Assembly (NCBI GenBank): GCA_937995595.1
Contig: CALKJW010000009.1
Coordinates: forward strand, 1-64,000
Length of the DNA: 64,000 nt
From: an uncultured Phycisphaerales bacterium
GTDB taxonomy: Bacteria; Planctomycetota; Phycisphaerae; Phycisphaerales; UBA1924
Reading direction: 5' to 3'
This document shows positions 1 to 64,000 of this stretch, piece after piece. Position 1 is the stretch's first letter, and every line of letters starts with the position of its first letter. A program made the position numbers and the translations under genes. The notes below the pieces were generated by a model. It saw only the letters and a list, made by a program, of their open reading frames with translations. It made no database searches and was not told where the DNA came from.

Positions 1-231
1 CCCACCAGCGCGAGCTGGCTCAACCAGGTCGAGCGCGTGTTCGCCGACCTGACCCACAAACAGCTCCGCCGCGGCGTGTTCACCAGCGTCGCGGCACTCG
101 AAAAAGCCGCCATCGACTACATCGAGACCCGTAACGAAGACGCCAAGCCCTTCGCGTGGACCGCCGACGCCAACGCCGTCCTCGGTCGCGTTGCCAAGAA
201 TCGTGCGGCTATCTCAAGGTCGGGACAGTAG
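1..231 (+). CDS. IS630-family transposase, C-terminal fragment
   Basis: The frame is open from the first base and ends at TAG 229-231, giving 76 residues with no start in the window. It opens with SWLNQVERVF, the block around the last acidic residue of the IS630/Tc1-mariner DDE nuclease. The Arg-Arg-Gly and Pro-Phe-x-Trp-Thr segments typical of the family's tail follow. It would catalyse cut-and-paste transposition in its host cell. Whether the upstream part is intact lies outside the window. A three-hairpin repeat follows, but I could not define a terminal inverted repeat, so the element's right end is not placed. Confidence 0.7.
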   Translation, partial: PTSASWLNQVERVFADLTHKQLRRGVFTSVAALEKAAIDYIETRNEDAKPFAWTADANAVLGRVAKNRAAISRSGQ

Positions 232-324
232 CGGCAAACGCCCGCGGCTTGGCCGCGACGCCCTCCCTGACGGTCGGGCTGCCTATCGGCGGGCTGCCAA
301 TGCCGGGGCGTGTCACTCTGGCTT

Positions 325-458
325 CCTCTCTCCCCATCGCAGATGGGGAGAGGTGCCCGAGCGGAGCGAGGGCGGTGAGGGGCGATTCACAAACCACCCC
401 TCACCGGCTCGGCCTGCGGCCTTGCCACCTCTCCCCGCGCCCGCGGGGAGAGGGGAAG
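325..458. repeat. Three-hairpin dispersed intergenic repeat
   Basis: Two self-complementary blocks, CCTCTC(T)CCCCATC...GATGGGGAGAGG at the left and CCTCTCCCCGCG...CGCGGGGAGAGG at the right, flank a third stem, GGTGAGGGG (374-382) with CCCCTCACC (397-405). The GAGCGGAGCGAGGGC stretch between stems is typical of dispersed REP-like repeats in high-GC bacteria. It fills most of the gap between the transposase fragment and the thiolase. No gene is seen in 232-512. Confidence 0.6.
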
Positions 459-512
459 GTCCGGGCGCTTGCGGCGGCGGCGTGCGCGTCGCTGCTCGCC
501 GCTCCCGCCGCC

Positions 513-1703
513 TCACACCTCGACGACCATCGCCACGCTATTGCCCCCGCCCAAGCACAACGCCGCGACGCCGCGCTTGCCGCCGGTGCGGTGCAACTGG
601 TGGATCAGCGTCGTGAGCACGCGCGCGCCCGAGGCGCCGATCGGGTGGCCCAGCGCCACGCCGCCGCCGCAGATGTTCAGACGCTTCTCATCAATGCCCA
701 GGGACTTGATGTTGCACAGCACCTGCGCCGCGAACGCCTCGTTGATCTCGAACAGGTCGATGTCCTTGGCGTTCAAGTTGGCCTTGCGGAGCGCACCGGC
801 CACGCCCTCGATCGGCGCGGCGAAGATGTCCTTGGGCGCAACGCCCGAGGTGTGGTACGACACGATCCGCGCGATGGGCTTGGCGCCGAGTTTCTCCGCC
901 GCGCTCATGCTCGCGACCACCAGCGCGGCCGCGCCATCGGAAATCTGCGAGGCGTTCGCGGCGGTGACGGTGCCATCGGGCGTGAACGCGGGGCGCAACT
1001 TGGCCACAGCGTCGAGGGTCGTCTCGGCGCGGATGCCCTCGTCCGCGGCGACGCCCGGCGACCGCTTGTCCATGCACTGCTCGCCGGTCAGCGCGACCAT
1101 CTCGCCCTTGAACCAGCCGTTCCTGGTGGCCTCGGCCGCGCGCTGGTGCGACTGCACGGCGAATCGGTCCTGCTCGGCCCGGCTGATCTCGAACTTCTTG
1201 GCGATGTAATCGGCCGAGTTGCCCATCGCGCAGCCCTCGAAGGCGCAGCGCAGCCCGTCGAAGGCCATGTGGTCTTCCATCTGCGCGGGGCCGTACTTCA
1301 CGCCCTCGCGCACACGCGCAAAGTGCGGCGCGGCGGTCATGTTCTCGAACCCGCCCGCCACCACGAGGTTGTTGTCGCCGGCCTTGATGGACTGGGCCGC
1401 GAGCATCACCGCCTGCAGGCCCGAGCCGCAGACCTTGTTCACCGTCTGCGCGCTGAGCGTGTCGGGCAGGCCCGCCTTCAGCCCGGCCTGGCGCGCGGGG
1501 TTCTGGCCGAGCCCCGCCTGCAGCACGCAGCCCATGATGCACTCGTCCACCTGCGCGGCGAGTTTCTCGACGCCGCCGATCGACTCCAGCGCGGCCCGTA
1601 TCGCGTACGACCCCAGCACCGGCGCGGGGACCTTGGACAGACCGCCGAAGAACTTCCCGATGGGCGTGCGCTTCGCGGCGAGAATCACAGGCTGGCTGGA
1701 CAT
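513..1703 (-). CDS. Thiolase (acetyl-CoA C-acetyltransferase family)
   Basis: A 396-residue thiolase, the normal length for the family, which condenses two acetyl-CoA to acetoacetyl-CoA or runs the reverse thiolysis. The nucleophile is Cys92 in NKVCGSGLQAV. NEAFAAQ, His353 in GHPIGASGARV and Cys383 in CLGGGNS supply the other three conserved active-site blocks. The last block has Asn-Ser where Gly/Gln is commoner. The start ATG at 1703 gives the standard N-terminus (VILAAKRTPIGKF). It stands alone, so whether it serves fatty-acid breakdown, ketone or polyester metabolism cannot be read from neighbours. Confidence 0.93.
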   Translation of the reverse strand: MSSQPVILAAKRTPIGKFFGGLSKVPAPVLGSYAIRAALESIGGVEKLAAQVDECIMGCVLQAGLGQNPARQAGLKAGLPDTLSAQTVNKVCGSGLQAVMLAAQSIKAGDNNLVVAGGFENMTAAPHFARVREGVKYGPAQMEDHMAFDGLRCAFEGCAMGNSADYIAKKFEISRAEQDRFAVQSHQRAAEATRNGWFKGEMVALTGEQCMDKRSPGVAADEGIRAETTLDAVAKLRPAFTPDGTVTAANASQISDGAAALVVASMSAAEKLGAKPIARIVSYHTSGVAPKDIFAAPIEGVAGALRKANLNAKDIDLFEINEAFAAQVLCNIKSLGIDEKRLNICGGGVALGHPIGASGARVLTTLIHQLHRTGGKRGVAALCLGGGNSVAMVVEV

Positions 1704-1789
1704 GGCTGCTCCTGAAACCGGGTTGAACGGGACGAAAACGAGCGCGGCCGACGCTGGGCGGCGCGGTCCGGGGATGTTAGCCTCTGCCC

Positions 1790-2494
1790 GTGCTCGACCC
1801 CGCCCGACAACCCGGGGCCGCGCCGGCGGAAAACGCCGCGGCCGCGCCGAACCCTCCGGTGTTCCGCGTCGCGCGGTGGGCCGAGTGCGTCGCGCTGTTT
1901 GTCGTCGCGCCGACGGTTCTGGCCGTGTTCATGCGGCCGGGGCTGGTGTTCCCGGCGATCTGGACGCTCGGCCTGCTGTGCCTGATCGTCCTGGTGTTCG
2001 ATCCCACCTTCGCACGCGGCCGGCTGTGGAACGCGCGCGGCGCGGCCGGCAGCCTGCGCGGCGTGCTGGCGCGGTTCGCGGTCTGCGCGCCGCTGCTGGC
2101 GGCGCTGCTGTGGTTGATCGAGCCCGACCGGCTGCTGGACCTGCCGCGAAGGAACGCGACGCTGTGGGCGGTGGTGATGGTCGGCTACCCGGTGCTCAGC
2201 GTGTACGCGCAGGAGGTCGCGTTCCGCGCGTTCTTCTTCCACCGCTACGGGCCGCTGTTTGCGCGGCGCGGCGCAATGGTCGCGGCGTCGGCCGCGGCCT
2301 TCGGCTACGCGCACGTGATCATGCACAACTGGTGGGCGGTCGGCTTCAGCGCGGTCGGCGGCGTGTTCTTCGGGTTCACGTACGCGCGCAGCCGCTCGCT
2401 GCTCGCCTCGTGCATCGAGCACGCGCTGTACGGCTGCTTCCTGTTCACCATCGGCTGGGGGTGGTACTTCTACGCCGGCTCGGTCGCGCGCTAG
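1790..2494 (+). CDS. CPBP-family intramembrane metalloprotease
   Basis: A 234-residue membrane protein with about six hydrophobic segments, starting at GTG 1790. The CPBP (CAAX protease/bacteriocin-processing) motifs are present as QEVAFRAFFFHR, FGYAH and a late IEHALYG. In the first motif the usual Glu-Glu is Gln-Glu, so one of the two acidic residues is missing while the Arg is kept. The His residues of motifs 2 and 3 are present. The substrate is unknown. Its stop codon overlaps the stop of the convergent gene by two bases. Confidence 0.75.
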   Translation: MLDPARQPGAAPAENAAAAPNPPVFRVARWAECVALFVVAPTVLAVFMRPGLVFPAIWTLGLLCLIVLVFDPTFARGRLWNARGAAGSLRGVLARFAVCAPLLAALLWLIEPDRLLDLPRRNATLWAVVMVGYPVLSVYAQEVAFRAFFFHRYGPLFARRGAMVAASAAAFGYAHVIMHNWWAVGFSAVGGVFFGFTYARSRSLLASCIEHALYGCFLFTIGWGWYFYAGSVAR

Positions 2495-2922
2495 CCGATC
2501 CGCTCGGCCGGCGGCGGCATCTCGCCGTTGTCGACCTTGCGCTCGGCCTCGCGTTCATCGCGGGCGCGCAGCAGGCCAGCGCCCCACACGACGATCCACG
2601 CGACGGCGTAGCCCATCAGCAGCCACACAATGCCGACAACCGCGGCCGACCATCCGACCGTCGCGCCGATGACGACCGCGCCGATGACCAGGCCGACCGT
2701 CGCCAACGCGCCGGCGACCCATGGCCAGATGCGCCGCTCCTCGGGCACGATGCCGACGCCCTCGGGCATGTGCTTCTCGTGCTCGACAATCAGGACCTCG
2801 TCGAGCGGCAGGTGCGGCGGGCTCGGCTTGGCCTCCACCACGTGCGGCGGCACGGTGGGCCGGTCATCGTCCGCGATCGACACGTCGGAGCCTTCCCGCA
2901 CGGGAGTGCCGGGGGTGCTCAT
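2491..2922 (-). CDS. Small membrane protein, unknown function
   Basis: A 143-residue protein. ATG 2922 is chosen because AAGGAG lies 8 bases upstream; a longer in-frame extension has no such site. The N-terminal half is Pro- and acid-rich. Two adjacent hydrophobic segments (roughly residues 70-115) follow WPWVAGALATVG, and the C-terminus is charged, resembling a two-pass inner-membrane protein. I do not recognise a family. It converges on the CPBP gene with overlapping stop codons. Confidence 0.6.
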   Translation of the reverse strand: MSTPGTPVREGSDVSIADDDRPTVPPHVVEAKPSPPHLPLDEVLIVEHEKHMPEGVGIVPEERRIWPWVAGALATVGLVIGAVVIGATVGWSAAVVGIVWLLMGYAVAWIVVWGAGLLRARDEREAERKVDNGEMPPPAERIG

Positions 2923-3077
2923 GTGGCACGCTCCTTTCCGACTACGACTCATTCTACCGCCGCCGGGCTCCTGAGGTTCGCGCTCGACCGCATCAGGTCT
3001 ACCCTTCCGCCCCGCCGAACCCGCGGCTTGGTCCGCCGCAGATCTCGCGGCGGCTTGCACAGCACCAGGATCCCCCC

Positions 3078-4757
3078 ATGCCCCCCACCGCCGTCACGCT
3101 GCCCGCCGACACCAACCAGGCCCTCGGGCTGGCCAACTTCGCCCTCGACTTCATGTGGAACACGCCCGACAAGGGCGGCTGCGAGGCGGACAGGTCCGTC
3201 CTCGAGCGGACCGAGATGTTCCACACCGACGCGTGCCTGTGCGGCGTCTCGGCGATCGCGCTGGGCACCAACGCCCCGAACATCCTGCGCGACGAGGCGC
3301 TGCAGTACCGCGCGCCCGCCGCGGGCACGGGCACGCTCGGCGCGCCGCACGGCGCCAAGCGCGCGGGCGCGACCGTCTTCGGGTCGCGCGTCGAGGTCAT
3401 GCCGGAGAAGGCCGTCGTCGCCAACTGTGCCGCCGTCCGCGAGTGGGACTCCAACGGCACCAACTTCGGCTACTCCGAGCAGCGCCCCCACCACCGCGCC
3501 GGCGAGTTCGGCCACAACGACTTCTACGCCGTGCCCCTCGCCGCGGCGCAGATGATGGGCAAGGACGGCGCGTTCGCCCTGCGCGGCATGGTGCTGCTCG
3601 ACGAGATCCGCGGCCGGCTGGCCGAGGTGTTCAGCCTCAAGAGTTACAAGATCGACCACGTCGTGCACGGCGCGATCGCCTCGGCCGCGACCTTCGGCGC
3701 GATGCTCCGCGCCACGCCCGAGCAGATCGAGAGCGCGATCGGCATGGTGGTGGCGCACTACATACCCTTCCGCGCCATCCGCGCGGGCAAGCAGTTGTCC
3801 GACTCCAAGGGCGCCAGCGCGGCGATCAGCACCGAGGCCGCGGTGCTCAGCGTTCGCCGCTCCATGGCCGGGTTCCTCGGCCCGCGCGACATCTTCCGCA
3901 ACCCCGAGGCGATCTTCCGGCTCTTCGAGGGGCCGGGGCAGTTGTTCCGCAAGGTCGAGTCGGCGGGCACGGGCATCCCCGAGGCCAAGGCGGGCAAGGC
4001 GTACGCGTCGCCGTTCGACCTCGTGCTCTCGCGCGCGGGGAGCGACTTTGCCGTCATGGGCATGCACTTCAAACTCGGCCTGTACGAGCACCAGTCGGCC
4101 GGCGCGCTGCAGGGCCTGATCGATCTGGTCAACAGGCACCCGCGGCTGCTGGAGGACCAGTCCGGCGACTGCATCGCCAAGATCGTCGTGAAGGCCTACG
4201 AGCCGGCGTTCGGGATCATCGGCGACCCCGCCAAGCGCGACCCGAAGACGCGCCAGTCCGCCGATCACTCGATGCTGTACCTGGTGTGCACGATGCTGCG
4301 CAAGATGCTCGAACTCCGCGCGGCCAAGCCGGGCCTGAAGTCGCTCGACTGGACCGACGTCATGCTCCTGCCGCACGACTTCGGCCCGACCGCCCTGCAC
4401 GACCCGCTGACCCGTTCGCTCATGGACAAGATGTCGTTCGAGTGGGGCGGTCCGGAGTACGACGCCCGGTACCCCGACGGCATCCCGACCTCGATGGTCA
4501 TCACCGATGATCAGGGGCAGGTCTGCGACTCGGGACTTGTCATGTACCCCGCCGGCCACGCGCGGAACACCACCGCCGACCTGCGCCGCATCCTCGAGCA
4601 CAAGTTCCAGAGCCTCGCGATGCTGTCGCTGGCCAACCCGGACAAGAAGGCCGCGGCCGCGCTCATCACCCGGTACGCGGGGATCGGTCGCAAGACCGCC
4701 GCGCAGGTCGCGCAGATCCACGACTTCGAACTGACGTTGAAGGGGAAGTTCGACTGA
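3078..4757 (+). CDS. MmgE/PrpD-family protein
   Basis: A 559-residue protein of the MmgE/PrpD fold, whose characterised members are 2-methylcitrate dehydratase (PrpD) and related cis-aconitate-type lyases. NCAAVREWDSNGTNFGY with the following GHNDFYAVPLAAAQ matches the conserved N-terminal active-site region. The usual length is about 450-500 residues, so this is a long member. ATG 3078 starts the first family-like sequence. No prpB or prpC lies nearby, so a methylcitrate-cycle role is not supported by context and the substrate is open. Confidence 0.75.
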   Translation: MPPTAVTLPADTNQALGLANFALDFMWNTPDKGGCEADRSVLERTEMFHTDACLCGVSAIALGTNAPNILRDEALQYRAPAAGTGTLGAPHGAKRAGATVFGSRVEVMPEKAVVANCAAVREWDSNGTNFGYSEQRPHHRAGEFGHNDFYAVPLAAAQMMGKDGAFALRGMVLLDEIRGRLAEVFSLKSYKIDHVVHGAIASAATFGAMLRATPEQIESAIGMVVAHYIPFRAIRAGKQLSDSKGASAAISTEAAVLSVRRSMAGFLGPRDIFRNPEAIFRLFEGPGQLFRKVESAGTGIPEAKAGKAYASPFDLVLSRAGSDFAVMGMHFKLGLYEHQSAGALQGLIDLVNRHPRLLEDQSGDCIAKIVVKAYEPAFGIIGDPAKRDPKTRQSADHSMLYLVCTMLRKMLELRAAKPGLKSLDWTDVMLLPHDFGPTALHDPLTRSLMDKMSFEWGGPEYDARYPDGIPTSMVITDDQGQVCDSGLVMYPAGHARNTTADLRRILEHKFQSLAMLSLANPDKKAAAALITRYAGIGRKTAAQVAQIHDFELTLKGKFD

Positions 4758-4809
4758 TCCGCACCGGGCCGATGCACGCCCCGCGTTGGCCACGTGCTAC
4801 GCTGGACCC

Positions 4810-5598
4810 ATGCCGCACGACGCGATCCAAGCCGCCGCGAACGCGCTCCGCGGCGCGCGGCGTGTCGCGGTGCTGACGGGCGCGGGCGTCAGCGCCGAGT
4901 CGGGCCTGCGCACCTTCCGCGGTGCCGGCAACCCCGACCTGCCGCCGGACATGCACGCGCTGTGGAAGGAGTTTGACCCGCAGACGCTCGCGACGCCCGA
5001 GGCCTTCGCCGCCAACCCGGAGATGGTCACACGCTGGTACGAGTGGCGGCGCATCGGCTGCCTGGCCGCCGCACCTAACGCCGCGCACGCGGGCCTTGCG
5101 ACGCTGGAGCGGCTGCTGGAGTCCCGCGGCGGCGGGCTCACCCTCCTGACGCAGAACGTCGACCGCCTGCACCAGCGCGCCGGCAGCCGCCACGTGGTCG
5201 AACTGCACGGCACGATCATGGTGTGGCGCTGCACGCGCTGCGGCGCCCGCACCGAGCCCGCGCCCGAGCCGATGCGCGAGTTCCCGCCGCGCTCGGCGTG
5301 CTGCGAACAACGGGCCGCGTTGTTGCGCCCGGACGTCGTCTGGTTCGGCGAGATGCTGCCCGAGGACGCCCTGCGGGCCGCCGCGCGCGCCGCGGAGGAG
5401 TGCGACGTGTTCATGTCGATCGGCACCAGCAGCGTGGTGTACCCCGCCGCGGCGTTCGTCCTGCAGGCCGCGGCCAACGGCGCTAAGACCATCGAGATCA
5501 ACCCCGAGCCGACGCCGATCAGCGGGCGCGTGGACTGGTCGATCCGCGCCAAGGCGGGCGAGGCGGTGCCGCGCCTGCTGGCGCTGCTGCGGGATTGA
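4810..5598 (+). CDS. Sir2-family NAD-dependent protein deacylase
   Basis: A 262-residue sirtuin that removes lysine acyl groups using NAD+. NAD-binding GAGVSAESGLRTFRG (residues 24-38), TQNVDRLH (114-121), catalytic His133, GTSS and EINPEP are all present. Tyr77-x-x-Arg80 (WYEWRR) is the class III pair that binds succinyl/malonyl groups in CobB and SIRT5, so desuccinylase activity is plausible. The first zinc pair is Cys141/Cys144, but the second is an adjacent Cys164-Cys165 rather than CxxC. The start is placed 52 bases after the MmgE/PrpD stop. Confidence 0.9.
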   Translation: MPHDAIQAAANALRGARRVAVLTGAGVSAESGLRTFRGAGNPDLPPDMHALWKEFDPQTLATPEAFAANPEMVTRWYEWRRIGCLAAAPNAAHAGLATLERLLESRGGGLTLLTQNVDRLHQRAGSRHVVELHGTIMVWRCTRCGARTEPAPEPMREFPPRSACCEQRAALLRPDVVWFGEMLPEDALRAAARAAEECDVFMSIGTSSVVYPAAAFVLQAAANGAKTIEINPEPTPISGRVDWSIRAKAGEAVPRLLALLRD

Positions 5599-5625
5599 AC
5601 GCCGCCCCGCGCGGGCGGTGGCGGC

Positions 5626-8433
<2,808 letters not shown>

Positions 8434-8556
8434 GATCTTGACCTCCCGGTTGCCGTTTGGGGGCCAAGTCTATCCACCCGGTCGGTCAAAAGCAGACCGA
8501 ACCCGGTCAATGCCGGGCGGTCCGCGGGTGATCCTCGAAACGGGCGTCGATGGGCC

Positions 8557-11190
<2,634 letters not shown>

Positions 11191-11365
11191 GGCTGTGTCT
11201 CCGAAGAGGCCTTTGAAGGTTTGGTGTTGGGAGATCGGTCTGTTCGTCGCGGCGACAAAAACCGCGGAACGGCTGGAATGGCCCGCGACCGAATCGCGCG
11301 GCCATCACCCGGGCGCGGCAACCCCGGGAAGTCGGCCTTGTTCAACGAATGCCGCGGCGGCGGGG

Positions 11366-11623
11366 TCAGAAGCGCGGGCCGGAGGACTTCTTGTCCTTGT
11401 CTGCGCTGGGGCCCATGCGCCGGCCCTTGAGCGGGATCCCCGCCTCACGCATGCGACGGGCGATGGACTTGCGCGCGTCCCGACGGGCCCTCTCCGAGGG
11501 CTTCTCGTAGAACTCCTTGCGCTTGATGTCCTTGGTCAGCCCTTCCTTCTCACACAGTTTCTTGAAGCGGCGGAGCATCTGCTCGGCCGACTCACCCGCA
11601 CGGGATTTGATCCGAATGGCCAT
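11366..11623 (-). CDS. rpsU: 30S ribosomal protein S21
   Basis: An 85-residue basic protein of the small ribosomal subunit, a little longer than the usual 58-70. The conserved core runs from RRFKKLCEKEGL through RKEFYEKPSERARR. The C-terminus has an extra Lys/Arg/Ser-rich tail. S21 helps the 30S subunit use the mRNA leader during initiation. It stands alone here, not with dnaG or rpoD as in enterobacteria. The upstream gap (11624-11872) holds no recognised gene. Confidence 0.95.
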   Translation of the reverse strand: MAIRIKSRAGESAEQMLRRFKKLCEKEGLTKDIKRKEFYEKPSERARRDARKSIARRMREAGIPLKGRRMGPSADKDKKSSGPRF

Positions 11624-11872
11624 TCAAACCCTCAAGACGCGTCAAAACGCCAGTTTCCGCCCCAAACCCCGGACAGGCCTGAAGTAAAGGCCCGCTTCCC
11701 GCACCGATCAACCCCCCACGCCCCCCTCGGGGCCGCCTCCACAGCAGAGATTCCGGCGATTCTGGCCGCTAGGCCCGCCTCGTGACGATCTACCTCTTCG
11801 AACGCCGCCGATCCCGTTCGCGGCCGCGGAGCGGCCCGGCCTCGGCGGCTTCACGAGGTCGAGGGTGGCCGG

Positions 11873-12319
11873 ATGCCCGTGAATCGGATCCCCAGGTGGC
11901 GCGTCGCGGCAGGCCTGACGGCGTGGGTCGCCGTCACGCTCGCGCTGGCATTCCTGCTCATCGCCGGGTGCAGGGCGCGGGTCGAGCAGGCCGGGACGCG
12001 CCGCGAGGTTTCGGCCGCGTACCGGTTCCGCGCGCTCAGCGCCGAGGTGCCGGGCGGGGTGAGCGTGCACGCCGCGGCGGCGTCGGCGCACAGCGCGCTC
12101 CGGGGACGCGGGTACGTCATCACGCGGAGCGAGGTGAACGCCGACTCGGCCCGGATCGAGGCCCGCGCCCACGGCGACGGCGCGCTGGACAGGACGGTGG
12201 TCGAAGCCCGGCCCGCGTCGGACGGCGCGGTGCGCATCACCGTGACCGCCGAACCGCTGGGCGACGAACGCGCGTCGCGCGCGATTCTCGACTCGATGCT
12301 CGCCCGCCTGGGGCGATGA
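11873..12319 (+). CDS. DUF3568-like lipoprotein
   Basis: A 148-residue probable lipoprotein. An N-terminal hydrophobic segment ends in LLIAGC, a good lipobox. The mature part follows the pattern of DUF3568: a paired amphipathic start, RGYVITRSEVNADSARIEAR, then a beta-rich half ending in GDERASRAILDSML. The function of the family is unknown. It converges on gltA with only 15 bp between the stops. Confidence 0.65.
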   Translation: MPVNRIPRWRVAAGLTAWVAVTLALAFLLIAGCRARVEQAGTRREVSAAYRFRALSAEVPGGVSVHAAAASAHSALRGRGYVITRSEVNADSARIEARAHGDGALDRTVVEARPASDGAVRITVTAEPLGDERASRAILDSMLARLGR

Positions 12320-12334
12320 AACGCGGAGCGCCGA

Positions 12335-13501
12335 TCAGCGCTCTGCGAGCGGCGCGTACTTCACGCCGTGCGGGCCGACGTACTCCGCCGTCGGGCGGAA
12401 CAGCCGGTTGTCGGCCAGTTGCTCGATGACGTGGCCCGCCCAGCCGGCGATGCGCGACAGGGCGAACATCGGCGTGAACAGGTCCAGTTGCAGGCCGATG
12501 CAGTGGTACGTGGTCGCCGAGTAGAAGTCGACATTGGGGTAGATGCCCTTGGCCGCCTTCTCGCGGAGCATGACCTGCTCGATCGCCTGCGACTTCTCGT
12601 ACAGCGCGGTGTTGCCCGTGTCCGCGGCCAGTTGCTTGGCCAGCGTCTTGAGGTACGTCGCGCGCGGGTCGTACGCCTTGTACACGCGGTGGCCGAAGCC
12701 CGCGATCTTGTCCTTGCGCTCCAGTTTGCCGACGATGATCCTCTCGACGTCCGCCACGCTCGGGATCTCGTTGAGCATCTTCATCACGTCCTCGTTCGCG
12801 CCGCCGTGCAGCGGGCCGCGCAGCGACCCGATCGCGGCGGTGAGCGCCGAGTAGACGTCCGACAGGGTCGAGATCACGACCCGCGCCGTGAAGGTCGAGT
12901 TGTTCAGGCCGTGGTCGGCGTGCAGGATCATGCACGCGTCGAAGGCCCGCTCCATCGTCGGCGTCGGCTTGGCGCCGTTGAGCATGTAGAGGAAGTTCGC
13001 CGCGAACGAGAGGTTCTTGTCGGGCTTGACGAGCGGGAGGCCGCGACGGTGACGGTCGAAGGCGGCGACGATCGCCGGCGCCTGGGCCAGCACGTTGAGT
13101 GACTTCTGCCGCGCCGAGGCGACGTCGTTCTTGTTCGGGTCCGGGTCGCTCATGCCCAGCGCGGAGATCGCTGTGCGCAGCATGTGCATGGGCTGCGCGG
13201 TCTTGGGGAACGACTGGACCATCTGTGTGATGAACGCCGGCGGCTCGTAGCGCGAGCGCAGGTCGGCGCAGAAGGCGTCGAGTTCGGCCCTGTTCGGGAG
13301 GCGCGTGTTCCAGAGCAGGAACGTCGTCTCTTCAAACGTCGAGTGACGCGCCAGCGCGTCGATCTCGATCCCCACGTATTCGAGTACGCCCTTCTCGCCG
13401 TCGATGAAGGACATCCGGGTCTCGGCGGCGATCACGCCCTCAAGACCCTTGGAGAAGGTACGGCCAGCCGACGGCTGGGCGGTGGCGACAGCGCTGCTCA
13501 T
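12335..13501 (-). CDS. gltA: Citrate synthase
   Basis: A 388-residue citrate synthase, which joins oxaloacetate and acetyl-CoA at the entry of the citric acid cycle. The catalytic triad blocks are visible: a His in ADHGLNNSTF, a His in GFGHRVYKAYDPRA and an Asp in NVDFYS. PLHGGANEDV is also conserved. ATG 13501 is preferred over an upstream in-frame start because AGGGAGG lies about 10 bases before it. The length fits the short (type I dimeric) bacterial class that also includes methylcitrate synthases. No prp genes are adjacent. Confidence 0.93.
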   Translation of the reverse strand: MSSAVATAQPSAGRTFSKGLEGVIAAETRMSFIDGEKGVLEYVGIEIDALARHSTFEETTFLLWNTRLPNRAELDAFCADLRSRYEPPAFITQMVQSFPKTAQPMHMLRTAISALGMSDPDPNKNDVASARQKSLNVLAQAPAIVAAFDRHRRGLPLVKPDKNLSFAANFLYMLNGAKPTPTMERAFDACMILHADHGLNNSTFTARVVISTLSDVYSALTAAIGSLRGPLHGGANEDVMKMLNEIPSVADVERIIVGKLERKDKIAGFGHRVYKAYDPRATYLKTLAKQLAADTGNTALYEKSQAIEQVMLREKAAKGIYPNVDFYSATTYHCIGLQLDLFTPMFALSRIAGWAGHVIEQLADNRLFRPTAEYVGPHGVKYAPLAER

Positions 13502-13677
13502 GCTCGGCAATCCTCCCTGCAAACCCAACTATAGCGCCCACGCTGCGCGCCCGCGCCCGTGCAGACCGCAGACACGCCCCCGTCGCCCATCCGTGCCCGC
13601 GGTCGCGGCGGTTCCCTCCGCGGCCGCCGCTGGGGCCGGTTTCCCGCCGCAACCGGGGCGATTAGGATGCCCCCTGC

Positions 13678-14829
13678 ATGCTCTTCCCGCTCGGAACCGA
13701 CCGCCCGCTCAGCCGATCGCCGCTGGTCACCCCTGCGCTGATCGGCCTGAACATCGCGGCGTTTCTGGCCCAGATGGCCCTGCTCCGCGCCGACCCGGCC
13801 CGCTACCGCGAACTGCTCGCCGAGCTCTGGGTCTTCCGCGGCGATTTTCACTGGTGGACGCTGGTCACCAGCGCGTTCCTGCACTCGACCGACGCCATCT
13901 GGCACATCCTCGGGAACATGCTCTTTCTCTGGGTCTTCGGTCCCAACATCGAGGACCGGCTCGGGCGCGTCGGCTTCCTGATCTTCTATCTTCTCGGCGC
14001 GGCGGCGTCGGGCTGCACGCACCTGCTCTTCTCGACCAACCCCGCGATCGGCGCGTCGGGCGCGATCGCCGCGTGCACGGGCGCGTACATGGTCATGTTC
14101 CCGCGCACCACCGTGCGGTGCTTCGCGCTGCTGGTGGTGGTCGGTGTCGTTCGCGTGCCCGCGTGGTGGTTCATCGGCTTTGCGATCGCGTGGGACCTGC
14201 TGCTGCAGGGCAGCGGCGCGGCGACGCGCGTCGCGCACGCCGCGCACCTCGGCGGCTACGCCTTCGGCATCTCGGTCAGCCTGCTGCTGCTGGGGCTGCG
14301 CGTGGTGCCGCGAGAGCCCTTCGACCTGTTCTCGCTGGGCCGGCAGGCGTACCGCCGCAGGCAGATCCGCGAAGCGAGCCGGCGCGGCGCGCAGCGCGAC
14401 GACGCGCGCCGCGCGCGGGCCGAGCAGCCCGACCCGCACGTCGAGAGCCTCGCCGCGGCACGCGCCGAACTCACTCGGCTGGTGTCCGCCGGCGATGCCG
14501 CCGCCGCGGGCGCGGCGTACCGGCGTCTGGCCGACCAGTACGGCGACCGACCGGGCGCGGTCACGCTGCCGCGCCGGCACCAGTACGACCTGGCCAACAT
14601 GCTGTACGTCGCCGGGCAGTACGACCTCGCGGCGTACGCCTACGAGCGGTTCATCGAGACCTATCCGACCGATGGCGAGTGCGCGCAGATCCGCGCGCTG
14701 CTGGGGATCATCTGCGCCCGGCAGCTCAACGACCCCGTCCGTGCCAAGGCCCTGATCGCCGAGGCGCTCCCGCACCTGGAGGGCGACGCGCTGCGCCGCG
14801 CCAAGGACGAACTGGCCGGCCTCGGCTGA
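13678..14829 (+). CDS. Rhomboid-family intramembrane serine protease with C-terminal helical domain
   Basis: A 383-residue protein. Residues 15-210 hold six or so membrane segments with the rhomboid signatures HILGNMLFLW (76-85), the nucleophile Ser127 in GASGAIAA and the partner His190 in HAAHLGGYAFG. It should cleave substrates within the membrane. After an Arg-rich linker, residues 250-380 form a helical region with Tyr-x-x-Ala-rich repeats (YERFIETYPTDGECAQIRALLG) that resembles TPR-type tails seen in other planctomycete rhomboids. It is divergent from gltA across a 176-bp gap. Confidence 0.88.
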   Translation: MLFPLGTDRPLSRSPLVTPALIGLNIAAFLAQMALLRADPARYRELLAELWVFRGDFHWWTLVTSAFLHSTDAIWHILGNMLFLWVFGPNIEDRLGRVGFLIFYLLGAAASGCTHLLFSTNPAIGASGAIAACTGAYMVMFPRTTVRCFALLVVVGVVRVPAWWFIGFAIAWDLLLQGSGAATRVAHAAHLGGYAFGISVSLLLLGLRVVPREPFDLFSLGRQAYRRRQIREASRRGAQRDDARRARAEQPDPHVESLAAARAELTRLVSAGDAAAAGAAYRRLADQYGDRPGAVTLPRRHQYDLANMLYVAGQYDLAAYAYERFIETYPTDGECAQIRALLGIICARQLNDPVRAKALIAEALPHLEGDALRRAKDELAGLG

Positions 14830-14878
14830 GCCGCCGCCCCGCTCCCCCGCCATCGCCGCCCCGCGCTACCGTCTGCCC

Positions 14879-15520
14879 ATGCCACGCACACGCGTCAAGA
14901 TCTGCGGCATCCGGGATGAGGAATCCGCCTTCGCCGCGGCCGATGCCGGCGCCGACGCGGTCGGGCTGGTCTTCTACCGCCAGAGCCCGCGGTTCATCGA
15001 GCCCGAGGAGGCGTGGGAACTGGTGGGCATGCTCCCGCCGTTTGTCGCCAGCGTCGGCCTGTTCGTCAACGCGGACATCGACCGCTTCATGAGCATCGAG
15101 GAGACCTGCCCGACCGACCTCTCGCAACTGCACGGGCAGGAGCCGGAGGACCTGGTCCGCCAGTGCGGGCCGAACGTCATCAAGGCCGTGCGCTTCGACC
15201 CGCAGACCATCGCGCGAGAACTCGAACGCTGGGACAAACTCGCCGAGGTCGACGCGCTGCTCATCGATGGTTCCGCGGGCGGCGCGGGCGTGAGTTTCGA
15301 CTGGGCCGCGCTCGCGGCGGTGAAGGACCGCTCCAGCAAGCCGCTCATCCTCGCCGGCGGACTGAACCCGCAGAACGTGGGCGACGCCATCCGCGCGGTG
15401 CGGCCCTGGGGCGTCGATGTCTCCAGCGGCGTCGAGTCGGCCCCGGGCGTGAAAGACCCGGCTCTGATCGAAGCCTTCTGCCGCGCGGTGCGAAGGGCCG
15501 ACGCGGAACTCGACGCATGA
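14879..15520 (+). CDS. trpF: Phosphoribosylanthranilate isomerase
   Basis: A 213-residue TIM-barrel enzyme of tryptophan synthesis, converting PRA to CdRP. The N-terminal RVKICGIRDEE carries the catalytic Cys. Also present are GLVFYRQSPR, LSQLHG, the catalytic Asp in LIDGSAGG and the phosphate-binding LAGGLNPQNV and VDVSSGVE. The length is standard. Its TGA overlaps the next ATG (ATGA, 15517-15520), so aroK is probably translationally coupled. No other trp genes are in the window. Confidence 0.95.
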   Translation: MPRTRVKICGIRDEESAFAAADAGADAVGLVFYRQSPRFIEPEEAWELVGMLPPFVASVGLFVNADIDRFMSIEETCPTDLSQLHGQEPEDLVRQCGPNVIKAVRFDPQTIARELERWDKLAEVDALLIDGSAGGAGVSFDWAALAAVKDRSSKPLILAGGLNPQNVGDAIRAVRPWGVDVSSGVESAPGVKDPALIEAFCRAVRRADAELDA

Positions 15521-16053
15521 CCGCGAGCGGGGCCAATCTCCTGCTCATCGGCCTTCGTGCCTCGGGCAAGAGCACGCTGGGTCGTCTGGTTGCGGCGCGG
15601 CTGTCGCGCCCGTTCATCGACCTCGACGAGCGCACCGCCGCGCGGCTCGGCGAACCGTCTCCCGCCGCCGCGCTGGGCCGCTCCGGCGAGCCGGCGTTTC
15701 GTGCCGCGGAGTCCGCCGCGCTCCGAGAGACGCTCTTTGGTTCCGGGCAGGTCGTCGCTCTCGGCGGCGGCACGCCCACGGCGCCCGGCGCGGCGGAGAT
15801 CCTGCAGCGCGAGCGTGCCGCGGGGCGCGCCGTGATCGTCTACCTGCACGCCGCGCCGGATGTTCTTCGCGCGCGGCTGGCCGCGACCGACGTCGCTTCG
15901 CGTCCCTCGCTCACCGGGCACGGCACGCTCGAAGAGATCGAAGCGCTGTACGCCGGGCGCGACGGGCTGTACCGGCGGCTTGCGGACGTGGTGATTGAGG
16001 TTGAATCCACACCGCCGGACACGCTCGCCGACCGTGTCTCGTCGCTGGGTTAG
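15517..16053 (+). CDS. aroK: Shikimate kinase
   Basis: A 178-residue P-loop kinase that phosphorylates shikimate in the aromatic amino acid pathway. The Walker A loop is GLRASGKST, the shikimate-binding Asp is in FIDLDERTA, and the glycine triplet is LGGGTP. RPSLTGHG carries the lid Arg region. It overlaps trpF by 4 bp, and the pair together serves chorismate/tryptophan synthesis. The family's usual length is 160-190. Confidence 0.9.
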   Translation: MTASGANLLLIGLRASGKSTLGRLVAARLSRPFIDLDERTAARLGEPSPAAALGRSGEPAFRAAESAALRETLFGSGQVVALGGGTPTAPGAAEILQRERAAGRAVIVYLHAAPDVLRARLAATDVASRPSLTGHGTLEEIEALYAGRDGLYRRLADVVIEVESTPPDTLADRVSSLG

Positions 16054-16145
16054 CAGCCTTTCGGCGGTTCGCGGCTCGCTGGACGCGAGAGCGGGAAGGG
16101 GGCCGATTCGCGCCCATCGAACTCCGCTCGCACGATGCTCGCCGA

Positions 16146-16706
16146 TCACTCCTTGGCGCGCGAGAGGTACGAGCCGTCCGCGGTGCTGACGCGGATGGTC
16201 TCGCCGCTTTCGATGAAACCCGGCACGCGGGTCTTCAGCCCCGTCTCGCAGGTCGCGTCCTTGAGTTGGTTCGTGACGGTCGCGCCCTTGATGCCCGGCG
16301 GGCAGTCGGTGATCTGCAGTTCGACCGACGCGGGCAGTTCGATCGTCAGCGGGTTGCCCGCGTGGAAGAGTACGGTCGTCTGCGCGTTGGGCCGGAGGTA
16401 GAGCAGCGCGTCGCCGAGCACCTGCTGCGGGATGACCACCTGGTCGTAGGTCTCGGTGTCCATGAACGTCGCGCCGTGGCTGTCGGAGAAGAGGTACTCC
16501 ATCTGCCGGCGGTCGATGTCGACGACCTCGATCTCCTCGGACGGCTGGCAGCGCTTCTCGATCTGCCCGCCCGACTGCACGTTCTTGAACTTCACGTTCA
16601 CGAACGACCGAAGGTTTCCCGGGTTGCGGAACTCGTAGCCCGAGACCACCCATAGTTTCCCGTCCATCTTCACGCCGTAGCCCGGCCGCAGATCGATCGC
16701 CTTCAT
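16146..16706 (-). CDS. efp: Translation elongation factor P
   Basis: A 186-residue EF-P, which binds between the P and E sites and rescues ribosomes stalled on polyproline. The three beta-barrel domains are complete, with the GFIESGETIRVSTADGSYL C-terminus. In the domain I loop the sequence is NPGNLRS, so the residue equivalent to E. coli Lys34 is Asn31, not Lys or Arg. A beta-lysyl or rhamnosyl modification is therefore not possible at that site. Confidence 0.93.
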   Translation of the reverse strand: MKAIDLRPGYGVKMDGKLWVVSGYEFRNPGNLRSFVNVKFKNVQSGGQIEKRCQPSEEIEVVDIDRRQMEYLFSDSHGATFMDTETYDQVVIPQQVLGDALLYLRPNAQTTVLFHAGNPLTIELPASVELQITDCPPGIKGATVTNQLKDATCETGLKTRVPGFIESGETIRVSTADGSYLSRAKE

Positions 16707-16817
16707 GCTTCACGTCCCGTTGCCAAACCGTGTATCGTGTCCGACGCCCAAGCCCCCGACCGCCGGGCCGAGGCCCACCCCGGCCGAACGGGCCCGATGT
16801 TAGGCCGCGCAGCGAGC

Positions 16818-17300
16818 ATGGTGAACCCGCTCTCCAAACTCCGCGCGTTGCCCCTCGGCCCGATCGCGGTCGCGGCCGCCCTCGCGTCGGCCGCGGCCGT
16901 GCTGGGCGGCTGCAACGCCGAGACCGGCTGGTTCCGCACGCCGGGCGGTCCGAGAACCGCCGTGGTCGTCAGCGTGCGCGACGCCGCGACGCACGAGCCG
17001 GTTCGCGGCGCGCACTGCGCCGCGGAGACCCTGAGCCGGAACCACCCGTTCTCCGTCGCCTCGATCATGTGGCAGACCATGGACAGCGAGAGCACCGGCC
17101 AGACCGACGGATCGGGCTCGGTGAGGCTGGTGGTCCTTGCCGACCGCCAGTACCGCCTGCAGGTCTGGCCCCGGGGCGGCGCGCCGGTGACGTTCTTCCA
17201 CGCCGAGCCCGCGCCGCTGCCGTTGGGCGTGTGGCTCAGGGCCCAACTGCCGCCCGGATCGGACCCCGGCATCGAGGCCCGAATCGACCCGGCGCACTGA
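16818..17300 (+). CDS. Probable lipoprotein, unknown function
   Basis: A 160-residue protein. ATG 16818 is chosen because it puts a hydrophobic signal directly before LGGC, a lipobox; a longer in-frame version from 16737 would bury it. The mature part begins with a beta-strand stretch (AVVVSVRDAATHEPVRGAHC) that looks like a carboxypeptidase-regulatory or Ig-like fold, with GQTDGSGSVRL as its second strand. I recognise no named family. It would be anchored in the inner or outer membrane. Confidence 0.6.
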   Translation: MVNPLSKLRALPLGPIAVAAALASAAAVLGGCNAETGWFRTPGGPRTAVVVSVRDAATHEPVRGAHCAAETLSRNHPFSVASIMWQTMDSESTGQTDGSGSVRLVVLADRQYRLQVWPRGGAPVTFFHAEPAPLPLGVWLRAQLPPGSDPGIEARIDPAH

Positions 17301-17323
17301 CGCCGCGCACGTTCACACGTTCT

Positions 17324-18805
17324 TCACTTCGTCGCGCCGACCGTGAGCGCGGCCTTGGCGGCCTTGGGCGCCGGGGGAGCCTGCTGGTGCATCCGCCGGG
17401 CGCGGTGGGCCGACCAGTCCTTGACGGCGAGGTCCGGCGCATCGGGCGTCGCGGCGTGGACGCGGATGATGTCGTAGGTGTTGTTGCGCTGCGCCGGCGT
17501 GAAGCCCGCGTCGCGGATCAGCCGGCACAGCACGGCCTCGTCGAGGCAGTACGTCGTGCCCGCGCTGGAGACGACGTTCTCCTCCATCATCACGCTGCCC
17601 ATGTCGTTGGCGCCGAAGGCCATCGCGACCTGCCCGACGTGCGGGCCCGTCGTCACCCACGATGCGCCGATCGAGTAGATGTTGTCGAGGAACAGCCGCG
17701 AGAGCGCCTGCGTGCGCAGGTAGTCGGTCGCGCTGCTCATGCGGACGCGCCGGCCGAACGACGGCACGCGCTCCAGCACCTGCTCGCTGCTCAGCGCGTT
17801 CTCGCCCCGGATCGTGCCGTTGAGGTCCGCCAGCACGTCGCCGGCGAACTCGCCCAGCCGCCCGGGCGCGGCGAAGTCCTCGTCGCGCGCGCCGAAATCC
17901 GGCACGCGCCCCAGCGGCGTGTTCTCACGCTGGAACGGCCAGGAGATGAACGCCTTGTAGTGGCCGACGGGTGGCGATTGGCGCTCCGCGGCGGTCCCGT
18001 CGCGGAGCGACGGGGTACCCAAGGCCCGGTCCTGCCACCGCCGGACCAGCCACATGTGGTGCACGCGGTCGGCCAGGCCCTCGATGTGCCCGAACATCAT
18101 CGTCGCGCTGGTGAACATGCCCAGTGTGTGCGCGACGTACATCGTCGTCAGCCACGCCTCGGCGTCGCACTTGCCCAGGCCGATCTTGCGGCGAACGTGG
18201 TGAGCGAAGATCTCGCCCCCGCCGCCGGGCACCGAGTCGAGCCCCGCGTCGCGCAGCCGCACCATCACCCAGCGCAGTTTGGCCTCCAGCGTGTCGCCGG
18301 GCGGGTCGAAGAACTGCACGAACTCGATGAACTCGGGCGGGCTGAAGGCGTGCACGTGCACGCCGGGGAAGCGCGACCTGATGCCGCTCAGCAGATCGAC
18401 GTACCACTCCAGCGGCAGCGCGGGGTTCATCCCGCCCTGCATCAGGATCTGCGTCCCGCCGATCGCGACCAGTTCGGCGATCTTGTCGTAGATCGCCTGC
18501 TTGTCGAGCGTGTACGCGTCGTGGTCGTCGGCGTCGCGCCGAAAAGCGCAGAACGTGCACCGCGCGGTGCACACGTTCGTGTAGTTGATGTTGCGGTCGA
18601 TCACGTACGTCCGCAGGTCGTCGCCGTGCAGCGTGCGGCAGCGGGCGTCGGCCGCGCGGCCCAGTTCGTGCAGCGGCAGCGTCCGCAGCGCCGCAAGGCC
18701 CTGCTCGGGCGTCAGCCGCGCCTGCCCCGCGGCGACCGCGTCGAGCAAACCGGGGTCGTCGGCGCTCAGGTCCGGGTGCTCGGGCGGCGGGGTGTAGATG
18801 GTCAT
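17324..18805 (-). CDS. mqnC: Cyclic dehypoxanthinyl futalosine synthase
   Basis: A 493-residue radical SAM enzyme of the futalosine menaquinone route that cyclises dehypoxanthinyl futalosine. The cluster motif is Cys79-x3-Cys83-x2-Cys86 in NYTNVCTARCTFCAF, the form seen in MqnC rather than MqnE. GGMNPALPLEWY, FSPPEF and FGANDMGSVMMEENVVS are family blocks. Usual members are near 360-390 residues. Two inserts here, about 18 residues before the FISWPFQRENTPL block and about 60 after it, account for much of the excess. No other mqn gene is in the window. Confidence 0.88.
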   Translation of the reverse strand: MTIYTPPPEHPDLSADDPGLLDAVAAGQARLTPEQGLAALRTLPLHELGRAADARCRTLHGDDLRTYVIDRNINYTNVCTARCTFCAFRRDADDHDAYTLDKQAIYDKIAELVAIGGTQILMQGGMNPALPLEWYVDLLSGIRSRFPGVHVHAFSPPEFIEFVQFFDPPGDTLEAKLRWVMVRLRDAGLDSVPGGGGEIFAHHVRRKIGLGKCDAEAWLTTMYVAHTLGMFTSATMMFGHIEGLADRVHHMWLVRRWQDRALGTPSLRDGTAAERQSPPVGHYKAFISWPFQRENTPLGRVPDFGARDEDFAAPGRLGEFAGDVLADLNGTIRGENALSSEQVLERVPSFGRRVRMSSATDYLRTQALSRLFLDNIYSIGASWVTTGPHVGQVAMAFGANDMGSVMMEENVVSSAGTTYCLDEAVLCRLIRDAGFTPAQRNNTYDIIRVHAATPDAPDLAVKDWSAHRARRMHQQAPPAPKAAKAALTVGATK

Positions 18806-19021
18806 GGCGGGGCGCTCCGTGGCGAGTTTTCAGCGATTATTGAAAGTACACACTGTCGAGTCCACGCCGCATGTCTGCGGGCCGATTGCCGTCCGATAAT
18901 GCCCAGATTGAGCAGAATCGGTCGAGGTCGGCGGCGTGAACTGGCCGCGACCCAATGATGTATCATCTTCTTGGCGGGCGTCGCCGAAGCGCATCGGTAC
19001 CGACCGGAGTGACCCACACCC

Positions 19022-19360
19022 ATGGCCAAAGCCGCGAACAAATCGTTCGAACAGCTGGGCATTCCTCTTCACGGCGTGGTGTACCGGGATGGGAACCACT
19101 GGGTATCCCACTGCCTGGAACTGGACATTGTCGGTCAAGGCCGCACGCCGCAAAGTGCCTTCAAGAACAGCCTCGAGATGTGCATGGTGCAGATCGAGGA
19201 TGCGCTCGCTGTCGGCGATTTGCAGTCGATTATCCGCCCTGCACCGGCTGAGTACTGGGCATTGTTCTATCGCGCCGCAAGGGGCCCGAAACTCTGCGAC
19301 CATGGGGCTCGACGTCCGGTGGATAGCGTCGAGTTTCGAGAACTCTGTCCGGCCGACTGA
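19022..19360 (+). CDS. hicB: HicB-family antitoxin
   Basis: A 112-residue protein with the degraded RNase H-like HicB fold: GVVYRDGNHWVSHCLELDIV, then GRTPQSAFKNSLEMC and a helical IEDALAVGDLQSI. HicB normally binds and silences HicA and represses its own promoter. The last 25 or so residues are not family-like. Its TGA is directly followed by the ATG of the hicA frame at 19361, so the two are one transcript. The antitoxin-first order is the reverse of many hicAB operons. Confidence 0.8.
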   Translation: MAKAANKSFEQLGIPLHGVVYRDGNHWVSHCLELDIVGQGRTPQSAFKNSLEMCMVQIEDALAVGDLQSIIRPAPAEYWALFYRAARGPKLCDHGARRPVDSVEFRELCPAD

Positions 19361-19616
19361 ATGCCCGATCGCCCGCTCAAGTGCCGTGACCTACGCAGGC
19401 TGCTCGCGCAGTTCGGTATCGTGGAAGATGTGTCGCGCGGCAAGGGCTCCCACAGGATGTTCAGCGGCGTCGTCGATGGGAGGGAGGTTCGATATCCAAT
19501 CCCCCTGTCACAGCGAGGGCGATGAACTCGCACGCCAGTATGTGAAAGCCGTTCGGCGCGCTTTCCGGCTCACAGAGGCCGACGGGACTGCTGACGAAGT
19601 CTTCTACGGCGATTGA
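19361..19616 (+). pseudogene. hicA: HicA-family toxin, frameshifted
   Basis: From ATG 19361 the frame reads 54 residues with DLRRLLAQFGI and RGKGSHRMF, the HicA fold with its catalytic His at residue 31, and stops at TGA 19523-19525. The missing C-terminal half (SEGDELARQYVKAVRRAFRL) continues in the next frame to TGA 19616. Removing one base from the C5 run at 19501-19505 restores a continuous 84-residue protein reading YPIPCHSEG. HicA is an mRNA interferase, so the shift should disarm it. A sequencing error in the C run is the alternative. Confidence 0.75.
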
Positions 19617-19870
19617 ACATCGAACTCGAACTCAAGCGGCATGCGGCTCCGTCTGAGATCGGGTCATCCCACCACCAACGAGCGCGCTGACAGAGGCACG
19701 GCGTCCGAGAACCGGGCCACTGACAAACCGCGCCGATTCTCACGGCACTCCGGCCCACAAGGGCTGCCCGTAAACCCTTATCCGCCAATGGGTTTTGTTG
19801 ATCCGGCCGATCCCGGCTCCGCACGGCGCGCCGCCCGCTGGTCTCACGCGCGCCCATCGGAGACCCGCCC

Positions 19871-20860
19871 ATGCCCCCCAAACCCCATGTCTGCGCCGCC
19901 GTTCGCCAACTGCGAGGCTGGGTGACGCTCGCGGCGACGCTCGTCGTTCTCGCGGGCATCACGCAGGCGCTGACCTTCGGCTTCGTGCACTTCACCGACG
20001 TCCGCACCGCGGCGATCGTGCCCGCCCCGCCCACCGACCTCACGGTGATCGGCGGCACCGCGCCGCTGCAGGGGCCCGGCAAGACGGTGGAGATCCCCGA
20101 GCACAACGCCCGCGCGGCGGTCGGCGGGATCAGGTCCTCGGCCGCGGCCGCGCCCGCCGCGGTCGATGTCAACACGGCGCGGACCGGCTGGGACCTTGTC
20201 CTGCACCGGGCCAGCGCGCTGGCGTGCGGCATCGGCGGCCTCGCGGCGGTCGCGCTCATGCTCATGTGCATGATGGGCGTGGCGGTGGCCGGCGGCGGCG
20301 CGGTGCCGGGCGTCGAGCGCGTCGTCACCGCGGCGGTGTGGTCGGTCGTCCTGGCGGGCATGGCCGTGCCGCTGGGCGACCTCATGCCGTCGCTGCCCGC
20401 GCCGGGCGTGTTCGTCGGCTACGAGTCCATGACGGCGCGCAGCGCCCTGTGGAGCAGCACCGGCGCCGGCGCGGCGGGCACGCTGGCGCAGTGGGTCGTC
20501 GCGCCGCTGGTCGCTTCCGCCGCCGCCGCGCTGATCGCGCTGTGGTTCCGCACGGGCGTCGCGCGCGGCGTCATCATCACCAGCGTCAGCGAACTGGACG
20601 AGATGGCGGAGCGCGAAATGGCGCAGATCCGCAAGCGCGGCGTGACCGCCGCCGTCGGCAAGAGCGTCGGTGCGCTCAACCGAGCGCTGGGCGAGAACGA
20701 CACCCCGGCCCAGCCGCACCCGGCCGAGGACGCAGTCGATGCGGCGACCGAGATCGCCGCGTCGCTGGCGCGCGAGAGCGGCGGGCCGCGTCTCAACGCC
20801 GCGGGCAAACTCGTCGGCGGGCGCAGCGCGGTGGACAGTGGGTACAAGCGGCTGATCTGA
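19871..20860 (+). CDS. Hypothetical membrane protein
   Basis: A 329-residue protein with an N-terminal hydrophobic segment (residues 17-40), a polar extracytoplasmic stretch to about 110, three further hydrophobic segments between about 115 and 225, and a charged helical cytoplasmic tail (ELDEMAEREMAQIRKRG). No family recognised. It converges with the alpha/beta-hydrolase gene across a 31-bp gap. The function cannot be inferred from its neighbours. Confidence 0.6.
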   Translation: MPPKPHVCAAVRQLRGWVTLAATLVVLAGITQALTFGFVHFTDVRTAAIVPAPPTDLTVIGGTAPLQGPGKTVEIPEHNARAAVGGIRSSAAAAPAAVDVNTARTGWDLVLHRASALACGIGGLAAVALMLMCMMGVAVAGGGAVPGVERVVTAAVWSVVLAGMAVPLGDLMPSLPAPGVFVGYESMTARSALWSSTGAGAAGTLAQWVVAPLVASAAAALIALWFRTGVARGVIITSVSELDEMAEREMAQIRKRGVTAAVGKSVGALNRALGENDTPAQPHPAEDAVDAATEIAASLARESGGPRLNAAGKLVGGRSAVDSGYKRLI

Positions 20861-20891
20861 GCGCGGCGGCGCGACGCACGCTCGCGGGTGC

Positions 20892-22238
20892 CTACTTCTT
20901 CGGCCGCGCCTCCAGCGGCAGCGGCGGGCTCCAGTCGGCGCGGGCGATGCCCGGCGCGGGCCAGCCCCACGTGTTGCCGTGCCTGTCCGCCCTGCCCGTG
21001 AAGTGCCGCACGATCAACCGGTGCAGCATGTCCATGTTCGGCAGGATGCCGTGGAACCCCGACGCGGCGGAGAGCACGCGGTCGCCCACTTCCCAGTAAC
21101 TGTAATCGTCGGGCGTGACGCACACGACGCACCGCTCCGGCAGGAACGCCGGCAGCGCGCCCTCGAACGGCACCGTGCCGTCGCCGGTCAGCCGCCACTC
21201 CGCCGCGGGCCGCTTGGCGTCGCGCCAGTGGTTCACGCGGTCGTCCGACGCAAGGTCAAAGTCCGGCGTCGCGGCGGTGCCGCCGATCCTGAGCCGCACG
21301 CGCGTCTTGGACCCCACGCCCACCACGCACAGCCAGTCCTCGGGCTTGAGGCCGGCGTCCGACAGTTTGAACGACTCGATGCGGTCGCGGTGCGCCTCGG
21401 CCGCGCCGAGCAGGCTCTTGAACAACTCGCGCGCCTGCTCGGCCCGGTCCTTCGATTCCAGCCCGTGCAGGCGCACGAACTCGGTCAGCGTCCGCACCAC
21501 GCCCGGCTGCCACGCCGCGGGGTCGTAGAGCGAACCGGGCACGCCCGCGGGCGACTGCGAGATCGCGCCCTTGAACCGCGGCAGGAGGTGGTACAGCGCG
21601 GGCGTGAGGCGGGCCGCCTCGCGGTCGCGAGAACTGGCGTCGGGCTGGCCGAGGTTCGCCGTGCCCGCGGCGATCTTCAGCACCGCTTCGAACGAGCCGC
21701 GGTACGGCGTCGCAAGCGTCGCCACCTTGCCGACGCGCGCCTTCCTGCCCAGCCGCTGCAGGCACCCCGTGATGACCATGCCGCCCATCGAGTGGCCGAC
21801 AAGGTCGACGCGGGGTGAGTGGGCCCAGCCCTCGGCAACGTAATGTCGCATCAACTTCGTCCGCTGGATCACCTCGTCGATGAACTCGGCCAGCGCGGCC
21901 TCGATTGAGTCCAGCGGCTGGCGCCAGTCGTAGCCGAAGGGATACACCGGCGCCGGCCGGTCCTCCCTCTCGCGCAGGTTGTAGCGGAGTTCTTCGATCA
22001 ACTCCCGGTACGCGACCTCGAAGACCTGGTCGGCCCGCACGCGCGCGGGCTGGGCCAGTTCGTACCACGCGCCGCGCGGGCTGTCCTTCATGATGTCCGG
22101 GTTGTCCGGGTGCAGCGTCGCGCGGCGGTAGTCCCTGGTCATCACGCTCCACACGACCTCCGGCGGGAGCGCGTACTCGTCGCGCAGGTACGTCGCGGTG
22201 ATGCCGGGGACGACGACGACGGGGTTGGCAAGGGGCAC
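20892..22238 (-). CDS. LCAT-like alpha/beta hydrolase (putative lipase/acyltransferase)
   Basis: A 448-residue protein of the lecithin:cholesterol acyltransferase-like alpha/beta-hydrolase group. VVVVPGITATYLR forms the first strand and oxyanion region, YPFGYDWRQ is typical of the group, Ser150 in LVGHSMGG is the nucleophile, and GDGTVPF and a late His (SGFHG) can supply Asp and His. No signal peptide is visible. GTG 22238 has GGAG 6 bases upstream and starts 21 bases after the stop of the 66-residue gene, so it is probably the last gene of the YEATS-like cluster. It would cleave lipid or ester bonds. The substrate is unknown. Confidence 0.75.
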   Translation of the reverse strand: MPLANPVVVVPGITATYLRDEYALPPEVVWSVMTRDYRRATLHPDNPDIMKDSPRGAWYELAQPARVRADQVFEVAYRELIEELRYNLREREDRPAPVYPFGYDWRQPLDSIEAALAEFIDEVIQRTKLMRHYVAEGWAHSPRVDLVGHSMGGMVITGCLQRLGRKARVGKVATLATPYRGSFEAVLKIAAGTANLGQPDASSRDREAARLTPALYHLLPRFKGAISQSPAGVPGSLYDPAAWQPGVVRTLTEFVRLHGLESKDRAEQARELFKSLLGAAEAHRDRIESFKLSDAGLKPEDWLCVVGVGSKTRVRLRIGGTAATPDFDLASDDRVNHWRDAKRPAAEWRLTGDGTVPFEGALPAFLPERCVVCVTPDDYSYWEVGDRVLSAASGFHGILPNMDMLHRLIVRHFTGRADRHGNTWGWPAPGIARADWSPPLPLEARPKK

Positions 22239-22259
22239 GGGACGCTCCGAATGCGGGGC

Positions 22260-22460
22260 TCATGGGTTGGGGAACGAGTCCGTCGTGCCGTCGCGGTACA
22301 CGATGCACCAGCGTGTCCTGCCCGATGGCAGCGTCTGAAGGAAGATCTCGACGATGTCCTCGTCCATCGGCGCCAGGATCGCCGACAGGTTCGAGTTCCG
22401 ATCACGTCTTGCCGCGCGATCGTTCGGATCGGGCTTTGTAAAACGGATGTCCGCCGCCAT
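22260..22460 (-). CDS. Small conserved-looking protein, 66 residues
   Basis: Starts at ATG 22460 with GGAGGA 7 bases upstream. The N-terminus is charged and polar, followed by a compact block (MDEDIVEIFLQTLPSGR, then TRWCIVYRDGTTDSFP) that looks like a small beta-rich fold. No family recognised. It lies 25 bp after the 343-residue lipoprotein gene and 21 bp before the hydrolase, so it belongs to the same transcript. The size would suit an inhibitor, adaptor or immunity-like partner, but nothing shows that. Confidence 0.6.
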   Translation of the reverse strand: MAADIRFTKPDPNDRAARRDRNSNLSAILAPMDEDIVEIFLQTLPSGRTRWCIVYRDGTTDSFPNP

Positions 22461-22485
22461 ACTCGATTCCTCCAACCAGTTCACC

Positions 22486-23517
22486 CTACTGTGCGCTCCG
22501 TGTCCCGAGCACGTACTCGATGACCCGGCGCACCTCGGGCATGCCGTTGACCAGTCTTGCCAGCCTCTCCTGGAGCCGATGCTGCTCCCGGAGGAGGCCT
22601 GTGATCTCGTCGGCTGACACCGACCGCGCTTCCGCTCCGCCGCCCTCCATCTGCACCGCCCTTTCAAGTTTGGCGGCTCGATGGAGCGTCGCGATCGAGA
22701 GCTCGATCTTGCTTGCGCAGTTCGCGAGGTCCGCAAAGTCCGCAAACGTCAAGGACTCCCCGCTCGGGCGGTACTCGCTTGTCTTGATGGCGGCGGGCTC
22801 GCTGTCAAGATCATCATTGAACACGATCAGCGGCACCGCCGGCGGCGGCACAGACTGTGATGCTCGGTTGAGCCGATCGCGCAACTCCTTGGCTCGATCG
22901 TCTGAGAGGGCCATGTCCTCCAAGGCCCGTGTGATGTGTACGAGCGCGGCGATTCGGTGTCGTGCCTCAGCCTCGCCTGCCGAGCGCTCCGAGAGGACTT
23001 TGGCCGTTTCGGCATCGCTCGCCATCAACGCCACGGCCGCCCTCGAACGGACGGCCTGCCTGCCGACCGCCAGCCGCTGGTACACCTCCACGCGCCCGCC
23101 CTGCTCCTTGATCGATTGCTTCCCGTAGCCGCCCACCTGGATCTCCGCCAGCACTTCGGGCGTGTGACTCGGGTCGTTGTGCTCGATGCACTTGAGTGTG
23201 TCGAGGCGGCCGTCCCGGTTCGTCGTGCCCGCCGCGTCCTTGTTGTCCGCATCGTTCACCACCCGCTTGCTCGTCGGCACCAGGAAGAACTCGTGGCGGA
23301 AGAACCCCGCCTTCAACTCGTACATCTGCGTCTGCGCGTTCTGCGCCAACGACAGGCCGATGGCCGACTGCGTCGTCGCCAGCACGTTCTCCCGGAGCAA
23401 CTTCGTAGAGCACCCCGCGCACGCCGCCGGCGCGACCGCCAACAGCACAACCACGCCACGCCCCATGGCGCGTCGTGGCGTGCCGCAATTCCCGCCCCGC
23501 TCACCTCCGCCCGTCAT
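22486..23517 (-). CDS. Probable lipoprotein of the YEATS-like cluster
   Basis: A 343-residue protein. Its ATG 23517 overlaps the previous TGA (ATGA), so it is coupled. A hydrophobic segment (VVVLLAVAPAACAGC) ends in a lipobox-like Cys near residue 36. The segment after it (VLATTQSAIGLSLAQNAQTQ, MYELKAGFFRHEFFLVPT) looks like a conserved beta-strand region of a surface lipoprotein. The C-terminal half is mostly helical, with the likely coiled stretch EQHRLQERLARLVNG. No family named with confidence. Confidence 0.65.
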   Translation of the reverse strand: MTGGGERGGNCGTPRRAMGRGVVVLLAVAPAACAGCSTKLLRENVLATTQSAIGLSLAQNAQTQMYELKAGFFRHEFFLVPTSKRVVNDADNKDAAGTTNRDGRLDTLKCIEHNDPSHTPEVLAEIQVGGYGKQSIKEQGGRVEVYQRLAVGRQAVRSRAAVALMASDAETAKVLSERSAGEAEARHRIAALVHITRALEDMALSDDRAKELRDRLNRASQSVPPPAVPLIVFNDDLDSEPAAIKTSEYRPSGESLTFADFADLANCASKIELSIATLHRAAKLERAVQMEGGGAEARSVSADEITGLLREQHRLQERLARLVNGMPEVRRVIEYVLGTRSAQ

Positions 23518-23963
23518 GGCTGCTTCTCCCCGGCCTCTCTGCCCGGCCGGTCCTCCGACTCCGCCACCGTCTGCATCCGCACCTTGAGACCCGCGGCTCC
23601 GCCCTGCGCATCCACCAGCACTTCGGACCCTGCATCAACGCTCACCGCCTGCACGCTGGCCCAACCGACGAACAGGCCGTTGATCACCGGTCCTGCCCCG
23701 ATCAGCGCTCCCGCCGCACGCACGCTCGTCACCTCGGCGACCGACCGCCCGTTGCCGGCCGGGATCGCGCTGCAGGCACACCTCGCGCTTGTGCGCACCA
23801 CGCCAAGGCCGATGATCAGGTGGCACCGCTCGCCCGAACGTTCGACCCACGAGCAGGCCGACGCGCCGCCGATTCCAAGCACGCACAGGGCCATCGCGAA
23901 GTCGCACGCCCGTGCGAACGCACGCTGATCGACCAACCACGGATTCGTGCGGGCACGCTCCAC
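23514..23963 (-). CDS. Small probable lipoprotein of the YEATS-like cluster
   Basis: A 149-residue protein starting at GTG 23963, 4 bases after the upstream stop, with GGGAG about 10 bases before it. An internal Met at residue 24 would place a hydrophobic signal directly before GGASAC, a weak lipobox. The mature part has several Val/Gly-rich beta-strand patterns (LIIGLGVVRTS, AGALIGAGPVINGLFVGW). No family recognised. It overlaps the 343-residue gene by 4 bp. Confidence 0.55.
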   Translation of the reverse strand: MERARTNPWLVDQRAFARACDFAMALCVLGIGGASACSWVERSGERCHLIIGLGVVRTSARCACSAIPAGNGRSVAEVTSVRAAGALIGAGPVINGLFVGWASVQAVSVDAGSEVLVDAQGGAAGLKVRMQTVAESEDRPGREAGEKQP

Positions 23964-23967
23964 CGTC

Positions 23968-25185
23968 TCACTGCTCCCTGAAGCGCTTGGGCGCCTCCGC
24001 CAGTTCCGAAAGGTCCAACTCCAGCGGCGTCTGCCCGACGATCGCGCCGACGGTGAACGCGCCCCAGGCCAGCAGTTCCAGGCGCGCGACGCCCCTGTGC
24101 ACGCGCACCTCCTGCACCGGCGCGCCGAACGTCGGGTGCAGGTGGAAGGTCACCCTGTCGGGCATCGGCGACTCGCCGCGCGTCGAGCGCACTTCGAGCA
24201 CCACGTCGTAGAAGTCCGGCAGTTTGTCGGACTCGGTAACGCTCGCCGAAAGCGCGTACCCGTCGCGCTCGGCCAGCCCGCCGAACCTGCCCTTGTTCGG
24301 GTCGTCGGTGCTGAAGGGCGCCGGCTGACCGGCCTGATCGCTCGCCGGCGCCCCGTGTTCGGCCGACGCGACCGCGGCGGCCGCGGGCGGGATCGCCGAC
24401 TCGGGCGCGACGTCCGGCTGGGGCGCGCGGATCTGCCCGAGCGCGATCTTCCGGATGATCTCGATCGCGGCCTCGGCCTCCTTCTCAGTCTGTTCGACCT
24501 TCTTCTCGGTTTGCTCCACCTTGACGCTGAGACCGGCCGCGGCGGTCACCTGCCGCTCGACGCGCTCGACGCGTTCGGCCAGTGACAACTCCGCGCGGTG
24601 GAACGCGCCGGGAAGGTACGTCCGCGTGAGGGCGTATCCGAAGATGAACCCGACGACCGCGGAGTAGACGATCACCGCCAGCGCGAAACTCGCGGCCTGA
24701 CCGGAGCAGTGCGGGCCGCACATCGTTTCCGCCGCGGTCTGGGCCAGCGACCACACGCGGTCAGGCATGTTGCGGAGTTCGACGAGCCCCAAGCCGACGA
24801 GGATCTTGGTGACCCAGTCCGAGACCTGCTCCAGGTTCGTGTTGGGCTGCTGGATACGCGTGCCGCCCCTGGCGTTGTCCTTCGGACCGGCGCCGTTGTC
24901 GGCATCGGGCGACTGCCGACCCGCGCGCGGGATACCGAACAGGAAGCCCATGCCGAAGCCGCCGGCCAGCGACGCCAGCGCCCACACCAGCGCCCCGGCC
25001 CACGCGGCGCCGCCGATCAGCGCGCCGAACCAGATCGCGCCGGTGCAGCCGATGGCCGACGCGATCAGCCCGGAACAGAGCACGCGGTACACGTCGTGCC
25101 TGACCTGTTCCCATTGCGAATCGGCAGCACGCGGCACTTCGACTTGCTGCGCGTCGATCCGGCCCTTGTCCAAGACGATCGGCAT
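23968..25185 (-). CDS. Membrane protein with C-terminal prokaryotic YEATS-like (pYEATS) domain
   Basis: A 405-residue protein. ATG 25185 is preferred over GTG 25200 because GGGGAG sits 7 bases before it. Residues 35-87 are two membrane segments ending in GMGFLFGIPR. Residues 113-140 (TNLEQVSDWVTKILVGLGL) form a conserved amphipathic block. 165-187 is a third membrane segment, and 202-250 an acidic/basic coiled coil (VEQTEKKVEQTEKEAE). After an Ala/Pro linker, 297-405 is a beta-rich domain with YDVVLEV, MPDRVTFHLHPTF, LELLAWGAFTVGA and LDLSEL. This architecture matches the membrane-pYEATS proteins described in bacterial conflict-system surveys. The assignment is from memory of that pattern. 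Confidence 0.7.
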   Translation of the reverse strand: MPIVLDKGRIDAQQVEVPRAADSQWEQVRHDVYRVLCSGLIASAIGCTGAIWFGALIGGAAWAGALVWALASLAGGFGMGFLFGIPRAGRQSPDADNGAGPKDNARGGTRIQQPNTNLEQVSDWVTKILVGLGLVELRNMPDRVWSLAQTAAETMCGPHCSGQAASFALAVIVYSAVVGFIFGYALTRTYLPGAFHRAELSLAERVERVERQVTAAAGLSVKVEQTEKKVEQTEKEAEAAIEIIRKIALGQIRAPQPDVAPESAIPPAAAAVASAEHGAPASDQAGQPAPFSTDDPNKGRFGGLAERDGYALSASVTESDKLPDFYDVVLEVRSTRGESPMPDRVTFHLHPTFGAPVQEVRVHRGVARLELLAWGAFTVGAIVGQTPLELDLSELAEAPKRFREQ

Positions 25186-25427
25186 GCCGCTGCTCCCCAC
25201 GTGCTCGGCCCGCGGCGGACGCCGCGCCGCTCCGAACGCGACACACGGGCCACCAGCGACGCCGGTTCACCGACTCGCCGTGAGCATACAGGCCGGTGCA
25301 GCATTTGCAAGCCCGACTCGCACTGTTTCATCACAATCGCGGCGCACGATGTATCTAACATAGTTGCTGATTGCTCGGCCTTTTTTGTTGATATACACCC
25401 GGATGCGGTGCTACGCGCCGGCGTTGA

Positions 25428-25536
25428 GGCACAGATATGTGCCATGCCGGGCGTCGAACGCACAGAACTGTGTCCTTCGCCGCGTTTGTCGCACAGTTTT
25501 GTGCGGGACCGGCTCGCCTTGGCACACTATTGTGCG
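25428..25536. repeat. Four 16-bp palindromes phased at exactly 31 bp
   Basis: GGCACAGATATGTGCC (25428-25443), CGCACAGAACTGTGTC (25459-25474), CGCACAGTTTTGTGCG (25490-25505) and GGCACACTATTGTGCG (25521-25536). All have GCACA and TGTGY arms around a 4-base centre, and successive starts are 31 bp apart, close to three helical turns. The 15-bp spacers are unrelated. The array begins 6 bp after the lipB stop and lies about 240-350 bp upstream of the YEATS-like operon start. An operator for a dimeric regulator is the simplest reading. As RNA, each would form a short hairpin. Between 25186 and 25427 no gene is seen, only an AT-richer stretch near 25345-25395. Confidence 0.8.
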
Positions 25537-25541
25537 AGGGG

Positions 25542-26357
25542 TCATTCGCCCGCGGACTGCCGGGCTCGGCCGCGGACGGCGCACGTCGCCGCGCGGCGGT
25601 ACTCCAGCAGCGCGAGCAGATCGCCCGTCAGCGCGGCCTTCACGCTCGCCATGTCCGGGCACGAGTCGCCGAGTTCGTGCCGAAGGCTCGTCACCGGCCT
25701 GCCCGCCAGCCCGCACGGCACGATCAGGCCGAAATGATCGAGGTTTGTCGTCACGTTCAACGCCAATCCGTGCAGCGAGACCCACTTGCGGATGCGCACG
25801 CCCATCGCGCAGATCTTGGCCGGACCTGTGCCAACGAGCCGAGTGTCCGAGTTCTGCCCGGCCCCCCCGCCGCCCGCGGCGGACTTCTCACCTCGGCCAA
25901 CCCACACGCCCGTCGCGGTCGCGTCGCGCTCGCCGCGGATGCCGAACCGCGACAGCGTGTCGATCACCGCCTGCTCCAGCAACCGCATGTAGTCGTGCAG
26001 CCGCAGGCCGAAGCGGTTGAGATCGACGATCGGGTACACGACCAACTGCCCCGGCCCGTGATAGGTGATGTCGCCACCGCGGTCGGTCTCCGCGACTCGC
26101 ACGCCGCGGCGCGCGAGCAACTCGTCGCTAGCGAGCAGGTGGGCCCGCGCGCCGGGCCTGCGGCTGATGGTGATCACCGGCGGGTCGTGCTCGACCAGCA
26201 GGATGCGCGCGCCGGCTCCGCCCACCGCTTCGCGCTCGGCGAGCACGTCGGCGTGGTGCGCACACTGCACCTCGTACGCCGCGGCGTACTCCATGCGACC
26301 AAGATCGATCAGCGGGATCGGCACGACGGATCGTAGGTGCCGCGGGGCGCGGCTCAC
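25542..26357 (-). CDS. lipB: Octanoyl-[ACP]:protein N-octanoyltransferase
   Basis: A 271-residue LipB, which moves octanoyl groups from acyl carrier protein to lipoate-dependent enzymes, the first step of lipoate synthesis. RGGDITYHGPGQLVVYPI, the Lys in AKICAMGVR and the catalytic Cys in VPCGLAGRPVTSL are present. An extra Gly-rich stretch of about 24 residues separates GVWVGRG from the AKICAMG motif. No lipA is nearby. Its 3' end abuts the 31-bp palindrome array. Confidence 0.93.
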   Translation of the reverse strand: MSRAPRHLRSVVPIPLIDLGRMEYAAAYEVQCAHHADVLAEREAVGGAGARILLVEHDPPVITISRRPGARAHLLASDELLARRGVRVAETDRGGDITYHGPGQLVVYPIVDLNRFGLRLHDYMRLLEQAVIDTLSRFGIRGERDATATGVWVGRGEKSAAGGGGAGQNSDTRLVGTGPAKICAMGVRIRKWVSLHGLALNVTTNLDHFGLIVPCGLAGRPVTSLRHELGDSCPDMASVKAALTGDLLALLEYRRAATCAVRGRARQSAGE

Positions 26358-26363
26358 CGACGG

Positions 26364-27107
26364 TCACTCCGCGCGCACGCGGTTGCGCAGCACGCCGAAC
26401 CTGCCCCCCACTTCGCCCTTCGCGCCGCCGATCTCGACCTCGACCACGTCGCCGGCCTTCAGCCACACCGGCGGCGTGCGCGCCATGCCCACGCCGCCCG
26501 GCGTGCCCGTCAGGATCACCGTGCCCGGCAGCAACGTCAGGCCGCGCGAGAGTTCGCTGATCAGCACCGCCACGGGGAAGAGCATGTCGCTGGTCGGCGC
26601 TTCCTGCATCACCTTGCCGTTCACGCGCGTCGTCAGTCGCAGCGCCTGCGGGTCGGGCACGTCCGCCGCGGCGACGATGTTCGGCCCCAGCGGGCAGAAG
26701 GTGTCGAAACTCTTGCCGCGCCAGAACTGCCCGCCCGAGCCCTGCTTCTGCCACCACCGTGCCGAGACGTCGTTGGCGCAGCAGTAGCCGAGCACGTGTT
26801 CGAGCGCACGCTCGCGCGGCACGTCGCGCGCGGCGGTGCCGATGATGACGGCCAACTCGCCTTCGAAATCCACCTGGTCGCCGCCCCTGGCCGGGTCCCG
26901 GCACGCTCTCGGGATCACGATGTCTTCGCCCGACAGCACCGCGGACGCGGGGTTCTTGGCAAAGACGAGGATGCTCTCGGGCGGTGCGAGGCCCTGCTCC
27001 TTGGCGTGCTCGGCGTAGTTGCGGCCGATGCCGAGGATGGTGTGAAACGGGATCGTCGCGGCATCGGTGCGAACGCCAACGCCCAGAGCGGTGCGGATGA
27101 GATTCAT
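26364..27107 (-). CDS. Fumarylacetoacetate hydrolase-family protein
   Basis: A 247-residue enzyme of the FAH superfamily, which hydrolyses or decarboxylates beta-diketone-type acids. The core reads ILGIGRNYAEHAKE, then DFEGELAVIIG with the metal-binding Glu pair, NDVSARWWQ, KSFDTFCPLGP and ILTGTPGGVG. Short members like this are often acylpyruvases or oxaloacetate decarboxylases, but the substrate cannot be read from sequence. ATG 27107 starts the family-like N-terminus. lipB begins 6 bases downstream, so they may share a transcript. Confidence 0.85.
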   Translation of the reverse strand: MNLIRTALGVGVRTDAATIPFHTILGIGRNYAEHAKEQGLAPPESILVFAKNPASAVLSGEDIVIPRACRDPARGGDQVDFEGELAVIIGTAARDVPRERALEHVLGYCCANDVSARWWQKQGSGGQFWRGKSFDTFCPLGPNIVAAADVPDPQALRLTTRVNGKVMQEAPTSDMLFPVAVLISELSRGLTLLPGTVILTGTPGGVGMARTPPVWLKAGDVVEVEIGGAKGEVGGRFGVLRNRVRAE

Positions 27108-27177
27108 GGGGGAGAGTGTAGAGCCACTCGCGCGTCCCACGGGTCGCACACCCGAGGCCCGGTGCACCGCGCGTTCT

Positions 27178-28767
27178 TCAGTTTTCCTCTGACTTCGACG
27201 GCCCCGCCGGCGTCTCGATCCTGATCTCGTACTGCGGCTCGTCAGGGTCCGGCACGGGCTCGGGCTCCGGCGGCCGGGGCTTTGGCCGCGGCTGGTTGAA
27301 GACGAAGTCCACGCCCGTCTGCCACGCCGGCAGGAATGGCGTGACAGGCGGCTTGTCGCTCATGAATCCGCGATTGTCCACGCCGTCGCTGGCGAAGGAG
27401 TACAGCAGGTAGCCGCGGCCGTGTTCATCCGCCGCGGGGTCGAGCACCTCGTAGCCGAACGACATGCCGGTCACCGCGTCGAGCGGGATCGCGGGCAGAA
27501 TCTCTGGCGCGAGCGCGGCGAGCGTTCCCGGGTACGTGCCGTGCCGGCCGCGGTAGACCTCCAGCGCGAGCATGAGGCGCGTCGCCTCGCGATCGCTGTC
27601 GATATGGTCGCGTGACTGCAACGAGCGACCGATCGCGGGCAAGAGCATTTCCAGCACCTTGTAGCCCTTGAGTTCGGCGTCGTCGTCGATCGTGATGCCG
27701 GAACTGGCACGCTCGGCTCGCGGCATCGAAGCGAGTTTTGCCATCTGGTCGAAGATCGCGTTGGCCTTCGCCTCGGTGCTCTTTCGGTCCGGGTGCAGCA
27801 GGCCGAGGAGGTTGAAGACGCGGTACTCGCCCATGCGCGAGCCCTTGCCGCTCAGGCTGAAGTCTCCGAGTTTCGCGGCCTCGGTCGGCAGAAAGCGCCC
27901 GTTGCCGCTGCCCGTGTCGCTGAAGGTGCGCTGAATGAAGTCGAGCGTGAAGAATCGCTCCGAGTCCAGCGTCGCGGACAAAGGCCAGAGCGGGCGCCGG
28001 TCCATCGCCGCGAGCAGAGCCGCGGCGGCTTCCGGCGGCACCGTGCCCTCGACGATCTCGGTTCGCAGTTCGTTCTGCGCTGCCGCGTGCATGGCCGTGC
28101 CGACGAGAGACTCGATCAACGAGAACTGCGCCGAGATGAGGCGGCCCATCGCCAGCGTCTCCTCGAACGCCGCGAGCCGCTCGGCTTCGTCTCCGGCCTG
28201 CGATGCGAGGAACATGCGCGCGCAGTTCATCCGCGTCGCCAGCCGCGCCTTGCCGAGGTCGGCCATGACGAAGCCGATGACCGGCCCCTCCTGCGCCGGT
28301 CGCGCGGCGTACGGGATGCTCGGGAACTGCTTGAGGTCGTCGAGCCCGCCCAGACGCCGGAACTCCTCGAGCCACTCCGTGCAGACGCGGACCGCGTCCT
28401 CGCGCGTGTAGTCCTTGTTGTACGGGTCGACGTCGGGGCGGAACAGGTACGAGGGGTCGTACGCGTCAATGGGGATGCTCGGGTTTCGCGCCTCCACGGC
28501 CCGGCGCGCCGCGTCGAACTTCTCCCCCATCCGCACGAACAGGTCCCAGTTGTCCGGCGCGCCCGCTGGCATGCTCTGCCGCGCCCGCACGTGCCCGTGC
28601 GCCCTGGCGCCGTAGTCGGTCGTGATCTTCACCGGCGCGTACATGACGCCGAGGAGAAAGTACGCGGCCCAGAGGATCAACAGACAAATCAGAAACAGGA
28701 TGATCCGCAGCGGCGTCACGACGGCACGCGGCGAGTGATCGGCGACGGGCTCGGTTGTGTGGGGCAT
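27178..28767 (-). CDS. Single-pass secreted-domain protein with pilin-like C-terminal region
   Basis: A 529-residue protein with a membrane segment (about residues 20-42, ending in LLGVMYAPVKIT) and a large extracytoplasmic domain. Near the C-terminus, the stretch RHGTYPGTLAALAPEILPAI and a later YLLYSFASDGVDNRG follow the pattern of type II secretion pseudopilin (GspG-like) C-terminal domains, but without a prepilin N-terminus. A Pro/Glu-rich tail ends the protein. ATG 28767 is chosen over GTG 28806. No experimentally known family. Confidence 0.6.
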   Translation of the reverse strand: MPHTTEPVADHSPRAVVTPLRIILFLICLLILWAAYFLLGVMYAPVKITTDYGARAHGHVRARQSMPAGAPDNWDLFVRMGEKFDAARRAVEARNPSIPIDAYDPSYLFRPDVDPYNKDYTREDAVRVCTEWLEEFRRLGGLDDLKQFPSIPYAARPAQEGPVIGFVMADLGKARLATRMNCARMFLASQAGDEAERLAAFEETLAMGRLISAQFSLIESLVGTAMHAAAQNELRTEIVEGTVPPEAAAALLAAMDRRPLWPLSATLDSERFFTLDFIQRTFSDTGSGNGRFLPTEAAKLGDFSLSGKGSRMGEYRVFNLLGLLHPDRKSTEAKANAIFDQMAKLASMPRAERASSGITIDDDAELKGYKVLEMLLPAIGRSLQSRDHIDSDREATRLMLALEVYRGRHGTYPGTLAALAPEILPAIPLDAVTGMSFGYEVLDPAADEHGRGYLLYSFASDGVDNRGFMSDKPPVTPFLPAWQTGVDFVFNQPRPKPRPPEPEPVPDPDEPQYEIRIETPAGPSKSEEN

Positions 28768-28940
28768 GGTGGAAGCGGAGTCAGAGGGCCAGTGTGTATG
28801 CGGCACGCATGGGAACGGACGACGGCCGGCACGGACTTGTTGGCAGTCCCGGTGCGCAGGTTGCGGCGGCGTTCACAAAGGGAACAGCAAGCCCGGGGCG
28901 TCTGGGCCCTCTGTCTCTCCGCACGAATGTGCCGCGCGGT

Positions 28941-29795
28941 TCACTCGTCGGCGTCTTCGTCGGCCCCCACTCTCGCGGCGGCCTTGCTGCCGCGGGTCGC
29001 CCGGCCCATGCCGGGCGCGATGCCGCGCTTGGTGGTCTCGAAGAACTCGGCCAGTTCCATCACGGGCGGGCACGCCTCGCCGCGGGCGCGGAGGATGGCG
29101 ATCGCCTCCTTCCGCGGCATGGGGTTCCGCAGCACGTCGCGGAAGGCGCGGCGCAACTCGGTGATGTGCTCGCGCGGCATGCCGCTGCGGCGCAGGCCCA
29201 CCTGGTTCAGCCCGCCGAGCCGGTTGCGCTCGTTCACCATGCAGAACGGCGGGACGTCCAGCGACACCGCGCAGTCGCCCGACATCATCACCAGCCGGCC
29301 GATGCGGCAGAACTGGTGGATCACCGCGTTCCCCCCCAGCGTCACGTTGTCGCCGATCTCGCCGTGCCCCGCCACGCCCGCGCCGTTCACAAAGACCACG
29401 TTGTTGCCCACGCGGCAGTCGTGCGCCACGTGCGAGTTCACCATCAGGAAGCACTTGTCGCCGACGATGGTGGGCTTGTCGGCGCTGGTCGCGGCGTGCA
29501 CCGTCGCGTGCTCGCGGATCAGGCACCCGGCGCCGATCACCACGCCGGCCGTCTTCGCCCCCGGGCCGAACTTGTAATCCTGAGGCTCGAAGCCGATGCA
29601 CGCGTGCGGCCACAGGATCGTGCCCGCGCCGACCGTCGCCGGGCCGTTGATGTAGTTGCTGCCCAGCAGCCGAACGCCCGGACCCAGCCGCACCGGGCCG
29701 CCCGTGGCGCGGACGACGCAGTACGGGCCGATCTCAACATCCGGAGCCAGTTCCGCGGCGGGATCGACCAGAGCGGTCGGGTGAATCGTGGGCAT
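28941..29795 (-). CDS. lpxA: Acyl-ACP--UDP-N-acetylglucosamine O-acyltransferase
   Basis: A 284-residue left-handed beta-helix enzyme that adds the first acyl chain of lipid A. Hexapeptide repeats run from IHPTALVDP to about residue 190, and NSHVAHDCRVGNN carries the catalytic His. The C-terminal helical domain starts near GLNQVGLRRSGM. It implies an outer membrane with lipid A-type lipid, consistent with planctomycetes. No lpxD, fabZ or lpxB is adjacent. The C-terminal tail (Arg-Ala rich, then Asp-Glu) is longer than usual. Confidence 0.92.
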   Translation of the reverse strand: MPTIHPTALVDPAAELAPDVEIGPYCVVRATGGPVRLGPGVRLLGSNYINGPATVGAGTILWPHACIGFEPQDYKFGPGAKTAGVVIGAGCLIREHATVHAATSADKPTIVGDKCFLMVNSHVAHDCRVGNNVVFVNGAGVAGHGEIGDNVTLGGNAVIHQFCRIGRLVMMSGDCAVSLDVPPFCMVNERNRLGGLNQVGLRRSGMPREHITELRRAFRDVLRNPMPRKEAIAILRARGEACPPVMELAEFFETTKRGIAPGMGRATRGSKAAARVGADEDADE

Positions 29796-29855
29796 GGCGG
29801 ATCGTAGGAGCAGCGGGGCAGCGCGCACTGTTCCCCGCTTCTTGGCCCAACAAAC

Positions 29856-29899
29856 CGCCAAAAACAGAACACGGGCGACGCTGGTGCGCCGCCCGTGTC
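29856..29899 (-). terminator. Rho-independent terminator
   Basis: On the minus strand, ACACGGGCG(G)CGC, a short loop, and GCG(T)CGCCCGTGT form a strong hairpin at 29869-29898, followed by TTCTGTTTTT. It lies downstream of the PEP-CTERM-like gene that ends at 29960 and separates it from lpxA. Confidence 0.75.
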
Positions 29900-29959
29900 C
29901 GTCGTGTCGTGGGGACGCCCTCGCGAGACCCCAACGAGAAAAAGCGCGTACGTGATCGG

Positions 29960-30628
29960 TCAACGCCGGCGGCGACGGGCGGCGGCCAGCGCGCCCATGC
30001 CCAGGAGCGCGGCCGCGCCGGGAGCCGGGATGATGTCGGTGTCGTCGTACCAAGCGTACACGAGGCCGAACCCGAAGTACGCGCTCGTCAGATCGGGGAA
30101 CGGCCAGTTGATGACTTCTCCGGTGTACATGTCGCCGGCGTTCTTCGCGTCCGCCCACAAGCCCAGTTCGGCCGAGAAAATCTCCGGCGGCGCAGTCGAG
30201 TTCATCGGATCATAAAGCACGCCGACTCGGCCGAGGGCGCTGTTCGGAGTCGACGGGATCGAATCATCGTCGAACAGCGAGATCGAGTTCGTCAGATCGA
30301 AGAACGCTCGAACAATGCTCGCGTCGGAGAGGTTCTCAAGTGTCCAAAGCGTCATGCCCGTTTCGCCGTTGCAATCGAAGATTGCGCCGGGAAGGGGGCT
30401 GCCGAAGGGGTCGGGGATGATCGCCCGGCCGTGGCCGGGAGCAAAAGCGAAGATCGGCGCCGAGACGGTGATGATGGGCGCGCCGGGTCCGGGCATGAAA
30501 TCGATGGTTAAGCGGCCGCCGGCCAGTTGATCGCCGTAGGCGGTGAAGTCAACAACACTCGCGTTCGACGCACCGGAGCCAATGCCCAACGCGGCCAGCG
30601 CGCACACAAGAGCAACGCGAGTCTTCAT
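29960..30628 (-). CDS. PEP-CTERM-like sorted secreted protein
   Basis: A 222-residue protein with a signal peptide (residues 1-23, ending in SNAS) and a C-terminal PAPGAAALLGMGALAAARRRRR, the variant PEP-CTERM sorting tail: a Pro-rich motif, a membrane segment and an Arg cluster. The middle is a beta-rich domain of unknown function. An exosortase-type enzyme would process the tail at the membrane; none is in the window. GGAG lies upstream of ATG 30628. Confidence 0.8.
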   Translation of the reverse strand: MKTRVALVCALAALGIGSGASNASVVDFTAYGDQLAGGRLTIDFMPGPGAPIITVSAPIFAFAPGHGRAIIPDPFGSPLPGAIFDCNGETGMTLWTLENLSDASIVRAFFDLTNSISLFDDDSIPSTPNSALGRVGVLYDPMNSTAPPEIFSAELGLWADAKNAGDMYTGEVINWPFPDLTSAYFGFGLVYAWYDDTDIIPAPGAAALLGMGALAAARRRRR

Positions 30629-30743
30629 GGCCTCTCTCCTTCCTTGAGCGCAAACTCAAGGGTTCCCCATGAGCAAATTATCGCGCAACCTGACCGACTG
30701 CAAGCAGAAACGCGGAAAAACTCGTACAAACATACTGCAAACA

Positions 30744-32042
30744 TCAATCGACGCGGAAGAGCCGCGCCCCGAGCGCGAAGGCCGCTCCGCCGATGCCAAG
30801 CAACACGGCGCACGGCGCGGCCATCTGCCCGAACGAGAAGCCGCGGAACACGCCACCCTCCAGCGCCAGCAGCGACCAGCGGATGGGGCTGACGACGCTC
30901 AGGGTCTTGATGAACCCCGGCATGAACTCCAGCGGCACCATTCCGCCACCGATCATCGCCAGCAGGAGCAGGACGCCCCAGCCCAGGCCGTTGCCCGCGG
31001 CCTCGGTCCGGCTGACCGCCGCGAGCAGCATCATGATGCCCACGAAGCACGCCGACGAGCAGGCGATCGCCGCGGCGAGCACGGGCACCGACGTCGGCTG
31101 AACGCCGAACGCCACGCGCGCGATGACCATGAGCAGCACGGCGACCGAGGTGGTGACGACAAAGCAGCCCACGGCCTTGCCGGCCAGGACGTGAGCGCGG
31201 CTGAGCGGCGCGACCCGCAGCCGCACGAGCGTGCCGCGCGTGCGCTCCATGACCATCGTGACGGCGAAGCCCAGCGCGCAGCCCATCATGCCCCAGATGA
31301 CGCCCTGCGGGAACGTGAGCGCGAAACTGTTGGTCGGCAGCCCGCTCGGGCGCGCGGTCACCGCGCGCGTGCTCACGCGCACCGGCTGCCAGCCGCCGGC
31401 GCGGGCCGCGCCGGCCGTCGCGGCGTCCGCGTCCCCGTTGGCCTCCACGGTTTCGAGCATCGAGTCCAGCGCGTTGAAGAACAACTCGAACGCCGGCCGC
31501 ATGGTGCGCGGCAGGGAACCGTCGCGCCGCATCAGGTCCATCGACTCGCGCACCTGCCCGCGCATCTTCGCGGGGTCGGCGAACATCTCCGAGAGGCCCT
31601 CGAACGCGTGGCGCGTCACGACTCCCTCGAGCATCGACGCGAGCGCCGCGCGCGACGGGTCGACGAGCAGTTCGATCCTCATCGGCTCGCCCCAGAACGG
31701 CCGACGCCGCGCCTCGCCGAAGCCCGGCAGCAGCACGACGGCCCCGCGCAGCCGGCCGATGCGCACCGCCTCCTCCGCGCCCTCGCGCGTCAGGCCGGCG
31801 GTCACCTCCAGTTCGCTCGCCGCGCCGAGTCTGCCCGCGAACGCGGCGGATTCGGCCGTGTTGTCGAGGTCCACCACGGCGACGGGGATACCGCTGCCCG
31901 CTCCCCCTCCGCCCCCGCCGCGGAAGACAACGCCGAAGAACACCGCGATCAGCAACGGGAAGAAGAACGAGAAGAAGAACCCCATCCGGTCGCGGAGCAA
32001 CAGGCGGATGTCCTTGACGGCGATGGCGAGCACGGCGTTCAT
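30744..32042 (-). CDS. ABC-2-type transporter permease
   Basis: A 432-residue permease. One N-terminal membrane segment (DRMGFFFSFFFPLLIAVFFG) precedes a large extracytoplasmic domain of about 200 residues. Five segments cluster in the C-terminal half, containing MERTRGTLVRLRVAPLSRAH, the conserved cytoplasmic loop of ABC-2 exporters. The start ATG overlaps the TGA of the ATPase gene (ATGA), so the two are co-translated. The cargo (drug, lipid or polymer) is not evident. Confidence 0.88.
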   Translation of the reverse strand: MNAVLAIAVKDIRLLLRDRMGFFFSFFFPLLIAVFFGVVFRGGGGGGAGSGIPVAVVDLDNTAESAAFAGRLGAASELEVTAGLTREGAEEAVRIGRLRGAVVLLPGFGEARRRPFWGEPMRIELLVDPSRAALASMLEGVVTRHAFEGLSEMFADPAKMRGQVRESMDLMRRDGSLPRTMRPAFELFFNALDSMLETVEANGDADAATAGAARAGGWQPVRVSTRAVTARPSGLPTNSFALTFPQGVIWGMMGCALGFAVTMVMERTRGTLVRLRVAPLSRAHVLAGKAVGCFVVTTSVAVLLMVIARVAFGVQPTSVPVLAAAIACSSACFVGIMMLLAAVSRTEAAGNGLGWGVLLLLAMIGGGMVPLEFMPGFIKTLSVVSPIRWSLLALEGGVFRGFSFGQMAAPCAVLLGIGGAAFALGARLFRVD

Positions 32043-32887
32043 CAGTCGCGCAGGCTCCGGCCCGTCAGGTGCAGGAAGACGGCCTCGAGGTCGGGCCGCT
32101 CGACGCGCACGCCGCGCACGCCCGGCGCGGCGAGCCTGCGCCCCAGTTCGCCCACGGGGTCGGCGGTCTCGATGCGTGTGTCGCCCTCGTCGGTCTGGAT
32201 GGTCACGACGCTCGACCCGCCGAGCGTGCCGACGAGTTGCTCGACCGTGCCCTCGGCCAGCACGCGGCCGCGGTCGATGATCGCGACGCGGTCGCACAGT
32301 CGCTGGGCCTCTTCCATGTAGTGCGTGGTGTACATTACCGTCCGCCCCTCGTCGCGCAGCGAGCGCGCCATGTCGAGGATCGCGTTCCGCGACTGCGGGT
32401 CGACGCCCGCGGTCGGCTCGTCGAGCAGGACCAGCGGCGGGTCGTGGAGCAGGGCCGCGGCGAGGTTGAGCCGGCGCTTCATCCCGCCCGAGTATCCCTT
32501 CACGCGGTCGTCGGCTCGGTCGGACAGCCCGACGCGGGCCAGCAGCGCGTCGGCCCGCTCGCGGCGGGCGGCACGCGGCATCTCGTAGAGCCGCGCGAAG
32601 AAGTCGAGGTTCTCGCGCGCCGTCAGGTCGTCGTACAGCGCGACCGCCTGCGGGGCGACGCCGACGCGGGCCCGCACCTGGGCGCGCGCGGGCGTGCCCA
32701 GCCCGTCGAGGTCCACCGCGCCCGAGTCGGGCGCGAGCAGACCGACGGCGATGCTGATCGTCGTGGTCTTGCCCGCGCCGTTGGGACCCAGCAGGCCGAA
32801 GATGCACCCCCGGGGGATGTGCAGCGACAGATCGTCGAGCGCCACGACCTGCCCGAAGCGCTTGCGGAGGTTGGACAGGCGCAGCAT
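32042..32887 (-). CDS. ABC transporter ATP-binding protein
   Basis: A 281-residue ATPase of the DrrA/ABC-2 type. The Walker A loop is GPNGAGKTT, the signature is YSGGMKRRLNLA, Walker B is LVLLDEPTAGVD, and the switch His is in TTHYMEEA. The extra C-terminal 80 residues are the accessory domain usual in this subfamily. It powers the permease encoded immediately downstream. ATG 32887 is chosen. An in-frame start 9 codons earlier is possible. Confidence 0.93.
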   Translation of the reverse strand: MLRLSNLRKRFGQVVALDDLSLHIPRGCIFGLLGPNGAGKTTTISIAVGLLAPDSGAVDLDGLGTPARAQVRARVGVAPQAVALYDDLTARENLDFFARLYEMPRAARRERADALLARVGLSDRADDRVKGYSGGMKRRLNLAAALLHDPPLVLLDEPTAGVDPQSRNAILDMARSLRDEGRTVMYTTHYMEEAQRLCDRVAIIDRGRVLAEGTVEQLVGTLGGSSVVTIQTDEGDTRIETADPVGELGRRLAAPGVRGVRVERPDLEAVFLHLTGRSLRD

Positions 32888-32953
32888 CGGCGTGCAACGT
32901 ACGACGCCGCTCAACCGCTGTCAAACCCGCGCGCGGCGCGTAGAGTTGGCCGC

Positions 32954-33517
32954 ATGGCCAAGGGCAGGGACAAGCCGGGCGCCTCGCGCGACGTGGTGAT
33001 CGAGAACCGCAAGGCGCGCTACGACTACGAGATCCTGAGCACGCTCGAGGTCGGCATGAAGCTGCTCGGCTCCGAGGTCAAGTCGATCCGCGACGGCAAG
33101 GCGTCGCTGGGGGAGGGGTACGTGCGCGTCGAGGACGGCACGCGCCGCATCGCCGCGGCCCGGCGCGCCGACGGGCGGACGGTGCGCACCGCGCCGCGGT
33201 TGGCCGAGCCGGGCCTGTGGCTGCACGGGGTGAACATCGCCGAGTACCCGCCGGCCGGGCCGGCGGGCAGCGCGGGCCAGCACCGGCCCACGCGCGTGCG
33301 CCTGCTGCTGGCGCACAAGCGCGAACTGGTGAAACTCGCGCGCGAGGTCGAGGCCAAGGGCGTGACGATCGTCCCGCTGAAGTTGTACTTCAAGAACGGG
33401 AAGGCCAAACTGCTCATCGGTGTCGCGCGCGGCCGCACCAAGGGGGACAAGCGGCAGGCCATCGCCAAGCGCGAGACCAGACGCGAGATGGACCGCGCGA
33501 TGTCGCGCCGGGCCTGA
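32954..33517 (+). CDS. smpB: tmRNA-binding protein SmpB
   Basis: A 187-residue SmpB, which carries tmRNA to stalled ribosomes for trans-translation. The core ENRKARYDYEILSTLEVGM, GSEVKSIRDGKASLGEGYV, LLLAHKREL and the basic C-terminal tail (RETRREMDRAMSRR) are conserved. The family is usually 150-165 residues. The excess comes from an Arg-rich insert of about 25 residues after GYVRVEDG. No ssrA gene was seen in the window. Confidence 0.95.
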   Translation: MAKGRDKPGASRDVVIENRKARYDYEILSTLEVGMKLLGSEVKSIRDGKASLGEGYVRVEDGTRRIAAARRADGRTVRTAPRLAEPGLWLHGVNIAEYPPAGPAGSAGQHRPTRVRLLLAHKRELVKLAREVEAKGVTIVPLKLYFKNGKAKLLIGVARGRTKGDKRQAIAKRETRREMDRAMSRRA

Positions 33518-33534
33518 GCGCCGTTCAAACGAGA

Positions 33535-33562
33535 ACGCCCCGGGCGGCGTGGCCCGGGGCGT
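33535..33562. terminator. Hairpin between convergent genes
   Basis: ACGCCCCGGGC (33535-33545) and GCCCGGGGCGT (33552-33562) form a perfect 11-bp stem with a 6-base loop in the gap between the smpB stop and the stop of the Asn-rich gene. No T-run follows. It would serve both directions. Confidence 0.55.
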
Positions 33563-33597
33563 GGCGCTTCCGTGCGCTGAAGGAGTGTCGCAGTAGA

Positions 33598-34770
33598 TCA
33601 GATCGTGCCGCGGGCGGCGTAGTCGCCGTTCTCCGACACGGGCCGGTTGCCGGGGACGAAGTTGGGGTTGATCGGCGCGCCCTGCGGGTAGCCCGCCGGC
33701 GCGTAGCCGTTCACGGGCGTGCTGCAGAAGTTGGGGTTGAACGTGCCCCCGAACGACGGCGTGAAGGGCGTCGTGCCCGGGCCGACCAACGGCGTGCCCG
33801 TGCCGAAGGTGTTGAAGTTCGGCGTGTTCCACGGGGTGACGTTGAAGCCGTTGAACACGGGCGGGAACGAGTTCCAGATCGGCGGCAGGGTGTTGAAGAT
33901 CGGCGGGACCGCGCCGAAGGTGCTGGTCCACGCCGAGTTCGCCAGCGGCGTCGACCACGAAGTCGGCTGGCAGAGCGTGCCGAGCGTGTTCAGGATGCCC
34001 GTCCACGGCGTGCCGAGAACGTTCGGCGTGATCGAGGGCGTGCCGTGGATGAAGGGCCCGACGTTCGCGGTCGGAAACGTGTTCACGAACGGGTTGATGT
34101 TCGTCGTGTTCCACGGCGTGTTGAAGTTGGGGCTGAACGCCGGCGTGTTCCAGCAGGTGTTGAACACGGGCTGGGTGCTCAGGTTCCACGGCGTGTTGAT
34201 CGTGCCCGGCGTGTTGAAGAGGTTGAAGTTCGGCGCGAACAAGCCGGGGTTGGTGAAGTTCGGGAAGTTGTTGTTCTGGCCGAAGAACGGCTGACCGAAC
34301 GACTGCCCGAAGAACGGGTTGATGTTCCACACGCTCGGGACGAATCCGTTGAACCACGTCGGGGTGTGGCCGATGCTCGTCTGCTGGCACGGCAGGGTGT
34401 TCCAGGGCGTCGGCGTCCAGAACGGGTTGATGTTCCAGGGCGTGATGCCGTTGATGAACGGGTTGAACGCGGGGATGGTGTTCTGGATCGTGTACGCGCC
34501 GTAGCCGTAGGAGAACTGCGGCGTGCTGAAGCACCCGGGGAAGTACGTCGGGACGGTCGCGTTGACGAACGGCATGGCGGTGTTCATCGGCTGGCCGACA
34601 AACGGCTGGGTCTGCGGGTTGTTGAAGCCCTGCGTGAAGTTGCCCGGCGTCGTCGGGATGCCGTAGGGCTGGTTGACGCCGGTGGGGTTGAACGCGCCGA
34701 CGGGGTAGCCGTTGTAGCAGTTCTGGGGCGTGTTGGTGAACTGGGTGTTGGGTGTGACGCACGTTGTCAT
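33598..34770 (-). CDS. Asn/Pro/Phe/Trp-rich protein with no charged residues
   Basis: A 390-residue protein dominated by Asn, Thr, Pro, Phe, Gly and Trp. Residues 1-375 contain no Lys, Arg, Asp or Glu and only two His. All charges lie in the last 15 residues. Irregular repeats of TPWN, INPF, FNTP and NPNF run throughout. No signal peptide or membrane segment is evident. CAGGAGAG lies upstream of ATG 34770, the stop is clean and the frame is open for 1.17 kb, so it is a real gene. Composition resembles prion-like, phase-separating or amyloid-forming sequences. Function and location are unknown. Confidence 0.7.
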   Translation of the reverse strand: MTTCVTPNTQFTNTPQNCYNGYPVGAFNPTGVNQPYGIPTTPGNFTQGFNNPQTQPFVGQPMNTAMPFVNATVPTYFPGCFSTPQFSYGYGAYTIQNTIPAFNPFINGITPWNINPFWTPTPWNTLPCQQTSIGHTPTWFNGFVPSVWNINPFFGQSFGQPFFGQNNNFPNFTNPGLFAPNFNLFNTPGTINTPWNLSTQPVFNTCWNTPAFSPNFNTPWNTTNINPFVNTFPTANVGPFIHGTPSITPNVLGTPWTGILNTLGTLCQPTSWSTPLANSAWTSTFGAVPPIFNTLPPIWNSFPPVFNGFNVTPWNTPNFNTFGTGTPLVGPGTTPFTPSFGGTFNPNFCSTPVNGYAPAGYPQGAPINPNFVPGNRPVSENGDYAARGTI

Positions 34771-35238
34771 GGCGAGGCTCTCCTGTGAGGTGTTGCGTGG
34801 TCCGGTCGAATCCGCCGCGGCGCGGCGGGGGAACAGCGATCGCGCGGCCGGTCGTGCGACCGGCGGTGGGGCCGTTGGGCCGGGTTGCCCGGGATGAACT
34901 GATGGCCGTGGAGCGTGCGTGCCCCGGTTGCGCCGCGTGGCGCACGGGGTCGACCGCTCGGCGTGTGCATCGGACAATCGCGCGTGCGAAGCCAAGAGTC
35001 ACGATCGCGCCGCGCACGCCGCGCAAACTGTGTCACTCGCACCGGGTTTGCGCGTGCGGGTGCATCTCCGTGGCGTTCGATCGCGCGGCGGCTGCGCCGG
35101 CGCGTTCTCCCGCGCAGGTCCCGCGCACCCGAACCGGCCCGCGCCGCGGCAAGTGCTGCGCGGCAGGCCGCGCGGGCGTCATGCTTGCGCCGCGCGAACG
35201 CGGAGCGGCCCCGAAGAAGGCGTCTGCAAAATCTGGGA
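34771..35238. other. 468-bp gap without a gene
   Basis: Upstream region of the Asn-rich gene and the 3' flank of atpC. One perfect palindrome, GCCGGTCGTGCGACCGGC (34847-34864), is visible about 80 bp before the Asn-rich start codon and could be an operator. No convincing coding frame or RNA gene was seen. Confidence 0.5.
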
Positions 35239-35679
35239 TCAGATCGCGCCGCGACCTTTGAAGTTGCGGGCCGCGGTGAGTCTGGCCTGCGCCCGGCGGC
35301 GGTCTTCCCGCAACTGCCGGCGGTCCGCTTCGCTCAACCCCGCCTCGTTGCGGGCGGCGAGTTCGGCGACCTCGGCCTGCGCCTCGGACTCGGTCAGACT
35401 CTCGGCCGCGATGGCGCGCACGGCGAGAATGGTCAACTCGTTGTTGACCATCTGGACGAACCCGTCATCCACGAAGAACGACCTCGAACCGCCCTTGGCC
35501 GAACCGGAGTCGGGGAAGTCGAGCCGCAGTTCGCCCGTGCCGAGTTGCGCCACGATCGGGGCGCGGCCGGGCAGGACGCCGAACAGACCGTCCCACGCGG
35601 GCACCACCGCCGACACGGCGGGCTCATCCAACACCTGGGCTTCGCGGGTGATCAATCGGCAGCGGAAGGTCTTGGCCAT
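35239..35679 (-). CDS. atpC: F1 ATP synthase epsilon subunit
   Basis: A 146-residue epsilon subunit of the F1 central stalk. The N-terminal beta-sandwich (FRCRLITREAQVLDE, GLFGVLPGRAP, GELRLDF) is complete, and the C-terminal two-helix inhibitory domain (ALTESEA-like and ADRRQLREDRRRAQARL) is present. No atpD, atpG or other ATP synthase gene is on either side. The upstream minus-strand neighbour is a secreted dockerin-tailed protein, so atpC is detached from the canonical atp operon. Confidence 0.9.
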   Translation of the reverse strand: MAKTFRCRLITREAQVLDEPAVSAVVPAWDGLFGVLPGRAPIVAQLGTGELRLDFPDSGSAKGGSRSFFVDDGFVQMVNNELTILAVRAIAAESLTESEAQAEVAELAARNEAGLSEADRRQLREDRRRAQARLTAARNFKGRGAI

Positions 35680-35927
35680 GGTCGTTGCTTTGTTTGGTCG
35701 TTGTTGAGTAGTCGCGGTCGCGTTCGACGCCCGCCAGAACTTCGGGGCTGATTGCGGGCGGGAGTGTAGGCCCGGCCGCGGCGGGCGTGAACGGTTCGCG
35801 GGACAGGGCCCGCTCGTCGAGCATGACCGACCTGTTCAACCGACCATGCGCCCGAAGCCCCGAGCACTCCCGACCCGTTCCTGCCGTAGCGGCAAGCAAT
35901 CGGCTGGAGCGTGCACCGGCATCGTGT

Positions 35928-37925
35928 TCAGGCCGGGCACCCTGCGAACCACGCCTCAAGGAAGGCGAAGATGTCGCCGACCTCGGTCTCGCCGTTGCCG
36001 TCGAAGTCCGCCGCGGCGGAGAACCAGTCGGCGAGGAAGGAGAAGATGTCGGCGACGTCGAGCGTTCCGGACTGGTCGTGGTCCTGGGGGCAGGCGGGCG
36101 GCAGGGGAAGAACTCGAACCCGCACCACCGCCTCGTCCAGTTGGGTCGGCGGGTCGAGTGCCACGGCGAACACAACGTGACCGTGGTCGCTGATCGCCCC
36201 CGTGGTGCCCATCCGAATGGTGCGGAGCGAAAGGTCTCCCACGCCATCGAACGCGACCGATGCGCCTTCGACAGCGACGATGCGCACCGATTCGCCCGGT
36301 GCGGCGGTGAGAAGCGCGGTGCGCGACATCGCCGACTCCGGCTCCTCGCGCGTGTCGAGCACCGTCGCGGAAAACACGATGCGGCCCTGCCCGTTGACCT
36401 GCAGGTCGCCGCCGGTGTGAGAGAGTGTCAGCACACGATAGGGCCCGACAAGGTCGCCCTCGCGGCAGACGCGGGCGAGCACGCCCGCCTCGGGAGACCA
36501 GAGCACGACCGCGACGTCATTATCCGTGGTTGTTCCCGCCCCTTCGAGCCGAGCGGCCATGGCGACATGACCGGCTCTGCCGAAGCGGGCGCCCAGTCCG
36601 AACGACGAGTTCTGGAACACGACTCCCGGCGGCAGCGCCGTGGTCGGTGTTCCTCCGCGTGCGACCACGGCGCACCCGGCCTGACCCACACACAGGATCG
36701 CCGCGTTGTTGGAGAAATCGACGCCCGGGCCTGCGAGCAACGCCGTGGTGATCACGCGGTGCGCGTCGTCGGCCGCGATCGCCGAGGCGCCCGATGGCAG
36801 CGCAAACCCCGACACGGTCGCGTCGACACCGGGTACGGCATCGCCGTAGCGGAGCGTGCGGACCAGAGCGCTCTCGGTCTGGCGCCAGATGCCCCACCAG
36901 TTGGAGGAATCCACACCGGGACCGGCGAGACTGGCGGAAAAGACGACACGGCCGGCGGGCGAAACGGCAGACCGCGTCGACCCGCCCCACACGTGCCAGA
37001 ACACCACGCCCGCTGGTTCAGTCGGCGCCTGCCAACCCGAGCGCGCCACGGTGCTCAACGCCGGCGCAAAGCCCGTGACCAGGGCTCGGTCGGTGGCGAT
37101 GCTGATCCCACCGACCACGACCGTTCCCACGCCCGGGCCCGTCAGTGTGCATTGATAGGCGCCGATGCCCATGGGCGATACCAGCGGAGTCGCCGACAGG
37201 ATGAACGTGCCCGGTGGCGCATCGGGCAGTTGCAAGTTCGCCATCGCGGCCACGTTGAAGCCCGCACCCCCCTGCACCACCACGCCGCCGATGCCGTTGC
37301 CAAGGTCGGGCACATCCAGATCGCAGGTGACGATGGTTGGGCCCAACTCGCCGGGCTGAGTGAGGTCGACGTTGTTCAACCGTCGGAGCGTGGACGTGGG
37401 ATAGCCGATCAGCGTGATCGGCGAGCCTTCGCGTGCCAGCAGCGACAACCCCGGAACCGAGGCGCGCGCGACCCACACCCCGCGGTCGTTCACGCCCGGG
37501 ACCACGCCGATTCCGGACAGCGACCCGATGAACGACAGATCGCCGGCATCATTCATCGAGAGTCTCGACACGCCGGTGAACTGCACACCGAACGGCAGGC
37601 CCGCCGCCTGATCACCCTGACGCCAGATCGGCTCGACGTCGCCCTGGGCGCGGCGATTGATCGTCAACCGGTTGCTCGTGCTCACACCGGCCCCCGAGAG
37701 CACTGCGTAGAAACTGGCTGCGCCCGCGTGCGCGGCCTGCGGGCGTGGCAGACTCGGTCCGACGTTCAGAAACTGCTGGAACTGAACGCCCGTTCCATAC
37801 GGGGCGGGCCAGCCGGTCCGTGCGAGCAACTCAAACTCGTCCGCGATCGCGGACGCACTCAACGCCCCGGGTGCAGCGCACAAAGCCGAGACACACCCGA
37901 TACGTCGGCGATGGGGTCGTGGCAT
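35928..37925 (-). CDS. Secreted protein with repeated domains and GC-type dockerin tail
   Basis: A 665-residue secreted protein starting at ATG 37925. A signal-like N-terminus is followed by several beta-rich repeats of about 70 residues that share GPGV(D/G) and W(G)IWR-type blocks with alternating LLAREG- or VARGG-type turns. This is the pattern of DUF7453-type planctomycete surface proteins. The C-terminus (about 610-665) holds two Asp/Asn calcium loops, DHDQSGTLDVADIFSFLADW and FDGNGETEVGDIFAFLEAW, ending FAGCP. Probably exported and anchored or assembled through that tail. Its exact role is unknown. Confidence 0.75.
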   Translation of the reverse strand: MPRPHRRRIGCVSALCAAPGALSASAIADEFELLARTGWPAPYGTGVQFQQFLNVGPSLPRPQAAHAGAASFYAVLSGAGVSTSNRLTINRRAQGDVEPIWRQGDQAAGLPFGVQFTGVSRLSMNDAGDLSFIGSLSGIGVVPGVNDRGVWVARASVPGLSLLAREGSPITLIGYPTSTLRRLNNVDLTQPGELGPTIVTCDLDVPDLGNGIGGVVVQGGAGFNVAAMANLQLPDAPPGTFILSATPLVSPMGIGAYQCTLTGPGVGTVVVGGISIATDRALVTGFAPALSTVARSGWQAPTEPAGVVFWHVWGGSTRSAVSPAGRVVFSASLAGPGVDSSNWWGIWRQTESALVRTLRYGDAVPGVDATVSGFALPSGASAIAADDAHRVITTALLAGPGVDFSNNAAILCVGQAGCAVVARGGTPTTALPPGVVFQNSSFGLGARFGRAGHVAMAARLEGAGTTTDNDVAVVLWSPEAGVLARVCREGDLVGPYRVLTLSHTGGDLQVNGQGRIVFSATVLDTREEPESAMSRTALLTAAPGESVRIVAVEGASVAFDGVGDLSLRTIRMGTTGAISDHGHVVFAVALDPPTQLDEAVVRVRVLPLPPACPQDHDQSGTLDVADIFSFLADWFSAAADFDGNGETEVGDIFAFLEAWFAGCPA

Positions 37926-38439
37926 GATCGCAACCTTCCACGGCACAGCAACTTGGCGAGCCGATGGGACCTGGGACCATAGCGGCAGAGAAGAATACCA
38001 CACCGGCTGAGAAGATGCAGCGCCACGCCGCGGGAAACGGCCAGAGCGGCCCAACTTCAGGCGAATCGAAGCGGCACGGCGCGATGGGCAGACCCGGCCA
38101 AGGTCGTACGGTGCGTCGCGCAATGTAAGTACATGCACAGCCGTACCTTACCGGATCGCTCCGCGTTCCCGGCTCATGGGCGCTGCGCCTGCGGTGTCAT
38201 AACCCAAACTCAGACATAAGTTTGCATCAATCGCGGAACGCGCTCGCGAAATCCCCCCTGAATCGAGGAAAAACACCCTGTTTCGGGGATTGTGGAGACC
38301 GACCGAAATGTGGTACACAAACCCTCGTTCAGGTGGTTCATTGCGCTCATATTGCGACCAATTCGTGTGGTTTTACAGAAAACGCATAGCCAAAAGTGGT
38401 GAAATGCTCCAACTCAGCCTGCACGTGAAAGGACCGTCC
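37926..38439. promoter_or_regulatory. 514-bp divergent upstream region
   Basis: Separates two oppositely oriented dockerin-tailed genes. The stretch 38150-38440 is AT-richer than its surroundings and should hold the promoter of the large beta-helix gene. No -35/-10 pair stood out enough to place. No gene is seen. Confidence 0.4.
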
Positions 38440-41400
38440 GTGAAGTGCAATTCCTTCAACGCGCTCGTCGCGTTGCTCTTTGCTGCGATCGGGGCCTTCG
38501 GGCCGGCGCGCACCGGCGAAGCCCAGTGCTACACGGTCCAGAACGCGACAACATTCATCGTCGACGGCGGCACGTTCGGCGCAGCCGGTCTGGCCGCGGG
38601 CGACTGCCTCGGGCAGGCGATCCGCGACATTCCCAATGGCGGCACGATCCGCCTGCGCATCGGAACCGGGCCGTTCTTCATCGTGCGTGCGCCGATGTCG
38701 GGCACGCCCGAGTCCGACGAGCGCACCGGCCTGCCGTTTGTCGACAAGGCGATCACCATCGAGGGCTTCAACGGCGCGGGCAGCCCGCTCGACGCCATCA
38801 TCTCCGCCGACACCACCGACGGCAACGTGCCCGACTACCGCCTGTTCCTCGTGCGCGGCGACACCGGCGAACTCACGCTCAACCGCGTCACGCTGCAGAA
38901 CGGACGCTCGCTCACGCCCGGACAGACCAACGGCGGCGCGATCAAGCACGACTCTCTCAATCCTCTGCGACTCAACGACTGCATCGTGCGCGACAACCTC
39001 GCCGGCACGCGCGGCGGCGGCATCTGGTCTCAGCAGGTCGTGCTCTGCACCAACGTCCGCTTCATCCGCAACCACGCCAACCCCGCGGGCCTGCCGGGCA
39101 ACCCGGGAGAGTCGATCCGCGGCGGCGCCATCTACCACGCACCCGGCAAGTCCTTCCCCGAGACCGACATCATCCTGTCGCTTTCAGGCTGCATCTTCCG
39201 CTGCAACTCCTCCACAGAGGAAGGCGGCGCGATCTGGCTCGGCGGCGGCTACCAGCGCCGCATCAACAACTGCCAGTTCTACGGCAACGCCGCGGTGCAG
39301 GCCGGCGGAGCGATGACCTGCAACGGCACCAGTTTCTCCAACACCGTCCCCCCCGTCCGGCTCGAGGTGACCAACTGCGTCTTCGGCCGCGCCGATGTGG
39401 CGAACTTCGCCTGCGCAAACGAACCGGCAAGCCCGCCGAACTTCGGCGACGCCTACGGCGCGGGCAACACCGCCGGCGCCGACGGCGGCGCGGTGCAACT
39501 GGTCGACAACGCCCAGCCCGTCTTCGTCCGCTGCACGTTCGAGAACAACCGCGTCACCTCCGCTTCCAACGGGCGCGGCGGCGCGGTCTACATGAGCAGC
39601 ATCGGCGGCAACAACCCCAGCCTGCCGCGCTCCGCCGTGTTCATCGAGAGTCTCTTCCTGCGCAACCAGTCCTTCACCGGTGGCGCGGGCGGCGGCGACG
39701 GCGGCGGCGTGTTCATCCGCGAGTCCAGTTCACCGTACTTCATCGACTGCGGGTTCATCGAGAACAACGCGATGCGCGGCGGCGGCATGCACGTGATCGG
39801 CGGCAGCAACCCGCGCCTGTACAACTGCGTCCTCTCGCGCAACGCCGTCGGCGGCGCCGGCGCCCAGGGCAGCGCGCTCTGGACGGCCGCTTCGTCCCCG
39901 CAACTGCTGCACTGCTCGCTGCTCACCGCGATCGGTTCGCCGCTGGTCTGGATGGACTCCGGCTCGGCCACGCCGCTGCGCATCACCAACAGCGTGGTCT
40001 GGGACGGGGGCGTGCACCGCGCCTTCGGCGGCAGCGGCCTGGTCTCCGGCAACCCCGCGGCCTCCTACCCGCAGATCGCCTATTCGGACATCGACGTCAG
40101 CAACGCCGCCCACTTCGGCGACCCGACCAGCGAGGCGCCCAACCCCGCGGGTTCGACCAACATCAACTGCGACCCGCTCGTGGCCGACGCCGCGATCAAC
40201 GACGTGCACCTGACGACGTGCTCCCCCGCGATCGACCGCGCCAGCCACGCGCTCGCCGCGACACGGTACAACGCGCTGTTCGCCGCACCGTTCGCAACGT
40301 TCGGTTTCAGTTTCGCGATCGTGGGCCTGACCGAGGGCGAGCACCGCGACTTTGACTACGACGACCCGGGCGCCCCTCCCGAGGGGGCGTTCCACAACAA
40401 CGGCACCGGTCCCCGCGCCCGAACGCCCCGCCTGCCCGCCGCGAACGGGCCCGTGGCATGCGAGGCCGACATGGGCGCCGACGAGAGCCCGTTCTTCATC
40501 TGGGCGACCATGACCGTGTCGTGCAAGAAGCGCAGCACGACCTCGGGCACGTGCGCCAGCCCCGTGTTCCTGACCGATCCGGCGAACTGCTCGTACTGCG
40601 TGGGCGACAACGTGGTCATCGAGCCGGAGATCAGCGGCTCGTGCCCGACGGAGTTCCGCGTCACGCAGTGGCGGCGGTTGTCCACGGGCGCGCCGTGCCC
40701 GCCCGTGAATCTCAGCGACCCTCTGCCCGGCACGCCCGTCGTCGAGGGCGGCCGGTTCTCCATCGACCCGGTGACGGGCCGGCTGTGCATCACGGGCGTG
40801 CAGGCGTCGGACGCCGGCTGCTACTACGCCGTGCTGGAGCGTCAGGGGTGCGCGGGCACCAACCGCGCCGCGTTCAAGAACGGCGACAACATCGCGCTGC
40901 CGTGCGTCGACCGTATCGCCGCGTGCGCGTGCATCAGCGTGAACTCGCCCCCGACGATCTCCGCCCAGCCGCCCAACCGCACGCTGTGCGAGGGCGACCC
41001 CACGACGATCAGCGTGACGGCCGCTGCGCCCCCCGGCCGCGTGCTGTGCTACCAGTGGTTCCGGCGCGCTACGCCGTGCGACGGCTCGTGCCCGACGCCG
41101 GGCTCGGGCGGCACCCGCATCCAGGACCTGCCCGCCAACATCCGCAACGGCATCAGCGGCGAGTGCACGGCGACGCTGAGTTTCCTGCCCCTGCGGCCCG
41201 AGCACGAGGGCTACTACTACGTCCGCGTGGTCGCGTGGGACCCCGCCTCCGGCGCGTGCCCCTGCCCGATCGACAACGGTGCCGTGTTCGACTGCGCCGA
41301 GGTGACGAGTTGCTGCGGCTTTGTGGACGTGGTCTGCAAGCCGACAGCCAACGTCGCACCGACCAGCGCCAACGTCTGCGTCGGCGGGACACAGTCCTTC

Positions 41401-43764
41401 ACCGCGACGTTCACCCAGTGCGCCGGCCAGGACCTGCCGCTGGTCGTCCAGTGGTTCCGCCGCACGTTCAACGGCCCGTCCTGCTCGGGCCAGCAGACCG
41501 GCGAGGTCCCCGTGGGCGCGCCGATCAACCTGCCGGCGAACAACAACGACTCGCACACGCTGGTCATCCCCAACGCCGGACTCGCAAGCGAGGGCTGCTA
41601 CTTCGTGCGCGTGAGCGTGCAGGGCTTTGCGGGCTGTTCGAACGACTCGCCGTGCCGCTGCCTGACGGTCCTGCCTCCGCCGACGGTCTCGCCGCCCAAC
41701 GACCGGGTCGTGTGCGAGAACGGAACGCAGACGATCTCGGCGATCGTGACCTACAGCGGCAACCCGGCGAACCTGTGCTACCAGTGGTACCAGCGCACCG
41801 ACCCGTGCGTCGGCACGCCGACGCCGGCCGACGGGACGCCGGTCACCAACGGCGGCGGGATCTCCGGCGCCAACACCCCGACGCTGACCTTCAACCCCGC
41901 CGTGCCCGCGCACGCCGGGTACTACTTCCTGTGCGTGCGCGTGTGCACCTTGGGCGGCAGCGCGGTGAACGACGCCAAGTGTCCTGCGGTCTGCTCGCCG
42001 TGCGCGCGGCTCGACGTCCGGCCGCCCCCGGTCGCCTGCCAGATCGAGTGCCCCGGCACGCCCGCGGGCGACGACTGCCTGATCTGCACGGGCGCCAACG
42101 CCACGCTCCAGTGCGGCGCGACGCAGGACCCCGAACTCTGCTACCAGTGGCAGAAGCGGTCGCCGGCCGGCGTGTGGGAGGACATCCCCGGCCAGAACGG
42201 CTTCCGACTGGTGATCACCGCCTACAACGACGCGCAGCACCGCGGGTGCTACCGCGTCCGCGTGAACTACGCCGCGTTCGCCCAGGGCGGCAACTGCCCC
42301 GAGCAGACCGACAAGTGCAACGCCGCGTACTCCAACGTGATCTGCCTCGCCCAGGACCCCAACTGCTGCTCAGATGACTGCGAGTGCAAGGAAAACGAGA
42401 ACGAGCCGGACATCCGCTACGCGCTGTGGCGCACCGGCGAGTGGGACGGCGTCAACGGCGAGCCGTCGTACGAGGGCGCGCAGGAGGGCACGCCGCTGCG
42501 CCGGCTCATCAAGTCGGCCGACGACGTCTACCTCGATCCCTACTGCATGCACCGCATCGCCGTCTTCAACGGCTACATGCTGGTCAAGGCGGCCAACCCC
42601 GCGCTCCCGCTCAACGCGCGGCTGCACATCTACAGGGACTGCAACGGCGAGCCGGGCGAACTGATCCACACGCTCGATCCCGATTGCGTGCAGGTCCGCG
42701 GGCCCGTGCTCGGCCAGCCCGAGTTCCGGCGCGTGCAGTTCCAGTTCACGCCCGAATGCCTCTGGCTCCGCGGCGGCATCTACTGGTTCTCGCTCGTCGG
42801 CGTGGGCCCGCTCGACGACACCTCCTACGAGGCCTACTGGGCGACGGCCGGCTTCCCCGGCAACCCGTCCTTCCCGCCCCCGCCGGACACGCCCGACGGC
42901 TTCCTGCTGGGCAAGCGGCCCGTGTTCATGGACGAGTTCGGGCCGTGGCAGGAGTTCGACCCCTGCTGCCACCCGTGCGACGACTTCGAGTTCTGCATCA
43001 CCGGCGAGTCGTGCCCGATCATCTGGGACAACGGCAGGCCGGACTTCGGCGGGGCCGACGGCCCGAACCCGCCGCCTTCGCCGATCGTCGTGCCCGGCAC
43101 GCGGTCGGAGAGGTCCAACCTGCCGCCGAGGGACTCGCGTGCCGCGGACCAGTTCGTGGTCAAGACCTGCGACAGCGAGGAGATCTGTTACATCGAGGGC
43201 TACATGCTGACCAACTGCACGGGCTTCACGGCGCACCTTGAGATCTACGAGAACGACTGCGACGAGCCGTACTTCCGAATCCCGGTGACCAACAGCCCGT
43301 ACTACCACCGCACCGCCACCGTGATCGAGGACCTCGGCCTCGAAGGCCTGCGCGTGGGCACGACCAACGTGCGTGCCTACCGGGTCTCGTTCTGCGACTG
43401 GCCGATCCCGCTGGTGCTGCAGCCGGGCCGGAACTACTGGCTCAGTCTCTCGATCCAGGACTCGTTCTCGGCCAACGAGCGGGCGTTCTTCGCGCACGTG
43501 CTGCCGCCGTGCGACCCGTGCACGGGCGGGAACGTCTACAGGATCAACCCCGGCATGGAGATCGCGCCGGGGCGGCAGATCCCCGACTGGCGCTCGGCCG
43601 GCGCGGACTTCGCCTTCCTCATCGCCGCACGCAAGCGCGCCGGCGAACCGGCCTCCTCGGCGGGCACCGCGCCGCCCTGCCCGGCGGACCTGAACCAGAA
43701 CAACGCGGCGGACGTGGAGGACATCTTCCTGTTCCTCAGCGCGTTCTTCGCCGGTTGCCCGTGA
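38440..43764 (+). CDS. Giant secreted beta-helix/Ig-like protein with GC-type dockerin tail
   Basis: About 1,774 residues from GTG 38440, which has AAAGGA 6 bases upstream and starts a clean signal peptide (CNSFNALVALLFAAIGAF). An in-frame ATG at 38404 lacks such a site. Residues about 40-610 are a right-handed beta-helix with Pmp-like NGGAI, RGGGIWS and RGGAVYM repeats. About 680-1300 are four or more Ig-like units with CYQWFRR-type cores and paired Cys. About 1320-1735 are two related beta-rich units (WDGVNGEPSYEG, then IWDNGRPDFGG). The tail is CPADLNQNNAADVEDIFLFL...FFAGCP. It is probably a large cell-surface or extracellular adhesin. The ligand is unknown. Confidence 0.8.
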   Translation: MKCNSFNALVALLFAAIGAFGPARTGEAQCYTVQNATTFIVDGGTFGAAGLAAGDCLGQAIRDIPNGGTIRLRIGTGPFFIVRAPMSGTPESDERTGLPFVDKAITIEGFNGAGSPLDAIISADTTDGNVPDYRLFLVRGDTGELTLNRVTLQNGRSLTPGQTNGGAIKHDSLNPLRLNDCIVRDNLAGTRGGGIWSQQVVLCTNVRFIRNHANPAGLPGNPGESIRGGAIYHAPGKSFPETDIILSLSGCIFRCNSSTEEGGAIWLGGGYQRRINNCQFYGNAAVQAGGAMTCNGTSFSNTVPPVRLEVTNCVFGRADVANFACANEPASPPNFGDAYGAGNTAGADGGAVQLVDNAQPVFVRCTFENNRVTSASNGRGGAVYMSSIGGNNPSLPRSAVFIESLFLRNQSFTGGAGGGDGGGVFIRESSSPYFIDCGFIENNAMRGGGMHVIGGSNPRLYNCVLSRNAVGGAGAQGSALWTAASSPQLLHCSLLTAIGSPLVWMDSGSATPLRITNSVVWDGGVHRAFGGSGLVSGNPAASYPQIAYSDIDVSNAAHFGDPTSEAPNPAGSTNINCDPLVADAAINDVHLTTCSPAIDRASHALAATRYNALFAAPFATFGFSFAIVGLTEGEHRDFDYDDPGAPPEGAFHNNGTGPRARTPRLPAANGPVACEADMGADESPFFIWATMTVSCKKRSTTSGTCASPVFLTDPANCSYCVGDNVVIEPEISGSCPTEFRVTQWRRLSTGAPCPPVNLSDPLPGTPVVEGGRFSIDPVTGRLCITGVQASDAGCYYAVLERQGCAGTNRAAFKNGDNIALPCVDRIAACACISVNSPPTISAQPPNRTLCEGDPTTISVTAAAPPGRVLCYQWFRRATPCDGSCPTPGSGGTRIQDLPANIRNGISGECTATLSFLPLRPEHEGYYYVRVVAWDPASGACPCPIDNGAVFDCAEVTSCCGFVDVVCKPTANVAPTSANVCVGGTQSFTATFTQCAGQDLPLVVQWFRRTFNGPSCSGQQTGEVPVGAPINLPANNNDSHTLVIPNAGLASEGCYFVRVSVQGFAGCSNDSPCRCLTVLPPPTVSPPNDRVVCENGTQTISAIVTYSGNPANLCYQWYQRTDPCVGTPTPADGTPVTNGGGISGANTPTLTFNPAVPAHAGYYFLCVRVCTLGGSAVNDAKCPAVCSPCARLDVRPPPVACQIECPGTPAGDDCLICTGANATLQCGATQDPELCYQWQKRSPAGVWEDIPGQNGFRLVITAYNDAQHRGCYRVRVNYAAFAQGGNCPEQTDKCNAAYSNVICLAQDPNCCSDDCECKENENEPDIRYALWRTGEWDGVNGEPSYEGAQEGTPLRRLIKSADDVYLDPYCMHRIAVFNGYMLVKAANPALPLNARLHIYRDCNGEPGELIHTLDPDCVQVRGPVLGQPEFRRVQFQFTPECLWLRGGIYWFSLVGVGPLDDTSYEAYWATAGFPGNPSFPPPPDTPDGFLLGKRPVFMDEFGPWQEFDPCCHPCDDFEFCITGESCPIIWDNGRPDFGGADGPNPPPSPIVVPGTRSERSNLPPRDSRAADQFVVKTCDSEEICYIEGYMLTNCTGFTAHLEIYENDCDEPYFRIPVTNSPYYHRTATVIEDLGLEGLRVGTTNVRAYRVSFCDWPIPLVLQPGRNYWLSLSIQDSFSANERAFFAHVLPPCDPCTGGNVYRINPGMEIAPGRQIPDWRSAGADFAFLIAARKRAGEPASSAGTAPPCPADLNQNNAADVEDIFLFLSAFFAGCP

Positions 43765-43800
43765 CGCAACAGCGACCGCGCGTTTGAGATCCTTCGACGG

Positions 43801-43827
43801 ACGGCCCCGGGCCAAACCCGGGGCCGT
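43801..43827. terminator. Terminator-like hairpin
   Basis: ACGGCCCCGGG and CCCGGGGCCGT pair over 11 bp with a 5-base loop, 36 bp after the stop of the beta-helix gene. No T-run follows. Confidence 0.6.
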
Positions 43828-43917
43828 CTGTGCTTATCGGCCGTGGGCGCGGGCGAACCTGCGCCCGGCGCGCTCGCGCACGCCGCCTCGCACCCCCTCC
43901 GGCGGTATGCTCACCGC

Positions 43918-44229
43918 ATGAAGCGGATCTGCTACATGGTGACGGCCACGCTGCCCGACGAGGCCACGCTCGCCGATTACCTGGCCTTCCTCGAGGATGG
44001 GCACGTGGACGCGGTGGTCTCCCACGGGGCGCACTCGGCGATGATCGTGCGGCTTGAGCCGGCGCCCGGCGCGCCGCTCCGGGTCATGACCCAGTACATC
44101 TTCCCGACGCGCGAACTCTTCGACCGGTACATCGAGCACTTCGCCCCCGCGCTGCGGGCGGACGGGCTTCGCCGCTTCCCGCCCGAGCGAGGCGTCCGAT
44201 TCGAACGCGCGATCGGCGAGATCGTGTGA
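43918..44229 (+). CDS. DUF4286-like small protein
   Basis: A 103-residue protein with the ferredoxin-like pattern of DUF4286: ICYMVTATLPDEATLADYLAFL, then VRLEPAPGAPLRVMTQYIFPTRELFDRY and a closing RFERAIGEIV. Members are soluble single-domain proteins of unknown function. It is followed by the esterase gene after 31 bp on the same strand, so they may be co-transcribed. Confidence 0.7.
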   Translation: MKRICYMVTATLPDEATLADYLAFLEDGHVDAVVSHGAHSAMIVRLEPAPGAPLRVMTQYIFPTRELFDRYIEHFAPALRADGLRRFPPERGVRFERAIGEIV

Positions 44230-44260
44230 CCAACGGCCGGGGGCTTCTGGAGCACTCGAC

Positions 44261-45787
44261 ATGCAGCGTCTCTTCGCGTTGATCCTCTGGTGCCTGCTCG
44301 CCACGTGCGCCGCGGCGCAGACCCCGCGTGCCTCGGAGTTCCGCGTCGTGTTCGACGAAACGGCCAACGCCGCGCCCTACACCGGGCGCGTGTACGTGGT
44401 GCTGGTCCGCAACGCGCGGATCGAGCCGCGGCTGCAACTGGTGAACTGGTTCAACCCGCCGCAGGTGCTCGCGCTGGATGTTCAGAACGTTCCGCCCGGC
44501 GGCTCGGTCACGATCTCGACCACCGACCTTGCCTTCCCGCAGCGGTTCGAACAACTCCAGCCGGGCGTGTACACAGCCCAGGCCGTCATCCGTCGCTCGC
44601 TCGACAGCCCGCACCCCGGCCAGGGCGCGGGCGACGTGCACAGCGAGGCCGCTCGCATCCGCCTGGACCGCGAAGGCGGGACGCCCTTCGACCTTGTGCT
44701 CAAACTGGGCGCGACGGAACTGCCCCTCCCACCCGCGGCCAACGCGCAGGTCTTCCAGATGCGCTCCTCGCTGCTCTCGGAGTTCCACGGGCGCGACATG
44801 AACGTGCGTGCCTCGGTCGTGCTGCCCGACGAGTGGCACTCGCAGCCCGACCGGCGCTGGCCCGTGCTGGTGAACATCGGCGGCTTCGGCGACGACCACC
44901 GCGGCGGCATCTTTCTGGCGCAGATGATCGACCGCGAACTCGGCGGGCCGCGGCGGTTCATCGTCGTCACGCCCGACCCCTCGTGCGGCTACGGGCACAG
45001 CGTGTTCGCCGACTCGGCCAACAACGGCCCGTGGGGCCGCGCGCTCGTCGAGGAGTTGCTCCCCGCGATCGACGCGAGGTACCGCGGCGGCGGCCCGGCG
45101 ACGCGCCACGTCACCGGCATCTCGTCCGGCGGGTGGGCGTCGCTCTGGCTGGTCGTGAACTACCCGGAGCAGTTCGCCGCGTGCTGGTCGCACGTGCCGG
45201 ACCCGGTGGACTTCCGCGACTTCCAGCGGATCGACCTCTACGCGCCGGGCGCGAACATGTACCGCGACGAGAAGGGCGACCGCCGCCCGCTGGCCCGGAA
45301 CGACACGGGCGTGGTGCTCTGGTACGACGAGTTCGTGCGGCGCGAGACGGTCATCGGCCGTGGCGGGCAGATCGGCTCGTTCGAGGCGGTCTTCAGCCCG
45401 CGCGGGGCCGACGGCAAGCCGCGTCCGCTCTTCGACCGCGCGACCGGCGCCGTCGACCCGGAGACCGCCAAGGCGTGGGAGAAGTACGACATCCGCCTGG
45501 TCATCGAGCGCGGCTGGGAGGGTGCCGACGGCAAGCCCGGCCTGCGCGAACGACTGAAGGGCAAACTCAACGTGTTCGCCGGCGGGCAGGACAACTTCTA
45601 CCTCGACGGCGCGGCGGAGAAACTCAAGGCCGCGCTGGCGCAACTCGGCAGCGACGCGGTCGTCGAGATCGACCCGGCCATGCACCACACCCACTCGGCG
45701 AGCGGGCGCGAGCGGATGATCGAGGCGCTGCAGGTGGCCGGCGGCGCGCCGCCCAGGCAGCCGCGAAAGGACAGCGACGAAAAGTGA
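44261..45787 (+). CDS. Secreted esterase D-like alpha/beta hydrolase
   Basis: A 508-residue protein with a signal peptide (residues 1-20, ending in CAAAQ), a beta-rich N-terminal domain to about 175 and an alpha/beta-hydrolase domain. The nucleophile is the Ser of GISSGGWAS, preceded by VVTPDPSCGYGHSVF. The late AMHHTHSASGRER supplies His. The architecture resembles feruloyl-esterase/EstD-type secreted esterases. Its natural substrate is unknown. GGAG lies 9 bases before the ATG. Confidence 0.8.
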   Translation: MQRLFALILWCLLATCAAAQTPRASEFRVVFDETANAAPYTGRVYVVLVRNARIEPRLQLVNWFNPPQVLALDVQNVPPGGSVTISTTDLAFPQRFEQLQPGVYTAQAVIRRSLDSPHPGQGAGDVHSEAARIRLDREGGTPFDLVLKLGATELPLPPAANAQVFQMRSSLLSEFHGRDMNVRASVVLPDEWHSQPDRRWPVLVNIGGFGDDHRGGIFLAQMIDRELGGPRRFIVVTPDPSCGYGHSVFADSANNGPWGRALVEELLPAIDARYRGGGPATRHVTGISSGGWASLWLVVNYPEQFAACWSHVPDPVDFRDFQRIDLYAPGANMYRDEKGDRRPLARNDTGVVLWYDEFVRRETVIGRGGQIGSFEAVFSPRGADGKPRPLFDRATGAVDPETAKAWEKYDIRLVIERGWEGADGKPGLRERLKGKLNVFAGGQDNFYLDGAAEKLKAALAQLGSDAVVEIDPAMHHTHSASGRERMIEALQVAGGAPPRQPRKDSDEK

Positions 45788-45808
45788 CGCGCCGGCGGCG
45801 CGTGCGGG

Positions 45809-46888
45809 TCACTTCGCACCCTGGTACTGCTCCAGCACGTTCCGCGCCTGCGCCCGGCGGCGCTCGCCTCGGGTCGCGTCGAGCGCGCGCTGCTGCACCT
45901 CGGCGGCGCGGACCGCGTCGCCGTTGCGGAAATGCGCGCGGGCGAGCCGCGCGAGCGTGCCCGGGTCGCGCCCCTGTTCGAGTTCGACGGCGCGCTCCAG
46001 CGCGCTGACCGCCAGGGACAGGTCCCGCTTGGACGGACCCGGCGCGTCCATGATCTCCGAGCCGATCTGCGCCAGCGCCGACGCATCGTCCCTGTGCACG
46101 CCGTCGATCAGACCGGCCGCCATCCGCAGCGCGTCCTCGAACCGCTGGCGGATGTTGATCTCGATGCGGAACCGCGTGAGCGCGGCCTGCGATGAGAAGT
46201 ACTCGCCGATCTTCGCCGCGTCGTCGAGCGCGGCGCTGGTCGCCTCGTCGTCGCCGGCGCGCGCCGATTCGACCGCGCGCTGCACGAGTTGGAAGAACTT
46301 CGCCTCCGCCTCGGCCCACGCCGCGGCGTCGAAGTCGCCCTTCACCACCCGCTCCAGAACCGGGTCGAGCCCGAAGCGCGGGTGACCGACCCACACCATC
46401 CGGCCGCGGCCGTCGACGACGAACGAACACGGGATGCCGTTGCGCCCAGCCGGGCGCATCCAGTCGTCGGTCATCGAACGGTCGGCATCGTGCGCGACGG
46501 CGTACCCCATCGCGTCGCCCTGTTCTTCGACGAAGCGTTCGGCGTCGGCACGGTTCGAATCGGTCGAAACGCCGATGAACCGCACGCGGTCCCTGTAGCG
46601 CTGCTGCAGGTGCGTCAGGTGCGGGATGGAATCGATGCACGGCCCGCACCACGTCGCCCAGAACTCGACCACGTACACACGCCCGGGCTCGAACCCCGAC
46701 ACTTCCTCGCCCTTGAACCACGAATCGACCGAGAGCGCGGGCGCGGCATCGCCGGGCCGGAGCGGCGGACGAGTCACTTCGACCTGGCGCGCCGGCGGCG
46801 GCGGATCGGTCGCCGCCGCGCCGGGCTGCTGGGCCGCGTGCCCTGCTTGCCACGCCGTCAAGATCGCCATCGCCGCGGCCAATCGCAT
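45809..46888 (-). CDS. TlpA-like periplasmic thioredoxin-fold protein with helical C-terminus
   Basis: A 359-residue exported protein. After a signal peptide, residues 43-190 are an AhpC/TlpA-type thioredoxin domain with the active site Cys81-Gly-Pro-Cys84 (FWATWCGPC) and cis-Pro region GIPCSFVVD. Residues 190-359 are helical with TPR-like repeats (ARLARAHFRNGDAVRAAEVQ). It should reduce or shuffle disulfides outside the cytoplasm. The partner is not evident. Confidence 0.85.
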   Translation of the reverse strand: MRLAAAMAILTAWQAGHAAQQPGAAATDPPPPARQVEVTRPPLRPGDAAPALSVDSWFKGEEVSGFEPGRVYVVEFWATWCGPCIDSIPHLTHLQQRYRDRVRFIGVSTDSNRADAERFVEEQGDAMGYAVAHDADRSMTDDWMRPAGRNGIPCSFVVDGRGRMVWVGHPRFGLDPVLERVVKGDFDAAAWAEAEAKFFQLVQRAVESARAGDDEATSAALDDAAKIGEYFSSQAALTRFRIEINIRQRFEDALRMAAGLIDGVHRDDASALAQIGSEIMDAPGPSKRDLSLAVSALERAVELEQGRDPGTLARLARAHFRNGDAVRAAEVQQRALDATRGERRRAQARNVLEQYQGAK

Positions 46889-46962
46889 TGCGCACCTCCC
46901 GTGCTCGACTGGTACCGGATCCCGAGTTTGCCGCTGCCCCCCCCCAAGCCAACCACGCCCGG

Positions 46963-48108
<1,146 letters not shown>

Positions 48109-48357
48109 GGGTCCCTTTCAACTCGCCGAAACTCCCCGCCGCGACGGCCGCGGCCCGTGGTCGAGATGCTAGCGGTTGCTCACCGCCGAACCAACGACGG
48201 CGCGTCGGCCGCGTTGCCCCCGATCGGGGAGGCCGCGCATACAGAGGTGCCCGCCGCGCCGTACACTCTCCGGTAGTCCCGGACCCGAACAGTCCGAGAA
48301 CGGCCGCGCCGGCGCGGCGCATCCGAAGGGTCGAACTCGCGAGGCGCACGCAACACC

Positions 48358-48996
48358 ATGCCCGGCAAGCGCTTGGAAGAACTCACCGACGAGGAACTGC
48401 TGGAGGCCTATCGCTCCGGGCAGGCCGCGGCGTTTGAGACGCTTGTCCGCCGTCACCACGACGACCTGATGCGTTTCCTGATCCGCCTGTGCGGCAACCG
48501 GGCGCTGGCCGAGGACGCCTTCCAGGACGCGTTCCTGCAGATCCACTTATCGGCCGAGACGTTCGACGCCTCACGACGCTTCAAACCGTGGCTTTTTACG
48601 ATTGCGGCGAACAAGGGGCGGGACGCCCTGCGTAGGAACACCCGCCGCAAGGCGCTCGATCTGTCAGCGCCGATCGGCGGACCGTCCAACGGCGGCGACG
48701 GTGCCAACGGGGACGGTGCCCGGACGTTTGTGGACCTGATGGAGATCGACGTGCCCGCGCCCGACGCGGCGATGGACACGCAGGAACGGAGCCGACTCGT
48801 CCAGCGCGCGATCGACCAGATGCCGTGGTCGCTCCGGGAGATCCTGCTGCTGGCCTACTTCCAGAGAATGTCGTACAACCAGATCGCCGAGTCCTTGCGG
48901 ATTCCCCTCGGGACGGTCAAGTCCCGGCTGCATTCGGCGGTCGCGTCTTTCGCGAAGAACTGGCAGTCTGTAAGCAAGGGATCGAAGGACGTATGA
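48358..48996 (+). CDS. ECF-type RNA polymerase sigma factor
   Basis: A 212-residue sigma-70 family member with regions 2 (FETLVRRHHDDLMRFLIRLC, FQDAFLQIH, RRFKPWLFTIAANKGRDALR) and 4 (QMPWSLREILLLAYFQRMSY, IAESLRIPLGTVKSRLHSA) and no region 3. The linker between them is long, Gly/Asn-rich and about 40 residues. Its stop overlaps the next gene's ATG (ATGA), the arrangement usual for a sigma factor and its regulator. Confidence 0.9.
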   Translation: MPGKRLEELTDEELLEAYRSGQAAAFETLVRRHHDDLMRFLIRLCGNRALAEDAFQDAFLQIHLSAETFDASRRFKPWLFTIAANKGRDALRRNTRRKALDLSAPIGGPSNGGDGANGDGARTFVDLMEIDVPAPDAAMDTQERSRLVQRAIDQMPWSLREILLLAYFQRMSYNQIAESLRIPLGTVKSRLHSAVASFAKNWQSVSKGSKDV

Positions 48997-50288
48997 GCAC
49001 GCAGGATCATGCATCGCCCGCCGGGAACCAACGCGACCGGACGGCCGCGGCGGGAGAGTTGACCGAGTTGCGTTTGTGCGCGGCCGACGCCGCGGCGTGC
49101 GACGCCGCGTTCGGGGCCGAGGCCGGCGCGGACCCGGGTCGCCGTCAGCGGCTCGACGGGTTGCTGTCGCTGCTGGGCGCGCCCACGGGCGTTGAAGTCA
49201 ACCGGGATTTGATGATCGACCTGACGCTGGCCCGCGTGGCCCGCGCTCGCCGATCTGCGGTGGACGAGTTTGCCGGCCCGGCCTTCGCCGGGGGCGACCT
49301 TTCGCCCGAGGACGACGACGCGCTCGAAGCACTGGTCGCGGCGGGCATGGACCCCTCGCAGACGCCCGGCCCGCTGCGCCGGCGCTGCGAGCGGCTGGCC
49401 GCGCTGCTCGGGACATTGTCGGTCGGCAAGAGCGAACTGGGCCCGACCAACGACCTGGTGCAGCGCACGCTGGCGCGGGTGCAGGAGAGCGTTCAGGCCG
49501 AGGAATCGCGGCTTTCCGTCGCCGCGCTGGGCGGAATGGCCGACAGCCGGGGCGGTCGCGTGCGGTTCCGTCTGGCCGACGTCGTTTCCGTGGCCGCGCT
49601 GGTGCTCATCGGCTTCGGCGTGCTGATGCCGGTGGGGCAGACGCTGCAGGGCGCGGCGCGTCGGACGGCGTGCGAGGGCAACCTCGCCGCGGCGGGGCTG
49701 GGCTTCGGGCTCTACGCCGGCGCGAACAAGGACGTGCTGCCGATGGCATCGGCATCGCCGGCGGGCCGGCCGTGGTGGTTCGTGGGCAAGGGGCCCGAGC
49801 AGTCCAACTCCGCCAACCTGTACACGCTCGTGCGGTCGGGGATGAACAAGGTCTCGGACCTGGCCTGCGGCGGCAACGCCCGCGCGGTGTTCAACGAGAC
49901 GCGTCCGAACGCGACCGACTGGGGCTGCCTCGAGGAGGTCTCGTACAGTTATCAGAACATGTTCGCCGTCGAGCGGCCGCGCTGGACGGGCGGCGCGCGG
50001 GTCATCGTGCTGACCGACCGTTCGCCGGTGGTCCTCAAGGCGTACAACCGCATGGTCATCGACCCGCTGGAGAACTCGCCGAACCACGGCGGGCGCGGGC
50101 AGGCCGCGCTGTTCAACGACGGCGCGGTGACGTGGCTCAAATCGCCCGTGCTGCACAACGGCGACAACGTCTGGCTGCCGCGGGCGATCGAGGACGTGAT
50201 CCGCCAACTGACCCGCCCCCGCGCGGCCGACCCGCTGCAGGGGACCGAGAGCCCCGCCGGCGCCGACGACGTGTTCGTCGGGCCGTGA
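48993..50288 (+). CDS. Probable membrane-bound sigma regulator with pseudopilin-like C-terminus
   Basis: A 431-residue single-pass membrane protein that overlaps the sigma factor gene by 4 bp and so is its likely regulator. Residues 1-195 are acidic/helical and cytoplasmic, without a recognisable zinc anti-sigma motif. The membrane segment is about 196-216 (VVSVAALVLIGFGVLMPVG). After it, ACEGNLAAAGLGFGLYAG and a late HGGRGQAALFNDGAV resemble the extracellular part of DUF1559/H-X9-DG pseudopilins (here X10). Anti-sigma function is inferred from position only. Confidence 0.7.
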   Translation: MSTQDHASPAGNQRDRTAAAGELTELRLCAADAAACDAAFGAEAGADPGRRQRLDGLLSLLGAPTGVEVNRDLMIDLTLARVARARRSAVDEFAGPAFAGGDLSPEDDDALEALVAAGMDPSQTPGPLRRRCERLAALLGTLSVGKSELGPTNDLVQRTLARVQESVQAEESRLSVAALGGMADSRGGRVRFRLADVVSVAALVLIGFGVLMPVGQTLQGAARRTACEGNLAAAGLGFGLYAGANKDVLPMASASPAGRPWWFVGKGPEQSNSANLYTLVRSGMNKVSDLACGGNARAVFNETRPNATDWGCLEEVSYSYQNMFAVERPRWTGGARVIVLTDRSPVVLKAYNRMVIDPLENSPNHGGRGQAALFNDGAVTWLKSPVLHNGDNVWLPRAIEDVIRQLTRPRAADPLQGTESPAGADDVFVGP

Positions 50289-50319
50289 CGGCGGTTGCGC
50301 ACACCGACATCTCTCCCAA

Positions 50320-50362
50320 CAACGACAACGCCCGGGGCTTGCGCTCCGGGCGTTGGTCGTTG
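50320..50362. terminator. Strong hairpin between convergent genes
   Basis: CAACGAC-AACGCCCGG and CCGGGCGTTGGTCGTTG form a stem of about 16 bp with a single bulge and a 10-base loop. It lies 32 bp after the sigma-regulator stop and 33 bp before the stop of the convergent Hsp20 gene, so it can end both transcripts. Confidence 0.65.
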
Positions 50363-50394
50363 TGCTCACTCGCCGCGGGACGATCCCGCGCGGT

Positions 50395-50880
50395 TCACTT
50401 GGCGTTGACCTTGATCGTGCGCCCCGTGCTCTCGGGCCTCTTGGCCATGCGGACGGTCAGCACGCCGCTGGAGAAGTCGGCCGTGGCCTTGTCGGGGTCG
50501 ACCGACTCGGGCAGCGTGATGCGCCGCAGGAAACTGCCGAAGCGCCGCTCGCTGCGGTGCACGTTCTTGCCCTTCTCCTCCTTGGTCTCCTCCTTGCTGC
50601 CGCTGAGCGTCAGCGTGTCGCCGGTGATCTTCACCTCGATGCGCGACGGGTCGACGCCCGGCACCTCCGCGCGGACGGTGACCTCCTTGTCGGTCTCTTC
50701 GACGTCGACCGGAGGGGCGAACGCGAAGCGCTCGCCGGTGTCGGCCGACAGCGCGCCGAAGGGCTGCTCGAAGAACCGGTCGATCATCCGGTCCAGGTCG
50801 TCGTGCATCACGTCGATGATCGACCGCGGCTGGTCCGAACGGGAAATCGCGCCGCGGTTACGCCAGGGGATGAGGCTCAT
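50395..50880 (-). CDS. Small heat-shock protein (Hsp20 family), copy 3
   Basis: A 161-residue Hsp20 that binds unfolding proteins without ATP. The alpha-crystallin domain runs from about residue 55 (VDVEETDKEVTVRAEVPGV) through ITGDTLTLSGSKEE to GVLTVRMAKR, with a short basic C-terminus. ATG 50880 is chosen, with GGAG 6 bases before it. Last of three tandem Hsp20 genes on the minus strand. Nearer to canonical bacterial Hsp20 than the middle copy. Confidence 0.93.
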   Translation of the reverse strand: MSLIPWRNRGAISRSDQPRSIIDVMHDDLDRMIDRFFEQPFGALSADTGERFAFAPPVDVEETDKEVTVRAEVPGVDPSRIEVKITGDTLTLSGSKEETKEEKGKNVHRSERRFGSFLRRITLPESVDPDKATADFSSGVLTVRMAKRPESTGRTIKVNAK

Positions 50881-50950
50881 GGTGTTCTCCATCGTTCTCT
50901 CGTGAGACCCGCGGCGGCGCGCCGACACGGCGCGGCGGCGCGGATCGGGC

Positions 50951-51346
50951 TCAGTTGGAACGAACTTCGATCTTGCGGGGCCGGGCGTGCTCGGCCTTGG
51001 GCAGGGTCAGCGTCAGCACACCGTCGCGGTACGCCGCGTCGATGCGCGACGAGTCGACGTCGTCGCCCAGGCGGAAGGATCGCTCCCACGCGCCGACGCC
51101 GTACTCGCGGAGCCGCCACTGCGCGTTCGCGCCCGTGTCGCGCTGCGGAACCTCGGCGCGGATGGTGAGGATGCCCTCTTCCACCCGCACGTCGATCGAC
51201 TCGGCCCGCGCGCCGGGCACGTCGGCCACGAGGGTCAGGTTGTCGGCGGTCTCGAGCACGTCCACCGCGGGGCGGTAGGTCCGCGCCTCGCGGGCCGGTG
51301 CGTTCTCGGTCGTTTGTCCGTTGGTTGTCTGGCAGCAAGCGGTCAT
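50951..51346 (-). CDS. Small heat-shock protein (Hsp20 family), copy 2
   Basis: A 131-residue Hsp20 with a short N-terminus. The alpha-crystallin domain is PAVDVLETADNLTLVADVPG ... EEGILTIRAEV ... GVLTLTLPKAEHARPRKI, ending in the IEV-type C-terminal anchor. The N-terminal arm is unusually short and Cys-Cys/Thr-rich, which should limit oligomer size. Middle gene of the Hsp20 cluster; starts 70 bp upstream of copy 3. Confidence 0.92.
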   Translation of the reverse strand: MTACCQTTNGQTTENAPAREARTYRPAVDVLETADNLTLVADVPGARAESIDVRVEEGILTIRAEVPQRDTGANAQWRLREYGVGAWERSFRLGDDVDSSRIDAAYRDGVLTLTLPKAEHARPRKIEVRSN

Positions 51347-51405
51347 GGTCCGCTCCTTTCGTTGCTCGGTGTGGTGTTGACTGCGGCGTTCGGCTCGGCT
51401 TTCGC

Positions 51406-51858
51406 TCAGGCGGCCCGGACTTCGATCTTCCGGGCCCTGGCCGCCTCGGCCTTGGGCAGGGTGATCCGCAGCACGCCCTGCTCGAGCGTCGCGCCCACCT
51501 TGTCCGCGTCGATGTCGGTGTTGAGCGTCAGCGTGCGGCTGAAGCGCCCCTGCGGCCGTTCGCGCCGATGGAACGTCGCGCTCTGGGCGGGCGTCTCGTT
51601 GCGGGCGCCGGCGATGGTCAGTTCACGCCCGTTGAGCGTGATCTCGATGTCCGACATCGCAAAGCCGGGCAGTTCGGCCTCGATGTGCAGGGCCTGATCG
51701 TCCTCCCACGCGTTGAGCGCGGGGAACGCGGCCGCGCCGCGCTGCGAGAACCACGCGGGCGCATCGGCGAAGAAACCGCTGAAGAGACGGTCGATTTCCC
51801 GGTCGATGGGGAACGGCCGGGCGACGGCGACAGGGCTGAAAACTCGACGGGTCAACAT
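51406..51858 (-). CDS. Small heat-shock protein (Hsp20 family), copy 1
   Basis: A 150-residue Hsp20, first of the three. NAWEDDQALHIEAELPGF and GRELTIAGARNE start the alpha-crystallin domain. GVLRITLPKAEAARARKIEV closes it with a C-terminal anchor nearly identical to copy 2, suggesting duplication. The upstream 315 bp is shared with the divergent DnaJ-like gene and holds palindromes that may control both. Confidence 0.93.
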   Translation of the reverse strand: MLTRRVFSPVAVARPFPIDREIDRLFSGFFADAPAWFSQRGAAAFPALNAWEDDQALHIEAELPGFAMSDIEITLNGRELTIAGARNETPAQSATFHRRERPQGRFSRTLTLNTDIDADKVGATLEQGVLRITLPKAEAARARKIEVRAA

Positions 51859-52173
51859 GACTGGACCTCCTGAAATGCACTTGGATCGATCTCGCGGGCC
51901 CGGCCCGCGTGGACGAGGATCGAGAAGACAAACGGCGTGCCAGCGCCGCGTGGCCGCAGCGCGAGCGCGCGCCTGTCAGTTCGGTGTGGTGCTTTCGACG
52001 GGGCCTGTCAAACTGACATCCGTACGAACGTTCGGTGCCGTACGAGCGTTGTAGGCGGCGGCTATCGGCCCACCCCGTTGGGGGCACGAACAGGCCGGCT
52101 GCATCGCTGTCCGAATACCGTTGGCACGCCGGTTGATCCACGCGGATACCGTCCTGCCGAGGACTCTTCACGC
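51859..52173. promoter_or_regulatory. Divergent control region with inverted repeats
   Basis: Contains TGTCAGTT (51974-51981) with AACTGACA (52011-52018) 29 bases away, inside which TGTCA-AAC-TGACA (52006-52018) is itself a palindrome. About 10 bp later CCGTACGAACGTTCGGTG is followed by CCGTACGAGCGTTG, a direct repeat with the palindrome CGAACGTTCG. No CIRCE or HAIR-type site is seen. The placement between hsp20 and dnaJ genes suggests a heat-shock operator not of those classes. No gene is seen here. Confidence 0.5.
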
Positions 52174-53208
52174 ATGGCCGCCAAGTTCGTGGACTATTAC
52201 CAGTCGCTCGGTGTCAAGCGAGACGCCTCGCCGGAGGAGATCCAGCGCGCCTATCGCACGCTGGTCCGCCAGTATCACCCCGACGTGAACAAGGAGCCCG
52301 GCGCGGAGGCCCGCTTCAAGGAGATCCAGGAGGCCTACGAGGTCCTGAAGGACCCGGCACGCCGCAAGCGCTACGACGAACTCGGCGCCGACTACAAGCC
52401 CGGCCAGGAGTTCCACCCCCCGCCCGGCAGCGCGTGGGCCGGCAGCGGCGGCCGGCGCGGCGGGTTCCGTGTGAACTTCGGCGGCGAGGGCGCCGAGGGC
52501 GTCGACTTCGGCGCCTCGGGGTTCTCGGAGTTCTTCGAATCGCTCTTTGGCGGCATGGCGGGCGGGGCCGCGCGCGGCGCGGGTTTCGATCCCTTCGAGG
52601 CCGCGGCCGCTGCGGGACCGCGCGCCGGCCGGAACGGCTCGCGGCGGCGCGCCGGGCCGCAGCGCGGCGCCGACGCCGAGGCCGAACTGACCATCACCAT
52701 CGCCGACGCGATCCACCGCGCCACCAAGCGCGTCTCGCTCTCGCGCGACGACGGCGACACCAGGACGATCGACGTGCGCATCCCCGCGGGCGTGACCGAC
52801 GGCACGGTGATCCGGCTCGCCGGTCAGGGCGCGCCGGGCGCGAACGGCGGCGCAGCGGGCGATCTCCTGCTGCGCATCCGGTTCGCGCACGATGCGCGGT
52901 TCCGCGTTGACCCTGCCGACCCCTACACGCTGCACACCACCCTTCCCGTTGCGCCGTGGGAGGCCGCGCTGGGCGCGAAGGTCACGGCGCACGCGCCGGA
53001 TGCGGACGTTCTGGTCACCATTCCGCCCGGCACTTCGAGCGGTCAGAAGTTGCGAATCCGTGGGTATGGTTTGCCGAACAAACACGGGGACCGCGCCGAC
53101 CTGATCGCCGAGGTTCGCATCGTCACGCCCAGGGCGCTCACGCCCGAGCAGCGCACGCTGTGGGAGCAACTCGCCGCCTCGTCGAACTTTGACCCGCGTG
53201 GGGCGTAA
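52174..53208 (+). CDS. DnaJ/CbpA-like co-chaperone
   Basis: A 344-residue J-domain protein. The J domain occupies residues 5-70 with HPD at 35-37. A Gly/Phe-rich stretch to about 170 (SGGRRGG, FGASGFSEFFESLFGG) follows. The C-terminal DnaJ substrate-binding domains (AELTITIADAIHR, VRIPAGVTDGTVIRLAGQG, PYTLHTTLPVAPWEAALGAK, RIRGYGLPNK) come without a zinc-finger domain, so the type is CbpA (class II). It would stimulate DnaK ATPase. It is divergent from the Hsp20 set, which fits a shared role in protein-folding stress. Confidence 0.93.
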   Translation: MAAKFVDYYQSLGVKRDASPEEIQRAYRTLVRQYHPDVNKEPGAEARFKEIQEAYEVLKDPARRKRYDELGADYKPGQEFHPPPGSAWAGSGGRRGGFRVNFGGEGAEGVDFGASGFSEFFESLFGGMAGGAARGAGFDPFEAAAAAGPRAGRNGSRRRAGPQRGADAEAELTITIADAIHRATKRVSLSRDDGDTRTIDVRIPAGVTDGTVIRLAGQGAPGANGGAAGDLLLRIRFAHDARFRVDPADPYTLHTTLPVAPWEAALGAKVTAHAPDADVLVTIPPGTSSGQKLRIRGYGLPNKHGDRADLIAEVRIVTPRALTPEQRTLWEQLAASSNFDPRGA

Positions 53209-53277
53209 GAGCACCGAACACGAACCTCCCGGCCGCGCCGCCACGCCGCGCGGCCGGGCGATGAAAGGAGACCGACC

Positions 53278-54006
53278 ATGCCCATCTCGACCGGCGGCTC
53301 GACCCTTCTGCCCTTTCTGCTGCTGATCGTCGTGCCGGTGCTGCTGGGCCTGTGGGCGCAGTTCCGCGTGCGCTCGACGTTCGGCGCGGCTCAGCGGGTG
53401 CCCGCGAGCAGCGGCCTGTCGGGCGCCGAGGTCGCGCGGGAGATCATGCGGGCCCACGGCATCACCAACGTCGGCGTCGAGGTCTCGCACGGGATGCTCA
53501 GCGACCACTACGACCCGGGCGCCAAGATGCTGCGTCTGAGCCCGGACGTGTACAACGGCCGCTCCGTCGCCGCGCTGGGCATCGCCGCGCACGAGGCCGG
53601 CCACGCGCTGCAGGACGCGCAGCACTACGGGCCGCTCAAGTTGCGCAGCGGCATCGTGCCGCTGGCGGTGGTGGGCAGCCACGTCTCGAACGTCGCGCTG
53701 CTGCTGGGCGTCCTGCTGTGGGGCGCTCTGGGCTCGACGCTCGGCCCGACGCTGCTCATGGTCGGCATCGCGGGCCTGTGCCTGGTCGCGCTGTTCCAGT
53801 TGATCACGCTCCCGGTCGAGTACGACGCCTCGCGCCGCGCCAAGGACCTGCTCGTCTCCACCGGCCTGGTCTCGCAGGGCCGCGAGGCGCAGGCCATGAG
53901 CGCGGTGCTCAACGCCGCGGCGCTCACCTACGTCGCCGCGCTGGTCGCCACGCTGGGCACGATCCTCTACTACGCGATGATCCTCTTCGGCGGTCGGCGC
54001 GACTGA
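53278..54006 (+). CDS. Neutral zinc metallopeptidase (YugP-like)
   Basis: A 242-residue membrane peptidase of the YugP/DUF zinc-peptidase family (PF04298-like). The N-terminal membrane segment is followed by SDHYDPGAKMLRLSPDVY, the zinc motif AAHEAGHALQD and two C-terminal membrane segments. AAGGAG lies before ATG 53278. Substrate unknown. It follows the DnaJ-like gene by 69 bp on the same strand. Confidence 0.88.
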   Translation: MPISTGGSTLLPFLLLIVVPVLLGLWAQFRVRSTFGAAQRVPASSGLSGAEVAREIMRAHGITNVGVEVSHGMLSDHYDPGAKMLRLSPDVYNGRSVAALGIAAHEAGHALQDAQHYGPLKLRSGIVPLAVVGSHVSNVALLLGVLLWGALGSTLGPTLLMVGIAGLCLVALFQLITLPVEYDASRRAKDLLVSTGLVSQGREAQAMSAVLNAAALTYVAALVATLGTILYYAMILFGGRRD

Positions 54007-54021
54007 GCGACTGAGCGTCGC

Positions 54022-55716
54022 TCAGACCAGCAGCGAGCGCCCGGTCATCTCCGGCGGCTGGGGCAGGCCCATCATCGCCAGCGCGGTGGGCAGGATGTCG
54101 GCCAGACGGCCGCGCGCCGCGCGAACCTCGGGCCGGAACCACCCCGCCGGGTCGAAGTCGCCCCGCAGCGCGCGGTGCCGGAACGACTCGCCTACCACGA
54201 ACAGCGGCACGTCGTAGGTCGTGTGCGCGGTGTGCGGCGCGTTGGTCTCCGGGTCGAACATCTGCTCGCAGTTGCCGTGGTCGGCGGTGACGATCAGCGA
54301 GCCGCCGCGCGCGACGGTGACGTTCACGATCTCGCCCACGCACCTGTCCACCGCCGCGCACGCACGCACCGCCGCCTCGAGGCTGCCCGTGTGACCGACC
54401 ATGTCGCCGTTGGCGAAGTTCACGACGATGAAGGGCACGCACGAGGGCGCGAGCAGCCGATCGACGACCGCCCTGCAGACCTCCGGCGCGGCCATCTCGG
54501 GCCTGAGGTCGTAGGTCGCGACCTTCGGGCTCTGCGGGTTCTCGCGCTCCTCCCCCGGCCACGGCTCGTCGCGGTAGTCGTTGAAGAAGAACGTCACGTG
54601 CGGGTACTTCTCCGTCTCCGCGACGCGCAACTGGCCGAGCCCGAGCGAACCGAACCACTCCCCCGCCGTGTTCTTCATCCTGGGCGGCTTGGGGAACGCG
54701 ACGCTGACAAACGGCGCGAGTTCCTCCCAGTACGCCGTCATCGTCACGTAGTGCAGGTCGAGCCTGCGGCCGCGGTCGAAGCCGCGCACGCCGCTGTCCG
54801 GGCTGGGCTTCACGTTCCTCCACTTCTCATCGGGGAAGACGAACGCCGCGGACAACTCGCGCGGCCGGTCGCCGCGGTAGTTGTAGAAGATCACGCTGTC
54901 GCCGTCGGCGATGCGCGACCCGCGCGCCTGTTCGGGCGTCCCGACCGCCGTGGGCGGCACGAACTCGTCGCCCCTGAGCGTCTCGCCGCTGGGCGCGTCG
55001 TAGTACGCCCGGACGGCCGCTTCCGCGCTCGGTGCCGGCGGCGCGTCGTCGCGACCGGTCAGGCAGTCGTAGGCGCGCCGCACGCGCTCCCACCGATGGT
55101 CGCGGTCCATCGCGTAGTAGCGGCCCGCGACCGTCGCGACGCGCCCGACGCCGATCTCGCGGCACTGACGCTCGACCTCGCGCACGAACTCCAGACCGGT
55201 GAACGGCCCCGTGTCGCGCCCGTCGGTGAACAGATGCACGAACACGCGCTCCAGACCCAGCACGCGGCAGGCACGCAGGATCGCGTACAGATGCTCGAGT
55301 TGCCCGTGCACGCCCGCGTCCGACGCGATGCCCATCAGGTGCAGCGACCGTCCGCGCTGCTTCGCACGGTCGATCGCCGCGGCGATGGCCCGGTTCTTCT
55401 CCAGCCCCGCCCTGCACGCCGCGGTCATCACCAGCGACTCCTGCGGCACGACGCGGCCGGCGCCGATGTTCTGGTGCCCGACCTCGGAGTTGCCCATCGT
55501 CCCCTCGGGCAGGCCGACGTCCTCGCCGCTGGTCTTGATGAGCGTTCCGGGCCAGGTGCGGCGCATCCGGTCGTCAACGGGCGTGAGGCCGCGTGCCGAG
55601 GCGATCTTCGGCGCGTTGAACGCGTCGTGCTCCGGGTGCGGGTTCTCGCCCCACCCGTCGCGGATGATCAGGACCAGCGGGACGTTCTTCGGACGGGCGG
55701 GCGCGGGCGTGCTCAT
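54022..55716 (-). CDS. gpmI: 2,3-bisphosphoglycerate-independent phosphoglycerate mutase
   Basis: A 564-residue alkaline-phosphatase-fold enzyme of glycolysis, interconverting 3- and 2-phosphoglycerate with Mn2+. The nucleophile Ser lies in TMGNSEVGHQNIGAG. Metal ligands are in LIIRDGWG, VHLFTDGRDT, NFANGDMVGHTG and VTADHGN. ATG 55716 begins the conserved N-terminus; a 14-codon extension is unlikely. Length is above the usual 510-520, mainly from extra loops (RDDAPPAPSAEAAVRAY region). Confidence 0.95.
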   Translation of the reverse strand: MSTPAPARPKNVPLVLIIRDGWGENPHPEHDAFNAPKIASARGLTPVDDRMRRTWPGTLIKTSGEDVGLPEGTMGNSEVGHQNIGAGRVVPQESLVMTAACRAGLEKNRAIAAAIDRAKQRGRSLHLMGIASDAGVHGQLEHLYAILRACRVLGLERVFVHLFTDGRDTGPFTGLEFVREVERQCREIGVGRVATVAGRYYAMDRDHRWERVRRAYDCLTGRDDAPPAPSAEAAVRAYYDAPSGETLRGDEFVPPTAVGTPEQARGSRIADGDSVIFYNYRGDRPRELSAAFVFPDEKWRNVKPSPDSGVRGFDRGRRLDLHYVTMTAYWEELAPFVSVAFPKPPRMKNTAGEWFGSLGLGQLRVAETEKYPHVTFFFNDYRDEPWPGEERENPQSPKVATYDLRPEMAAPEVCRAVVDRLLAPSCVPFIVVNFANGDMVGHTGSLEAAVRACAAVDRCVGEIVNVTVARGGSLIVTADHGNCEQMFDPETNAPHTAHTTYDVPLFVVGESFRHRALRGDFDPAGWFRPEVRAARGRLADILPTALAMMGLPQPPEMTGRSLLV

Positions 55717-55767
55717 GGCGCGAGTGTACGTCGCGCCGGCGGGGCGCGTCGGCGCCACGCGGGCCGG

Positions 55768-55795
55768 TTGGACGTGTACCAGTTTGTGCTACAAT
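55768..55795 (+). promoter_or_regulatory. Sigma70-type promoter of the parD gene (likely leaderless)
   Basis: TTGGAC (55768-55773), a 16-base spacer and TACAAT (55790-55795). The predicted transcription start, 6-8 bases downstream, coincides with ATG 55802. The message would therefore be leaderless. No Shine-Dalgarno sequence precedes that ATG. Confidence 0.6.
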
Positions 55796-55801
55796 GCGCG
55801 C

Positions 55802-56086
55802 ATGGCCAGACGCACCTCCATGAACGTCTCGCTCACCGGGACGCTGGCCCGCTTTGTGAACCGGCAGGTCCGGTCCGGCCGCTACCAGACCGCCAGCGAG
55901 GTCGTCCGCGAGGGTCTGCGCCTGCTCGAAGAGCGCCAGAAGGACCGGGCCGCGGCTTTGGCGGCGGTCAAGCCCAAGGTCGCCGTCGGGCTCAAGCGAC
56001 TCGATGAGGGCCGCGTCCCTGACGGCCAAGCGGTGTTCGAGCGAGCGGTAGCCCGGCTGCGCGGCAGCAGGCGGAAGGCCGGATGA
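55802..56086 (+). CDS. parD: ParD-family antitoxin
   Basis: A 94-residue ribbon-helix-helix protein. The N-terminal MNVSLTGTLARFVNRQVRSG and the TASEVVREGLRLLEER helix match ParD/CopG-type antitoxins, which bind the toxin and their own promoter as dimers. The charged C-terminal half (KDRAAALAAVKPKVAVGLKR) is the usual toxin-binding arm. The toxin frame overlaps its stop by 4 bp (ATGA). Confidence 0.85.
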   Translation: MARRTSMNVSLTGTLARFVNRQVRSGRYQTASEVVREGLRLLEERQKDRAAALAAVKPKVAVGLKRLDEGRVPDGQAVFERAVARLRGSRRKAG

Positions 56087-56388
56087 GTCGATTCACGATC
56101 TCCCCCGCCGCGGCCGATGACCTTGACGAATTCCTCGCACCCGTCGCCGGGGAGGGCACGCCTTGCGCGCAGTTCGTTGCGGGTCGGCTGCACGCCGCGA
56201 TCCTCAGGGCCGCGCGATACCCGCTCCTCGGGCATGCGCACCCCGCGATCGACGATCCCTCGCTGCGGGTCCGGGTCGCCACGCCGTAGGTCGTGGTGCA
56301 TCGACGCTCGACACGGCCGATCGAGGTCGTCCGCATCCCTCACGGCGCACGGGACGTGGGCGTGCTGCTCGGCACGCCGCTGGACTGA
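56083..56388 (+). pseudogene. parE: ParE-family toxin with in-frame amber codon
   Basis: The frame from ATG 56083 encodes a ParE-like RelE-fold protein: ISPAAADDLDEFL, GRLHAAILRAARYP, LGHAHPAIDDPSLRVRVATP. TAG at 56287-56289 interrupts it, then the same frame continues VVVHRRSTRPIEVVRIPHGARD to TGA 56388. The residue lost is where ParE proteins usually have Tyr/Trp (PY-x-V-V-Y-R), one base from TAG. The truncated 68-residue product lacks the C-terminal strand needed for activity, so the toxin is probably dead. ParE normally poisons gyrase. Confidence 0.75.
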
Positions 56389-56414
56389 TGCTGCCGCCGC
56401 GATGCGGCGCGCGC

Positions 56415-56909
56415 TCAACCCACCTTTGCCAGCACCTCGTCCCAGTTCATGGCGTTGCCCGGCTGGCGCGTCTGCACCCACTTGACCTTGCCGCGGCCCT
56501 CGGCGCTTTTGCCGATGACCACCGTCGCGCGCTGCGTCGTGTTCATGTCGGCCCAGTGGATGCCGTAGGCCTTGCACACCGCGCGGTGCTGGTCCGAGAG
56601 CAGCGTGTGCGAGAACCCCTCCGCCGCGGCCCAGGCCTTGAGCGCAAACGGCGAGTCGCACGACACGCCGAGGACCTGCGCGCCCTTCTTCTGCCACTCG
56701 GCCATCTCGCGCGTGACGCACTTCATCTCCGTCGCGCACACGCCGGTGAACGCGAACGGGAAGAAGCACAACACCACGTCGCCCTGCCTGAGCGCGTCGG
56801 ACAGTTTCCAGTCCTGCCGGTCCTGATTCTGGAGCACAAAGTCCGGGGCGGTGTCGCCCGCGGCGATCGGGAGCGAACGGGGCGGCGGCTGGGTGGTCGT
56901 GGCGGACAT
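56415..56909 (-). CDS. Peroxiredoxin (AhpC/TSA family)
   Basis: A 164-residue thiol peroxidase. The peroxidatic Cys58 is in PFAFTGVCATEM, with the catalytic Thr and late Arg (QRATVVIGK region) around it. The PFAFTGVC form is commonest in AhpE/Bcp-like single-domain peroxiredoxins. Cys64 could be a resolving Cys. ATG 56909 has AGGGGA before it. It reduces H2O2 or organic hydroperoxides in the cytoplasm. Confidence 0.92.
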   Translation of the reverse strand: MSATTTQPPPRSLPIAAGDTAPDFVLQNQDRQDWKLSDALRQGDVVLCFFPFAFTGVCATEMKCVTREMAEWQKKGAQVLGVSCDSPFALKAWAAAEGFSHTLLSDQHRAVCKAYGIHWADMNTTQRATVVIGKSAEGRGKVKWVQTRQPGNAMNWDEVLAKVG

Positions 56910-57080
56910 GCGTTTCCCCTGTTGGGTGATTGGGTCGCGACAGCGTAGCACGCCGGGCCGGGCAGGCAAGAGCCACGGCGCGCTGGCACGCGGCGGACGC
57001 CGCGGCTAATCTAGGTGGATCGCCTTGGCATCCACGAACGCGGCGAGGGGACGGGGACAGGGCAGGAGGCCCGAACGCCC

Positions 57081-57920
57081 ATGACGACCATCGCGACGTT
57101 GAAGGAACGGTACGCCGAAGTCCGCGAGCGCATCGCACGGGCCGCTTCGCGCGCCGGCACCGATGCCGACCGCGTGCTGCTCGTCGCCGTCACCAAGCAC
57201 GCCGAGCCCGACCAGATCCGCGAACTCATCCGCCTGGGCCACACCGACTTTGGCGAGAACCGCGTGCAGCAGCTCGTGCAGCGGGCCGCGATCATCGACG
57301 AATGGCTGCAGCGCCACCGCACCACGCCCGGCGTGATCCCGCCGTCGAGCCGCGACGCGCCCGCGCAGGGCTCCGAGGGCGAGTGGCAGAGCCCGGCGAT
57401 GCCCGGCACGGTCCGCTGGCACATGATCGGCCACCTGCAGCGCAACAAGGCCCGCAAGGCGGTCGAGGTCTGCCGGCTCATCCACACCGTCGATTCGCTG
57501 CGCCTGGCCGAGGAGCTGCAGATCATCGGCGCGCGTCGCGACAAGCCCATCGACGTGCTCGTGCAGGTGAACTGCTCGGGCGAGCGGCAGAAGTCCGGGT
57601 GCGCCATCGCCGCGGCCCCGCACCTGGTCGCCGAGATCGAGACCATGGTCCAACTCCGCGTCCGCGGGCTGATGACCATGGCGCCGCTGTCGAGCAACCC
57701 CGAGGCCTCGCGCCCCACCTTCGCCCGCTGCCGCGAACTGTTCGACGAGATCCGCGAATCGGGCGAGGTCCCGCCGACGTTCAACATCCTGTCGATGGGG
57801 ATGTCGGGCGATTTCGAGGTCGCGATCCAGGAAGGCGCGAACATGGTGCGGGTCGGCACCGCGCTGTTCGGCGAGCCGCGCGCCGGCGCTGAGACCGATG
57901 ACGAGGCCGACGAGGACTGA
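57081..57920 (+). CDS. YggS-family PLP homeostasis protein
   Basis: A 279-residue alanine-racemase-like TIM-barrel protein that binds PLP and balances cellular vitamin B6. The PLP Lys39 is in LLVAVTKHA. GENRVQQLV, WHMIGHLQRNK, VNCSGERQKSGC and MGMSGDFEVAIQEGANMVRVG are diagnostic. About 35 extra residues (a Pro/Ser-rich loop) sit between the VQQLVQRAA helix and WHMIGHLQ. ATG 57081 has AGGAGG 10 bases upstream. Confidence 0.92.
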   Translation: MTTIATLKERYAEVRERIARAASRAGTDADRVLLVAVTKHAEPDQIRELIRLGHTDFGENRVQQLVQRAAIIDEWLQRHRTTPGVIPPSSRDAPAQGSEGEWQSPAMPGTVRWHMIGHLQRNKARKAVEVCRLIHTVDSLRLAEELQIIGARRDKPIDVLVQVNCSGERQKSGCAIAAAPHLVAEIETMVQLRVRGLMTMAPLSSNPEASRPTFARCRELFDEIRESGEVPPTFNILSMGMSGDFEVAIQEGANMVRVGTALFGEPRAGAETDDEADED

Positions 57921-57923
57921 CGG

Positions 57924-59474
57924 TCACCGCCGGCCGCTGGTCGTGTCCTGCACTTCGAGCCGCCGGATCTCGGCGACGAGCGCGACCAGGTCCGCGCCGT
58001 CGGTGACGCCGTCGGCGTTCACGTCCGTCGGCGAGGCGAGCCAGGCGTAGGCGTCCTCCGTGTCCACCACGCCGTCGTCGTTGACGTCGTAGTCGAAGGG
58101 CGTGATCACGTTGCCCAGCAGCGTGACGACGATCGTCGGCGACTCGGGGTCGTCGCTGGTCACCGTGAGCGTGCCGGACTTGGGCCCCAGCGTCGCGGTG
58201 AGCATCCCGATCTGGTGGACGTTGCCGACCGCGCCGGGGTCGGCCGGCTCGTTGAACGTTCCGGCGGGCGCGGTGAATCCCGCGCTGGGCGAGAGCGTGT
58301 ACGTGAGCGCGTCGATCCCCGCGCCGGTGCCGTCCTTGCTCCACAGCGCGACGTTGGCGACGTTGGTGACGGTCAGCGGCAGGTGCACGGTCGCGCCCTG
58401 GAAGACGGTCCCGAAGTCGATCGTCAGCGTGCTGACCGAGGCCCGCGCGGGGACCTGCAGGTCGAGGAACACGGGCAGGTGCGGCGCGGTGCTCGTGCCC
58501 GCGAAGTGGTCGATCAGCGCCTGCGCGATCACCGGCCCGACCATCGTGTTGTTCGCGACGCGGATCGACTGGTTGAACGAGAACCCGTCGTTGCCCCAGC
58601 AGCGGTAACTGTGCACCGGGTCGTTCCACACGCCGCCGTACGGCACGCTGCGGTCGCCGATGTACGCCAGGCCCTGCCCCTGCGAGATCGCGTCGGACAC
58701 GAGCAGGAAGTCGAACCGGTCGTCCATCCCGCCCCACGCCGACGTCGGCGACTGCGTGTGCACGACGGCGAACGACGAGTTGCCGTTCCACGCGCCCGCG
58801 CGGTTGATGGGGTCGAACAACCGCCCGCCCTCCGAACTCCCCGGCCCGGTCAGCGTGCCCCACGCCGCCTCGGAACTCGTGTACAGGTTCAGGTCGCCGC
58901 CGAAGATGAACCGCGAGCCGGCGGGCAGCGCGTCGAGGTGCGCGCGGACCAGCAGCGCCTCTTCGGCGCGCCGGTCGCGGTCGGTCGTCGTGTTCCCCGC
59001 CTTCAGGTGCGCGCTGAGCAGGTAGAACGACGCCGCGCCCGACGAGTACGTCACCGGGCGCAGGTGGTACCGCATCACGTGCCGCGTCGAGACCGTCGAA
59101 CTCGCCGAGACCGCGACCGCCGTCCCCAGCAGCGCGAGTCTCGAGGTGCGGTAGAAGCACGCGCTGTCCGTGTCCGGGCCGTTGACGAAGGTCGCGTAGG
59201 CGTAGTCGCCGGGGCTGCCCGGCGCACTGTTCATCAGGTTCGTGAACGTGATCGTCGCCGCCTCGCTGGTGATCTCCTGCACGATCAGCACGTCGGGCGC
59301 GAACGAGCGGCCCTCGAACACGCCGAAGATCGACGTCTGGAAAGCCGCGGAACGCGCCGGGTTGCCGTTGTACTCCGTCAGGTTCCAGCACCCGACGCGG
59401 ATCTGCGCCGACGCGCACGCGGCCACGCCCGCCACCACCGCCGCGCCCGCAACCATCGTTCGACGAACCCGCAT
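57924..59474 (-). CDS. Secreted endonuclease/exonuclease/phosphatase-family protein with dockerin-like tail
   Basis: A 516-residue exported protein. After a signal peptide (residues 1-24, ending in ACASA), residues 26-315 form an EEP nuclease/phosphatase domain (VGCWNLTEYNG, LIVQEITS, LSAHLKAG, FIFGGDLN, DRFDFLLVSD). 330-445 is a beta-sandwich resembling ASPM-SPD2-Hydin/choice-of-anchor domains (TIDFGTVFQGATVHLPLTVT). The tail DYDVNDDGVVDTEDAYAWL...DVNADGVTDGADLVAL is a two-loop dockerin-like calcium motif. AAGGAG precedes ATG 59474. It may degrade extracellular DNA or phosphate esters. Confidence 0.82.
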   Translation of the reverse strand: MRVRRTMVAGAAVVAGVAACASAQIRVGCWNLTEYNGNPARSAAFQTSIFGVFEGRSFAPDVLIVQEITSEAATITFTNLMNSAPGSPGDYAYATFVNGPDTDSACFYRTSRLALLGTAVAVSASSTVSTRHVMRYHLRPVTYSSGAASFYLLSAHLKAGNTTTDRDRRAEEALLVRAHLDALPAGSRFIFGGDLNLYTSSEAAWGTLTGPGSSEGGRLFDPINRAGAWNGNSSFAVVHTQSPTSAWGGMDDRFDFLLVSDAISQGQGLAYIGDRSVPYGGVWNDPVHSYRCWGNDGFSFNQSIRVANNTMVGPVIAQALIDHFAGTSTAPHLPVFLDLQVPARASVSTLTIDFGTVFQGATVHLPLTVTNVANVALWSKDGTGAGIDALTYTLSPSAGFTAPAGTFNEPADPGAVGNVHQIGMLTATLGPKSGTLTVTSDDPESPTIVVTLLGNVITPFDYDVNDDGVVDTEDAYAWLASPTDVNADGVTDGADLVALVAEIRRLEVQDTTSGRR

Positions 59475-59743
59475 CGACGCTCCTTGTCCCCCCGCGCCCG
59501 CGACACCGGCGGCAACCATTTATGCCCGCCCGCGGCGCATCTGCCACCGTGCGGCCGGGCCTTGGCCCAAGTTTGCACGCACTTCCGCCGTTTGCAACCT
59601 GTTCAGCCCGAGAATCCGGCCGGCGCGGGCGTGCCGCGGCGTTTGATCGCGGAGCATGCCGGCGCGGCTTCCTATCCTCACAACCCACACCCGCACGCAC
59701 CCGCGCGGCGGCACGACCGCCGGGCAGCCGCACGAGAATCACC

Positions 59744-60964
<1,221 letters not shown>

Positions 60965-60982
60965 TCGTCACGGGCCGCGCGC

Positions 60983-61747
60983 TCACGCCATCTCCGGCGG
61001 CATCGGCCGGAGGCCGAACCGCTCGCGGATGAACCACCGCCCGAGGTAGATCAGGGGCGTGAGCGCGACCGCGATCACGAACTTGAGGACGTAGCCCGTC
61101 AGCGCGGTCGCGGCGACGAAGCGCACGTCCGCCGCCTCGCCGCCGGTCAGTTCCTGCAGCACGATGAAGAACATGAACGTGACGACGAACGAGTCGAACA
61201 ACTGCGACACGACGGTCGAGCCCGTGGCCCGCAGCCAGACCATCCTGCCGCGGGTCAGCCGCTTGAACAGGCCGAACAGGTAGATGTCCAGCAGCGAGCC
61301 GCACAGGAACGCGACGATCGACGCGATGTACATGAGCGCGGACGCCCCGAAGATCACCTCGAACGACCGCGCGTCGGCCGTGCCGGGGATGCCCTCCCTG
61401 ATCGGCATGAACCGGCCGATGTAGATGAGCACGAACGCCAGCGCGCCCATCGCGAAGGCGACGTACGTTACCCGGCGCGCGGCCTTCTTGCCGTAGTACT
61501 CGTTCAACAGGTCCGTCAGCAGGAACGTGATCGGGAACGGCAGCATGCCGACGGTGTGCTCGACGGGCAGGCTGCCGCCGAAGAGTTCGAACCGGAACAA
61601 CTTCACGCCCAGGATGTTGGCCAGCAGCAGGCTCGTCACAAAGACCGCGCTCATCCACAGGTACAGGCGCGTGCGAACGTCGGGCGTGAAGGGATCGCCC
61701 CACTCCTTTCCCTTCGCACTGGCGGCAATGTCCGGTCGGTCGTGCAT
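60983..61747 (-). CDS. Queuosine-precursor transporter (YhhQ/VUT family)
   Basis: A 254-residue membrane protein with about six to seven segments of the PF02592-type family. Family blocks are FPITFLLTDLLNEYYGKKAARR, CGSLLDIYLFGLFKR and GSTVVSQLFDSFVVTF. Characterised members import queuosine precursors (preQ0/preQ1) for tRNA modification. The loops here are somewhat longer than average. It converges on argG. Confidence 0.85.
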   Translation of the reverse strand: MHDRPDIAASAKGKEWGDPFTPDVRTRLYLWMSAVFVTSLLLANILGVKLFRFELFGGSLPVEHTVGMLPFPITFLLTDLLNEYYGKKAARRVTYVAFAMGALAFVLIYIGRFMPIREGIPGTADARSFEVIFGASALMYIASIVAFLCGSLLDIYLFGLFKRLTRGRMVWLRATGSTVVSQLFDSFVVTFMFFIVLQELTGGEAADVRFVAATALTGYVLKFVIAVALTPLIYLGRWFIRERFGLRPMPPEMA

Positions 61748-61846
61748 GGTCCTTCGGTCTCGGCGAGGTGTTCGCCGAGGGGAGCATACCCGATGCGGCC
61801 CGCGTGGTGACCGGACGCGACCGGCGGGCCGCTATGCTGCGCCCGC

Positions 61847-64000
61847 ATGTGCGGCATCGGCGGCATCATGAGGGTGACACCCGCGGGCGAGGCCGCCGCG
61901 GCGGCGTTGGCCGTGCCGCCGCGGGAAGCCATCCCAGAGCACTGGCTCGACGTGATTGATGAGTCGATCCGCCACCGCGGGCCGGATGGTCAGGGGCGCT
62001 TCCGCGACCGCGTGGTGCGGGCCGATGGGTCGGTCGTCGATGTCGCGCTGGTGCACCGACGGCTGAGCATCATCGACCACGCCGGCGGCGCGCAGCCGAT
62101 GGTGTCTGTCTTGGGCACATCGCCGCCCCGTGGCGCACCTGTCCGCTCGCCCGCGCGCGGCGCCATGCCCCCACTGCTCTTCCATGGCAAGCCCAACGCG
62201 CCGGTGGTGTATCACGAACTGCGCGGCACGGGCATCTTGCCCGTGGGTTCTGCAAGTGGCACGGGCGTCCCGCCCGTGGGTTCATCGGGTAGCACGGGCA
62301 TCTTGCCCGTGCATTCACCCGGGCATGGGCAGGATGCCCATGCTGCAGATCTGCTCGCCGTGGTCTTCAACGGCTGCATCTACAACCACCGCGAGCTGCG
62401 TCGGGAGTTGCTCGCGGCGGGGCACGAGTTCGCCACCGACCACAGCGACACGGAGGTGCTGCTGCACGGCTGGCGCGAGTGGGGCGAATCGCTGTTCGAG
62501 AGACTCGATGGGATGTTCGCGTTGGCGATCTGGGATCGGGCGGCTGCGTCCCTCGCACTCGCCCGGGATTCGTTCGGGGAAAAGCCGCTGTACTTTGCGC
62601 GCGGGCACGACCAGTCCGTTCGCGACCTGTCCCTGACTTTCTCGTCGTCGGCCACCGCGCTGGCGCGGATGGCGATGCACCCGGCGGTTCCCGCGCAGCA
62701 TCAACGCGTGACCGACGGCCTTCACGAGTGGATCAGGTTCGGCTTTGCCGCGTCGCCGCCGAGCGGGTATTTCAGAGGCCTCATCGCAAGCGGCGTGTTG
62801 ATCGAGGACAGCGAGGGCAGCCGGATCTCCAGGCACGGACCGGTGTTCCGCGGTGCCACGCCGCCCGCGCGGACGAACATCCTCGACGCCGCGACCGCAG
62901 AAGAAGCGCTCGGAGACGCGGTACGGGCAAGGTGCGAGGCGGATGTCCCGCTGGGCTGCTTTCTCTCGGGAGGGATCGATTCGTCGCTGGTTGCGCTCCT
63001 TGCGCGCCGGGCGCTCGGCAACCTCAGGACGTTCTGCGTCCGCATGCCGCGTGGCGTCGACGACGAGTCGGCCATCGCCGCGGAGGTCGCGTCGATCATC
63101 GGGACCGACCATACGACGCTGGACTGCCGCGCCGACCCCGCGGCGGACCTGCAACGACTGATTGCACAACTGGGGCTGCCCTTCGGCGACAGTTCGCTCC
63201 TGCCGTCGCACTGGGTCAGCGCCGCCGCGCGGCAGCACGCCGCTGTCGCCCTCGCCGGAGACGGAGGAGACGAGATGTTCCTCGGCTACGAGCGCTACCG
63301 GGCGGCCGGCATGCTGGCCCGCCATCGTCGCCTGCTGGCGATGATGGAGCCCCTGCTCCGCTCCGCGCAGGGCGCACACCGTCGATCGACGATCGCACGC
63401 GCTGCGAGGATCAGCGCGGCGGCGCGAGGGCTCGGCTACACCGACCTGGTCTCCATCTTCCCATCGAGCGACCTGCGTCGGCTCGTTCCTGCTGCGATCA
63501 ACCTCGGCGTGCACGACGACCGCTGGGTGGGAGCTGATCGAGCGGTGCTCTGGGATCTGCAGTGCTACCTGCCCGACGACCTGATGCGCAAGGCCGATAC
63601 CGCATCGATGGCCGTCGCGCTCGAGGTGCGCTCGCCGTTCCTGAGCAACGATATCGCCGCGATGTGCCTTTCCGCCTCGCTCGACTCCCTCATGCCCCGC
63701 GGCCGGCGCAAGGGCCTGTTGCGGCAGGTCGCGCGCAAGCATTTCCCGGCCAGGATTGTCGATCGGCCCAAGCAGGGCTTTGCGATCCCCATCGGCGAGT
63801 GGTTCCGCAGCGACTACGGCGGCATGAGGCAGTTGCTCATGGATCACCTCGAAAGCGCGGAGCCGTGGGGCCCGCCGCGGCTGGGGATCGAGTTGAACAT
63901 GAAGTTCGTCCGTCAGATGGTGGACGAGCACATGAACCAGCGGCGCGACCACTCGCAGCGGCTGTACATGCTGCTGGTGCTGAGCATCTGGGCAAAGTGG
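61847..64000 (+). CDS. asnB: Asparagine synthase (glutamine-hydrolysing), 3' end outside the window
   Basis: 718 residues are present and the frame is still open at the window edge. Cys2 (MCGIGG) is the glutaminase nucleophile, with RHRGPDGQG and VFNGCIYNHRE in that domain. The synthetase domain has the ATP loop FLSGGIDSS (about residue 372), ALAGDGGDEMFLGY and a C-terminal RPKQGFAIPIGEWF. Residues about 90-165 are foreign to the family: an in-frame insert containing GTGILPV repeats sits inside the glutaminase domain. It makes asparagine from aspartate and glutamine. Confidence 0.9.
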   Translation, partial: MCGIGGIMRVTPAGEAAAAALAVPPREAIPEHWLDVIDESIRHRGPDGQGRFRDRVVRADGSVVDVALVHRRLSIIDHAGGAQPMVSVLGTSPPRGAPVRSPARGAMPPLLFHGKPNAPVVYHELRGTGILPVGSASGTGVPPVGSSGSTGILPVHSPGHGQDAHAADLLAVVFNGCIYNHRELRRELLAAGHEFATDHSDTEVLLHGWREWGESLFERLDGMFALAIWDRAAASLALARDSFGEKPLYFARGHDQSVRDLSLTFSSSATALARMAMHPAVPAQHQRVTDGLHEWIRFGFAASPPSGYFRGLIASGVLIEDSEGSRISRHGPVFRGATPPARTNILDAATAEEALGDAVRARCEADVPLGCFLSGGIDSSLVALLARRALGNLRTFCVRMPRGVDDESAIAAEVASIIGTDHTTLDCRADPAADLQRLIAQLGLPFGDSSLLPSHWVSAAARQHAAVALAGDGGDEMFLGYERYRAAGMLARHRRLLAMMEPLLRSAQGAHRRSTIARAARISAAARGLGYTDLVSIFPSSDLRRLVPAAINLGVHDDRWVGADRAVLWDLQCYLPDDLMRKADTASMAVALEVRSPFLSNDIAAMCLSASLDSLMPRGRRKGLLRQVARKHFPARIVDRPKQGFAIPIGEWFRSDYGGMRQLLMDHLESAEPWGPPRLGIELNMKFVRQMVDEHMNQRRDHSQRLYMLLVLSIWAKW
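62223..62346. repeat. GTGILPV/GQDAHA-type repeat array inside asnB
   Basis: Three copies of a 20-base core like GGCACGGGCATCTTGCCCGT start near 62223, 62256 and 62291, about 33 bp apart. They are followed by an inverted unit, GGGCATGGGCAGGATGCCCA (62321-62340). Each core is a palindrome (GCACGGGC/GCCCGTGC type). Read in the asnB frame, they give GTGILPV, GTGVPPV, GTGILPV and GHGQDAHA. This repeat family is, from memory, widespread in planctomycete genomes, usually between genes. Confidence 0.8.

Follow-up and report, generated by a model that had tools for sequence, protein, structure and literature searches.

The operators of phage 434 and its lambdoid relatives are 14-bp dyads set in steps of about two helical turns, with conserved outer arms and a variable centre; several stand in a row, and a dimeric protein of the HTH_3 type binds them cooperatively. 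The array described here shares the 14-bp dyads, the conserved arms around a variable centre, the row of several sites and, as predicted below, cooperative binding by a dimeric HTH_3-type protein. It differs in its arms (GCACA/TGTGC), in three-turn rather than about two-turn steps, and in a candidate regulator that is unlinked here and in which Pfam finds the helix-turn-helix only, with no peptidase domain. The box pairs of NrdR are a second class of tandem dyads set whole helical turns apart, with 15-16 or 25-26 bp between 16-bp boxes (PMC12051234). The array shares this whole-turn arrangement and differs in its sequence, in having up to four sites and in targets other than ribonucleotide reductase. 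As a kind, such an array is known; what looks new for this little-studied group of bacteria is the regulator, the regulon and a rule of two, three or four turns. Among the literature matches listed, none described a regulator or operator of this planctomycete family, nor the motif.

The array and its surroundings

The window, by which we mean the whole 64-kb stretch of DNA that was analysed, lies on contig C9 of a 3.1-Mb genome in 55 contigs (G000). It contains four 14-bp dyads of the form GCACA-N4-TGTGY, which start at 25429, 25460, 25491 and 25522, so that all three start-to-start steps are exactly 31 bp. The features of the locus are as follows.

25429..25442, no strand: site 1, GCACAGATATGTGC, exact match with perfect 5-bp arms
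25460..25473, no strand: site 2, GCACAGAACTGTGT, arms pair at 4 of 5 positions; ends in TGTGT
25491..25504, no strand: site 3, GCACAGTTTTGTGC, dyad match
25522..25535, no strand: site 4, GCACACTATTGTGC, 6 bp from the lipB stop codon
25542..26357, minus strand: lipB, lipoyl ligase catalytic domain (PF21948); its 3' end adjoins the array
25305..25310, minus strand: putative -35 box TTGCAA of the pYEATS promoter, by eye and from the sister-species alignment
25283..25288, minus strand: putative -10 box TATGCT of the same promoter, by eye and from the sister-species alignment
23968..25200, minus strand: pYEATS gene (PF20305, E 1.4e-14), the predicted first gene under control
22486..23517, minus strand: 343-aa gene behind pYEATS, no Pfam match; a gene of similar size occupies the corresponding position in the sister species
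20892..22238, minus strand: LCAT-like alpha/beta hydrolase of 448 aa, third gene of the cluster; the sister species has a counterpart in the same position

A sequence-only reading had described four 16-bp palindromes at an exact 31-bp period, lying in no gene, 6 bp from lipB and with no candidate regulator gene beside them. The number of sites and the period are as described. The dyads are 14 bp long and start one base later; the outermost pair of the 16-mer matches in sites 1 and 3 only. All four sites carry the GCACA-N4-TGTGY arms that had been reported, and, strictly taken, all 14 bp are palindromic in three of them; site 2, with its imperfect arm pairing, is the exception. The array lies between lipB (minus strand, stop at 25542) and the pYEATS gene (25200-23968, minus strand), with 6 bp between site 4 and the lipB stop codon. 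Mechanical open reading frames cross it, and none of these was accepted as a gene. It is correct that no regulator gene lies beside the array; the best candidate is unlinked, on contig C42. The nearest site stands about 118 bp upstream of the putative pYEATS -35 box; the boxes TTGCAW-N16-TATGCT, seen by eye upstream of pYEATS in both species of the genus, are absent from the output of the promoter consensus scan. PADLOC assigned no defence model to the five proteins submitted. The pYEATS protein itself is nearly confined to the genus: it was found in 4 of the 121 searched genomes, in G013 and G058 by partial matches, and along most of its length in the sister species only.

Occurrence of the motif in the genome

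Within the window, CACA-N4-TGTG occurs four times, always inside the array, against 0.54 in simulations, and not one of 400 first-order Markov simulations of the window contained a 31-bp pair. The genome-wide search proposed with the initial reading gave 11 forward matches to GCACA-N4-TGTGY, against 2 for a reversed-pattern control. When one mismatch was allowed, single sites in the window were not enriched (11 versus 8.0 expected), and the longer form TGCACA-N4-TGTGCA with one mismatch was not enriched in the genome (4 versus 6 for the control); the signal here is therefore one of exactness and phasing. In the sister species, G001, the longer form with one mismatch is enriched (26 versus 6 for the control).

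Besides the array in the window, the genome holds two others, each a 20-bp pair. The motif is phased, and is not the unphased scatter that the first reading had named as counting against it. One, on contig C21, lies between an MscS gene and a gene for a 135-aa protein with a weak HARE-HTH match below the cut-off. The other, on contig C3, lies between convergent genes, mfd (TRCF domain) and a lactonase/peroxidase-like gene, and no obvious promoter was found at this pair, which speaks against the operator reading proposed below. The remaining places, on C10, C13, C23 and C45, are single sites within predicted open reading frames and may be due to chance.

Conservation in the sister species

Comparison with related genomes had also been called for, with absence of the array from relatives that keep the cluster taken as evidence against an operator. 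G001, the one other genome of the genus and the only relative covered in this respect, keeps the array at the same lipB-[array]-pYEATS place, with three sites at 31-bp steps. Aligned with each other, the two arrays agree in 29 of 30 arm positions, in 5 of 12 positions of the N4 centres and in 9 of 34 spacer positions (29, 4 and 11, respectively, in an alternative alignment register). The step is 31 bp in both, and the spacers match about as often as chance would have it. A spacer that keeps its length but not its sequence is what proteins lined up along the helix would leave behind.

The MscS-[pair]-HARE order is likewise common to the two genomes, with the pair 19 bp apart in G001. In both species the pair stands directly behind TTGC(A/G)(T/G)-N17-TAACAT (by eye), a position as for a putative repressor. 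A HARE-like gene is present in 77 of 121 genomes, and an array precedes a relative of it in another genus (G278). At 30 HARE loci, the tandem pair was found at 2, both in the genus itself (G000 and G001); a single CACA-N4-TGTG stands upstream of the gene in G005 (L204) and G020 (L220), and none at the remaining 26. The HARE protein was considered as its own regulator and rejected, given a gene in 77 of 121 genomes and a tandem pair in only these two species among the 30 loci.

Spacing across the family

Among 400 sampled genomes of the order, 13 contain two copies of CACA-N4-TGTG at a fixed spacing of 31 bp. Every one of the 13 comes from the same family as the window; the reversed control gave none, and the sampled genomes of the other families lacked such a pair. 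Because the base outside CACA varies among genera (G, C, A or T), the core is taken to be CACA-N4-TGTG. When spacings from 14 to 44 bp were admitted, 49 pairs were recovered in 27 of 163 family genomes, against 1 genome for the control. Their spacings peak at 20 bp (5 pairs), 30-31 bp (25) and 41-42 bp (5); 4 of the 49, at 36 bp, are out of phase.

Ten pairs were dropped for a stricter count: the five of the window's own genome, one extra G001 pair and four presumed orthologs. In the pruned set, 15 of 39 pairs have the 31-bp spacing (binomial p 5e-13), and phasing at 10.5 bp never reached the same strength in 200,000 uniform draws (R 0.66, versus 0.69 for all 49 pairs). Since homologous pairs within genera (g51, g18) remain among the 39, each genus and spacing was also counted once, leaving out the window's genome; 8 of 30 are then at 31 bp (p 4e-6), with phasing at p 5e-5.

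The dyads with conserved arms, the free centres and spacers and the whole-turn spacing, which are the sequence features of the operator class, are all found, and this is a real, conserved, helix-phased operator array. The first reading had proposed a dimeric regulator bound cooperatively to one face of the DNA, and the G001 array with its 31-bp steps and the helix-following spacings of the family fit that proposal. Together, the conserved array and these spacings lend support to predicted cooperative binding by a dimeric regulator, and the binder is very probably a helix-turn-helix protein.

A candidate regulator

The most likely candidate regulator is a small XRE protein of the phage 434 repressor type. 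Genes for small XRE proteins adjoin the arrays of G018, G026 and G056. XRE relatives were found in 50 of 61 genomes of the family, and among 40 genomes of other families there was one weak match (E 0.004); the family membership of 30 unlisted genomes in these counts was assigned by handle number. Apart from that weak match, arrays and XRE relatives are both confined to the family.

In an unbiased count of all 4-base dyads upstream of XRE genes, covering 57 of the 73 listed XRE places, two dyads came out on top among all W-Ng-W' types. CACA-N4-TGTG occurs at 7 loci where 0.2 would be expected; L053, which is among these 7, had been found via its own array. The other top dyad, CACA-N6-TGTG, is equally high (6 loci versus 0.11 expected) and is perhaps a second binding geometry. 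Within 300 bp upstream, the exact dyad is missing at 50 of the 57 loci. A count around 58 XRE loci gave 21 sites where 2.1 would be expected and where a control dyad gave 5; 11 of these 21 sites precede the start of the match by 80-157 bp. Four of these loci (L053, L055, L249 and L253) had been found via arrays; without them, 14 sites remain at 54 loci. From the side of the arrays, 34 of the 37 array loci outside the genus were taken in, all but those of G048, G356 and G050. Seven of the 34, including two orthologs, have an XRE homolog no more than 750 bp away, and the other 27 have no XRE gene nearby.

The window's genome encodes one XRE homolog, a protein of 216 aa on contig C42 (43.0-43.7 kb), unlinked to the array. 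Its HTH_3 match (PF01381) scores 23.6 bits against a cut-off of 23, and that of the G001 counterpart 26.5 bits. The best PDB match, and so the nearest solved structure, is phage 434 repressor, a weak match at E 0.015. E52, R55 and R56, in the region of the recognition helix, are invariant in seven aligned members. No such dyad stands at the C42 operon or at its G001 counterpart; the motif at the regulator's own gene is found at the level of the family and not in this genome, and the XRE assignment for the genus therefore rests on homology.

The XRE proteins occur in at least two settings, and dyads were found in both. At 26 of 57 loci the XRE gene lies directly behind an open reading frame with RecG-type helicase motifs, confirmed as RecG by Pfam at one of the 26 (L281). 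In the second setting it lies behind a small gene whose product looks exported (by eye), and the window's genome has this second kind only, on C42. Small genes of this sort precede the XRE gene at L285 (5671-6117; the C42 locus of the window's genome), L253, L289 and L305-L307. The small product is possibly a partner or a signal.

Proposed mode of action

We read the array as a four-site operator at which helix-turn-helix dimers would bind cooperatively to control the pYEATS operon, with a 434-type XRE protein as the most likely binder, and give this reading a probability of roughly 0.6. One dimer would occupy each 14-bp dyad, and the 31-bp step, which is three turns, would bring the four dimers onto the same face of the helix, where they could bind cooperatively. 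Transcription of the pYEATS operon would then be controlled from about 120-225 bp upstream of the -35 box; this distance is large for a simple repressor and counts against the proposal. The most likely binder would be the 216-aa XRE protein from the unlinked C42 gene. The same protein would act at the 20-bp pair just behind the promoter of the HARE-like gene and at the 20-bp pair on C3.

A broader picture is more tentative, and we hold it with much less confidence: a family-specific planctomycete system in which XRE proteins linked to recG or to an exported partner act on strips of sites two, three or four turns apart and switch scattered genes, among them the pYEATS cluster and HARE-like DNA-binding genes. 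In the form with the exported partner, that partner or its product could be the signal. The predicted regulator, its recognition motif and the spacing rule together make a regulon testable and give a first hint of how the pYEATS cluster may be controlled. Spread over many genera, the rule of two, three or four turns also offers ready-made material for studying the cooperation of repressor dimers along DNA.

Alternative readings

The strongest alternative is that the array is a cooperative operator for some other dimeric helix-turn-helix protein of the genus; the XRE link in other genera would then reflect either a distinct regulator that uses the same half-site or a common target. We regard this as possible, at a little under half the weight of the XRE reading. 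It is favoured by the XRE operon of this genome, which has no dyad of its own, and the regulator families searched here were TetR and the XRE group only; in Actinobacteria, moreover, the same half-site adjoins TetR-like genes. Against it stands the enrichment of the dyad at XRE genes, seen across several genera of the family; TetR in particular is unlikely, because the sole match in this genome lies below the cut-off and reads as LexA-like.

TetR, suggested by the actinobacterial half-sites, was set aside as binder, since no TetR protein of this genome exceeds the cut-off. LexA was set aside as well, no dyad being seen by eye upstream of the lexA-like gene. The actinobacterial operators resemble the array in their half-site and in their tandem dyads, and they stand beside regulator genes; they differ in their steps of 27, 18 and 45 bp, and in that the window's genome has no TetR above the cut-off.

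In the genome scan, tandem TTGCACA-N4-TGTGCAA dyads 27 bp apart made up 45 of 133 pair matches, among the matches listed, and came mostly from Actinobacteria as far as titles were shown (L062, L079, L082, L091, L094, L118 and others). Six of eight such loci that were read adjoin TetR-like genes with a common 'RRTVYGHFPSR' helix, and these dyads probably serve self-regulation. A Coriobacteriaceae assembly, RUG11201, carries many near-identical inverted-repeat pieces around GCGGCACATCCGTGTGCG, several of them at contig ends (L058, L069, L088, L095, L122, L130 and others), which resemble a mobile or hairpin repeat.

To return to the window, the CACA core is shared with the DnaA box, which we take to be TTWTNCACA, and the array could on that ground be a row of inverted DnaA boxes serving titration or DnaA-dependent control. 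We consider this improbable. The half-sites of the sister species come near the box (7 of 18 within one mismatch, two of them exact), and those at XRE genes fit the 8-base form exactly in 4 of 28 cases, against about 1 expected; at one mismatch, however, the XRE-gene half-sites reach 9 of 28 against 25%, which is about chance, and in the window's genome none of 16 half-sites comes within one mismatch of that box. Nor was any dyad found near the main dnaA gene in the sequence fetched from four genomes. In both species of the genus that sequence contains one exact box, TTATGCACA. Each genome has a second DnaA_C match; the scan of the dnaA region covers the main gene.

Slightly less credible still, though raised at the outset, is a row of RNA hairpins in the 3' region of lipB, acting in processing, termination or as protein-binding RNA. 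Every dyad is able to fold, and the G001 segment is far more stable than its shuffles (z -5.81, 0 of 200 as good), but the array of the window is not so distinguished (z -1.57, 11 of 200 as good). The terminator scan returned a single site, which lies away from the dyads at 25366-25379 (plus strand); Rfam gave no match at the array, its sole listed match (E 2.9) lying elsewhere. The arms, moreover, are conserved as sequence, without the compensating changes of a paired RNA, and XRE genes too show an enrichment of the motif in their upstream regions.

NrdR boxes in tandem must likewise be separated by whole helical turns, but we consider it highly implausible that the sites are such boxes. The spacing rule would be the same, a gap of 15-16 bp giving 31-32 bp from start to start, and a gene with an NrdR-type ATP-cone lies on the same contig. 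The array sites nonetheless differ at 11-14 of 16 positions from the NrdR consensus, which we take to be ACACWATATATWGTGT, and CACA-N4-TGTG is absent from the ribonucleotide reductase loci fetched from four genomes, loci that may stop short of the reductase promoter. The only ATP-cone found in the genome is at G000:C9:71154-71411, in a 205-aa frame that is presumably NrdR, and the genome's own ribonucleotide reductase therefore seems to be without one.

Equally implausible is a replication or partition iteron set, the other alternative first offered, or a dispersed repeat ordered by accident: a 16-mer of the sister species, TGCACAAAACTGTGCA, does sit in a common repeat at three places, but the spacers are unrelated and the sites are dyads, arrays recur between genes at two syntenic positions in both species, and the sequence fetched around dnaA showed none. 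The dispersed repeat was rejected as holding for that one G001 16-mer only.

Of the three G001 places with the TGCACAAAACTGTGCA repeat (L184, L185 and L186), L185 and L186 share a few hundred bp and L184 begins at a contig end; one of the places corresponds to the peroxidase-like gene that flanks the C3 pair in the window's genome. On C19 of the same genome (L346, 3274-4302), about 1.4 kb behind dnaA, there is a CRISPR-like array with a repeat of about 35 bases and a 66-bp period.
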